Shown here: piece after piece, positions 1 through 64,000 of the stretch | Numbering within the stretch: the first letter of the stretch is position 1 | Layout: every line of letters starts with the position of its first letter | Assembly: GCA_034670405.1 (NCBI GenBank) | Contig: JAXDDX010000001.1 | Span: 6,622,001 to 6,686,000 of the forward strand | Source: Hoplostethus atlanticus | Lineage: Eukaryota > Chordata > Actinopteri > Trachichthyiformes > Trachichthyidae | DNA length: 64,000 bases | Direction of reading: 5' to 3' | Program-made: the position numbers and the translations under genes | Notes under the pieces: generated by a model | Databases searched by the model: none | What the model was told of the DNA's origin: nothing | Seen by the model: the letters and a program-made list of their open reading frames with translations, nothing else

Positions 1-2870
1 TTTCAGTCCATATCTTACATTTTATTGTGTTTCTCTTCCCTTAATGTTTTTCTTATACAGGTCAGGAAGGTTTTGTCATCCTCAGGGAAGAGTAATCACT
101 TCATCAGAGTGAAATTATTGAGTGTTTGTTCTCCATATACCACTGAATCTTCTTCTTCTTCTTCTTCTGAAGCTTCTTTTTTGTTGTAAATGAGAGAAAT
201 CTTTGTCATACGGAGAACACATCTTGGATGGATTGATATAATAAACCATAATATACTGACTTTTGATGTAAACCTCAAGGGACAATATTGTGCAACGCGG
301 TAGACTTGTAATTCTGACTATTGCACTGATGGCTTTTAAAGCAGCTGTAAGAGCTTGTTTACCCATCTCAGCTGGCCATGGCTATCTTCCCATGTATTCC
401 AGGAATTCCTCTTTCAGGAGGACAATTGATCCTAGCTTGTGTTGTACTCTGCATGCTCTGCCTCTTGATAGCCATACAGCCAGAGAAAATGTTGCAACCA
501 ATCACAAGCATTTACTCTGGTATTGTTAGAATGAAAACCACAAAAAAAGACCTTGTTCGTCGCTTGCAATGAAGGAATCGATACCCAAGATTATGTTATG
601 TTAAGGGTCATTCTGCCCTGAGCGCTGTGATTCTGCTAGAGCGTTTGGAAGAATTCCTCAAACAAACGGATCAACCCCTGACAGAATGACATTTCTTAAG
701 TTTCCAGTCCAACAATCTCCCTGGTTGTTGTGTGACAGAGTGGTCCAGTAATCGCAGCAGTTGTTGCTCTCAGGCTCTGTGTTGCTGCTGTTATTACAGT
801 CAATCATTAGAGCTCTATCCCCTCCAGATGGCTCCTGCCTTCCCTGGTCTCTATTGAATTGTCCACCGTTAGACTCCCCACCAAGCTGCTCTTTGGCCAT
901 CATCTTAATGTTTGGAGTAGTAAACAAACTAATTTAATGCAGGAAGCTTTTCTGATGGACCAGTGATGGTCATGGGAGATGGGGTTTAAAAAGTACTGTT
1001 TTCAGGGCCATGGTGATAATAGAGGTAATAGATAAGATAGAATCGTAAGTGAGCTTTTCCTCATCTTTCCTCGCTAAGAGATGGATTCACCGATGCTTGA
1101 AAGCTGAGCTAATGAGGAGCTGGCTGCACTGGAGTGTTTGCATGAAGATCCCGGTGAAAAAATGGGATCTCACACCACTCTAAACTCGGGGATTATGATT
1201 ATCCTCCTGGGTTTCATCGTGCGCCTTGTTCAGTACTTACTTTCTGACTCACAGCAGATACTAAAGTGATTGTTACAATAATGTTAGCCCTATTCTTCAG
1301 CAAATATCTGTTCTCGCAGGTTACCTGGGCTTTTTTGTTATCCTCGACTATTATGCCAAGGCTAATCTACAGCTGTCAGAAATACCCCCTGGTACACAAA
1401 AATACACTTTATGTGCACAGTATTTAGTGTGTGTGTGTGTAATTGTGCCTGTGCATGTACATTGTGCACCTTTGTATGCATACATGTGGCCTGTCTTGCT
1501 GTCACTGTGGGGTCTCAAGCTGCTTGTCTAGGAGAGAGTAGCCGTGCACCAGTGAGATGACAAAGACTCGGTGGGGCTCCTCTGCCAACCTGAATGAAGG
1601 AGAGCCCATGCGGCGCCATTACCCCTTCTTGTTTGTGCCTGTCTTTGCCACTTTGTATGGAAAGAAGCGGAGGCAAGCAGTGGCTCAGAGGGTGGTCTAT
1701 TGGAGAGGAGCACATGGCCATGACGGAGCCACAGACACAGACAAGCTCATTCACAACTCCGTCATTATAGAAAATGTACCTTTCAAACCTTTTCTCCTAT
1801 GGCCCAGAGAGGCTTTGGATGAGCTATGAATCCTGACCACAAGACGTTTCTTGTGGTCAGGATTCATAGCTCATTTTGTTTCCTAGTCTCCATAACTCTG
1901 GATTATGTCAATTTAAAGATTTGAGTCTCTTATCTACAAACAAACAAATGCTGAATTTCTGAGAATATAAATAAACAACAGGGTTTAGTAAGATGTATGC
2001 TTGGAAACCTTCATGTACTGCCCATCTTTTTCCAGAAAATGGACAGATCAGCTTGAATGAGTATCAGACTAATTTCCACAGTCAAAAAATAATGATAACT
2101 AGACTGTTGGTGAATAATATCTGTAATTGAATGGAAGAGAGCGCTCCTGGTACAGAGGCCCTATTGAACAATTTATCTTGTTCTGTCGATGCCACGGACA
2201 AGAGAGAGGAGAAAGCAAAGAGCGCTGCTGTGTAGATTTTACTCCTGTTCTTTTCGGTAGATATGAGAAAGCTGCGAGTACCTGAATAGATTCAACCTAA
2301 TTGCAGTATGTGACAAAACATCTCATCTCGTCTCACTGTGCAGTCTGCTTCTAGCTGGGAAAAGAGCACATAATGATGCAGCTGTGGAATGTCATTTTCA
2401 GTGTTGTGACTTGGCTCCTATTATTCTTGCCGATTAGAGAGACATACTCTTTTCCCCCCTTTTCTGCTGAAAGGTTACATTGCTTACCTTGGTTCAGCTA
2501 ATGCTAAACACACTGCTATCTGGCAGAACTTTCCCATACGCTTAACCTTTTAATGTCAGAACAATGGGGTGGAATGGAGAGCTGCTGAGGTAGTGGTACC
2601 CTACACACATTCAATGTCACATGTGGAAATGTCCCCGAGGTGATAATTGTGATGATTTGTTTTGTACTCTGTGGTGTTGGATTATGCCAAGGACATTTAC
2701 CGCTCACCTTTTGTCAAAGCATTGCACTATGATGGTTTTATGATAGGAAATGTGAATAATGGCCTGTTAGCAAGCATAATGTAGGTGTTCCATTTGTGCT
2801 ATTGGCCAGTGTTGTGAATTTACCCTGAACTTTACATCATGTTTTTGTCCCTGTTCTTGATCTTTTCCAG
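1..2870 (+). other. tln2: upstream intron of tln2
   Basis: No coding exon seen. It holds a GAA/TTC-rich stretch near 150-180, a short GT run near 1428 and the perfect hairpin at 1819-1874. It ends in the acceptor at 2869-2870. Confidence 0.6.
1819..1874. repeat. perfect 26-bp inverted repeat with 4-nt loop
   Basis: The left arm, ATGAGCTATGAATCCTGACC onward (1819-1844), is exactly complementary to 1849-1874 around the loop CGTT. Sense-strand RNA would form a long perfect hairpin. Origin unknown: template switching, a foldback remnant or an assembly fold-back are possible. Confidence 0.9.
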
Positions 2871-2908
2871 GAGTGTAGGTTGGTGAGGCCAATTTACCAC
2901 TCGCCAAG
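2871..2908 (+). other. tln2: tln2 5'UTR part in first coding exon
   Basis: A pyrimidine-rich tract ending TTTTCCAG at 2870 looks like a 3' splice site 38 nt before the ATG. Vertebrate TLN2 has non-coding 5' exons, so the remaining 5'UTR and the promoter should lie upstream of 2871, probably outside the window. Confidence 0.65.
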
Positions 2909-4891
2909 ATGGTGGCCTTGTCACTAAAGATCTGTGTCCGTCAGTGCAATGTGGTGAAGACCATGCAGTTTGAACCGTCCACACCCGTGTATGATGCCTG
3001 CAGAATCATCAGAGAAAGGGTCCCAGAAGCCCAGACCGGACAAGGTACCACGACTCAAGAATGGCAATGCGACTTTACGTGGTGGAAACCTATAGGAGTC
3101 ATCACCTGCACGCTCTATCTTGTTTTGTGTTTCAGCCTCAGATTATGGCCTCTTCCTGTCTGATGATGACCCCAGGAAAGGGATCTGGCTCGAGTCTGGT
3201 AGGACCTTGGATTACTACATGCTGCGAAATGGGGTAAGATTGAATAATATCGTCTAAGGTGAAGAACCACGAGCCGGCGCTTGTCATCACTCTGATTTAC
3301 TTACATTTACAGAGGTTTTGATCTCTGTTTACTGTTTGTCAAGGATGATAACTGTGTCACCGTGTTCCCCTCTCTCGTTTCTCAGGATGTCTTGGAGTAC
3401 AAGAAGAAACAGAGGCCTCAGAAGATTAAAATGCTGGACGGTGCAGTTAAAACCATAATGGTGGACGACTCCAAAACGGTTGGGGAGCTGCTTGTAACCA
3501 TATGCAGTAGAATAGGTTAGTGACATTCTCCCCTATTCTACAGCTAATATGAATCTTGTCGACCCGTCACCCAGGCTTCAATTATTCATCCTCCACCTTA
3601 TTTATAGTCCAACGCGTACACTCTTCACTACATACGGAATTAAAAGCTCCCCAAGTTCATATTAGAACAGAAAAGCACTGTTAAGCACTTCAGATCATTT
3701 ATGTACGCTTGATAAATTGCTAATCACTTTTTGTTTCAAGCGCGATGGGCATGATTTATCAAGCTCAAAAGAAGCTTGTTCCTGCTAAATGATGGAGCGT
3801 TGTTGCGAAGTCCCAGCCTGCGCCGTCCTCACCCGTCACAGAGGCCGTATATTTCAATTTCTCTGGGCTGCAATCAAGCTCAATTGGGTGAGGAGAAGAG
3901 GGTCGTGCGTCTGGCAGATCTCTTTATTGGCTACTGTTTGTTTAGAGTGGGTTTTTTTTCTGCTTGGCTTCTTCTCCTCAATTCCCATTTTCGTTTACTG
4001 GCTGTGCACCAGCTTTCCTCCCTTGGTGTTTCAAGAGAAAAAAAGAAAGAGATAAAAATTGTGGTCCTCCTCCTCCTGAGAGTTCTCTTGGCTTATTTGT
4101 GCCCTTTTCAGGAATCACCAACTATGAGGAGTACTCCCTCATTCAGGAGACGACAGAGGATCATAAGAAGGAGGATGGAATGGGCACGCTGAAGAAAGAC
4201 AGGACTCTGCTACGAGACGAAAGGAAGATGGAAAAGCTCAAAGCCAAACTCCACACAGATGATGAGTGTGAGTTTGAAATCGGGGCTTCCCAAAGCCGCC
4301 AGTGTCGTCGATATCCCGATAGCTTCACACCCGTCCTATTTTTACTTTAATGAATCAGACTCGACGCCGTCATCTGAACATGTGCTTTATCACTCAAGCC
4401 AAATTCATAGCGTGGACATATCAAAATTTAATGAAATTAACAATGTTATCTTTTGCCCAGGGGACACCAATTACATTTTGAAACGTGCGAGTATATAAAT
4501 CACCATCTAACTCGGGCTGAACACTGGCTTTCTTCTCAGCGCAAAATGACAGCCTTCATGCCCCGTCAAGACGTTCCCCTGCCTGTGATTAATTTGGTAG
4601 AGCGTCTTTCTGTCTTGCCTGTCTGCCTCTTCTAACTGCCTGATTAATTTCAGACATCAGTATCCTCCTGTAGCAAAGTCTGTATAAAGCGAGTGTCAAT
4701 TCATCTCAGTGCGTAAAGGGTAACAGAATGTGTCTATTGATTTGACAGTGAACTGGCTTGACCACAGCAGGACATTCAGAGAGCAAGGGGTTGAGGAAAG
4801 CGAGACTCTGCTGCTCAGACGCAAGTTCTTCTATTCTGACCAGAACGTAGACTCGCGGGACCCGGTCCAGTTGAACCTGCTCTATGTTCAG
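2909..4891 (+). CDS. tln2: tln2 exons 1-5: FERM F0 and F1 subdomains
   Basis: Coding exons are 2909-3044, 3136-3233, 3386-3515, 4112-4267 and 4749-4891, encoding residues 1-221. Exon 1 also carries 5'UTR from 2871. F0 (about 1-85) and F1 (about 86-205) are ubiquitin-like folds. F1 contains the long talin loop, here between SLIQETTEDHKKEDGMGTL and the following KKDRTLLRDE. In integrin activation this basic loop contacts acidic membrane lipid. The junction of exons 4 and 5 rebuilds DDELNWLDHSRTF across a phase-1 intron. The exon ends are fixed by GTACCA, GTAAGA, GTTAGT, GTGAGT and GTAAGC donors. Confidence 0.95.
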
Positions 4892-5669
4892 GTAAGCCTA
4901 TCAAACACATGCACACACAAACAAACACGCACACACACACTCGTGCACGTATCTCAGCATGCACACTTATAATAGATATTGTCTCAAATATAGATATTGC
5001 ACATTCAGAATATGAAGCTTACTGATAATCATCCCTAATTTGCATCAGTCACAGTGTACTGTATTCAACCTGGATAGATTTAGCATTGTTATGGTGTGGC
5101 TTGGATTAAAGTAGAGTGCTTTTTTTACATTATGTGTATTGCATTTCTGCTTTATTGGATAGCATAGTTGGGAATGAGGCGATAGAGGATGGCATGCGAC
5201 ACAAATCAAGAGCTGGGCCCAAACTCTTCATACTGTGAGACCTCTGCACAGCCAAAAATGTCCCAATGAGGCTAACGTTTTAAATACAGTGATACACTGA
5301 ATGTTTTGGGGCTTTTTTAATCATTCACAGCTTTGTGAATAATGGTTGGCTTAGATGCGGGCCAGACAGGTTTGACTGGCATGTGAAGGCAAAGCTTTAG
5401 ATTAGTTTAGATGTTTAGTTCCCCTGTGATTTCCTTCACCATTGTATTCCACTCCTTTCCATCCTGCTGGCCTTGCAGGCCCACAGCCTTCTCCATACGT
5501 ATCAGCACCAATACAGCTGCTTGTGTTCCCCAAGGTTGGGCTCTAGCTCCTAGAAGGCCAAACTCTTTTAATATGTCAGTTTACAAAGGATGATCTGAGG
5601 CGGGATGTCTGCATCCGACTGCCTGAGTTTGTTGCTCTGCCTGTGCCAGTGTGTAGCTGAGTTTCTCTG

Positions 5670-5700
<31 letters not shown>

Positions 5701-7171
5701 GTGTTTGGCAGTGCTGGTTTCCTTTCCTAAACCCAGGGAGAGCTCCTGGCACCAGGGGCTCCCCTGGGGGGGTCAGTTGAGTCGACACCACACTAGTCAG
5801 GTTTTGCTCACTGCACACCTCACTGCATCCACATTAGCCTCTCCAGCCTTGAGGTGGGGAAGAGAGCTCCCCACTGACACCTGGACTCACAGAGCAGGGT
5901 ATAGAGTCCCCTCCCCCCCTCCCCCCACACATACACACACACACAAACACAAAATAAATTCTGCAACCCTTGGTGTTTTGAAACCCTTTCAAACCCTATT
6001 GGATAAACTCAAAAATGCATGGTGGTCAAGATAAAAATGATGTATTTCTTAGTTCCTTGGAGAAACATGGTTTTCACCCAACAGCGACGATATGCATGTT
6101 CACTGTGAGACAGAGAGCGACAGAAAGAGAGAGAGCAGAACAAATGTAGACAACCACATGCACTCACAAGCAGACACAAACACACATAATTCACGGTAAT
6201 GTGCAGGCACATGTTATTGAAATTCAAATACACAAACCATGTTGCGTGAGGAAGAAACTCTAATGTAGGGAGGAAAAAATCAGCACTCACTCAGAGATAC
6301 CACGTCTGAAATATATAGTCATTCATATCTGATTCCCTTCATCTTTTTACCCAGCTGCCTTGGGACTTCCTGAAGATGTCCATACCCATAGCTTCCTCTC
6401 TGTCTCTCCTCCTCTCTGTCTGTCTGTTCCTATTTCTGCCTCTCTTCTCTTGCCCTCTCTTTCCCCTCCCTTCTAGTCTGCCTGTCTTCACTCCCCCTCC
6501 ATCTCATACACGTTCTGACATAATCTCACCCATCCCCACCCCTCTCACCCTGGCAGGCATTACAGTACAGTACATATCATGAACTCCTCACAACACAGAA
6601 TCATATTTCCTTCCACAATAACAACCCCACCCCCCCGCCCACTCCGCCTTCTACTTCTCCGTTGCCTTTCCCCATCCATCTCTCCTCTCCCTTTCTTTCA
6701 CACACAGATTGTTATGCAGGCGGATCACAGAGCCTCTTCACATGGCGGTGGCTCTAATTTGTCACTGTGTTAAAAAGGGCAGACGGAGCCAGAAGAGAGA
6801 TGCCTTTCTTAGGCCGGGTGGAACATACCCCAGGCCTCACATTCACCCCCTGACTTCTTCCATGGGGGTCTCCTCTCAGAGGCACGACACACTCTTTCCT
6901 TTCACAATTTTTTTCTTTTCTTTTCTTTTCTGTTATTTCTTTGTATGTCTCTCTCTGTCTATCGCTCATATACAAGCTTTTCACTGCCTCCATTCTCCTC
7001 GTTAACATCCTTCATCCGTCACCGTTCCTGTGAAACCTCGAAAACTCAGTTAGTAGGTTAATACAGATTGTACAGATTACCATATTATTGCTGGCATCTC
7101 TTTGGGTGAGCATCCTAGCGATGAGCTCAAATGTTTATTAATGATGTGAAGCTTCCATGATTTCAACCCCG

Positions 7172-7212
<41 letters not shown>

Positions 7213-8692
7213 TGTAGGCTCTGCCAGGAACAGACTAATCTCGTCTACTACACAGCCACTCCCTTTCTGACATGTATCTATGCTGCGAACAGGATGAACC
7301 TCTATAGCAGTGTGTGGTGCTCATGTGCTTTTGCTTTTGCTCACTTTTCCTTATAATCAGAGTGTACTGTAGTGTGCTATATCCACTTTAGATATAGTTC
7401 AACATTTGCTATAAAGGATCCAGTCTGTAGAGGTTATTTTGTCAACCTTCTAGCCTTTAAAAAATAACATAATGTCTTTTAATTTTGTGCCATCAATAGT
7501 TTTGCAAGAGTAGGTGTCACCGTTTCCAAGAGCTAATAGTTTGCAATGAAACTATTCATACAGTATTTCCGGGCATTTTTTGATTTACCGGAAAATGTAC
7601 AGTAGAGAGAGAGACATGAATGATGGGAGACAGAAGGGATTTATTTATTATTTCCAGAATAACTACAGGTCAAGAGGATATACTATTCATCCAGTGCTCA
7701 TTGATTTATTAGCGAGCATGTTGAGCGATGGCAGTGTGCATTTAGCTGTTTTAGTGTATCCCTATGTCAGCATTTATTTTATGGCTGTATTATTCTCTGT
7801 GCTCTGTGTGTGCTCTGCTGGGGCACGGCGGACTGGTTGACCTCAGCGTTGTAGCTTTAGGCTGTATGTGTCACAGCTTCTGATGTCTTGTGGTTCACTT
7901 CCACTTGCGTAGCTCCATTAGAACGGCCTAGAATCAGCACTTGTATCGCCGGTGTCCCATGTCCACTATGTGCACTATGACAACTCTACAGAGATGTAGG
8001 GTCTAGCTTCGCTGTCTTCTCTATAGACAAACATGGTGAAACTATACTGTGGCCACAGAAAGCATGAGTTGGCCAAATGGGTACATGTGACTCAGAGGTT
8101 GAAATTCACTGATTGAGTTTAAATGATCCAGTCACTGTAGAATTCAGTGTCAACAGTACCCTTTATTCAGATATCATTGAAAGCAACTCCAGGAATAGAC
8201 TGGAGACTCAATAATATAGGTATAGCAAAGCAATGTGGAAGTTCAGGATGGGTGTCTGCCTGCTGTTAGATCACCGCCCCTGCCACTAGCTGGTCTCACT
8301 TTCTCTCTGTGCATGGGGGGAACATCATGCCAAACAGAAAAATAACTTTTCCCAATTGTTGGGGCCCACTGGTAAACTCAAACTAAGCAGCACTTATTTC
8401 AAAATGTCAACTTTAATAACTGGTTTGTGTTTCTCGATGTGAATGTCTTCTTGTGTTCAGTAAAAACGAAATACTCCACTATGAGTTTCACCGGGGAAAG
8501 GGCGTGATTGTGAGTGAAGGAGATTATTGGTCCTCATCGCAGCCGTAAGCTGCTGTTTAGTTTGCCGTTGATGGGACGTAAGAATGAGTGGAGTTGGGTC
8601 ACAGATATGCTAAAGCTAAAGCTCTGATGGAGCCTTTCTCACTGTCAGCTAGCCTCTCAGCTTAGGGAGCCATTAATCTTGCAGCAGTGAAC

Positions 8693-8744
<52 letters not shown>

Positions 8745-11491
8745 CAGAGGCAGAACTCACTGCCCCCTGGAGAAAACAGCATACACTGATAACCATTTGA
8801 AAGATGTCAGCAAAGATTTCTGGCTAAGATAATGTAGCCTACTGGAGTATGGCATAATATAACAATAAGTTATGTCTCAGCAGCACCGAACAGACATTGC
8901 CATATTATGCTTAACAAAAAATGATTTCTTGGTGACATATTGTGGGCCATTCTGTAATGCAGATGGGATACTGTGAGATACTGGTATTATGTCTTTCTCT
9001 TCGTAATAACAGACGGCAAATTGTGATGACAAATTGTTGAAGCCGTTACATTTGAAAGCATGGAGATTGGCTTTTATTGGCCCAAGCAAATCTTATTTGG
9101 CTCCTCTGTGTGGATGAATCTACATTATGTGTTTATTATTATGTGTTATGCTTATTCTCTGGGAATACAGTTACTTATTCACTAAATCTCTAAAGCTACA
9201 TTCACATGCACAAAGTGAAGTGCTCATTATGAAGCTGTGTATGGTGAATTTTGGATAATTCTCATTCCTTTGTGTTTCTATGTTTTTCTGGATGTGTCAT
9301 TCTGTCTGTCTGTGTCCCACTTCCTCCCCCCTTCTCCTTTCCTCTATCCATCTTTCCTCTAGGCCAGGGATGATATACTGAATGGCTCCCACCCCGTCTC
9401 CTTTGATAAAGCCTGTGAGTTTTCTGGGATCCAGGCTCAGATCCAGTTTGGACCCCATGTGGAACACAAACACAAGCCTGGATTCCTGGAGTAAGCTTCC
9501 CTTATCAGAGAGATGCATTAACACCAACACCAACCCCATTCGTCAACCACTCCGCACAATGTGTTGTGCTTTCACACGTTCAGCGTAGAGCCGTGGTTAT
9601 CTCTTTGTAGTTTGGTGCAGGCCGTTCCTTAAGGGATTTCCTCAACTGCAATGCTCAGGGGTGATGTCAGCTGTTACAACTGTTGTCTGATGTGTAGGCA
9701 CCGGGGCAAGAATGACCTCATATGTGGAAACATGTTAATAGAAAAGGAAATGCCTGTAGTGCAAAAGTGTAACCGTGTAAAAATGTCATTCATCTCCGTA
9801 GCCTGAAGGAGTTCCTACCTAAAGAGTACATCAAGCAGAGGGGGTCGGAGAAGAAAATATTCCAAGTATGTACATTACAATGCTGTTTGGTAGAATGTTA
9901 ACTTGGCCTGACGGAAATTGGTTCTCTGTTTGGGCATGAAGTGACAAATTGCACTATCACAGTGTCTAAGGCATGTTAGTGAATGTAATGTTGAGTGTAA
10001 GGATTCTGAGATCTCACGGTTCTTCTCTGTCCAGGATCATAAGACCTGCGGAGAGATGACAGAGATCGAGGCAAAAGTGAAGTATGTGAAACTTGCCAGG
10101 TCCCTCCTGACCTACGGAGTGTCCTTCTTCCTGGTGAAGGTAAGGTCCAACACTAGTCCCAGTGATGGGATTAGGAAGGGTTGAGCAACACAGAGCTAGC
10201 AGGAATCAAAAATAAGCCCGCTGAGCACTAGATGTCTTTTCATCATCACGTCTATGCTTTAGCTCTCATATAGCCCGGGATCTTTTTGTCTGTGTACTGC
10301 CCAGTTTTAGACCAAGCAGTAAATATATTATTACATATTTAAACATAAATATCAGAAATATGCACCAGAGAAGTCCATACAAGATAATGCTTTCATTTTC
10401 ATAGACATCTAAGCATTCACATTTAAACCCTATGTAGCCTAATTTTAGCCTAGATGCTGTAAATCATTTAGATGTCTTTTAAACAGTTAATCAGCGTGAA
10501 ATTGCTCCGTGGGAGGTGAATAATCTGGTGTTCATTTACACCATTGGTAGCCCAGTAAAAAGGAAAAAAAAATTGTGAAAAAGATTCAAAACGTTCTAAA
10601 AAAAAAAAAAACAAATCGCAAAGAAAGAACATGGCAAAACACAAATCAGTGCTTCCAGCTGTGGGCAGGTAATGATTGAACATGGTGAAAGGATAATAAA
10701 CACACTAGACAGTATGCATACATGTCTTACAAAAGCAATTTGTGCCATAATAATTACTGAGCAATGTCAATTTAATGAGTGATCTAGTTATAGCAAACAG
10801 AGGTGCAACGCTGCAGCACTAATGGTGTTTCATTAGAAAGCTAGTCTGACGTGCAAATAGGCATTGTGCTGTCAAACAGGTATGAAAACATACCCGTCAC
10901 AATAACAAATCAGTAGTTTCACAGTGGAGGATTGTGCGTTTGCCATGTAGTAGCACACACAGGGCTTCAAAATACTTGTGACAATGGCAATGCTGTTCTG
11001 GTTTGGTGGACAGAATAGTGGGATGGGAGTGCAGTGTCGCACCAGCAGGCATTTTAAAGCTCTTTGGCGGCGGCCCATTTGGTTACGATCCTGAAGGAAA
11101 GAGAGGAAGAGTGCTGTTGTCTGCTGTGGTCTTAATGGACTATAAATGGAATCGTTGGCCCAGTAGTTAAAGCAGAGTGCAATGTCAAGATATTCTTTGT
11201 GTGAGTGTGTGAGTGTGTGTGTGTGTGTGCGTCCACATGTACAAGCGCGGCCTGTGTGTGATGAGGGGATGTAGTGATGGAGATTTCAAGACACTATTAA
11301 ATAATTCACTTCAGCTGCACTTCTCGCATTGCTATCAGAAGCAAAAGCACAGACCTATCTTTGTTGAAGCACAAACCAAGAGTTTACTGTAACCTTCCAT
11401 TTGTCATTTGTCAGGCATTAATCACCGCAGACACCTAGAACAAGCCCTCTTTTGCTGTGAACTTCATAGATATGGAAGTGAACAAGCGCGC

Positions 11492-11524
<33 letters not shown>

Positions 11525-14500
11525 ATGCTCGGTTCAGGCCAGGAAAAGGCTCCAAACCTTAAACAATGTATGATACGATCTCATACAAAGTCACCCACTC
11601 CAGATTAGAAAATCTGACTTCTTGCCTGAATACAACCCAGATAACTACGACACTCAAGTAACATAAACTGAAGACAATGGAAGTTTTGAATACGTCTCTA
11701 TACATAGCTATTATGATCGCTGGGATAATGTTATCTGTCCTTGTGTTAAAGAGCATTGAACGGTTGAAGCTGTTCTACTTAGCAGCCTTTGTTCCATTCT
11801 CAGAGCTCTACATTTTGACCCGGAGATGAAAACAATAGCCTGGAGACATGAAAGGTATTTTGAACTCCCCCATCTCCACAAACCGCTAATTTTTGTGTCG
11901 TCCTCTGCACCCCTGGAGGGAAGCCAAGTGTAGGCTCAAGCTCTGAAGTGAGCTGTAATAGATTTTCAGAGGGCAGAGAGTAGAGGGCACTGAAGCCAGG
12001 CAGGCAGAGAGCTGGTAGAAGCACCATGCTGGTGCACTGACAGTGACTAAACCCTGGGGAGACCCTGCTCAATAGAGCAGCAGTTAAACAAGGCTGAACT
12101 CTGCAGGGTCATGTCCCATCTGCCCCTTTCCTCCTCCTAGTGGGGCTTCAAGCCACAGACCGAGCATGTGTATTGACAGTACTAGCAGAATGGCACAATT
12201 CTGTGTTAATGCCTCAACTGAATCATCTGTGTAGGTGTTTAACACCTACATACATTTTGTCTGATGTTTTTCCCATCCGGTAGGAAAAGATGAAGAGCAA
12301 AAATAAGCTGGTTCCACGGCTGCTGGGGATAACCAAAGAGTCGGTGATGCGAGTGGATGAGAAGACGAAGGATGTGGTGCAGGAGTGGCCCCTGACCACA
12401 GTCAAGAGATGGGCTGCCTCCCCCAAGAGCTTCACCCTGGTACTGTGTGACCCTTTCCAACAAGTCTACAGTTCCACTACAAAGATCTTATTCACTCTGT
12501 ACAATGTCATGTGGGTTTATATATGGGCTGAGATTAGTGCTACCAGAAATTGAGCATTTTTACTCCAAACTAGAGTGAAATAAAAGTTTGAGGATCAAAT
12601 TCAATTTCAAGCCATTATATTAAATTGTGTAATACAAATTCAAATTATGCAATTCAAATTCAATTTTTTCATTCACTCAATTTGAGCATGACAAATTCAA
12701 ATAAATGTAGTTCAAATAAAATTTCTGGTGGACATAATCTTCCCCCAATTTCTATTTTCCAACACAACGTTTGACGTCAAACTATGATATTGAATGTTTT
12801 CAGCATGCTAGTCTGCTATTTCGTCCCAGTTTACAATAGATGGCAGGGGAAGAATATGGAGAATTTGGATGTTTTATTCATCTGAGGGCTTTTTCAATAT
12901 TGTATATCAGCTGTCAACAGTACAGTCTGTTTTCTCCCCACATTGTCTTATGAAGGCAGACTACTCAGCTCTACTCAGCTCCACTACTACTGGAAAGGAA
13001 TAGCCCATTTAAACATTAATACTAGTATGGAAATTTAAAAAATACACATATTTGCCGACATTGATTTGAATTGAAACCCCTGTCTCTCCGTAGGATGCTT
13101 TGAAGTGAGTAGTTTTGAGATTCTGAAAACGAGTACATCTCATTTTTTATCATCTCTTTGAAGGAGTTGGATCCGCTGTAGAAGCCACTCAATTTTTCTT
13201 TTCATTAAGAGTAGGAATGATGAAGGTGTTGCCAGGACAGTTTATTCAAAGCTTCACACTCAGTAAGCCAATTGTTTCATCTATGAAATGACTGTAAGGC
13301 TCTTGTTAGGACAGAAAATGTTAGAAGAGGAGTTGTTGGGAGAATGTTAGAATACCGACACTTGGTTTGCCCTGAATCTCTGCTCGGCCTTCAATGTGCT
13401 TCTGTCAATTCACTCCAAAGGATTTTGGAGAGTACCAGGAGAGTTACTACTCTGTTCAGACTACAGAGGGAGAACAGATCTCGCAGCTTATTGCTGGATA
13501 CATCGACATCATACTTAAAAAGGCAAGTAATTACAACTCAAACATTATAACAACTTGGTGAATTAATATAGTGCATTATATGATCCTAGCATACATTGTT
13601 CACTGTGATGTCTGTTTCTCTTCATCTCTGCAGAAGCAGAGTAAGGATCGTTTTGGCCTTGAGGGAGATGAGGAATCTACCATGTTGGAGGAATCGGTCT
13701 CCCCTAAGAAGTGAGCAGGGTTCATGTATTAACTACTGCAGGGTCTTTGCACTGCTAAGCGCAGGAGTATGCTGACCAGTCAAATTCAAGCAGCACAGCC
13801 TAGTTATTCCTCATGTGAATTTTAACCTCACACTTTAATTGTGCATATAATTACATTTCTGCATGCCCAGCATAGTTCCCCCAGGAGGAGTAACGTTAGA
13901 GTTAAACACACAAATAGCAGTTTGAATTTTAAAATAACACTATCCAGTCTCTGTATTCCAGAATCAAATTTGTTCCAGTGCTTTCCTGTGCAATTTGTAA
14001 AATTGCAAATTGTTTCAAACCTAAAACTGCCTGAGGGTAAAACTACTACATTATCACCGTAATTCACAAAGGATTAGAAGACATGAGTGAAGATATCATC
14101 TTGTTGGAAGCTGTTTTTTCAAGTAGTTTTTGTCTCCCAGTTGGATGCCATCTCTCCTGATTTTGCCTCATAGCTTAGCGGCTGAAGGCAAGGTAATGCA
14201 GATGGACCAATGCTCTGTCACACAGAGCATTGGGAATTGTTGTCATTGGAAATCCACATGGCTCCTAGTGAACCCCCTCTGTGACAGAATGGGCATCATA
14301 TTCCTGCTGCGTATGGACCAATTGACTCATGTTGTGGTTCTCAGCACAAAAACATAATTGCTGCCTCTCAAAACAAGCCATAATTAACCAATAGAGTCAG
14401 CAGCATCTGTTGAGCAGGGCAGGAAAACAGTTTTTTTTTATGCAATATTTTTTTCTGACAATGCAAACTCGTAGAGGAAACAGTTATTATCGTGATAATT

Positions 14501-17500
14501 TGTTATTCCCGTCATGAAAATAAGTAAATATTACTATATCATCTCGATGGAGTGTGGATCTACTCACAAGCAAAGCAAAAGTAACTACTGAACGATCAGC
14601 TCTGAGAGATCACCTTAATCCCATAGTGAGTTTCCTTCTTGATCCAAGATGGCAATGATGACAATGTCCCTCACTTGTCTTCTCATGTATTTCCTATCTC
14701 TTTCTCTGTGTCTTTCTCTCCTATTTTAGGTCTACAATCCTGCAGCAACAGTTCAACCGGGTGGGTCGTGTAGAGCATGGCTCAGTAGCACTGCCAGGTA
14801 TCATCCGCTCGGGGTCCATCGGTGGCCCTGACACCTTCAATATGGGAACTATGCCCTCTGCCCAGCAGCAGATCACCACAGGGCAGATGCACAGGGGACA
14901 CATGCCCCCACTGGTGAGTATACATAATTTCAGTTGCAAACAAAGCAACAGCAGACATGTTGCCCCTGACAGATGGTGTAGTCCCCCTCTTGACCTTTCA
15001 GTAACAAATAGGTCACGTTGTTTTTACCTGTAATTGTAGCAAACCACCTTAGGTCAATCAGTGTAATTTGGAAAATATTGAGCAGATGAACAAATGACTG
15101 TCTACTGCAATTGTAAGGTTAAGATTTTCTCTACATTACATTACAGAGCCTTCATGTGTAATCATGTTGTCTTGTCAGAGTTTGGCCCAGCAGGCCCTGA
15201 TGGGGACCATTAACAGCAGTATGCACGCAGTGCAGCAGACCCAGGTTGACCTGAGATATGTCGATAACCTGCCTCCACTGGGCCACGACTTGGTGAGTTG
15301 ACCGCAAGTACAGTATACCCGCCTATGCACAATGACATAACTCCTTTAATTCCACGTTTGCCTTCTTTCTAATTCAGTAGCCTCTGAATATGCTTTCTAT
15401 ATACTAGCTTGCCCTGTTAATATTTTCTGTGAAATGAAGATGAAATTAGAGCTATTTTGTTGCACTTTATTGAATTCCTACTCCCAGTGAATAAGCAGTC
15501 TTAGCCTTTCTTTCTCTCTCACTGACACGATGTGCTTAGCTAAGCAAAGAGACTTTAGGAACAGTCAAGCATTCATATCACACCAAAGCCCATCTTATTT
15601 CTCAAATTTCATATAATTAGGTGGTGAAATGGACTGTAAATATGGAGGATGTATTTTAATTCTTGAGATGAGTATTTTGAAAGCTGTGGCAGTTGTGAAG
15701 CCCTAGTCCTTTAATCCTCGACGAAAAAGTTTATATGTGGTGAAAATCACCCACTGTGATGAAAGCCAATAGCCCCCCTCTTCCTCTTCCACTGAAAGGC
15801 ATCCAGGGTTTGGGTTCAGAACAAAGTGGATGAATCCAAACATGAAATCCACTCTCAAGTTGATGCCATCACCGCTGGAACGGCATCTGTGGTCAATCTC
15901 ACTGCAGGTGAGTGTCCAATAGAATACTAAACTGACATTATGGAATATGCTATCATTTTCAGTTTTCATTTCTTTATAATATTATTTAAAAAGTATTGAT
16001 TATCTAAGTTTACGTTTTAGCAACCCCAGGGTGTAAATCAATAAACACATTTTCTAGCACTCACTGAGGATGGGCCCTGAGTTCCCATTTAATAATGGAT
16101 CATTTCCCATTTTCCCATATAAATATTTCCATTGATAAATGACGAGGACATCATCTTGAACATGTTGTCCTGAAGCTCAACTTAGTAGCAGTGTCTCCCT
16201 TGCTCCCCCTTGGCATAGTGCCAGCCAAATTCCTGCCAGCTTTTTGCTGAGTTTTAATCTTACCTAGCCATCTGTTGGTTGGCACTTAGACTCCCCAAAC
16301 CATCCAATAGAAAGTTTTTCTTCTCCACAGTCACTTGTTCCATATACGTGCTTATCTCCATGGAAGCATGTCAAATGGGCTCTAATTATGACACTGACAC
16401 TGATGTGTGTGTTATATGACACGCAGGCTGCCCCGTGGATTAGATAAATCAATGTGGCAGCAGTAGAACAAATTAAGATGCACAGCAGAGGTACTGTATC
16501 TAATGATGGTGATGCATCCTCTGCAGGTGAACCCACAGAAACCGACTACACAGCGGTGGGCTGTGCCATCACCACCATCTCATCCAACCTCACGGAAATG
16601 TCCAAGGGCGTCAAGCTGCTAGCTGCACTAATGGACGATGAGGTGGGCAGCGGGCACAAGCTGATGGGTGCTGCCAGGACTCTGGCAGGGGCTGTGTCAG
16701 ATCTGCTCAGATCTGTTGAGCCTGCAGCTGCAGAGGTGAGACACACTGGCATAGAATATTATACTATTCTCTTCTATAGCCCACTAATCCCAAAGATACA
16801 CATAACATTGGACTGAGTGCTCTTATTTTTGTGAACATGAATCACAACAATGTTTACTGGTATGATTTTAGATCCAGAGGTCTGTTTTAGATAAGTCAGG
16901 GAAGCCTGTGTGAGAGCAGGCCAGGCCAGAGTAATGAATGTGGTGATGTCATCCCCATACAGCCCAGACAGACGGTGCTGACTGCAGCAGGAAGCATCGG
17001 TCAGGCCAGCGGGGAACTACTCCGTCACATGGGGGAGGGCGAGACCGATGAGAGGTTCCAGGTTGGACACCGCCCACACACTGTTTCTATGACACTGCTG
17101 CCAAACAGGAAGACACACACGTTTAAAACACCCACTTTTAAAATCTCAACACACATTTATGTTATCACTTCAGGCTTTATTATTAGACTATTAAGAGCAG
17201 TGCAGTTTATAGCATCATTTGAGGAGCGCTTTGAGTATTAAAATGACAACCCATGTGCTACAGAGCTAATATCACAAACCACCCCTTGACTCAGACATTC
17301 ATCACAGACTCATTTATCCTTTCATACAGTCATATTCATTTAACTGCCACATATGTGTCTGCTAGTTACTAGATGTTTTCTTCTCTACTACTCTTCTTTT
17401 TAGTATTTATCCTTTCAAGAAGGCATGGTACATGTATCATACACAATCTTGGTCTCACTGACCTTGGGCTGACACTGTCAATGCAGCTTTTAATCATAAC

Positions 17501-20500
17501 TTAATGGTATACTTATTCATGTAGTATAACTTATATTTTACAACCTAAACTTCATTATTACTATCGCTCAATCTTTTCTAGTCTATATCCAATATACACA
17601 CTATATAAATCCAAATAATGAGTTGAAAACATAGTTTATAGTCCCTTCAGGCACATGTGCTCAGCTGCGCTGTGCTGTGTTTCAGTGGAGGACATTGATG
17701 AATGTGTTTCAGGACATCCTGATGAACCTGGCCAAAGCAGTGGCCAATGCAGCTGCTATGTTAGTCCTGAAGGCCAAGAATGTGGCCCAGGTGGCCGAGG
17801 ACACCATGTTGCAGAACCGGGTGATCGCAGCTGCCACTCAGTGTGCCCTGTCTACCTCACAGCTGGTGGCCTGCACCAAGGTACTGATCAAAAAGCCTAT
17901 TCACCTCAACAGTCAGTAGATAAAGGATATAGTACAAGGCAGTGAATGGTCTTTTGTCATACTATAAAAATGAGCAATGATGACAGCAGGTTTATGGTCA
18001 ATTCACTTCATTCACTAAATTCAAGAAATTCAGGATACTGATTTTCTTTAAAATCCCAAAACTGAAGGTTTGTGTATCATGTCTTCAATGAAATAATTGA
18101 GAGTGAATGTTTGATCATTAACTAATGAATAGCTGTTTCATTTTACATTTTGAAATGGCTGAACTGAAAGTGAATTGAGTGAATTGTGAATTGTGCTTGG
18201 TTAGATGAAATAGTCTGTCAATTTTCAAAACAGTCTTCAAGAATTTGTGATTGGCTTGTGTCCTGTGCCCATGACTGCTTGTGGCACAGGTGGTGAGCCC
18301 TACCATCAGCTCCCCGGTGTGTCAGGAGCAGCTTGTTGAGGCAGGGAAGCTGGTGGACCGCTCTGTGGAGACCTGCGTCAAGGCCTGCTGCTCGGCTACC
18401 GACGATGGTGAGCTGCTGAAGCAAGTTGGGGCAGCGGCCGCTGTGGTGAGCCAGGCCCTTAGCGACCTCTTGCAGCATGTCCGCCATTACGCCAGCTGTG
18501 GAGAGCCCATTGGACGTTATGACCAGGCCACCGACACAATCATGAACGTCACAGAAAACATCTTCACTTCAATGGGTGATGCCGGTGAGTTCAAGGGAGA
18601 AGCAGGGAGAGGATGGCAGGCTAGAAAAGGTTGTTGAGTGAGCACTTCTATTTACGGATTGCTTTCAATTAAAGTCTCATGATTTCTCATCAGTGCCCCA
18701 ACAGTTTGTCACAACCAGTTTGCAAACTATTATCCGAGGACTTCAGAAGTATAGAAAAATGAAAATGAAAAAGTCATCAGGTGATCCTTTCTGAATCCTT
18801 ACTTTCAGTGGACCTGTTCTGATGCAGTTTGACTGGGAGGGACTTAAGATGTTGTCAGGTTATGGTTCATATTAAGTGATCATAAAAACTCTCCTGCTGA
18901 AACATTTTCAAAAGCTCAGGGTATTTGTTATGGTTCGAGCCATGAGGCTGAAGAATTTCCAATCCCAGCCAATCCTCAAAGGGTTGTAGAAAACATGTCA
19001 TCCAAAACCACTACAGAGCTCCCAGTCTGGTCTCAATCAACGTCAGGGAGGCTTTGAAACTTAAAAGGAAACACATGACTTGGGCATTTTTGGCAAACTC
19101 TTTTTCTTTCATAAATCATCAAGAACAAAATTCTGTTGTCATAGATCAACGTTCAGTGAACAAAGTTCATTCAAGAGATAGAGAGTATTGTTTGTTTCCC
19201 AAGGCTATAGGATGTGGGTTGTAAAGCACCTAGATGTCTTATCTTTCATAGTGTTCTCAGAGTTATTTCCAGCTGGTGGTGGGTGTTTGGGAAATGCAGC
19301 TTTTTATAGCGAGTGAGATGTTACATACATTTCTTAAACCTTAATTTATGTGAGAGAGGATGAGTCACTAGAAACCGTCAGCTATGAGGGCACATATCCC
19401 AGTGGTGCACAAGTGTCAACACCAATGAGGTGCGATTAGCTGTTCAAATGTTGGATTGTCTCAGGCAGAAAAAACTGAATTACATGTATAAGCCTTGCTG
19501 TTAGCCTAGTAGATGACATTAATGGGTCTATGTTTTCTCTCTGTTCTGTGCATGTTTGTGCGCATTGTGTGCATGCATGTGTGCATGCCTCCATACTGTG
19601 TGTGTGTGCATCTGTATGTGAATAGGGGAAATGGTGCGTCAGGCCAGGGTGCTAGCCCAGGCCACTTCTGACTTGGTCAATGCTATGAGATCAGATGCTG
19701 AGGCAGAGGTGGATGTTGACAACTCTAAGAAGTTGCTGGCTGCAGCCAAACTACTGGCTGATGCGACGGCTAGGATGGTGGAAGCTGCTAAGGTAAGATA
19801 GTGGCAGGGTTACTGGCAAAATGTAATCCAATAAAGATTACTGATTATCTGCTTGAACACTGTAACTGGTAAAGTAATCCACTGTGTTACTCCAACTAAA
19901 GAACATAATCAGAATACTTTCAGTGACTACCAGTACTTCATTACTTTGCTTTAAAGGTCTGTGGGATATGTAGTTAAATGAGCACTTTATTCCAATTTAA
20001 AGGCTTTCGTTTGGATAGGGACCAAGATGTATAACCACTATTAACTATTAACTGTTATTTCAAGCTGTATAAAATGATGTTAGCTTTTAAACAAATTCCA
20101 ATTACCTACCTATCCCTTTTCTAAACAAATTCTTGTTACCGCTATCCCTATTTCATTTTTCTTACTTTCTATTAGCAATATCGCTGTTATAGTGTTCTTG
20201 TATGCAGTATGTAAAATGTGATGATAAATGTGAAATGCAATGCTAGAAAATATAATTGCATTGCTGTCGCTTGATGCAAAACAGATTTTGGTATTACTGT
20301 ATGCAGTAGCCACCAGCATCATTTCACATCTGAAATGAAAGGGCACGGCATCAGTGGTTCTTAATAAGCCCCTGGCACTGTCGACAAGTATAAATGAGCA
20401 GGATATTATCAATGTGAAATACCCAGGCAAGTGAAATGCTGCTTATGGCTCGTTAGATGTTTTTGATCTGTGACACATTAATCACCACATCACTGCCATT

Positions 20501-23500
20501 ATCGAGAGGAAATGGGAATCCGGCATTGACGGTTGCCGTGGCAACTGTCAGAAAGCAGACAGAGCTAAATGCCTCTTTGCATCTATTGTACAATGTGTAT
20601 AACCTGAACTGTAAGAGGGGATTTGATGTCCCCTTTCACTGCTGAGATCAGATTATTAAGTGCAGTGTTGTCATTATGTGTGTGTGTGTGTGTGTGTTTA
20701 TGTACTTGTGTGTGTGTATGTGCCCTCAGGGGGCGGCTGCCTACCCAGAGAACGAGGACCAGCAGCAGAGGCTAAGAGAGGCAGCTGAGGGGCTGCGTGT
20801 GGCCACTAATGCTGCAGCACAGAATGCCATAAAAAAGAAATTGGTCAACAGGCTGGAGGTGACTCGACCTTGATTGAACGCAACTGCCCTCCTTCTTCTC
20901 CATACCTGCAAAAGTGTCATGCAAAAATGTCTTCCCAATATTGTGACATATCTGTAGAGAAATGTGCAATGTGTATCAGATCAGATCCATCAGTACATAT
21001 CTACAGGTATAGATATATAGTTTAGTCTTCAGGCACAAGAAAGTCCATGGCAAAACTCTGAAATAATTCAGCATTAATTTGTACAAATGAGACACATTTA
21101 GCATATTTGTCAGTTTTATTTCTCTTTCTTGAAGCGGAGGGCTGTAAATCCCATTAGTACTATGAATGAGCTAATCTAAGGGTAAAGATCTGTGTTTAGC
21201 CCCTGGTATCAGTTTGCCCCTAATGACTAGCCTGTCTCTGCTCCAGATCTCCCAATGTTCAATTTCCCAAGCACGTAAACTGTGCATTATCCAAGGCTGA
21301 GATCAGCCTGCTATCAGACATATCTCAGTCTGCCTCTGTTGCATCAGATGGTCACAGTAACGGTGCTAATGGTCGCCTCCATCGAGGAGACGTGAGACAC
21401 TGAAGGCCATTTAGAGTGTCATGAATCTGCAAGTGGCACAGAGAATTGCATGTGTAACAATTATCACACATGTATGTGTCCTTCAAGACCCCCTTAATTT
21501 CCCCTGTTGTCTCAATACCTGCTCAGGTGTCACCTAGGTGCCTTCACACTATCATTTATACAGTTCCTGTGCAGCTGCAATGCTTTTTTTTATTTTGGAG
21601 TATATAGAATAAGTAGTTCCACCAGAGATAGGAAAGCTGTTTCTGCCAGTCGTCTCTCTTCCAAGTGTACTGCAGTCTTGTTTGTTTTCCTCAGGACAAA
21701 GATATCATTGTTTTTCAGGTTTCTTTTTTTTTTAATCCTGGCTTCCTCCACCCACTAAACAAGGAATGTCTTTTCTCTCCATTTTCTATCTTGCCGTCAC
21801 TTCAAAGCTAGCCTGTGGATTAATGTCAACTAAGGAGTATATTTTTTGTTCTTTGGTGTTGTAAACATTGCAAGGTGAAAGCAATGTTGAACAACCTAAT
21901 GAAATAGAGAATGAGAGGTTCATGGACTTGGAGTAATCCTCTTCTTACAAAACTTTTGGGTTTGTGACCTTTCTTAGTTATAACAGATCTGTCTGAATAC
22001 AGAACACAGCAGCATAATACTGTACACAGCAATGATCAAATTTACCCTTAGCCCTGTACTATCATAATTTAGCCTTAATGATTTCCATGGATATCTTCTG
22101 AACAGATAGCTGCTAAGCAGGCAGCGGCTGCTACTACTCAGACCATCGCAGCTGCTCAGAACGCTGCTGCCTCCAACAAAAATACTGCCTCGCACCAACA
22201 GCTAGTGCACAGCTGCAAGGTATGGACATGCACTCTTCAGACTAATGCATCTAAATGAATCCCAATTGTAATTGCTGCATGAAGATCACTTTAATTATTG
22301 GAAAACACAGTCCTGGAAACAATAGAATATATAGTATATATTGGTAGTTTTTCTGATGCTGATTCAATCACAATGCTCTGGATTGTATCTGTGTGCACAT
22401 GCAGGCAGTAGCAGATTGTATTCCCCAGTTGGTCCAGGGCATGAGGAGCAGCCAAGCCCAGCCTGAGGAGCTGAGTGCCCAGCTTGCCCTTATCATGGCC
22501 AGCCAGAGCTTCCTACAGGTAGGAAATGTTATAAAAGATTTGTTATTTTAGTGCTTGCACAATTGTATAATTCTTAGCAAACCTTTTACATGCTTGTCAG
22601 TGAGCAAGTGTATGTGTTGCTGTCATCGTCTTTCTGATGCCACCCCCCAGCCTGGAAGTAAGATGGTGTCGTCCGCAAAGTCAGCAGTTCCCACAGTGGC
22701 TGACCAGGCTGCGGCTATGCAACTGGGCCAGTGTGCCAAGAACCTGGCTACCTGTCTGGCAGAACTTAGGACTGCCACCCAGAAGGTACCTATTCACAAC
22801 ACAGCTGGAGATAGCAGGATGCATCTCACTGACACAGGAATTTATATTTAATTATAGTCTCTTTTAAAATATTTTTGTTGTAAGCTTGCTCTTAGAGACA
22901 CCCAGACGTCTGATCCCATAAAGAGACAGACATTGGATTGCATCCTGTGTATTCTGCATAATAGAGGGGGTGTATGTGAGTAATGTGTGTGTCGGTGTGC
23001 TGGTTGAAGGCCCATGAAGCCTGTGGTCCTCTGGAGATTGACTCAGCCCTCAAAACAGTACAGACACTCAGGAGTGAGCTTCAAGACGCCAAGATGTCTG
23101 TCATCGAGGGCCAACTCAAACCTCTTCCTGGGGAATCGGTCAGTACACAACAATGTCTACAGTTTAAAGTTTATTTGAAACGTTATACATACGTTATACA
23201 GACATCAGTCTGTTGAAACGACATGCTGAGGAGGTTAGGGATGCAAATCTAGTGGCTTGTTTGTGTATTCTGTTGCACACACAGCTGGAGAAGTGTGCCC
23301 AGGACCTGGGGAGTACATCTAAGACTGTGGGCTCCTCCATGGCGCAATTGCTGACCTGTGCTGCACAGGGCAATGAACATTATACAGGTAAGAGAAGCTT
23401 AGTCAACACAGAGAGGCGGTCTGAGAAGCCTAAGAGGAGACGTTTACTTCAATGACTTACTTCTGTCTAAATGCGTTATATTGCTCTTGTAGATTAGATA

Positions 23501-26500
23501 AAATGATCACGTATATAGATTGCTGAGTGGAATTTTGTATTGGAAAAAAGTAGCTCCTGTTAGCTGCCATGTGGGAGTGAGAGGATAAAGGAGACTGAGG
23601 AAATTATGTCTCCTTTATTTAGTGGTGTTATCACTATTGCCTGAAACTGAACCCTGTGGATCCCGCATGGCCTGGCGGTTTTGCCCTCAATTCTAGCTCA
23701 ATTGATGCTCTCAGGGGAGGGGAGATGAAGACAGATAGTGAATAGTGTATTCTAACAAATGAATGCTCCCAGGCAGCACTTCATGCTGCGGCTCAGGGTG
23801 CTGCTAGCTAGTCATTAATCTTATTTTCACTAGATTTAACATTCCATCAGCAAATGGCTCCACTTGGCTGGATAATGCAATTTGATGCAATTTGCTGCTT
23901 TTCTTCTCAGCGTTATGTATAATAAGTTAAGGGCACCTCCCACATGGGGCCACATTTTACTATATTAACAATTTATTTAAACATCGAGGGCGATTCAGAT
24001 TGCTCTTAATGTGGTACTGCTAGCTTCTGCTGGCTTATTTGCACGTTACCAACACAATTCCAGACAGTAATCATGCATATCTCACTGTTTGCATTACTTA
24101 AACACAGGACTCCTGCAAAGAGAAGATAATGAGACTGAAATGAATTTGGGTAGTAAGCTATAGAAATATGGTTACTTGGTCTCAATAAATAACAATGTAA
24201 AACACGGGAGAATGTGAACACCTTGTTCCTCATTCATCCTAATCTGTAGAGTATCTGTATAGTTGAAATTACTCATTATACCTGTGTGCCTGCTTGTTCT
24301 TAGGTGTGGCTGCAAGAGAAACGGCACAGGCTTTGAGGACATTGGCCCAGTCAGCCAGAGGTGTGGCGGCCAGCACCAAGGAGCCCCAGGCTTCGGCCGC
24401 AATGCTGGACTCAGCCCAGTGTGTCATGGAGGGCTCTGCCATGCTGATCCACGAAGCCCACCAGGCCCTAGTTCACCCGGGAGATGCTGAGAGTCAGCAG
24501 AGGCTGGCACAGGTAAGCATGGTTCACAGTAATATATACCCCAGAGGCAGGGGTATTCATGTTGAGATCACATTGCTCCTCTCAGGGCCTCTCTCCCCTC
24601 TACTGTTTTGTAAACATTTCTCCTTTCCATGACAATTATCCCCTATTAGTGTTGCTATTTTTTCTCGTCTGTCTCTTGCATAGCAGTCCTCTCTCTGGAG
24701 TGCCAGAGTAAAACTGCTCATTCGCAGGCAGCCCTCCAGGGGATAAACATATTGTTTGGCATATGTCTGTGACAGCAGCATAAATTAGTGACAGGGATTG
24801 CTGTGCACCACTGTGAGCACAATTTGCATTTGAGATGTTTTCTCCTTATAGCTGTGCTCTGGGACTGTGTGTTGTGTAGCGCATTGTTAGAATGACTAAT
24901 GGCAGCTCATTGACAGCGTGTTGTGCTGTGTTTCAGGTGGCCAAAGCAGTGTCCCACTCCCTGAATAACTGTGTCAATTGCCTGCCAGGCCAGAAGGATG
25001 TGGACATGGCCCTGAGGAGCATCGGAGAGGCCAGCAAGAAGCTGCTGGTGGACATCGTGAGTCTTGCTGCCAGCTTTTTACTCGGGAGTTTCTTGACACT
25101 TTTCATTTTTGTATTGCAAAATGAAACACATCTTCACAAGAATGGTGCATCCACACAAATTGAGTGTTGTTATTGTACAAGTGCATTCCACTATTCACAA
25201 AGAACTAAACTGCTTATCTCCATTCGACTGGTAACAATGTTCTGAGTACTACAGTACGGTCTAACTGATGTGTGTCTTGTCTTTGAAGCTTCCTCCCTGC
25301 AGTAAGACATTCCAGGAGGCCCAGACTGATCTGAACCACACAGCAGCTGAGCTCAACCACTCTGCAGGAGAGGTGGTCCACTCCTCTCGTGGCACCAGCA
25401 GCCAGCTGGCTGTGGCCTCAGGGAAGTTCAGCCAAGACTTTGATGAGTTCCTGGATGCAGGCGTCGAGATGGCAGGCCACACCCAAGTAGGTTTCCTGAT
25501 CTGCCATGCAGCTCCATAGAAATGAATGAATTGAATGATGATTCTACCCTGCCACACTGAATCAGATAATTCATGATTCAGATTGCCCGATTGTGCTACA
25601 AGTAGGGAAGAACACTCAAAGCTTTGATGGGCTGAATCAGAATGCCTCTTGGGTAGTCAAATGTTGAGTGGTTGGTTTCATGTTTTTATGTCACTTTAGC
25701 ACCTAAGCTATTTAACTCATTTGTTAATTAGACCTTTTCATCTAATTCACTTAGGCACATGATTGTCCCCGAGAGCACTAACACAGTCAGATGTAATGAG
25801 ATCTTTGATGATGTTCTTGTTCTGGTTATTTTGCTCATTAATTTGGATAGATCGTCTGGGAGTGGAGTTGATGTAGCATGACACCCAGGCCTTAATCAGG
25901 CTTGAAGAGGCCTACTTAGTGAGGAAAGAGGGGATAGGTGGGGGAACACACATGACATACAGACTCCATACTCCATGCAATACCCACGCCATCCCTAGAC
26001 AGGATGTTGCTGATGAATACTGCAAAATGTGTGTTAGAAAGACATACTGTCCATTGTGGCTATATTTAATACAGCTCTGCATCTATTCCAGAGCACGGAG
26101 GACCAGATCCAAGTCATTGGTAATCTGAAGAACATCTCCATGGCATCCAGTAAGCTGCTGCTGGCTGCCAAGTCTCTCTCTGTGGATCCAGGAGCAGCTA
26201 ATGCCAAGAATCTTCTAGCTGTGGCAGCAAGGTGCGATAAGATGCAGATAGCACCAGATATGTGTTAGATATTCTCTTTGACGAAGAAGAAGCTGTTTCT
26301 TGGGTATGTCATAGTCACTGTGCTAGTAAAATCGAAGTCTTTTTTTCTTGAATATGAATCCTAGCAAGCCTCTAGCAAGTTATGAAAATTTCACATTTTA
26401 TACTTAAATGTCACAAAACATCTCTCTGCTGCATCTGTATGCCACTCCTATGCCATGTCTGCTCAGCAGTGCTAGAGGGAGCATCCTCCCCCCTAGTGGA

Positions 26501-29500
26501 GAGAAGCCAAGCAGCCAGTCCCACAGGGCTTGGGCCTGACTGACTTCCCTCTGTCTAATTAGGAAGATGGAAGCCTTGGCTAGAGCCTCTCTGTGCTCAG
26601 CAAGGCTGAACACAAACTGAATGCAGTCCCGGCACTCCTGTGCACTGTGTTAGCCTATTACAGCGAGAGACTAGCAATGCCGTGCTTGCAGGGAGGAGCT
26701 CAGAGTGTGTGTGAATGTGTGTGATAGGTGGTGTGTGAAGAGAGAGAAGGCAGGCTGTGTGCGTATGCAGAGAGAGATGCTAGAGGTAAAAAAAAAAAAA
26801 ATCTGCGTGACTGCCCTTGTGTTTCAGGGCGGTGACGGAGAGTATTAACCAGCTGATCACGCTCTGTACCCAGCAAGCAGCGGGACAAAAGGAGTGTGAC
26901 AACGCCTTGAGGGAGTTGGAGGTAGCCGCCTTCACAGACATACACTGTACCAAATGTACTTTTTCTATTTTCTGTCGCCTATACAGCCCTGCATGCCCTG
27001 CTGCTCAGGGAAACGAAGTAGATTTTTTTCACCATTGCTATCCATCTATTTGGCGTTTGGCCCGGACAGCTCATTTGGTAGAGCATAAGACTCTCATTCT
27101 CAGGGTCGTGGGTTCGATCCCCACATAGTGTCAACTCTCACCTTTGTAAGCCTTTTTGGATAAAAAACCGCCTGCTAAATGAATGTAATTTGGTTTAGTG
27201 TTGACAATATTGCTGTATGTGCTGCAGCGCTCTGTCTCCATGGGAAATAATTAGCCAGTCATTTACTTCCACTGAGCCTCAAGTCCCTCCAGCTTATGCC
27301 CCTCTTCCTCCCACCATGTACTAACATTCATGAACCCATTCACTGTTCTATTTCTAATTTTGCTGAACTTCACATTCAGAACTGCCTGTAAAAATGACAC
27401 TTGTATAACAAAAGCATTTTTGCGAAGGGTACTCTCATTTATGTCCAAGTAATTAAAATGTACAATAACGGTTGCATTTTAAAACCTTTTTATGTTGCAT
27501 AACTGCTGCATTGTATCACCCTGACTTAGTAGGGGACTTATTGGTTTGTATAAGTTTACTGTTTGTTTACTGTTTCCAATCTGAATTTATTGAGAAAAAG
27601 TTGTATTCAGTGGTGTGTCTGTTGGTGTTGAACTTTTTACCATCTCCCTCTGTGCCCAGGCTGTCAGAGGGCTCCTAGATAATCCCAATGAGCCTGTCAG
27701 CGAACTCTCCTACTTTGACTGCATCGAGAGCGTCATGGAGAACTCAAAGGTATGGGCTTTCAAAACAATCTCATGTGCCATTCTTTAGCTGTCAGAAATA
27801 TTTATAGGCACCTGCAGATCTAACTCCTTCATGTTTTCTCCATTTCCACATGCTTCAGGTCCTTGGAGAGTCCATGGCAGGGATTTCTCAACACTGTAAG
27901 ACAGCCGATGTGACTGCCTTCGGGGAGAGTGTGGGCGTAGCCTCCAAGGCCCTGTGTGGGCTGACGGAGGCTGCAGGACAGGTGAGATCACGGCCTGGTG
28001 CCGACTCAATATGACTTCTTTTCATCTCCTCTTCTCTCCTTTCCTTTCCTCTCCTCTGCTCTTCACTCAAACCACATCTGTGGTCAGATTTAATCACAGA
28101 ATTTATATTTCTAATGAAGAAACTAAATGTATAAGCATTCTATTAACTGAGTTCTGCCCTCTAAGGCAGAGAGAAACTGAAGGTAACTAGGGCTTGATAC
28201 TTTTTGATTGAAGCTGCTAATAGCTGATTTTTTGTTCCAATATATGATTTTCATGCCAAAGAATTTCAACTAATTACAAGGATCCAGCATTTCCACCAGA
28301 ATTGTATTCTTGTCAGGTTGTAAAAGCCTCTGAAACAGCATTAAGACCATCATGGGACACTTAAACTCTCAATTAAAACCCATACTAATGAAATTGTTTT
28401 AGGTTAGCAGTGCCTTAAGGCTGGTGGAGACAGGTTTCATTGCAGGTTTTGCAGACTACCACCGCTGAACCTGTTGAGTAAAATCATCCTCACCTCATAT
28501 CGGCAGTTGGTAAACCATTATATCGGTTTAACCCTAGAAGTAACCATGCTTCGTTTTCTGTCCTGTAGGCCTCATATCTAGTAGGTGTGTCTGATCCACA
28601 TAGCCAGTCAGGCCATGAGGGGCTGGTGGATCCCATCCAGTTTGCACGGGCCAACCAGGCTATATACATGGCCTGTCAGAACCTAGTGGACCCCGGCCAG
28701 CAGTCCCTCACAGGTGAGAAGGTCCATCTGGGACTGCAAAACATTGCAGGACCATTAAGTGGCATATGGAAACTGCAAAAGGGACTGTAATGTAGATCAC
28801 AAATGGCTCATTAAGTTTGAAAACCTTAAAACCAACCTTAAATATATTAACTTCTGTTCATCTCACCAGATTTGCCTCATTTTATACAACTTTGCTTGCT
28901 GTTTGTTTATGTGTTTGTGTTTTTGTTTGTTAGGTCTTGTCCGCAGCAACGATTGTAGCCAAGCATACCTCAGCCCTCTGTAATGCCTGCCGCCTGGCTT
29001 CTTCTAAAACCTCCAACCCTGTGGCGAGGAGACAGTTTGTCCAGTCAGCCAAAGAGGTGGCCAACACCACAGCCAACCTCGTCAAAACCATCAAGGTCGG
29101 CTCCCTAACCAATCAAAAAAATTAATATAAGTAAAGATTTGTTTTCAATGCCTTAAACTTCTAGTGAGACGTTCAGTGAGAACTTCTGGTTTTCTAATAT
29201 TGATATTATTATATTATATAGTTCTCACTACATTGTAATAACGCCTTAATCGCTTAAATACGGCCAAATTAAAATATATGAAATATTCAGTGTCATTATC
29301 TGGTTTCAGGCCTTAGATGGGGATTTTTCTGAGGACAACAGAAACAGGTGCCGTGTTGCTACAACCCCACTTCTTGAGGCTGTAGAGAACCTATCCACAT
29401 TTGCCAACAACCCTGAGTTCGCTAGCATCCCTGCTCAAATCAGCAACGAGGTATGTGTATGAGAGCATCTGCAGATTTTTGTTTTGATGCCTGATTTCAG

Positions 29501-32500
29501 CCCTCTCCGGATGGCATGAGTATTACCAAGGGAATTCTGGTGATTGGTCATTTTTACTGCAGGACCACTGGAATTGTATCCATCCGGAAAGAACATCTCT
29601 GGCTACCCCCGTAAAAAAAGAGAGCAGAATCACTCTTTAGTTTAGATTAGATGAAACTTGGGGAAATTAGGTTGTTGCAGCACCAAAAGTACACAAATAG
29701 AATATAAAATAAGCCATAAAAGGAAAAGATGCAAAAGATGGAAAAGAGTGCAGGAGCTTTTCTCAAAATGACATGGAGCCACTAGAAGAGTTTTGTCAGT
29801 TTTGCTGTACTGTGGGTGATGTTGTGTGGCATGGGCAGGTCCCTGGATAAACACGGTCTCCCAGGAAAATATTTTACTGTCCGGATGAAATTACTACTAA
29901 TACTAATGTTGTCTGGAGAGGGCTTTATAATTGTATTTTTCCTTTTTGTAAGGTTCATAATGACTAAATAAATTTTTGACATTTAAAAAATGTACAAATG
30001 TAATACTTTTTTGTTCTCAGAAACATCATATTTGTACAGTTCCTTCTTTTCTTCATACAGCAGAACCCAAAGTCACTCTTCAAAGAGATTTCATGAATAA
30101 TGTTTGTGACTTCTGCACTCAATCCCCTTGAAACAGGGTCTCTTATATTGAGCCAACACAGAAAGGTTTGCACAGGGAAGCTTGGGGGGGAATTGGATTG
30201 ATATGCAATTTTCCCTTTTCTTTTAATGTCAAGAAAAGGCTCAAGGAGAAACCGGATGGATTTTTATTTTACAGTCTGAGCGGAACAGTCCTTGCACACC
30301 TCTAAAAGCTTTATGGCTGTAATCTGTTGGAGGGCAGTGTTTAACGGCACTCTCTCTCAGCACAGCTGCTCTAATCTTCAGCTTGTTAATCTAATTGTCG
30401 AGGGAGGCTTTGGCTCGGATCATAAAGACTGAAGGTGTTTCTTCCAGCGTCTCTGTAAAGCTGCCTTTCTAATCTCATCCCCCCTCCCTTTTGATTGCAC
30501 CTTTGATCTCCCCAAGGTAGTAAAGGAATATTAACAACTCCGCCATACCTGTGTGGTTAGCATATCACATAGTCACTATTGAGCTGTTACCTGGACTGTT
30601 GTTGTACCTGCACTAATCTTTTCCTTCACCCCTAGGGCTCAGCAGCCCAGGAGCCTATTGTACGTTCTGCCCGCTCCATGCTGGACAGCTCCTCCTACCT
30701 TCTGGAAACAGCCCGCTCACTCGTCCTCAACCCCAAAGATCCGCCCACTTGGTCCATACTGGCTGGCCACTCCCGAACGGTGTCTGACTCCATCAAGAGC
30801 CTCATCACCTCCATCAGGTCAGTGTTAATCCCACCCACGACCACATCCGTCTCTGAAGGATTATCTAGGATCAAAATGTATGAAGGTTTGCAGGGAAACA
30901 TAGATTCTGAACTGGACGCTCATTCTGTGCAGATTTGAGTTAAGCAAACTAAGCAATGAATTGCCGTAGTAATTTAGGGCTCCTGAGATCCCCCTGCCTT
31001 GTAATACAATAGTGAATACTTTAGAGCGGTAATAAAGATGAGTCCCTGTTTTGCTATCGTGAATCTGCTACACATCTGCTTAAATCAGTCGTTTTACTGA
31101 GGTAGAAACCTTCACACTGTTTGGAACAGAAGTGTCTCCTCTCTTCATTATCACCTTCCAATTACATGCATGCAGCATTCTCACAGCAGCTAAGCCCTGC
31201 AAAAGTCTGCATTTGATTTCCCTCTGTAGAACAGTCACCTCCAACTCTAATATGGATTTTGATTACATGTACACTCCCCAGTGTTATATTGTATTTTGCA
31301 TAAAGGAATTATTTGTTATCTCTGTTGATAGGGACAAGGCACCAGGACAGAGGGAGTGTGATTACTCCATTGACAACATCAATAAATGTATCCGGGACAT
31401 TGAGCATGCTTCACTAGCTGCCATCAGGCAGACCCTGCCCTGTAGAGATGACATCTCTATGGAAGTGAGTTCAACTAACCCACCGGCTCCGTCATGTCCC
31501 AGAGAAATAATTCTGTCTCAATGGAGTCTGTAGTTTTTCTGTTGTGACTCGGTCTGTAATGCCTTGCGCTCTGTCTCACCAGGCTCTCCAGGAGCAGCTG
31601 ACATCCTCTGTGCAGGAGATTGGCTACCTGATTGATCCCATCTCTACAGCAGCCAGAGGCGAAGCTGCCCAACTGGGGCACAAGGTGCTGATCTGACCAC
31701 ATATCCCTTCATCCCCTCTGTCTTTCACAGGCTTTACAAAGAAAACCCCTGTTCTGTCGCTTATATCTTGTGATCCAGCCCTTCCTCTGTCTCTCATACT
31801 ATGTTCTTAAACCGATTCTCCCAGGTGACCCAGCTAGCCAGCTACTTTGAGCCCCTCATCGTGGCATCAGTAGGTCTGGCCTCTAAGCTCCTGGACCACC
31901 AGCAGCAGATGACTATCCTGGACCAGACCAAGACTCTGTCTGAGTCCGCCCTGCAGATGCTCTACGCTGCCAAGGAAGGAGGAGGAAACCCTAAGGTTCA
32001 ATCAAACTGCTAACAGCATGCTTGATGACCATGACCATGTTGCATAGTACACTTACAGTAACACTTCATATATTACATTTTGAACTTGGAGTGTGAATAT
32101 TGATATATTGGAAGTATAGTATTGGAAGGCCTGGGTTCAAGCCCTCGTGATAGCAAGCATCCACCTGCTGACGTGTCCTTGAGCAAGACACTGAATCTTA
32201 AGACCTGTTCTGGAGCTGACCCTGCAATCAGCTCCCTGTGGAAAGGAGCAAGCACAAAGATCAGTTTATTTTTCTGGGGACTAATAGAGTATCACTAAAA
32301 AATTGATATATGTGGTTGTGGCTGTTGACTGTATCCGTAGGCTGCCCACACCCACGAAGCCATCTCTGAAGCTGCCCAGCTGATGAAGGAGGCTGTAGAT
32401 GACATCATGGTGACTTTGAACGAGGCAGCCAGTGAGGGGGGCATGGTTGGGGGCATGGTGGAGTCCATCGCTGAGGCCATGGGCAGGGTGAGTGTGTGTG

Positions 32501-35500
32501 TGTGTTGCTGGTGAGTGGTGTGTGTGATGAGAATACTATTCTGGTGGTTTAAAGGGATTTCACTTTGACAGTTCCCTATCTTAATGGTCTAAAGGCAAAG
32601 TGAGCAAAATTCCTCAGTGGGTGTACTGGAGAGGATACTCTTCTCAGTGACTCTCACTGGTCAAATAGATGACAAGTGTTAGCCCACTGGTGATGGTAGC
32701 TGTCACTCATCCTGCTGGGGGATATGTCACAGTGACAGTGACAGTACTTTTTTAATTGAAGATTATTTTCACATAGTCAAATATCCACATATCTTCTAGA
32801 TCTGACCCTTACTTTTATTTTTCCTTTTTATGTTATTTCATTTTACTTTCACCTTCTACATAGCATACTAGCCATTGTGAGCATAAAATTAGTATATACT
32901 GTATATGAAGCATACAAAAATGTGACAGAGGCTTTACATGACATGAAGTCAGTTTAATTGATGCAAACTCTGTAGATCTCTGTGTAGATGAACGCTATTG
33001 GGTTGACCTCCACAGGTGGATGAAGGAACTCCTCCTGAACCTGAGGGCTCCTTTGTGGACTACCAGACCACCATGGTGAAATTCTCCAAGGCCATCGCCA
33101 TCACCGCACAGGAGATGGTGAGCATACGGCTACACTTAAATATCCAGGTGCACTCCAATGTGCTTTTCATAGCAATTCCGATCTATATGTCATTAATATG
33201 TCATTATGGCTGGTACAAGGTTCATCTGCCTGTAATAATGATGTATGTTCTCTCTGTCCCCAGATGACTAAGTCAGTGACCTGTCCGGAAGAGCTTGGGG
33301 GCCTTGCCTCCCAGGTGACAGTGGACTATGGACAGCTAGCACACCAAGGACGCCTGGCAGCTGCTACTGCAGAACCAGAGGAGGTGAGAAGGAGGAAGTG
33401 GGAAAAAATGATGTACTCTTATGAAAGATTTATCATATCACACTGTATATCACACATGCTATTGTGTCCCTGAAACGTCAGTCTGAAATACCAGCTGAGG
33501 TCTCCATTTTACCTAATAAATCCAGATGTATTTACTCACACACAAATCAGAGCGGATGTTGTCTGTTCTTTGACATGACGGCCCCTCCTCAAGGCTGCTC
33601 CCGACAGTGTGAGATCAAACAGAAATATATTGTCGCCCCTCCAGCATCAATCGCTCTCGCCACCCCCATAGTCTTTTCTTAAAGGTGCTCTGCGTCGTCC
33701 AGAGGACAGCAATGTGTGAAAACATTGGCCTAATAAGCACACAGCTCTTATCAATATCTTGTATATAACAGGCTGCTGGAAACCCTGCTGGTTACCATAG
33801 CGACATTGTACCTCTACAAGCCTGAAAGCCTATAGTGATGCTTATAATGAAGTACCACCCACCCATGAATCTCAGTCAGGAAATTAAAGGTGTAGTGCCA
33901 CCATTCCCTCTCTGAGGGTGCTGGAAATCAGTTTTCATTCATCTACTGGATAAGAGGCATGCCAGTCCAGGACATGATTGCCATTGTCTAGCACAATGAC
34001 GGATAGACGAGAAGATGGACGCAGTAGTAGCCGCTGCCTGGCTATGCTTTCAGGTGGGCTTCCAGATAAAGACACGGGTGCAAGAGCTGGGGCATGGCTG
34101 TATCTACTTGGTCCAGAAGGCTGGAGCCCTGCAGCTCAGCCCCACCGACAGCTTCTCCAAGAGGGAGCTCATCGAGTGTGCCCGCGCAGTCACAGAGAAG
34201 GTAAGCCACACGGAGTTACTTGGACAAAAACTGGTACAGCATTCGATACCACTTGCAGAAGGAAGCTTTTTTTATTTATTATGTCTGTACTCTACAACAA
34301 CAGTCTGTTTTTGCTGTCAGATAGAATTTGTCGTCTCTGCTGTTTGAGGTTAAGTAGTAGCATCAAGTCAACATCATAATTTGTATGAAAATGTATTTCA
34401 TTCATATTCATCAATATATTTAATTTCATTCAGGTTATAAGAGCTTGCTCTCCTGATCACCCTAGTTAGACTAATAATATGTCCCTGCTGTCACCCAGTA
34501 GCTAACCCTGCTGCTCACACATTAGAATATCTCCCCTCACCCAGCCCATGATTGGATTCAGGGCTCATATCAGACTTGAATAATTTTTGGTCTCATGCGT
34601 ATGGATATCTGAAGCTCGTGCCTCATTGAAATATGCCTCTCAAGGCTTTCCATTTGTTTGTGAGGGATGGGCAGACAGCAGTCTTAGAGGGAGCTGTGTG
34701 ATTTGCCGAGTCAGACTCATTGGCTTAATGTGACTGTGCAGCAGATTCTGGTCTAATGCATGGTTCACCCTGCTCTGTTCTCCTGCTGCCAGCTTCCCCC
34801 GTTAATCCAACTTGACCAGATTGCTCATGGTCTGTCACTGCAAAGATTTGCTATACCTGGCTCAGCTGACGTATGAATGAAAAGCTTTACCTCACCAACA
34901 TGCTATTAAGAGGAGAAACTGCTTGATCATGAAACACGTTTGGAAGGGCGGCGTATTCAGTGCTATGCTTTACATATGTTCCAGGTGTCCTTGGTGCTGT
35001 CAGCGCTGCAGGCAGGAAACAAAGGCACCCAGGCCTGCATCACAGCAGCCAGTGCTGTTTCTGGCATCATCGCTGACCTGGACACCACCATCATGTTCGC
35101 CTCAGCTGGAACACTGAGCCCTGAGAACGAGGAGTCCTTTGCTGACCACAGGTGCGATGACCTTGCCATGAACATGAGACCAAGATACCGCTGCTGCTGT
35201 TAAATGATAATGGCTTATCTCCATAAATATAAACGATGTTGAAAATACCCAAAAGATATGTAATAGGGTTCAACGGTGCTAGGGCCATAAAACTTGCTCA
35301 GCACACAAAGGAATACATCAACTTTCAGTTCAACTAAAAAAAATGAAAAAACACTAAAATTGGCGTTTTAAGGTTTTCTTGAAAATTGAAAATTGGTCTT
35401 ATTAAAGAAGGCTTCTGGTTAGAAAAAGGACAGCTTCCTTTCATATTGCTAGTACCTGACTCTAGAGCAGATTGTGACCCAATGTGTCCCATCCCTCAGG

Positions 35501-38500
35501 GAGAGCATCTTGAAGACGGCCAAGGCGCTGGTAGAGGACACCAAGCTGCTGGTTGCTGGAGCCGCGTCCAGCCAGGAGAGGCTGGCCCAGGCTGCCCAGT
35601 CCTCAGCCAAGACCATCACCCAACTCACTGAGGTGGTCAAACTGGGAGCGACCAGTATGGGCTCTGAGGACCCTGAGACACAGGTGACACACTAACAACA
35701 ATCAAAAACACATTTCTATTATTATTATCTTATTGTCTAGTATTACAATGGATGTCTTCTATCTTTCTGTACACCCCGGGTTACATTTGCTTTGTAATTG
35801 CAGTCTCATATGATACACACTCTCTGTCTCCTCTTTCCCCTGCATGTAAGCCTCTATCTCTGCGCTACACTAAGTCTGAGGTATCATGACTCTAGGTAGG
35901 AGTGATAAGTGCTGCAGTGTTAAATCCTCTCCCCAGGGTGCTACTGATAAACCTATACTCTGGCTATTGTATTGTATTGATTCCAGCTCTATCTCCTCAG
36001 GTGGTTCTGATAAACGCGGTGCGGGATGTGGCCAAGGCTCTGGCCGAGCTCATCGGTGCCACCAAGTGTGCCGCGGGCAAGCCGGCCGACGACCCGTCCA
36101 TGTATCAGCTGAAGAGTGCTGCCAAGGTAAAGGGATAGACTGCTCAAACAAAGGACTGTGATATTGACTCCAGCACCAAGAGTTGCTGCTTTCTCATTGA
36201 AATATACAATGTGAGGATATGTGGATTAGGGCTGTAACAATACAATCAACACATGGCGTCCCGCTTTGGTTCGATACACAATACACAGTTCGATATTCTC
36301 ACAATATTTTGAGCACAATCGGAATAAAAAAAACAAAAATCTGAAATCTGAGAGAAACTACATCTTTAAGACCTCTGAAGCCATATTTAAGACTCCAACT
36401 CAACATTTAACCATATACTGGTGACTGTTGTTTTTCATTGTGATGTGTTGTTCACAGTGCAGCGTGTTGCTGGTGTTACCTTTTGAAGGCAGGGCTCTTT
36501 TACAGTACTTGCAAACAGTCTTCGTCTTGTCAGTCGTCTTGTTGCTGTTTTCTTCTTTAATTGGAAGCACAAAATGCTGCCACACAGCAGGCTTACAACT
36601 TGACAGAGCATCCTCAGTTTCAGTTTCCCATGAGTCCATCTTGCCGCCTACTACAGCTTAACAATAGTGACTTCAGTTGCTCTCACCGGATGTGATGACC
36701 CAAACTAAAATTTGCTAGCCGCTAGCCTTGCGCTCTCTAGTGTTCAAACAATGCAAAAGGGAAAAGAATGTTATTTCACGTCAATTTCATCCCTATAGTG
36801 GATATACAGCCGAGAAATGTTGTCTTTCTATTACAGCTACAACATGTTGTGTTTTTGACTTACCTAGTTGCACCAAGCAAGGATAGGACAGTCCTTATCA
36901 GGGTGTGTTTTGCAGCCCCTCTGTTTGGGTGCGTGTGCGTGTATGCTTGACTCAGAACTGTCTGTGCGTGTAGAAAGAGTTATTTCTGCAATGTGACGGT
37001 GGTGACCATCGGACTGGAAGGATTTATTATCTCCCTGACTCCGGACACGAAGTAAAGTTCAGTCAAACCTGCCTTTTGTGTAATTGTACTCGCTCTCCCA
37101 TTCTCATGACCACTGTCACAGATGCCAGCTGCACGGGGACAAAAACTGAAGATTAGACTAATCTTTTGACTCTCATGCTGTCCTAACCTTGGCAGAACTG
37201 TGGTCAGTACAGTGGACAAATCGAGATCAAAGCATTTTGTACGACGAGCATCAGATAACTCATAATCAGAGGTTTGCCTCTAAACCTCTTTAATTACTTT
37301 TCTTTTTTCTTTCATCTGTCCATCCAACCACAGCATGTAACCCTATCTGTTGCATAGGACTTTTTCATCTAAATGGAATTTTGGCCACCCGTGGACCATC
37401 ATGCTGACAGATTGTTTCTATTCCTCCAACATATGGTGACCTCCAAATGGGACCCTCTCAAACTCCTGGCGCTCATGTTGCTCAAATTCTTAACTTTCCA
37501 TGATATAATGTACCCTTTGTAAAAAAAAAAAAAGCTGTATGTGTTACCATGAATATCAGTTGAAATGTTTCTCTTTCCATCCTGGGATTGAGTGAATGTG
37601 CTAGCCAGCCTCTTTTAATGTTTAAATACATCCTTCATTCCTCTTTACCACCTTCAACAAATGGAATCATTATTCATTGTGATAGAATTAGGAAAGGAGC
37701 ATGAAAACATGCTAGCTGAAGAGAAAGAGCTCCACCTTCTGGCTTGAGTGTGAGCTTCATTATTTCCTTCATTTGACAGGTCATGGTCACCAATGTGACG
37801 TCTCTCCTAAAAACAGTGAAGGCAGTGGAGGATGAAGCCACTCGCGGGACGAGGGCACTGGAGGCCACCATTGAGTGCATCAAGCAGGAGCTGACAGTAA
37901 GAGTGCCTGCCAAGCCAAACCCCCTTCTCTCTGCCCTATTAGGAGGTTACTGATGAGACACAGCCTCTCTGCCAAACTGGCACAAAGCAGCTCAGGTGTA
38001 TTTATGTCTCTAATGCTAAACAAAACAGGAGAGATTTTTGTTCCCCTTTCCTCTTATATCTATTCAACTCATTCCCTCCGCCTTACCCCTCAGCCCCTGC
38101 AGGTTTCTTACAGTTCTTATCTGGGATTGGGTAGCAGGCGCAGTGGGGTGAGAAAGGCAGACGATTTCAGGAGCTTGTTTTGTTGTGATTTATTGCAAAT
38201 CCTTATCAGAGGACCCCCAGCCCCAGAGCATGCTTTACCCAGGGCTGCAGCCAAAGCCAAATAAAACACAGTCCACTTAACTCCCAATTATACTGCCATC
38301 AATATCAGCTGAGCTGTCCTCCTCACTTGTTTACCCTTAAAATACTGAGCACAGTTCATCCTAACCTCCTCACTTCTTCTCTAAGAATGCTCCATCTACA
38401 GTATGTCAAACCTATATCCAAGTACCTGTATCAGTGGGGTGAGTAACTCGTCTTGTGGCCAGGTGTTCCAGTCCAAGGATGTCCCTGACAAGTCCACCAC

Positions 38501-39656
38501 ACCCGAGGAGTTCATCCGCATGACAAAGGGCATCACTATAGCAACGGCCAAGGCGGTGGCTGCCGGCAACTCTGCTCAGCAGGAGGACGTGATCGCCACT
38601 GCCAACCTGAGTCGTAAAGCTGTCTCTGATATGCTGACCACCTGCAAGGTGCTAATCCACATTACCCTGCCAGTACAAGCCTTGCACAGACAGCGCCAGG
38701 ATGCCAGGGAACATGTGAAGACAGCCTGCTGAGTGCAGATATGACAGCAAAGTCTAGTTTACTTTAGATGGCTGCTCCTGCTGTTACTCCTCGTGGTAGT
38801 GACTCACTCACTTTTCAAAGTCATGCAGTGGGACATCAGTCAGGATGTCCTTCAGCTACAGTAGAGCACTCAAGCGTTTTATATTTTCTTGTTTTCATGT
38901 TGAAAATCAAGGCATTCGTTGAATCAGAATCAGCTTCATTGGAAGAATTTGGCTTTGTGTACTTGTTGAGTTGAGACAGTAGCAACCTGATATGTTGCAT
39001 GATGTGAAGGATGTCCTCACGTAGCACATTTTCACTGGCATTTAAACCTGTCTTGACTCTTGGCATCTCTGTGGGAGAGTATTTATCTATTTAGTAGTTA
39101 TCTCTTCTCTATAGTTACCACATGATGTTGTTTTTCTCTCCCCTCCAGCAAGCAGCATGCTACCCTGAGGTGAGCGAGGAATTGAGGAGCAAGGCTCTGC
39201 AATATGGCTCTGAGTGTACCGCCGGATATGTCAACCTTCTGGAGCAAGTGCTGCAGGTTAGAATGAGGTGGTCAACATGTCTCATTCACAAGTCTTGACT
39301 CTTGACTCTCACTATACGTCTGCTGCTAATACCCCAAATCCTGTTACTGATAATGCTGAAGATGTTGATTTTAGAGGTGGGTTGTACTTTCAACCACACC
39401 TTCACCAGGCTGCATAGTAACAACTCACAGCTGAATTACAGGTGCCAGCTATTGGTTTCTAGGCTGTTGCTCTAGGCCACGGTCATAAGATGCAGAACAC
39501 ATACAGATAGCAAGATACTGTTCAGTCTCAGCTATTACTGGCAGTAATTATTAGTGTTTGCATTATTGGCAAATAGACAAATTGGGATGTGGATTAAGCA
39601 CTTTGTAACTAACAGGTGTATCAGAATTGGCTGTGTGCATCTTTGCATTTTCAGTT

Positions 39657-39687
<31 letters not shown>

Positions 39688-42600
39688 CTTTTATGTTTTC
39701 AGGTGCTCCAGAAGCCCACACCAGAGCAGAAGCAGCAGCTGGCCGTACACTCTAAGCATGTGGCGGCATGTGTGACAGAGCTCATCCAGACAGCTGAGGC
39801 CATGAAGGGTGAGGCCACACACAATGCTGCTGCACGCTGTGACGCCCTCGTACAAACATACTCACACTCAAATCATATCATATTGAGGTCAAAAGGTTTT
39901 GGGACCCCGACATTGAAGACACATGAAAGTTATGTATCTTTCCCATCGTCGGTGTTCATGGTGTGAAACAGCGAATGAAACAATTCACTTTTCCTTTCCT
40001 GCATTCAGGCTAGTAAGGCTGTTTTTTGGCTTTAACAGAAGCGTCTGTGCTCTCCAAAAAATTGTTGGCAGTAGACTGACTATCAGACATTAATATACAT
40101 GACCCTAAAATTGTGAAAGCCTGAACCAGCAGAATCTAGTTTATAATGTGGTCAGAGCATTCCCATTAGTAACTCATTTTGATGAAATAGAAAAAACATG
40201 ACAGGATTGTGGAGATGTTGGAGATTATACAAAGGAGCCCTAATCCTCTTCTGCATGGATGGTATTCACAGTATTATGGAGTCAGGCCACCGAACCTGTC
40301 TGTGTCTCTAATAAAGACAGGTTGTGAAAATCACTTTAGTATATTGAAATTGCAGAGAGAGTAATTGCAGTGGAAATTGCTCCAAATTGAGCGCTGTACG
40401 GTGGTTATGACACCAACTTACCAGAGTGTTGCCTCTCGAAGCCGTGCTGGCATATTTCTGACAGGAGTAATAGATTGTGTTTGGATGAGAATTAGATTCC
40501 AGCGAATAGCCTGAGACCCAGCGGGGCTATCCACTTCACCTCCCTAATGTCCCTTGTGCTCTCTCTCTCTCTTTCTCTTTCTTTGCTGCCTCAGATGGAG
40601 GTAAGTGGGATGTGGTGTGTTTTTGTTCCTCCAGATCACCTTTCATAGACTCAGAAGGGGGTAGAGTAGTAGAGGAGTTGGGGGTGGGGGTGCAGAACAG
40701 ATTTCCCCAGGGCTCGACATAATCTACGAAAACATCCCTCCATCTGCTTCCCCAAGCTGTTCCCAAACAGCTCCGTTTTATGGCCACTTTAAAACCTATA
40801 AAAAGACAATGATCCATCAAACGTGCATTTCTTCTAACTCTTAGTTAATGTTATTTAACTTTGAGGCATTACGCTCACGCTGCGAACACGTCTTTGGATC
40901 GGATCGAATGAATGATTTCTGCTGCAGTTCAAAGAGGTTGAGAGCATTTTTATCCATGCCTGGATTGTATGAATGAACGTGCAGACACATCATTTTGACT
41001 TGTTTTGCATCAGAGATATGCTATATTTAATATACTTCAGAGATATGAAGTAAATTAAATGTCAGCGCCAGAGGTAATGGCGCGTCTGAGCATAGAAAGT
41101 ATGTGATAACCACTGTCTGGGTGTGTAATGATCATTTTCAGGTTCAGAATGGGTGGACCCCGAGGACCCCACTGTCATTGCTGAGACTGAGCTCCTAGGG
41201 GCTGCAGCGTCCATCGAAGCTGCAGCCAAGAAACTAGAGCAGCTGAAACCCAGGGCCAAGCCCAAGGTACTGCCCCCCCCCCCACTCAACCCCTCTCCTC
41301 CCACACAACCATGCACAGCTTTTTGCCATTAATCAGCAGGGAGAATATGTGGGCCAAAGGTAGGAAAAGGTGACACTGACTTTGAAGTGTAGTCATCCTT
41401 TTCAGTGACTAAGCTGCTATCTCGATGTCATTAAAATAAAAAGGGTTTTTACAGTTTGTTGACTCAGACAAATGATTTGTTCAGCTAACGTATGATTGTT
41501 GGAAAGTTTCATCAAGGGCACCTTTGGAGATTATTTTGAGTTGTGTTACCAGGAGACGCAATTACATGGCCTGGTCCTGAAGCTTATGTTGGAATGAGTT
41601 CAAGTGTATGATGAACTGTTTGCGTCTCTTTCTGAAGGAGAGGCCGTCTGTCTTATTGAACCTATTTCCTTTTGTTTTATTACAGCATTCCTCCTTTCTA
41701 AACTAAACTGAGGGAGGCTTTTTCAGCCTGTGTTATTCATCTACCCCATGCTGTGGTATTGCATAAAAAACTAAACAATGTTAGCATAAAATAGCCAATG
41801 AAAATATTATACATGACAGGAGACGATAGTGATTGTGCTTTACGAGAGTGAAGTTACTTTTTTTGCTGTACTGTATGCAATGTGGGGTTGCGTTTGTGGT
41901 GTGCTACTGCATGGTTGTTTGTTCGTTTATCTGTCACTGGAGACTGGATAGCTAAACCCCAATGCTCTTCCCTCTGTGCCTGTAGTGCTTTATCCCCTTT
42001 TCTCTCCCTCTTCTAGTAAATGCATAGTGCTTGTCAGTTCACCCAGTCCCTCTGTCTGTGTGATATAATGGAAAGCATATCTAGGTGACCCCAGATTTTA
42101 TTAAAGACTCGTCTGGTAATATAATTCCATACCTATGTACTACACTCATGTGGAGCCTAGTGTGCAGTGGATTAATGGGCTAAAGGCTTTTCCTATTTTT
42201 GATGTCAGTGTCTCCCTCTAGTGATAAAACACGATGTTGCATCCAGTCCTACCAAGAGGCATTTATCTGCACAGATGTTTTTCTCATGTTAGGACAGTTC
42301 ATTTTGTATTTGCACAAATCATTACTATCCCTTATACACAGAAATGAAAGAGAATATTTTACCATAATGTGTGATGTGACTATAAAAAAAAGGGGATATG
42401 GGAACATCATTTCTGGCTAAGAGCAGTTATCACTTCTATAAAATGAAGGTCGTTTGAGTGCTGAAGCTCAGTGAAGTATTCCAATCCACAAAGTCAGTCT
42501 CACATGTGTTAATGGAGCAGGTCTCAGGTTGTATGCACGATTGACACCACAGATTAAAGTCTTGGCTTCAGGCTGTGGGGGTGTAGGCCTTCTAGCATTG

Positions 42601-45069
42601 GCAGAGACTGACCTATACCAGAGGGATAGCTTATATGATTTCTTAGATTGTTTGGTAATCCCCTTTTAAAATAGTCCTATTCTCCTACCACTGGAATAGA
42701 CAGCGAATGATCACTTATGTTTACTTCACGCAGAGGCAGAGATAATAAAGTAGCATGACGAATGCTCAGAAGCATCAAACCAAGCTTAATATAAGAACAG
42801 CAGATCTCTAGATGCTTCCATCAAAGATTTATCTGTGAGTGACTAAAACACCTTTTATTCCCCCGTCTTCTTCCATGTTTCCTCCTCTGTGCTCCCTCTC
42901 CTTCCTGCTTTTATGTCCTTCCCACCCAGTAAGGGGGGGCTTTCCTGCCCCAGCATGCTCCCGCCCCCCGCCCCCCCCCTCCTCATTCTCTGAGCCGTTG
43001 TAGACCTGGAAGCCTTCTCTGCAGGGCTCTGTCTGATATGTTTGATATATTAGGTTGTTATTCAGTCCAACTATATATCAAACATATTCCTACAGTGTCC
43101 CGCTCTGTCTCCAGCCACGTGTGCCTTATGTGTTTATGGAGATCTGTGGTCAATAACCTGTTGTTGACTGCTGAGGCAGAGATGGCCATGTGTAATTTGA
43201 CCCCCAAATAATGTATTAATCTTCATAAGGATCTTCAGTTCAGTTTGGGAGGGGTCGGTGGTGACTACCACAATATGTCACCCTCTGTTGATTTCATACT
43301 GTATAGCATATTGTAGTTTAAAGTCAAAGTTGATGTGTGGTTCTACTTTCAGCAGGCAGATGAGACGCTGGATTTTGAGGAGCAGATCCTTGAGGCAGCA
43401 AAGTCCATCGCTGCAGCCACCAGCGCTCTGGTTAAGTCTGCATCAGCGGCTCAGAGAGAACTGGTGGCACAAGGCAAGGTCAGTCAAAAACCCACTCAGA
43501 CACTCACGCGCTCTAAACAAGATCTACTACTGTGCTAGTAACTTCACGCTATATCAGCATCTTTTCTTCATCACTCTCTACCCTCCAGGTGGGATCCAAT
43601 CTAGCCAATGCAGTGGATGACGGCCAGTGGTCACAGGGTCTCATATCAGCCGTGAGTTCCTATGAGTATTATCCTAAATTTAAAATTAAAAAAATTCTTC
43701 AAATCAAACTGAATGTGAATGTGGTGCTTGCTGTAGGCGCGTATGGTAGCAGCAGCCACCAGTAACCTGTGTGAGGCAGCTAACGCCTCAGTGCAGGGCC
43801 ATGCCAGTGAGGAGAAGCTCATCTCCTCAGCCAAACAGGTTGCGGCCTCCACAGCTCAGCTCCTAGTGGCCTGTAAGGTTAAGGCAGACCAGGACTCTGA
43901 AGCCATGAGGAGACTGCAGGTAACCAACAAGACTACTTTTCTTTAACACTGTGAAACTTACTGTGCACACATGGATTGTGTGCATGCTAACTTTGAGACT
44001 GTTCTCTCCAAAGGCTGCTGGCAATGCAGTGAAGCGTGCCTCAGACAACCTGGTGAAGGCGGCTCAGAAAGCGGCATTTGACAAGGCTGATGATGATAGT
44101 GTGGTGGTGAAGACCAAATTTGTTGGAGGCATAGCTCAGGTGAGACAGTGAAAACTATTTCTGTAAGGCCTGGAAATTAAAATTGCATTTCTTTTCTCTG
44201 GCTGGCCTTTTTCATGGAACTAGTGTGTGTCTTGCTGTTCTCATGCAGAGTTCTGACATTACGTCTCAGTCATTTCTTCCTTGCCGCCGTTGTGGATAAA
44301 CAACACATCAGCTGCATTTCAAAGCTGTTTAACAGGCATTCACGGTTGCATGAACATCTAAGACTCTTGAAGAGCTTTCACATTCTTCTGTCACAGCAAA
44401 CAACTCACTTCCTTTTCATCCTTGGCCAGATTGAAAGCAATTATAGAGTCTACTGGTTCGAAAACCCTAGGGTGCCACGGGAAGCTTTAGTTTTTATCTG
44501 GAATGGGTGATTCCATATCTGAATCAGTGGTGCACCCTAGCTGGTCACCAAGGCACTTTCGACAAGTAGGTTTCCTCAACCACTTTTCAACTGTGACCCA
44601 TTTACTGAACAGTGTATGGTCACTATAATTTCAAATGTAGCTAGATGGGCATCACTATGGTACAACAATCAGAGTTACCAAATCTTTAACAGTTAAGAGA
44701 AACAAGTAGAGTAGAGTAGAGTACAACCTATATTCCCAATGTTCTGAGGAAAGATACTTGACTTGATCTCATATGTCTCATATCCAGATGTTTTTGAACT
44801 GGGTAGTGATCAATTCATATTTGAATGATCATTGGTTGATTTTATTATATTGTATGCCACACTTTCTCACCGTGAGGTCCTGTTCTGTGTATATTCTTCA
44901 ATATATCACACATTCTGTCAACTGTTCCTGTCCTCCCCAGATTATCGCTGCACAGGAGGAGATGCTGAGGAAGGAGCGAGAGCTGGAGGAGGCCAGGAAG
45001 AAGCTGGCTCAGATCAGACAGCAGCAGTACAAGTTCCTGCCCAGTGAACTGAGGGAGGACGAGGGCTGA
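2909..45069 (+). CDS. tln2: talin-2, complete coding region in 56 exons (one-base surplus in exon 33)
   Basis: Talin is a cytoplasmic adaptor: its FERM head binds integrin beta tails and its rod binds vinculin and F-actin. Translated exons match recalled human talin-2 nearly end to end, from MVALSLKICVRQCNVVKTMQ to a tail ending ELREDEG. Exon lengths sum to 7636 nt. Allowing for one extra base in exon 33 this gives 2544 residues, against 2542 in human TLN2. All junctions are phase-consistent except exon 33 to 34; all introns are GT-AG except the GC-AG intron after exon 10. The ATG at 2909 has A at -3 and G at +4 and follows an acceptor at 2870, so the 5'UTR is split and the promoter lies upstream of the window. 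A miR-190 hairpin in the intron before exon 52 supports TLN2 over TLN1. As written the exon 33 frame break would truncate the protein in rod domain R8; I think an assembly indel is likelier than a dead gene, because every other exon is intact. Confidence 0.96.
5664..5702 (+). repeat. CT microsatellite
   Basis: Interrupted CT run in tln2 intron 5. Confidence 0.9.
6385..6705 (+). repeat. pyrimidine-rich low-complexity tract
   Basis: About 320 nt of C/T-rich sequence with a strong strand bias in tln2 intron 5, including CTGTCTGTCTGT and several C runs. No coding content seen. Confidence 0.75.
7174..7209 (+). repeat. CA microsatellite
   Basis: Eighteen uninterrupted CA units in tln2 intron 5. 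Confidence 0.95.
8694..8739 (+). repeat. GA microsatellite
   Basis: Nearly pure GA run of about 46 nt in tln2 intron 5. Confidence 0.95.
9363..13522 (+). CDS. tln2: tln2 exons 6-10: FERM F2 and F3 (PTB-like) subdomains
   Basis: Exons are 9363-9490, 9802-9865, 10035-10139, 12284-12439 and 13421-13522, encoding residues 222-406. F2 begins with ARDDILNGSHPVSFDKACEF and carries the basic membrane-facing patch. F3 is PTB-like and binds the integrin NPxY motif; its key segment KRWAASPKSFTL, with the conserved Arg-Trp pair, is intact near residues 361-372, split at the exon 9/10 border. Exon 10 reads DFGEYQESYYSVQTTEGEQI and ends IDIILKK. Its donor is AAG|GCAAGT, a GC-type 5' splice site; no in-frame GT alternative is visible nearby. 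Confidence 0.95.
10140..12283 (+). other. tln2: tln2 intron 8
   Basis: 2.1 kb intron with two GT repeats and an A-rich run near 10597-10611; otherwise featureless to me. Confidence 0.85.
11487..11524 (+). repeat. GT microsatellite
   Basis: CG then GT run in the intron before tln2 exon 9. A shorter GT run lies at 11205-11230. Confidence 0.95.
12440..13420 (+). other. tln2: tln2 intron 9 with an AATTCAAAT-type motif cluster
   Basis: From 12594 to 12725 variants of CAAATTCAA and AATTCAAATT recur at least six times in both orientations. Probably degenerate A/T-rich repeat DNA; no family recognised. Confidence 0.6.
13634..17061 (+). CDS. tln2: tln2 exons 11-16: head-rod linker and rod R1
   Basis: Exons are 13634-13710, 14730-14913, 15179-15292, 15799-15907, 16527-16735 and 16963-17061, encoding residues 407-670. 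The linker (about 405-485) includes LEGDEESTMLEESVSPKK and a Gly/Ser/Met-rich stretch ending GQMHRGHMPPL; it is the most diverged part of the protein and in talins contains calpain and phosphorylation sites. R1 starts around SLAQQALMGTINSSMHAVQQ and continues through WVQNKVDESKHEIHSQVDAI. Exon 16 ends DERFQ at a weak donor, CAG|GTTGGA. Confidence 0.94.
17713..20858 (+). CDS. tln2: tln2 exons 17-20: rod R2-R3 and start of R4
   Basis: Exons are 17713-17880, 18290-18584, 19626-19792 and 20730-20858, encoding residues 671-923. Exon 17 reads DILMNLAKAVANAAAMLVLK. Exon 18, at 295 nt the longest here, contains VVSPTISSPVCQEQLVEAGK and GEPIGRYDQATDTIM. R3 is the mechanically weakest talin bundle and holds vinculin-binding helices; exon 19 reads GEMVRQARVLAQATSDLVNA with the R3 helix LLAAAKLLADATARMVEAAK. 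Exon 20 starts GAAAYPENEDQQQRLREAAE and ends KKKLVNRLE. The acceptor of exon 20 lies just after a GT repeat. Confidence 0.95.
20677..20697 (+). repeat. GT microsatellite close to an acceptor
   Basis: GT run ending about 30 nt before the acceptor of tln2 exon 20, with further GT units between. Confidence 0.95.
22106..26231 (+). CDS. tln2: tln2 exons 21-29: rod R4-R6
   Basis: Exons are 22106-22219, 22405-22518, 22651-22785, 23010-23138, 23285-23387, 24304-24512, 24937-25056, 25289-25486 and 26092-26231, encoding residues 924-1343. Recognisable segments are IAAKQAAAATTQTIAAAQNA (exon 21), PGSKMVSSAKSAVPTVADQA (23), LEKCAQDLGSTSKTVGSSMA (25), GVAARETAQALRTLAQSARG (26), VAKAVSHSLNNCVNCLPGQK (27) and STEDQIQVIGNLKNISMASS (29). 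These are four- and five-helix bundles with buried amphipathic vinculin-binding helices. Exon 24 has a poor acceptor, GGTTGAAG after a GT-rich tract, yet its reading frame and protein match are clear. Confidence 0.95.
23388..24303 (+). other. tln2: tln2 intron 25
   Basis: 0.9 kb without recognisable features. Confidence 0.75.
25487..26827 (+). other. tln2: introns 28 and 29 of tln2
   Basis: Introns flank exon 29 (26092-26231). The second has CTCF-like matches near 26468-26500 and a poly(A) run before the exon 30 acceptor. Confidence 0.65.
26828..30817 (+). CDS. tln2: tln2 exons 30-36: rod R7 with inserted R8; frame problem in exon 33
   Basis: Exons are 26828-26921, 27660-27749, 27859-27981, 28569-28713, 28934-29095, 29310-29450 and 30636-30817, encoding residues 1344-1655. 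R8 is a four-helix bundle inserted in a loop of R7; in talins R8 binds LD-motif proteins such as DLC1 and RIAM as well as vinculin. Exon 33 reads SYLVGVSDPHSQSGHEGLVD and stays in frame to NLVDPG, then has one base too many before the strong donor CAG|GTGAGA. It is 145 nt where 144 is needed for exon 34 to enter as VLSAATIVAKHTSALCNACR. Exon 36 joins to exon 37 as ITSIRDKAPGQRECDY. Confidence 0.94.
27060..27192 (+). repeat. tRNA-Lys-derived SINE with L2-type 3' tail
   Basis: The 5' part (27060-27131) keeps box A-like GACAGCTCATTTGGTAGAGC and box B GGTTCGATCCC, closest to tRNA-Lys. The acceptor stem no longer pairs and the anticodon loop reads CTCTCAT. The 3' part ends TTTGGATAAAAAACCGCCTG followed by CTAAATGAATGTAA, the tail shared by fish SINEs and L2-clade LINEs. 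It lies in the sense direction in the intron between tln2 exons 30 and 31. Confidence 0.75.
29451..30635 (+). other. tln2: tln2 intron 35
   Basis: 1.2 kb, A/T-rich in the middle; nothing supported. Confidence 0.75.
31332..34200 (+). CDS. tln2: tln2 exons 37-43: rod R9-R10
   Basis: Exons are 31332-31464, 31583-31684, 31825-31995, 32341-32487, 33016-33117, 33264-33383 and 34054-34200, encoding residues 1656-1963. R9 (about 1655-1825) is the bundle that masks the F3 integrin site in autoinhibited talin. Key segments: ALQEQLTSSVQEIGYLIDPI (exon 38), VTQLASYFEPLIVASVGLAS (39), AAHTHEAISEAAQLMKEAVD (40) and VDEGTPPEPEGSFVDYQTTM (41). Exon 43 reads VGFQIKTRVQELGHGCIYLV and ends ECARAVTEK. All junctions keep the frame. 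Confidence 0.95.
32115..32285 (+). repeat. SINE relic with V-SINE-like core
   Basis: GGGTTCAAGCCCTCG resembles a decayed box B, and about 45 nt later GTGTCCTTGAGCAAGACACT matches the conserved core of vertebrate V-SINE-type elements. Borders are approximate. It lies in the intron between tln2 exons 39 and 40. Confidence 0.55.
32488..34984 (+). other. tln2: introns 40-43 of tln2
   Basis: Introns 32488-33015, 33118-33263, 33384-34053 and 34201-34984 hold short GT and GTGACA repeats but no additional gene. Confidence 0.7.
34985..39808 (+). CDS. tln2: tln2 exons 44-50: rod R11-R12
   Basis: Exons are 34985-35151, 35500-35683, 36001-36126, 37780-37896, 38463-38648, 39149-39256 and 39703-39808, encoding residues 1964-2294. 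Segments include VSLVLSALQAGNKGTQACIT (44), ESILKTAKALVEDTKLLVAG (45), VVLINAVRDVAKALAELIGA (46), VMVTNVTSLLKTVKAVEDEA (47) and VFQSKDVPDKSTTPEEFIRM (48). Exon 49 (QAACYPEVSEELRSKALQYG) and exon 50 (VLQKPTPEQKQQLAVHSKHV) diverge more from human than their neighbours. Exon 50 begins 15 nt after a GT repeat and ends in phase 1, just before the intron with the candidate microexon. Confidence 0.95.
36127..37779 (+). other. tln2: tln2 intron 46
   Basis: Contains the hAT remnant listed separately; the right part (36841-37779) shows only an A12-type run near 37520. Confidence 0.75.
36227..36840 (-). mobile_element. internally deleted hAT DNA transposon remnant
   Basis: The left border TAGGGCTGTAACAATACAAT is typical of fish hAT termini. 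A minus-strand reading frame at 36639-36400 gives a BED zinc finger: AVWQHFVLPIKEENSNKTTD then KTKTVCKYCKRALPSKGNTS. That is the N-terminus of a ZBED/hAT transposase; the catalytic part is absent. The right border is uncertain; a weak terminal-repeat match (ATTACAGCTA) lies near 36838 and no 8-bp target duplication is clear. Located in the intron between tln2 exons 46 and 47. Confidence 0.6.
39658..39687 (+). repeat. GT microsatellite at the exon 50 acceptor
   Basis: GT run ending 15 nt before the start of tln2 exon 50; only TCTTTTATGTTTTCAG separates them, so the repeat occupies the usual branch-point region. Confidence 0.95.
39809..41141 (+). other. tln2: tln2 intron 50 containing the candidate microexon
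   Basis: The only strong internal acceptor-donor pair noticed is at 40595-40600. The rest has no recognised feature. Confidence 0.7.
40595..40600 (+). CDS. tln2: candidate 6-nt microexon of tln2 between exons 50 and 51
   Basis: A long CT tract (40560-40583) leads into TTTGCTGCCTCAG, then ATGGAG, then GTAAGTGGG, which is a near-perfect donor. Exon 50 ends in phase 1 and exon 51 starts with the matching 2 nt. Including the 6 nt therefore changes MK-G-SEWVDP to MK-DGG-SEWVDP, adding Asp-Gly with no frame change. TGC motifs directly upstream of the acceptor fit the known preference of SRRM4 (nSR100) for neural microexons. Inclusion in RNA is inferred, not seen. Confidence 0.55.
41142..45069 (+). 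CDS. tln2: tln2 exons 51-56: rod R13 (I/LWEQ actin-binding) and dimerisation helix
   Basis: Exons are 41142-41266, 43353-43478, 43589-43651, 43737-43919, 44014-44139 and 44941-45069, encoding residues 2295-2544. R13 is the THATCH (I/LWEQ) module that binds F-actin: EWVDPEDPTVIAETELLGAA, QADETLDFEEQILEAAKSIA, the DDGQWSQGLIS motif and CKVKADQDSEAMRRLQAAGN are all present. The last exon is the antiparallel dimerisation helix, IIAAQEEMLRKERELEEARK, then LAQIRQQQYKFLPSELREDEG read to the TGA. This ending is the TLN2 type; TLN1 ends in DEH. Exon 52 has a tandem CAG-CAG acceptor. Confidence 0.96.
41267..43352 (+). other. tln2: tln2 intron 51, miR-190 host
   Basis: Carries miR-190 about 250 nt before exon 52. 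C-runs after 41273 and at 42957-42984 are the only other notable sequence. Confidence 0.85.
43020..43103 (+). ncRNA. mir190a: miR-190 precursor hairpin
   Basis: The sequence folds as a hairpin with 5p arm TGATATGTTTGATATATTAG plus GT at 43034-43055 and 3p arm CTATATATCAAACATATTCC plus T at 43071-43091. The 5p product equals recalled vertebrate miR-190a in every base. The loop TGTTATTCAGTC differs slightly from human. The hairpin is on the sense strand in the intron between tln2 exons 51 and 52, the known host location of MIR190A, so it is probably co-transcribed with tln2. This placement is strong independent evidence that the host is talin-2. Confidence 0.96.
44140..44940 (+). other. tln2: tln2 intron 55
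   Basis: Final intron, 0.8 kb; a short GTAGA tandem repeat near 44707, nothing else. Confidence 0.75.
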
Positions 45070-47165
45070 TGGGCTGAGCAGGCAGGATATGAGCCTCTGT
45101 TTGGACCGTCTTGTCATGGAGAGACGTTGCCGATGTATGATTGGCTGCTTCACTCTCTTATAATTGAGGAATATACAGCACTTGAAACAGGCCTGTTTGA
45201 CCGAGAAACAAGTGCCTGTGCTCTATAGTGTATTTGTACGTGTGTGTGTATGTGTGTGTGACGTGTGTATGTATTTGTCAGAGAATGGAATTGACATTCA
45301 GATTTCAATAAGGAGAAGGTTGTTACAGTCACTAGAAAACAAGTTAAGACAGTATATCTTAATGGTTATGGTAGGCTATATGATAGCAGGCATCGCTGTT
45401 TCGTGAGCATCACTGAACGTTACAATCATGGGTCAAAATGTTATGAATGCAGATCTTCTATCTTCGTTGAATGTGACAGAAGCAGGTTTAGAGCAAACAC
45501 AAATGGGCTGATCATACTTCTGAAACTAGGGAGCCAGAGCTTCTACTCCATATGTAACAACCTTCACAGAGTCAATCACATGCCAGGAACTTGATGCCTC
45601 ATTTCACCACTGGCTTGCATGCACCATAATGTCTATACATATCAATGAAGCTACTAACCAATAGAGTAGTGTAGAGTGGAAAGGCACTTGTATTTTACTA
45701 ATAAAAATGTGAACTTGAGGTTTGCTGTTGAACTAGTAAACCTTCTGAAGAAATTGTTTCTAAAGATTGTTCAGCTTAACATCAAACAGTGGGAGGTTCT
45801 GATCAAAGTGGAAGATGAAGTAAAAAGAGTAATAGTTATGAATAGATATTCATTCTTGACCTAATAACTCATTTTAAATTTTCGAAGCGTGAAGTGAAAT
45901 AAGCGGTGGTCTATCTATCTATCTGTGACCAAATCCGTCACGTTCCTTGGGAAGGTCGCCACGCCATGCATCCCCCGCCCCCCCACCCCCACCAACCCTA
46001 CTTTCGTCATACGCACTGAGCTGTGCCAGGAAGATATGTTTACATTATTTGTCATGTTTGTGCTTTCTGTCTTTCGTGTTTTAATTCCAATCCTATTGAC
46101 AGTGGCCAGATTTTGTTCGGGAGCTCCACTGTACACAACCATTACTATTATTCTCCACCAGCCACAGCCTGTCATGGCAGAGGCATTTTCACTTTAGACT
46201 CTGTCTCTAGCAATACATTACATTGAATGTTCTAGCAAATCAATCAGTTTTGGTTGGAAGATTGTGTGTGCAATCATATTTGGCTTTGAGCTCATGAACA
46301 AGAAGAAGGCTGCAGAATGCACTGAGATTGCTTATACCCTTATGCACTGCGGAAGGCAATTAACGGCTTCCATTGACTTCAATGTAGGACACCCTCCTGA
46401 CAAACTAGAAGAAAATAGCTTCAAGCTCTGATTGGGGAAACTAATTCAATGATAACTCTGTTTGCATAGTATATTAACCTATAATATCTTGGTACCCAGT
46501 ACATCACCTCGGTTCATTCTTGTCAGTGTCTGGTCTGCATTGTGTACTAGTGCCTTACTTGAGTCTGCCCTGCGAGCAGCTGAAGAGCAGGCTGGGTGGG
46601 AGCCTTAGCCTTGTGCTCTCTGGATCAGAACATTATGCCAGTCTAATCCCTGTCAGGGTCTTAAACTGTCACCTAGTCCTATGCCATACAATACAATGCC
46701 TTGGCTGGTGGCCTATCTGCCTACCATCTTATATGCTGATATAAAAGGGCCTCCCTGGATACCTTAGGATTTAGAGACTATATTGGAAGACTAACACTAC
46801 ACGGCATTCCATGAGCATGTGACAATTTGTTATTAAAAGAAATTGTTTCCGCTTTGAAATTCATTAATGATACCAAGTCCCTCTTAAATGTTGGACTGAA
46901 TAATTTCCTTGTTTCATTGTTTAAACACTATAAAATGAAGTTTTTATCAATAAATGTAATAATTATCCTGAGATATATTGTCTAACCGATTTGTCTGAGT
47001 ATTATCTAAAATAGTAAAAGGTTACTAGCTCTGTTATGAATAAGTGTTGTGCTTTCTTTAACAGACTGCATTAGTTTTATGATTTCATGCTGTATGTATA
47101 ATATTTATCTGGTCACAAAGTATTTTTTGTATTCACCAAAAATAAAAAAAAGATTTGAAACAACC
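45070..47165 (+). other. tln2: tln2 3'UTR with several poly(A) signals
   Basis: Non-coding DNA follows the TGA at 45067-45069. AATAAA hexamers lie at 45700-45705, 46949-46954 and 47141-47146. The last is followed within about 45 nt by a T/GT-rich stretch, a good downstream element, so I place the distal cleavage site near 47165. A short (CTAT)n run lies near 45911. UTR length is an inference; transcript ends are not visible in DNA. Confidence 0.5.
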
Positions 47166-47801
47166 AGTTCAGTTCAGATTATTTTTTTGTTTTTTGATGT
47201 TTATGTTTATAGTCAGAATTAAGGAGCTTTACATTGGAAGAATGTCTCCAGAGAAAAAAAGTCATCCTACATTCTTTCCAGTAGATGTCAGTATTATACT
47301 TCATAGTTCAGTTTGAGGGGTCACTGAGTGTTTGGAGAAATATGCTCTAGTGGAAGGCCTGGCAAAGTTAGCCAGACCAAATATGGACATAGTATACGCA
47401 CTTTTTTCCCCTCGGTTCACAGTCCAGACCTTGAACTATGCAGAGATTCCCATTTAGATGTTTTGTTGCAGTGATGAGACTTGTACTCCCGGTTACACAG
47501 TCTGACGTGCATACGGGAAGAAGAAGAAACGTGAAAACCAACTTCAGTGCTGTTGATAGACACCCTCATGTTGACATCACGTTGGCCTGCTACAAGTCAA
47601 GTTGGGTTTGAACTTGGCCTGTTCTTCTCAGGTGATAGCTGAGCTGATTCCCTGTCAGCGGCTGAGGTGCCTAGCACAATACACTGGGCCTTCCTAATGA
47701 GCACCATATTTGGTTGTTGGAGTGTTTGGGTGCAAGGCCAGGCCACACAGTGAAGAGGGGAAACTGAAGCCATGTGTTTAACAGGGAGTGCCGTTCTACA
47801 A

Positions 47802-47838
47802 CTCTTTCGTTCTTTCTCTTTCTCTCTCTTTCTCCCTT

Positions 47839-47875
<37 letters not shown>
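47802..47875 (+). repeat. CT-rich plus CA compound microsatellite
   Basis: TTTC/CTCT tract followed by CA units, downstream of the tln2 poly(A) region. Confidence 0.9.
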
Positions 47876-49679
47876 GAATGATGTTTGTCTGGTTAAGTCT
47901 GGCATTTGTATTGAGCTATCAAAACCCTCAGTAGATGAGTAATATTCAGCAGAGCCCATGGTCTAGCCGAGTCTGTCCTCTTATTGTCATGAACTCAGTG
48001 ATTGCAGACTAATTAGTAAACCACTATATTATAGTGTAATCAAGTTTCCACCAAGACCGTGCATTTATAGTCCTGTTCTGCAAAATTTCTATTTGGCAGA
48101 GAAGCATGAATACTTCCATGACCCCAGCATGATTTTTGTACCAAATAGTAATTATTCTGTTATTTATGCTATCATTCTCTCGTGCACTCAGCCACCCCTC
48201 TGTCTCACTTTTTCACCCCATATCTCTTATGTTCTCGCTCTCTGTTTCTCTATCTCTCTTTCACCTGTAGTCAAAGAAGACTCTGAATCATGTTTCTCTA
48301 AGGCAAGAATGGAGGCGTGGCAGTTGGCATTAAAGAGAGTTCCTGTCACCCATGTCCTTCACATTCATGTATGGAGGCCAGATGCACCTTGCACCTGCAC
48401 ACTATAGGTTTGATGTCTGATATCGTACACCGTATGTCATCAATAACCACCAGTGATGGGCTAACCTCCCAAATGTGTTACATTAGCTGTGTGGAAGGTT
48501 TGTTTTACAGTCAGTGTTGCTTGTGCTGTGCCTAATCCCCCACAGCCTATAGCAGCCATTTAGTTCAGGCTTTGTTCCCATCTCAAATTCACAAAAATGA
48601 AGCCAGGTCAACCCATGGCTAAACTAACTGACATCGGGTCAACTCTCAAACACTTTCACCTTTTTTTGCACATAGATCAAATTCATCCATGTGCAAAAGC
48701 ATAAACACTTGAATGAATGTGCTTCTTAAATCAAATCTAAGTTATGTTCCATAAGTGAGAACGATACAAAGGCATGGAGTGATGGTTTAGTTTTGAGGAC
48801 AGCATCAGTGGAATTAGAGATGTCAGAGCCCACAACATGGGAGTATCCTCACATTGTTAATAGTGCTCTTTAAAATATTGATATATATCAGTTGCTGTAT
48901 TGGTCTTTTGGGAATAAACTATACAGTTGTATTGCTAGACTCAACAGAAGTGAGTTGGGATAGAAGAAAACTGTAAATGAATGAGCTCTGTCAAGTTCGA
49001 TGATGTTTTTTGCCTAGAAAACCAGTCCAATCAATGCTGAAACTGGAACAGGTTCAGAGACCGTCATGCTTTCTCTCATTTACAGTGTAGGCAGAGGGAA
49101 GCAGTCACTGCCCTGAGCCAAATGGATCTGTTTCTCCTCCTCCAGCAGAAAGAGGAGAAAGGGGAAGCGGGGTTTGGAAAAAATGTATGTCAGGAAAGGT
49201 TTTTTGGTTTGGGGTTGTGCATTCTGAACAGACTGTATTGGGATTGTGATACTGTATATATACTGTGGACTGAGGAAGAGGCTTTGGGAATGAGAAGTTA
49301 AAAGTCCATTTTCAAGAAGAGGTAAATTCCAACTTACCCAAACTGACAAAATAGTGGAAACAAGTATTATTCTTAGGTTAATTGCCAGTACATGTTTAGC
49401 TTCAGTCCATGTCAGGATGTTTCACATAGTCCAGGCCCAGTGGTGGTATGGTAGTTTATTTGAATTGAACCCCGAAGTCCAGTTGTAGGTCGTCATGTTA
49501 TGGTGAAAGTTGTGAAAAAGAAATATCCAAACCTCCCAGAAATGTTGGTCCTCATCTAAGGTATTTTGACAGCTGGTTTGCCATTTTTCTGTTTTCTACC
49601 TCTGCTTTATGGTACTTCTCTTTTAATGTAGGCTAAATTCAACACCATCCTTTATATATCATGTCATGGTGCCCTCTTG

Positions 49680-49810
49680 GTCAGACTGTCCTGTAACTGA
49701 AAGTTTGAATCTCTCCCGCTGCTAATGTATCCATCTTTGTCCAAGTGTCCTTGAGCAAGAAACTGAAGCTGTACCTGCTCCAGGAGCGCTGCTGGTGACG
49801 TACATGTACT
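49680..49810 (+). repeat. second SINE relic with the same core
   Basis: AGTTTGAATCTCTCCC (box B-like) is followed by AAGTGTCCTTGAGCAAGAAA, the core seen at 32170-32195. The copy is more decayed and its borders are approximate. Intergenic. Confidence 0.5.
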
Positions 49811-52800
49811 GAATCGGTACTATATGGGTACTGTACGGGTACAATGGGTATGGAGGAAAATGGAGCAAATTTCAAATGTGGTTTGGTGATTTAACACAAA
49901 ATTTAAAAGACACACTCTGGAATATTGTAGTGGCTTATGGTGAGATCATTGTGCTAAAAGGTCCCTGCCTGTTACTCTTACTCACATACTGTCCTCTTGC
50001 ATGGACAAATAGGATTCTGTTCTGTTCTAGTATTGCTCCCTAACATAAACCTGTGAGACAGCAGCTGATGGATCTGAGAGAGCCTTTTACTCAGGTCTGG
50101 AACACATGACTATTTTAGGCCATCGGTGGGGGCTCTCCCAACACACCGGCTCCATAACTCATCCACTGTGCAGCCTGCTATCTAACGTGAATAGTAAACA
50201 GTCTCTGTAGAAATGCCTTTCTGTGGTTTCATAAACAGGAACTGGTTATTGTCTGTTTGTCTGGTTCATGGTAGTCACCTTTGGAGGGTCCATCCTCTGC
50301 TGCGTGACAGTATTGGCTGTCCACTTTCCCCCGGACGGCACAGCAGCTCCTTTAGCCATCGTGTAAGGAAGGCATGGTATTTCTTAGTCAGCAGTGACAG
50401 CAGGGTTATATCGGGCCAGAGCTGAGACTCAAACCTTGGAGGCTAATTTTGAACATCTCTACGAGCAACATAAGGAATATCTATTAAATGATTTGGTCTG
50501 ACTCCAACAACCAGCCTTTGAAAGACGGGCCTTCCCACGATTTGTAATGATTTTTCTTGTTTCAGTTCATGTCTGAAACAGTGGTGGGAGTGAGCTGTGG
50601 GACAGGAGAACCGTCTGTCTCAGACTGTGCTGCAGACTGGAACTGATCTTGAGTGTCTCCTGGGATATAAGCTGCCTAGAGTGAAATGTAACACTTGTCC
50701 ATCCAATCCCCTCTGTCTTAATAAGGAAACTTTGCTGAACACTAGTTAGATGACAGGCTGTATGTCTGCACGGAGAAAGTCCTTGGCTCCTTTTTCTCTC
50801 AGTTCCACAGCCTCCCCACCCCGTATTAAAGCTGAATAAACAACTCCATTCGATGCTCAGCAGATTTTTCTCTACACTGACGCCATTTTTCATGAGGGGA
50901 TTTAGACTGAGGACGGCCAGAGTGATTAATCAATGTGACTCTACACTACTGTCTCTAGCTCACAGGGAGTTTGCCTGTCTGCTCTTCCTCTGCTGTATTT
51001 ACCCAGACTGACCCAGAGACTGAGCTGATTAAATTTGATGGATCCAGGGAGTGACCCCAAACGTCCTTCATAGTCTCTCTTTGAGCCTTTCCCATTCTTT
51101 TAATGTGAACGATGTATTTTTTCAGCAGCCTACACTCTTATCACGTGTTGTTATCTCAGACAGCTAAGGCCAGACCACCCCAGATGGATGTCTATTTATT
51201 CTCTTGTCTTTACATTTGGGCAGTTGTTTTATGGCTTTGCACAACTGTTTTAGCTAGCTACCTAACTGTGCAGTGAGTCTGAGCCTGACGGGGAAAACAG
51301 TCACAGCATCTGAACAAACCGTAGGGGCACAGACAGCCTCTGGTATAAAAATGCAGGTACCGCAGAGCTGTGGGTTCCTGTGGCATTCCTCACTGTAGGG
51401 AGACCACTATGGCCCAGTCACAGTGAACACAGTCTGCAAGCTTTCAAACAGTCACTCAAAACCACACTGGAATGTCTCATCACCATAGATTCTCACACAA
51501 GGCTCCAAATTACAGCTTTGCTTCAGCCAAGCTATGATCATTTTGGGGTTCGGACCTCATGCTCGTAAACTAGATTTCTACCCTCACTTTCCAATTCAAA
51601 TTTAGAAAACTGAACATTTTTACCAAAAATGGAAATTGTAAAGGTTATTCTACCTTAAGAGGAGCTCAGATTGATTCAGTTTTTCTGAGTGGATGTGTTC
51701 ATGAAGATTGTAGCGACAAAAAATCACACCAATTCTCTTATATAAAGAAAGATATACAGAACTACCTTACAATTATAGCATCCTCCTCTACTTGTCATTG
51801 TTTCATTTCTGACAGGCAGGAGTGTAACAGGGAGAACAGTGGCTCAGCTTGTAAGTGCATACCAAGAAGTTTTATAGCCCTCTGGAATGGAAAGAAATAT
51901 CAAGTACGTCTTTGGACCTCACAAAAAGCCTCGGTAACCTAGCCCCTCTCCTCTGTCTTCTCCACTTCGCTTACACAAGGCAACTACACCAGAAGGCCCA
52001 TATATGGACACATATATGAAAGATTCTCCCTCTGTGTGCAAACACGGAAAGTTCTACCCTTGTGACATGAGGGGCAAAAGATTTAAGGCAAATATTTAAA
52101 GAGTCTTATCAACAAGATGCTGGGAAAGGTATTGAGTAGACACAAAACCAGTAAGGGATAAAAAAACAACAATTAAATAGGGTAAAGATATCAACAAGCA
52201 CAGGATGTTGTCTACAAAGCACCACTTAGAGGACAGAGTGTTTAGGTCAACGACTTAAAATTATCTCCACCATATCGATAGCAAGCTTTCAACAGCCTCT
52301 GATCCTTGAAGGAAGAATTCCTGAGCAGGTCACGGCGCTGATGCTGTGGAAGGAATCTCTTATCTGGAACTGGGAGAAGTTCAAGCTGCCTGTAAACAAT
52401 CATTTACACACCACTTCCCCGTTGGCTTGCCCTTTGCTGTGCACAAATACACACACTGCGCACACTAAAAGTGTAAGAAATAGTGGCTTTCAAGTGTTGT
52501 TCAAGTTCAAGTTGTTTCCAGTTGTTTTCCTAATTTGAAGAGAGATTCATATGTAAAGTTATTGAGCACAATGTGAGTAGAGTGACTTTTTGGACTGCCC
52601 AAGTGACTTTCCATGCTAGGACATCTTTGGCATTTCTGAGAATTGAATGTTGCACTGGGATTCTCTCATGCATCCTGCATGAATCGTGACAGTTCCCCCT
52701 GAATGCATTTCCTAAGCTGACAGAACAGCATCAGATATGACCGACATTCTTGCCTCTGTGTGTTCCCATCTGTAGAAGGAGAAAACAAACAAACAGTTTG

Positions 52801-54907
52801 GGAGGAGCTCTGGGTTGGCCACAAATATTCCGTTATGACTGCCACCCACAGTTGTCTTTGCAGCGCAGGAAAACCTTCAGCTTTGGTATTTTAACCCATA
52901 GTGCAGCTTGTTTTCTTTGAATGAACTCTAGCTGCCCGCATAGTATTCTTGACGCTGTAATACACCTTCATAGTCTCTTAAATACAAATGTTTAAACTGG
53001 GGAAATGACATCTTTGTTTTAACTGTAACCAAGTGTATTCTCAGTCTGTGCAAGAATAGGATATGAACTTCAAAGTCACAATGAGTTTTCTACCTTGTTA
53101 GCTAATTTTGCATGTCATAACAAACGTCTACTTAACAATAAATGCCCCCCGATACGCATATCAGGCATACATAGAAAATTCTAACCAATAATATCACTTT
53201 CATCATCATTTTTGAACAATCCTGCCCCCCCCATCACTCCTATCAAATGAAAATGCCTTTCTCTCCCTAACAGATATCCTATTGGTTAACAGTTGGCCAT
53301 TTCTGAATGACTCCTCCCCACATTACGTCCTGCCCCAACATACTGTTTTCCACCGGAAATACATCAAATTAAGGATGCTCTCAAAATACCATTTCATTGT
53401 GAATTTAACATCTGTACAAACTTTCAAGTTGAAAATCAAGGGATGTGCTGTACATAATACTACAATTTCCTTTTAGGTCAGCTTTAGCAGATCTGAGTTT
53501 GTGCCCCTAAAAATATACCTCACCTGGGGATTTGTATGAAACCACAAAAGACAGTTGAGGCCCCATTCCTGGCCTGTAAGAGCCTCAGTACAGGTCTCAA
53601 CAGTCTGAGGGGTGACAGAGCCTTTCTGTCATCAGAAGCTACTTGTACTATAGCACAAGCCCGGCACAAATGCAATTCTACCCATCTTCAATGGGGCACC
53701 TGCAGCTGAAATATTTGACCTTCCTACCCCAGGAATTTGACTCCTCAAATTCAGGGTAGGATTTTGAACAGCATATTATCAGTTTCCATTAGATACTCAG
53801 GAAATTCAAATAGCCTTACAACTGACTGAGGGGAATTACTGACTGATTTATGCTTGAAGGACAAATTTGTCAAAACGGAGAAATGTCAAGGTGTCATAGC
53901 CTGGGCGTCTAGCTTCCAAAAGTATCTATCAATCTATCGATTGTCTAATACTGTAGCTGCATGTGTGCATTGGTTGTGGCCAGATGTCCATCTGTGTTCA
54001 ACATACACCAGTTGAAGTGTAAGGACTAAGCCAATGGAGCATAACTACGAGGAAACCTAATGACATTAGGGCAGTGGCTGCACTTGGGTTACGGCTTGGG
54101 TTGCGCCCTTCTAGTACCCCCTCTCCCTATTTGCTGTGCTAAATGAATATGCCCCTGCATGGAGTTATCTAATCCCGAGGGTTGTGTCACAGGAAGCCAA
54201 GGGACTCTATATATATCTGGACCATGTCTGCAGAAACCCTCAGATGGTATTTGACAAGGATCCCACCAACACTGTGTCTTCTCAGAGTTTCACTGACTGG
54301 CTGTGTACTCACGACAGAGGGAGAGCTATCGTCAACACCATCAGCAGTATAGGGTTATTATAAAATCATATAGGCTAAAGGAAGAGCTTTGGCCAAGCGC
54401 AAGCAAAGAGCAGCGATATTTCCCAATGAAGCACCCCCCCACCCCAACCCTAACCACCCCACTATTCTATGAGGCACAGCAGCCAAAAGCCTAGCTCCTC
54501 CCTGAGTAGCCACAGAGGGGAAACAGAAATTCCACATACACATGGGGGCAGTGACTGTACCAGATTTACTGATACAGTGACATTAGCATTGGTATCAAAA
54601 CAAATGGAAATACTGGTCAGTGTGAGCTCCTACCGCCGGGCCACCATTTCAGAGTTGCTCCATGGTCTAGGAGATCCAGGGTCTCCTTTGTCTCGGTTGT
54701 TGCTTTCAGCTTGATTTGCTGAAAGTACATGAAATGGCCTTTGCATACTTGTCACCTTGTCTGCCCCTTTTGCACATTTTCTCCATTTGCACTGCACTGT
54801 TTTATTGGTATGTTTTTCTTCACGTGTCCTGAATGTTATCTTATGTTTTGATGCAGTTCTGTGTATTGTAATTGTTTATCTTGTATCATAAACCATGGCT
54901 GCAATCA

Positions 54908-54982
54908 GAAGGTGAAGGTGAAGGTGAAGGTGAAGGTGAAAGTGAAGGTGAAGGTGAAGGTGAAGGTGAAGGTGAAAGTGAA
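54908..54982 (+). repeat. GGTGAA hexanucleotide repeat, about 12 copies
   Basis: Twelve tandem units of GGTGAA with two AGTGAA variants. In frame it reads as a Lys-Val run, which is not a real protein. Confidence 0.95.
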
Positions 54983-55929
54983 TCATCTCAACTGTCTGTG
55001 TGTGAGCTCCATGTGCAGAAAGACAATGCAACATTCACTTAGCAGTGGATAATGTGACTGTTGCAAAAGCAGATGGTAGATACAGCAAGAGTAAAAAAAA
55101 AACAACACTAAGCAATAGGTTGACTTTACACATATTAGGTAAAGTCTTGTTTTCAAATTCAATGAGTTTTTATGTTTATATCTGAAATAGTATTTTATAC
55201 AAAATAGGGTGCTACTAAAGGGTAGTTTGGATTTTACAGTGTAATCTATAAACATAAATGATGCTTTTTGGAGGCCTTCATCAGATACTCTGAGAAAAGG
55301 ATAAAGCCTTAAGAAGCAGAGTTTTTTCCAAAGAGCACAAAATTATAGCTTTGGAGAATTTTTAACTTCAATGGAAAGAAAATAGAAACATATTGTTGCT
55401 CCAGAAAGCTACCACAGCCAAAGCACTGCTGACACTAAAACACTGAGAGAGTTTGTTTTTTCATAATGCCTATAATGTGGTAAAATTAAAGAAAACCTGA
55501 GCATGCTTTTTCATTTCTCTCACTGTTTCCTAAATGTACCTGTAAACAACTGAACCTGGATGTGTGACTGCACTAAAGATTTCATTACCGTTACTTTTCC
55601 AATGGGATCTAAGTCAGAATTCAGTAGCCTTTTCATAATGTCTAGACTGTGAAAGAGGTTTGAGACTATGTATATGAAGCAAGCATATTGGACCTATTTT
55701 TACTACTAATGTTTATTTTCCATTCCCAAAATGCCACAGCAAATCCACCATGCCACCACAAACCTCCCCTGAGTTCCCCTGAGTGACAACACTGCTAAAA
55801 CAATTAGGATCAGATGGATCAGTTTAAATCTAGAGGTGATGCAGCCCAAAACACTTTACTGTTAATAATAAGGGTAACAAGAATATGATACATTGTAATG
55901 AGAATAAGTCTCTGAAACTAAAATGTATA

Positions 55930-56105
55930 TATGTATATATATATATATATATATGTATAATGTATATAGAATACATATGAGATATATGAAGGTTTAAAAA
56001 CGATATATTATATATTAAAATATATAAATAAAATAAAATAAAAAATAGATATATTTTATGAAATATGTAAACATGTTGCAGAGAACGTGTTTTATATATA
56101 CTGTA
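55930..56105. repeat. TA-rich tract
   Basis: Long A/T stretch with TATATATA cores in the tln2-tpm1 intergenic region. Confidence 0.8.
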
Positions 56106-57088
56106 TATACACACCCACATACGATATACATTATTCATTATTATTGACTTCATTTAGTAAAACATTTCTTAGACAGAAATGTAATACCTTGAAAGCTGAG
56201 GACCTTTGTTTTATACAGCAGCTATCTAAGAGCTGTACTTATTTAAGGAGGATACATTGCACTTTGCACATTTGCAGACTGAGAAATAGGTAAAATGCCT
56301 GTCTATTACAATATGGACCTGTCCTTCATGAAAGATTATTAAAATGTTTTATATGACTGTACCTGTCAATCAAAGTCACAATTCCACTGTATGAAGACTA
56401 GGCTTATGTCTGAATTACCAGTGCAATAACTCCAACACAATATGTGTGATATGTATCATGTCCTGCTATTGCCTTGATCATATCTTACTACAGACTGACT
56501 GAGGTAAGCAGCCTGAAACAACATTAGTTGATTTGATTCTACAAAAATATTAGATGAGCAATGCAAGTTTCTTTTACTGGTAGTTATGTCTGCCCGTCGT
56601 ATCAACAATAATCTAAAAAACAGACCAAAGCCTGAGCAAGACAAATTATTTTAGGGACGTATCTAATAGCGGCCGTCCTTGGCCACTTGGCAGTGTCTTG
56701 AATCTATTTTACAGACCAAGGCAGGTGTGTGGAGGAGAAGGCGATCCTAAAAATATCTCCTTGAGAATCTTTATGAAGACTAGAGGAGACTCAAGATGTC
56801 CCCAACCCATGTATGTTACAGCTCACTAGCTCAGTATGTTAAGATATAAAATGTTAAGATTCTTAGAAAAGTCTGTTCTATTCAAATGTTGATTTAATCA
56901 GTTGATTGGTGGATCAATTAGTTAACTAAATTGCATTGATGAAACTAGGTTGTGAATGTAACACTTCTCCCCTATTTCAGCAATTTCAAATTTTTAAATG
57001 ATATATAAAGTGAAATATACTTCTTGAGCAATTTAGAAAGCCGTTGGCATTTCTCTAATCCCAAATCAACCAGCTGCTCTAATTGAGG

Positions 57089-57096
57089 TATAAAAG
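57089..57096 (+). promoter_or_regulatory. TATA-box-like TATAAAAG upstream of tpm1
   Basis: GAGGTATAAAAGCC fits a strong TATA box, with an E-box CAGCTG about 18 bp upstream. It lies almost 1 kb before exon 1a, so it would need a long or spliced leader to serve tpm1. It may be coincidental. Confidence 0.25.
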
Positions 57097-57343
57097 CCAT
57101 CCCGCCTGGCTATGCCATGAAGGTTGCCCAGTCACAGCCAACTGACACATCAACAGTTTACTGGGAGGATATTTGATACATTATCAGATACACACTTGAC
57201 TATCTTTCACTTCTCAGATTGTGAACAATGCCTCTAGGGCTCGCTTGGCTTAGGGCTCTCACTGATGGTAACTCTTCCCAGACAGCACACTTGTCCTGAG
57301 CTAATACAACTCATCCCTGAGGAACTCACTCTACATGCGCACA

Positions 57344-57344
<1 letters not shown>

Positions 57345-57378
<34 letters not shown>
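57345..57378 (+). repeat. CA microsatellite
   Basis: CA run about 700 bp upstream of tpm1 exon 1a. Confidence 0.95.
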
Positions 57379-57379
<1 letters not shown>

Positions 57380-57499
57380 GATAGCTGTAAGCTGATAAAA
57401 CCCTGTGCAAACTGTTAAAGAGAGCACTTGCCCTGCTGCCCATAGTCCAGATCCCAGACTGTCACAGGGCAAAAGGAGAAACAGTTGAGGAACACATTG

Positions 57500-63784
<6,285 letters not shown>

Positions 63785-64000
63785 GTAAGATGTTTCACTT
63801 CTACAGAAATCTGCACTTAAGCCTGCATGCACGCTGATACATTATTTAAACAGCTCAGCTTTTAAACAATAATATACAAAGCACAAGACTTGTTTCTATT
63901 TGTACAATGTGCCCTATGTTCTTATTGCATGTGCTGATCATTTGCATGTGTTCCTGGGCTTGAATGGTTTTGGCTTGCATATGCCACACCCGCTAACAGA

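Follow-up and report, generated by a model that had tools for sequence, protein, structure and literature searches.

A candidate 6-nt microexon directly upstream of the R13 module of talin-2 in Hoplostethus atlanticus

Intron 50 of the talin-2 gene of Hoplostethus atlanticus contains a 6-nt segment (ATGGAG) that is framed by a strong acceptor and a strong donor and that is probably spliced as a microexon of talin-2. Judging from the sequence, we lean towards a genuine, alternatively included exon, whose inclusion would most likely be favoured in neurons. The reading as a real microexon is supported by the fact that no other splice-site pair in the window (the whole 64-kb stretch of DNA that was analysed) is as strong, by the in-frame length, by the rarity of the UGC and UCUCUC combination found upstream, and by a layout that resembles that of microexons of the eMIC program.

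The host gene is talin-2, as identified by its match to a human talin-2 sequence and by an independent marker, miR-190. The talin gene occupies most of the first 45 kb of the window. With a human talin-2 sequence as tblastn query, talin exons were found from 9.4 to 45.07 kb, such as the exon at 43737-43919 with 98% identity to the query. Further talin head exons, lying outside the gene model, were recognised by eye at about 3.1-4.9 kb. From the 59 tblastn rows with E below 1, 10 rod-domain cross-matches were removed and two rows were split, yielding 51 exon cores and 50 junctions. The resulting gene model spans about residue 218 to the protein end, and some of its junctions have weak donors and are possibly misplaced. 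A GC-AG junction with an unranked donor took the place of one erroneous junction (13527/13590), leaving 49 donors and 50 acceptors in the rankings; the pair search, the expected numbers and the counts of AG-free stretches still include the wrong junction. A non-canonical GC-AG intron is located at 13523-13633 (exon end AAAAAG/GCAAGT, acceptor CTCTGCAG/AAGCAG), with the joined reading ...DIILKKKQSKDRFG....

A mir-190 precursor is found at 43025-43099 (Rfam RF00672, 82.7 bits, E 4e-15), and the 22-nt mature miR-190 sequence matches exactly at 43034-43055. The precursor lies in the intron after 41266, which supports the exon 50/51 numbering and the placement of the candidate in intron 50. In mouse talin-2, miR-190 is described in intron 51, a position that is conserved in the vertebrates analysed there (PMC2702505). 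Several other elements were observed in the window. A partial tRNA match in a talin-2 intron (27068-27124, Rfam RF00005, 36.6 bits) is perhaps a tRNA-derived repeat, and the hexanucleotide GAAGGT is cleanly repeated in tandem at 54908-54982, with 12.5 copies. Downstream of talin-2 and on the same strand, the exon at 62536-62670 was recognised by eye as tropomyosin (45-residue reading), which fits the TLN2-TPM1 neighbourhood.

The sequence-only reading had described a strong acceptor and donor framing 6 nt in a phase-1 intron; the block, the strong splice sites and the flanking junction were all recovered (Table 1). With up to three mismatches allowed, a search of the 64-kb window for the 17-nt block CTCAGATGGAGGTAAGT (CTCAG/ATGGAG/GTAAGT) returned a single, exact match at 40590-40606 on the plus strand. 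In the spliced alignment, the host of the candidate is the phase-1 intron 50 (39809-41141, with the donor at 39809 and the acceptor at 41142). The intron measures 1,333 nt and is divided by the candidate exon into 786 and 541 nt.

Table 1. Positions of the candidate microexon, its splice signals and its flanking exons in the window
Feature	Position	Strand	Basis
Candidate 6-nt cassette microexon ATGGAG	40595..40600	+	Sequence, splice-site pair rarity, frame check
3' splice site AG	40593..40594	+	Acceptor score 9.8; at least that score in 11 of 50 gene acceptors
5' splice site GTAAGT	40601..40606	+	Donor score 11.6; at least that score in 1 of the 49 modelled GT donors
TGCTGC (two UGC motifs)	40584..40589	+	Starts 11 and 8 nt upstream of the candidate exon
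Uninterrupted polypyrimidine run with UC repeat	40559..40583	+	Longest alternating run 14 nt
CTAAT branch-point match	40544..40548	+	Sequence match
Upstream exon (exon 50, mouse numbering), end of R12	39703..39808	+	tblastn and spliced alignment
Downstream exon (exon 51), start of R13	41142..41266	+	tblastn and spliced alignment

The last base of exon 50 is the first of a Gly codon, and the length of the candidate is divisible by three. The predicted inclusion transcript has the junctions ...ATGAAGG-ATGGAG-GTTCAGAATGG... (exon 50-candidate-exon 51). In silico, both the skipped reading (...TAEAMKGSEWVDPED..., AMKGSEW) and the included reading (...TAEAMKDGGSEWVDPED..., AMKDGGSEW) are open. Inclusion thus adds Asp-Gly without a change of frame, just as had been proposed from the letters, and the proposed position directly before R13 was borne out as well. 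When compared to talin-1 (6r9t), the two extra residues align between residues 2291 (Lys) and 2292 (Gly), so that the insert sits in the linker leading into the first R13 helix. The solved talin-1 fragment 2jsw starts at the DPTVIAE stretch, a few residues past the insert point. According to a review, the first (upstream) R13 helix restricts the binding of actin at the C-terminal site (PMC6927945). The Asp-Gly insert may influence actin binding.

Splice sites were scored with untrained matrices, made by hand from general knowledge of the vertebrate consensus (the acceptor matrix covers -15 to +1). Over both strands of the window, the candidate is the sole acceptor/donor pair 3-27 nt apart in which both scores are at least as high as its own. 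The chance figures for such a pair are post hoc, since the thresholds were fixed at the candidate's own values and the site was chosen by eye: the counts of unused sites give an expectation of 0.016 pairs on the plus strand (where the single donor is the candidate's own) and 0.013 on the minus strand, at least one pair occurred in 6 of the 227 strands simulated with an order-1 Markov model in 500-base blocks and in 3 of the 214 simulated at order 4, with means of 0.026 and 0.014 pairs per strand, and none of 40 block shuffles contained one. At looser cut-offs no clear excess of pairs was seen, either on the plus strand (1 against 0.30 expected and 3 against 2.3) or on the minus strand (0 against 0.50 and 4 against 3.1). 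The window thus contains one outstanding splice-site pair and no general excess.

The polypyrimidine tract upstream of the candidate is a CT microsatellite-like run, which weighs against the microexon reading. Over the 45 nt upstream, the pyrimidine share is 87%, which is attained by none of the 50 gene acceptors. The AG-free stretch before the candidate acceptor measures 71 nt and is longer at only 2 of the 50 modelled acceptors (a set that includes one wrong junction), while CTAAY is present at 9 of 50. It had been argued from the sequence that the upstream TGC motifs are the signature of SRRM4 regulation. This part of the argument, the main regulatory one, is weak by itself, since UGC is common at the acceptors of the gene (within 20 nt at 19 of 50 ordinary ones). 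The pairing of UGC with the UC repeat discriminates better. UGC within 20 nt together with UCUCUC within 60 nt occurs at none of the 50 gene acceptors and at one of 70 strong decoy acceptors (both strands, outside the model), and none of the 70 has the triple combination with CTAAY.

The candidate could also be a chance decoy, in which a consensus GTAAGT happens to follow a CT-rich run and CTCAG after 6 nt, a segment too short for the spliceosome to define as an exon and therefore ignored by it. Acceptors of at least this strength are indeed common outside the gene model (42 on the plus strand, including the candidate and the acceptor at 13634, and 32 on the minus strand). Moreover, such a pair arises in about 1 to 3 of every 100 simulated strands, which means that some must exist in a large genome. 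However, unused donors of at least this strength are rare (only the candidate's own on the plus strand and one on the minus strand), and a decoy needs neither an in-frame length nor the combination of UGC and UCUCUC, with its single occurrence among the 70 decoys. As a rough estimate, about 0.02 pairs per 64-kb sense strand, with factors of 1/3 for the frame and about 1/70 for the two motifs, come to about 1e-4 per 64 kb. On this rough basis, less than one such decoy would be expected if sense introns total an assumed 400 Mb, whereas perhaps several true microexons would pass the same filter. This comparison favours a real microexon several-fold, not overwhelmingly, and we consider a chance decoy rather unlikely.

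If the microexon is real, the next issue is where it would be included. In a fly-mammal comparison, eMIC-dependent exons are described as having a long AG exclusion zone, UGC near the 3' splice site, a UCUC-rich tract and CUAAY, and most of these features are also observed in mammalian targets (PMC8797185). In zebrafish, 246 neural microexons of 3-27 nt are reported (PMC12626424), and brain RNA-seq has yielded 1,882 microexons (PMC7821500). Of 95 conserved zebrafish microexons, 42 have UGC with a UC repeat immediately upstream, the layout called canonical for Srrm4-controlled microexons, and 44 more are similar (PMC12626420). Like the SRRM3/4-dependent neural microexons of the eMIC program, the candidate falls within the range of 3-27 nt (6 nt) and is in frame. 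It likewise has a UC repeat followed by UGC close to the acceptor (-11, -8), a long AG exclusion zone (71 nt) and a CUAAY match (CTAAT). The candidate differs in its strong acceptor, whereas eMIC-dependent exons are reported to have extremely weak 3' splice-site regions (PMC8797185), although this is a tendency and no strict rule. Because this feature is absent, membership of the SRRM3/4 class is not claimed. It also counts against the preferred reading that no TGCATG is present in the intron downstream of the candidate.

The strong sites are at the heart of another explanation, in which the microexon is real and is spliced in mostly in non-neural tissue (muscle, heart, pancreas) or near-constitutively, with no need for SRRM3/4. 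The candidate donor and acceptor outscore the majority of the splice sites in this gene. For mouse, the strongest sites are reported in the highly included microexon clusters (PMC7821500), so that the candidate is compatible with near-constitutive inclusion as much as with a neural one. The absence here of the weak 3' splice site reported for eMIC-dependent exons (PMC8797185) points in the same direction, and in zebrafish, inclusion in endocrine pancreas and muscle is also reported for subsets of the neural microexons (PMC12626424). It is the UC repeat followed by UGC, the canonical layout of Srrm4-controlled microexons (PMC12626420), that speaks against a mainly non-neural or near-constitutive exon, which we regard as improbable, somewhat more so than a decoy. 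Far less credible still is a real acceptor that serves a longer exon (20 nt with the donor at 40615 or 89 nt with that at 40684), causing a frameshift and lower talin-2 output: these donor-like sites score 6.3 and 5.3 against 11.6 for the donor at 40601, and no other AG between 40350 and 40600 scores above 5.2 as an acceptor.

Recursive splicing at the candidate site was set aside, because intron 50 is only 1,333 nt long and the known vertebrate recursive splice sites lie in very long introns. RNA structure was also rejected as evidence, as the 221-nt region folds no better than its shuffles, of which 158 of 200 do equally well or better (z 0.82). A local 6-bp hairpin (TGCCTC/GAGGTA, loop AGATG, 40587-40603) does appear in both the minimum-energy and the centroid folds, and it would contain the second UGC, both splice-site ends and the candidate exon. 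Within 39700-42000, the repeats comprise a single direct repeat of 18 nt in two copies, which does not involve the candidate exon, and two inverted pairs. One of these pairs is formed by 40592-40606 (exon and donor) and 40732-40746 (downstream intron), which are 87% complementary over 15 nt. A search of prokaryotic and viral contigs with an 84-residue R13 query returned no talin relative; such collections are uninformative on a eukaryotic gene.

For the preferred reading, an alternatively included microexon favoured in neurons, the following mechanism can be proposed. PTBP-type proteins bound to the UC repeat, together with the steric problem posed by so short an exon, would lead to skipping in most tissues. 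In neurons, SRRM3/4 would act via the UGC element adjacent to the acceptor and help the spliceosome to define the exon, in combination with the very strong 5' splice site. These roles of PTBP-type proteins and SRRM3/4 are general knowledge that goes beyond the cited passages. Inclusion would then add Asp-Gly and lengthen the R12-R13 linker just before the first (autoinhibitory) R13 helix. The longer linker would tune the presentation of R13 to actin or its force-driven opening. If real, such a regulated two-residue insert by the autoinhibitory R13 helix of talin would tie the neuronal microexon program to integrin-actin force transmission. It would also represent a form of talin-2 that can escape notice in EST surveys and with ordinary aligners.

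Splice variants of talin-2 have been described in mouse by EST analysis and RT-PCR, namely the skipping of exon 43, the skipping of exons 43 and 44, exon 54b and the testis exon 25c, and the abstract of that study counts four coding-region events (PMC2702505). The candidate exon is not among the variants in the available text of the same study (PMC2702505), and 6 nt are easily missed by EST and RT-PCR. In the main texts of the paper collection searched, no paper was found, by the terms tried, to link talin or TLN2 with microexons, and the only co-mention of TLN2 and SRRM4 occurs in unrelated gene lists. The candidate may still be listed in supplementary microexon tables.

The candidate can be compared to two known talin exons. 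Exon 54b of TLN2 introduces a 15-residue insert into the R13 bundle and is the major variant in mouse brain (PMC2702505). Like the candidate, it is an in-frame insert in the C-terminal actin-binding module of talin-2, and it is tissue-regulated; unlike the candidate, it is an extension of exon 54 and not a microexon. In the present gene, the frame of the exon 54 extension (43920-43946) reads VTNKTTFL and then reaches a stop after 8 codons, so the mammalian 54b insert is unavailable at that place. Exon 17b of TLN1 belongs to the other gene, measures 51 nt, adds 17 residues between R1 and R2, and has RNA and protein support (PMC9997659). Despite these differences, it offers a similar case, in that a previously unannotated in-frame cassette exon places residues between two talin rod domains, as the candidate would do between R12 and R13.
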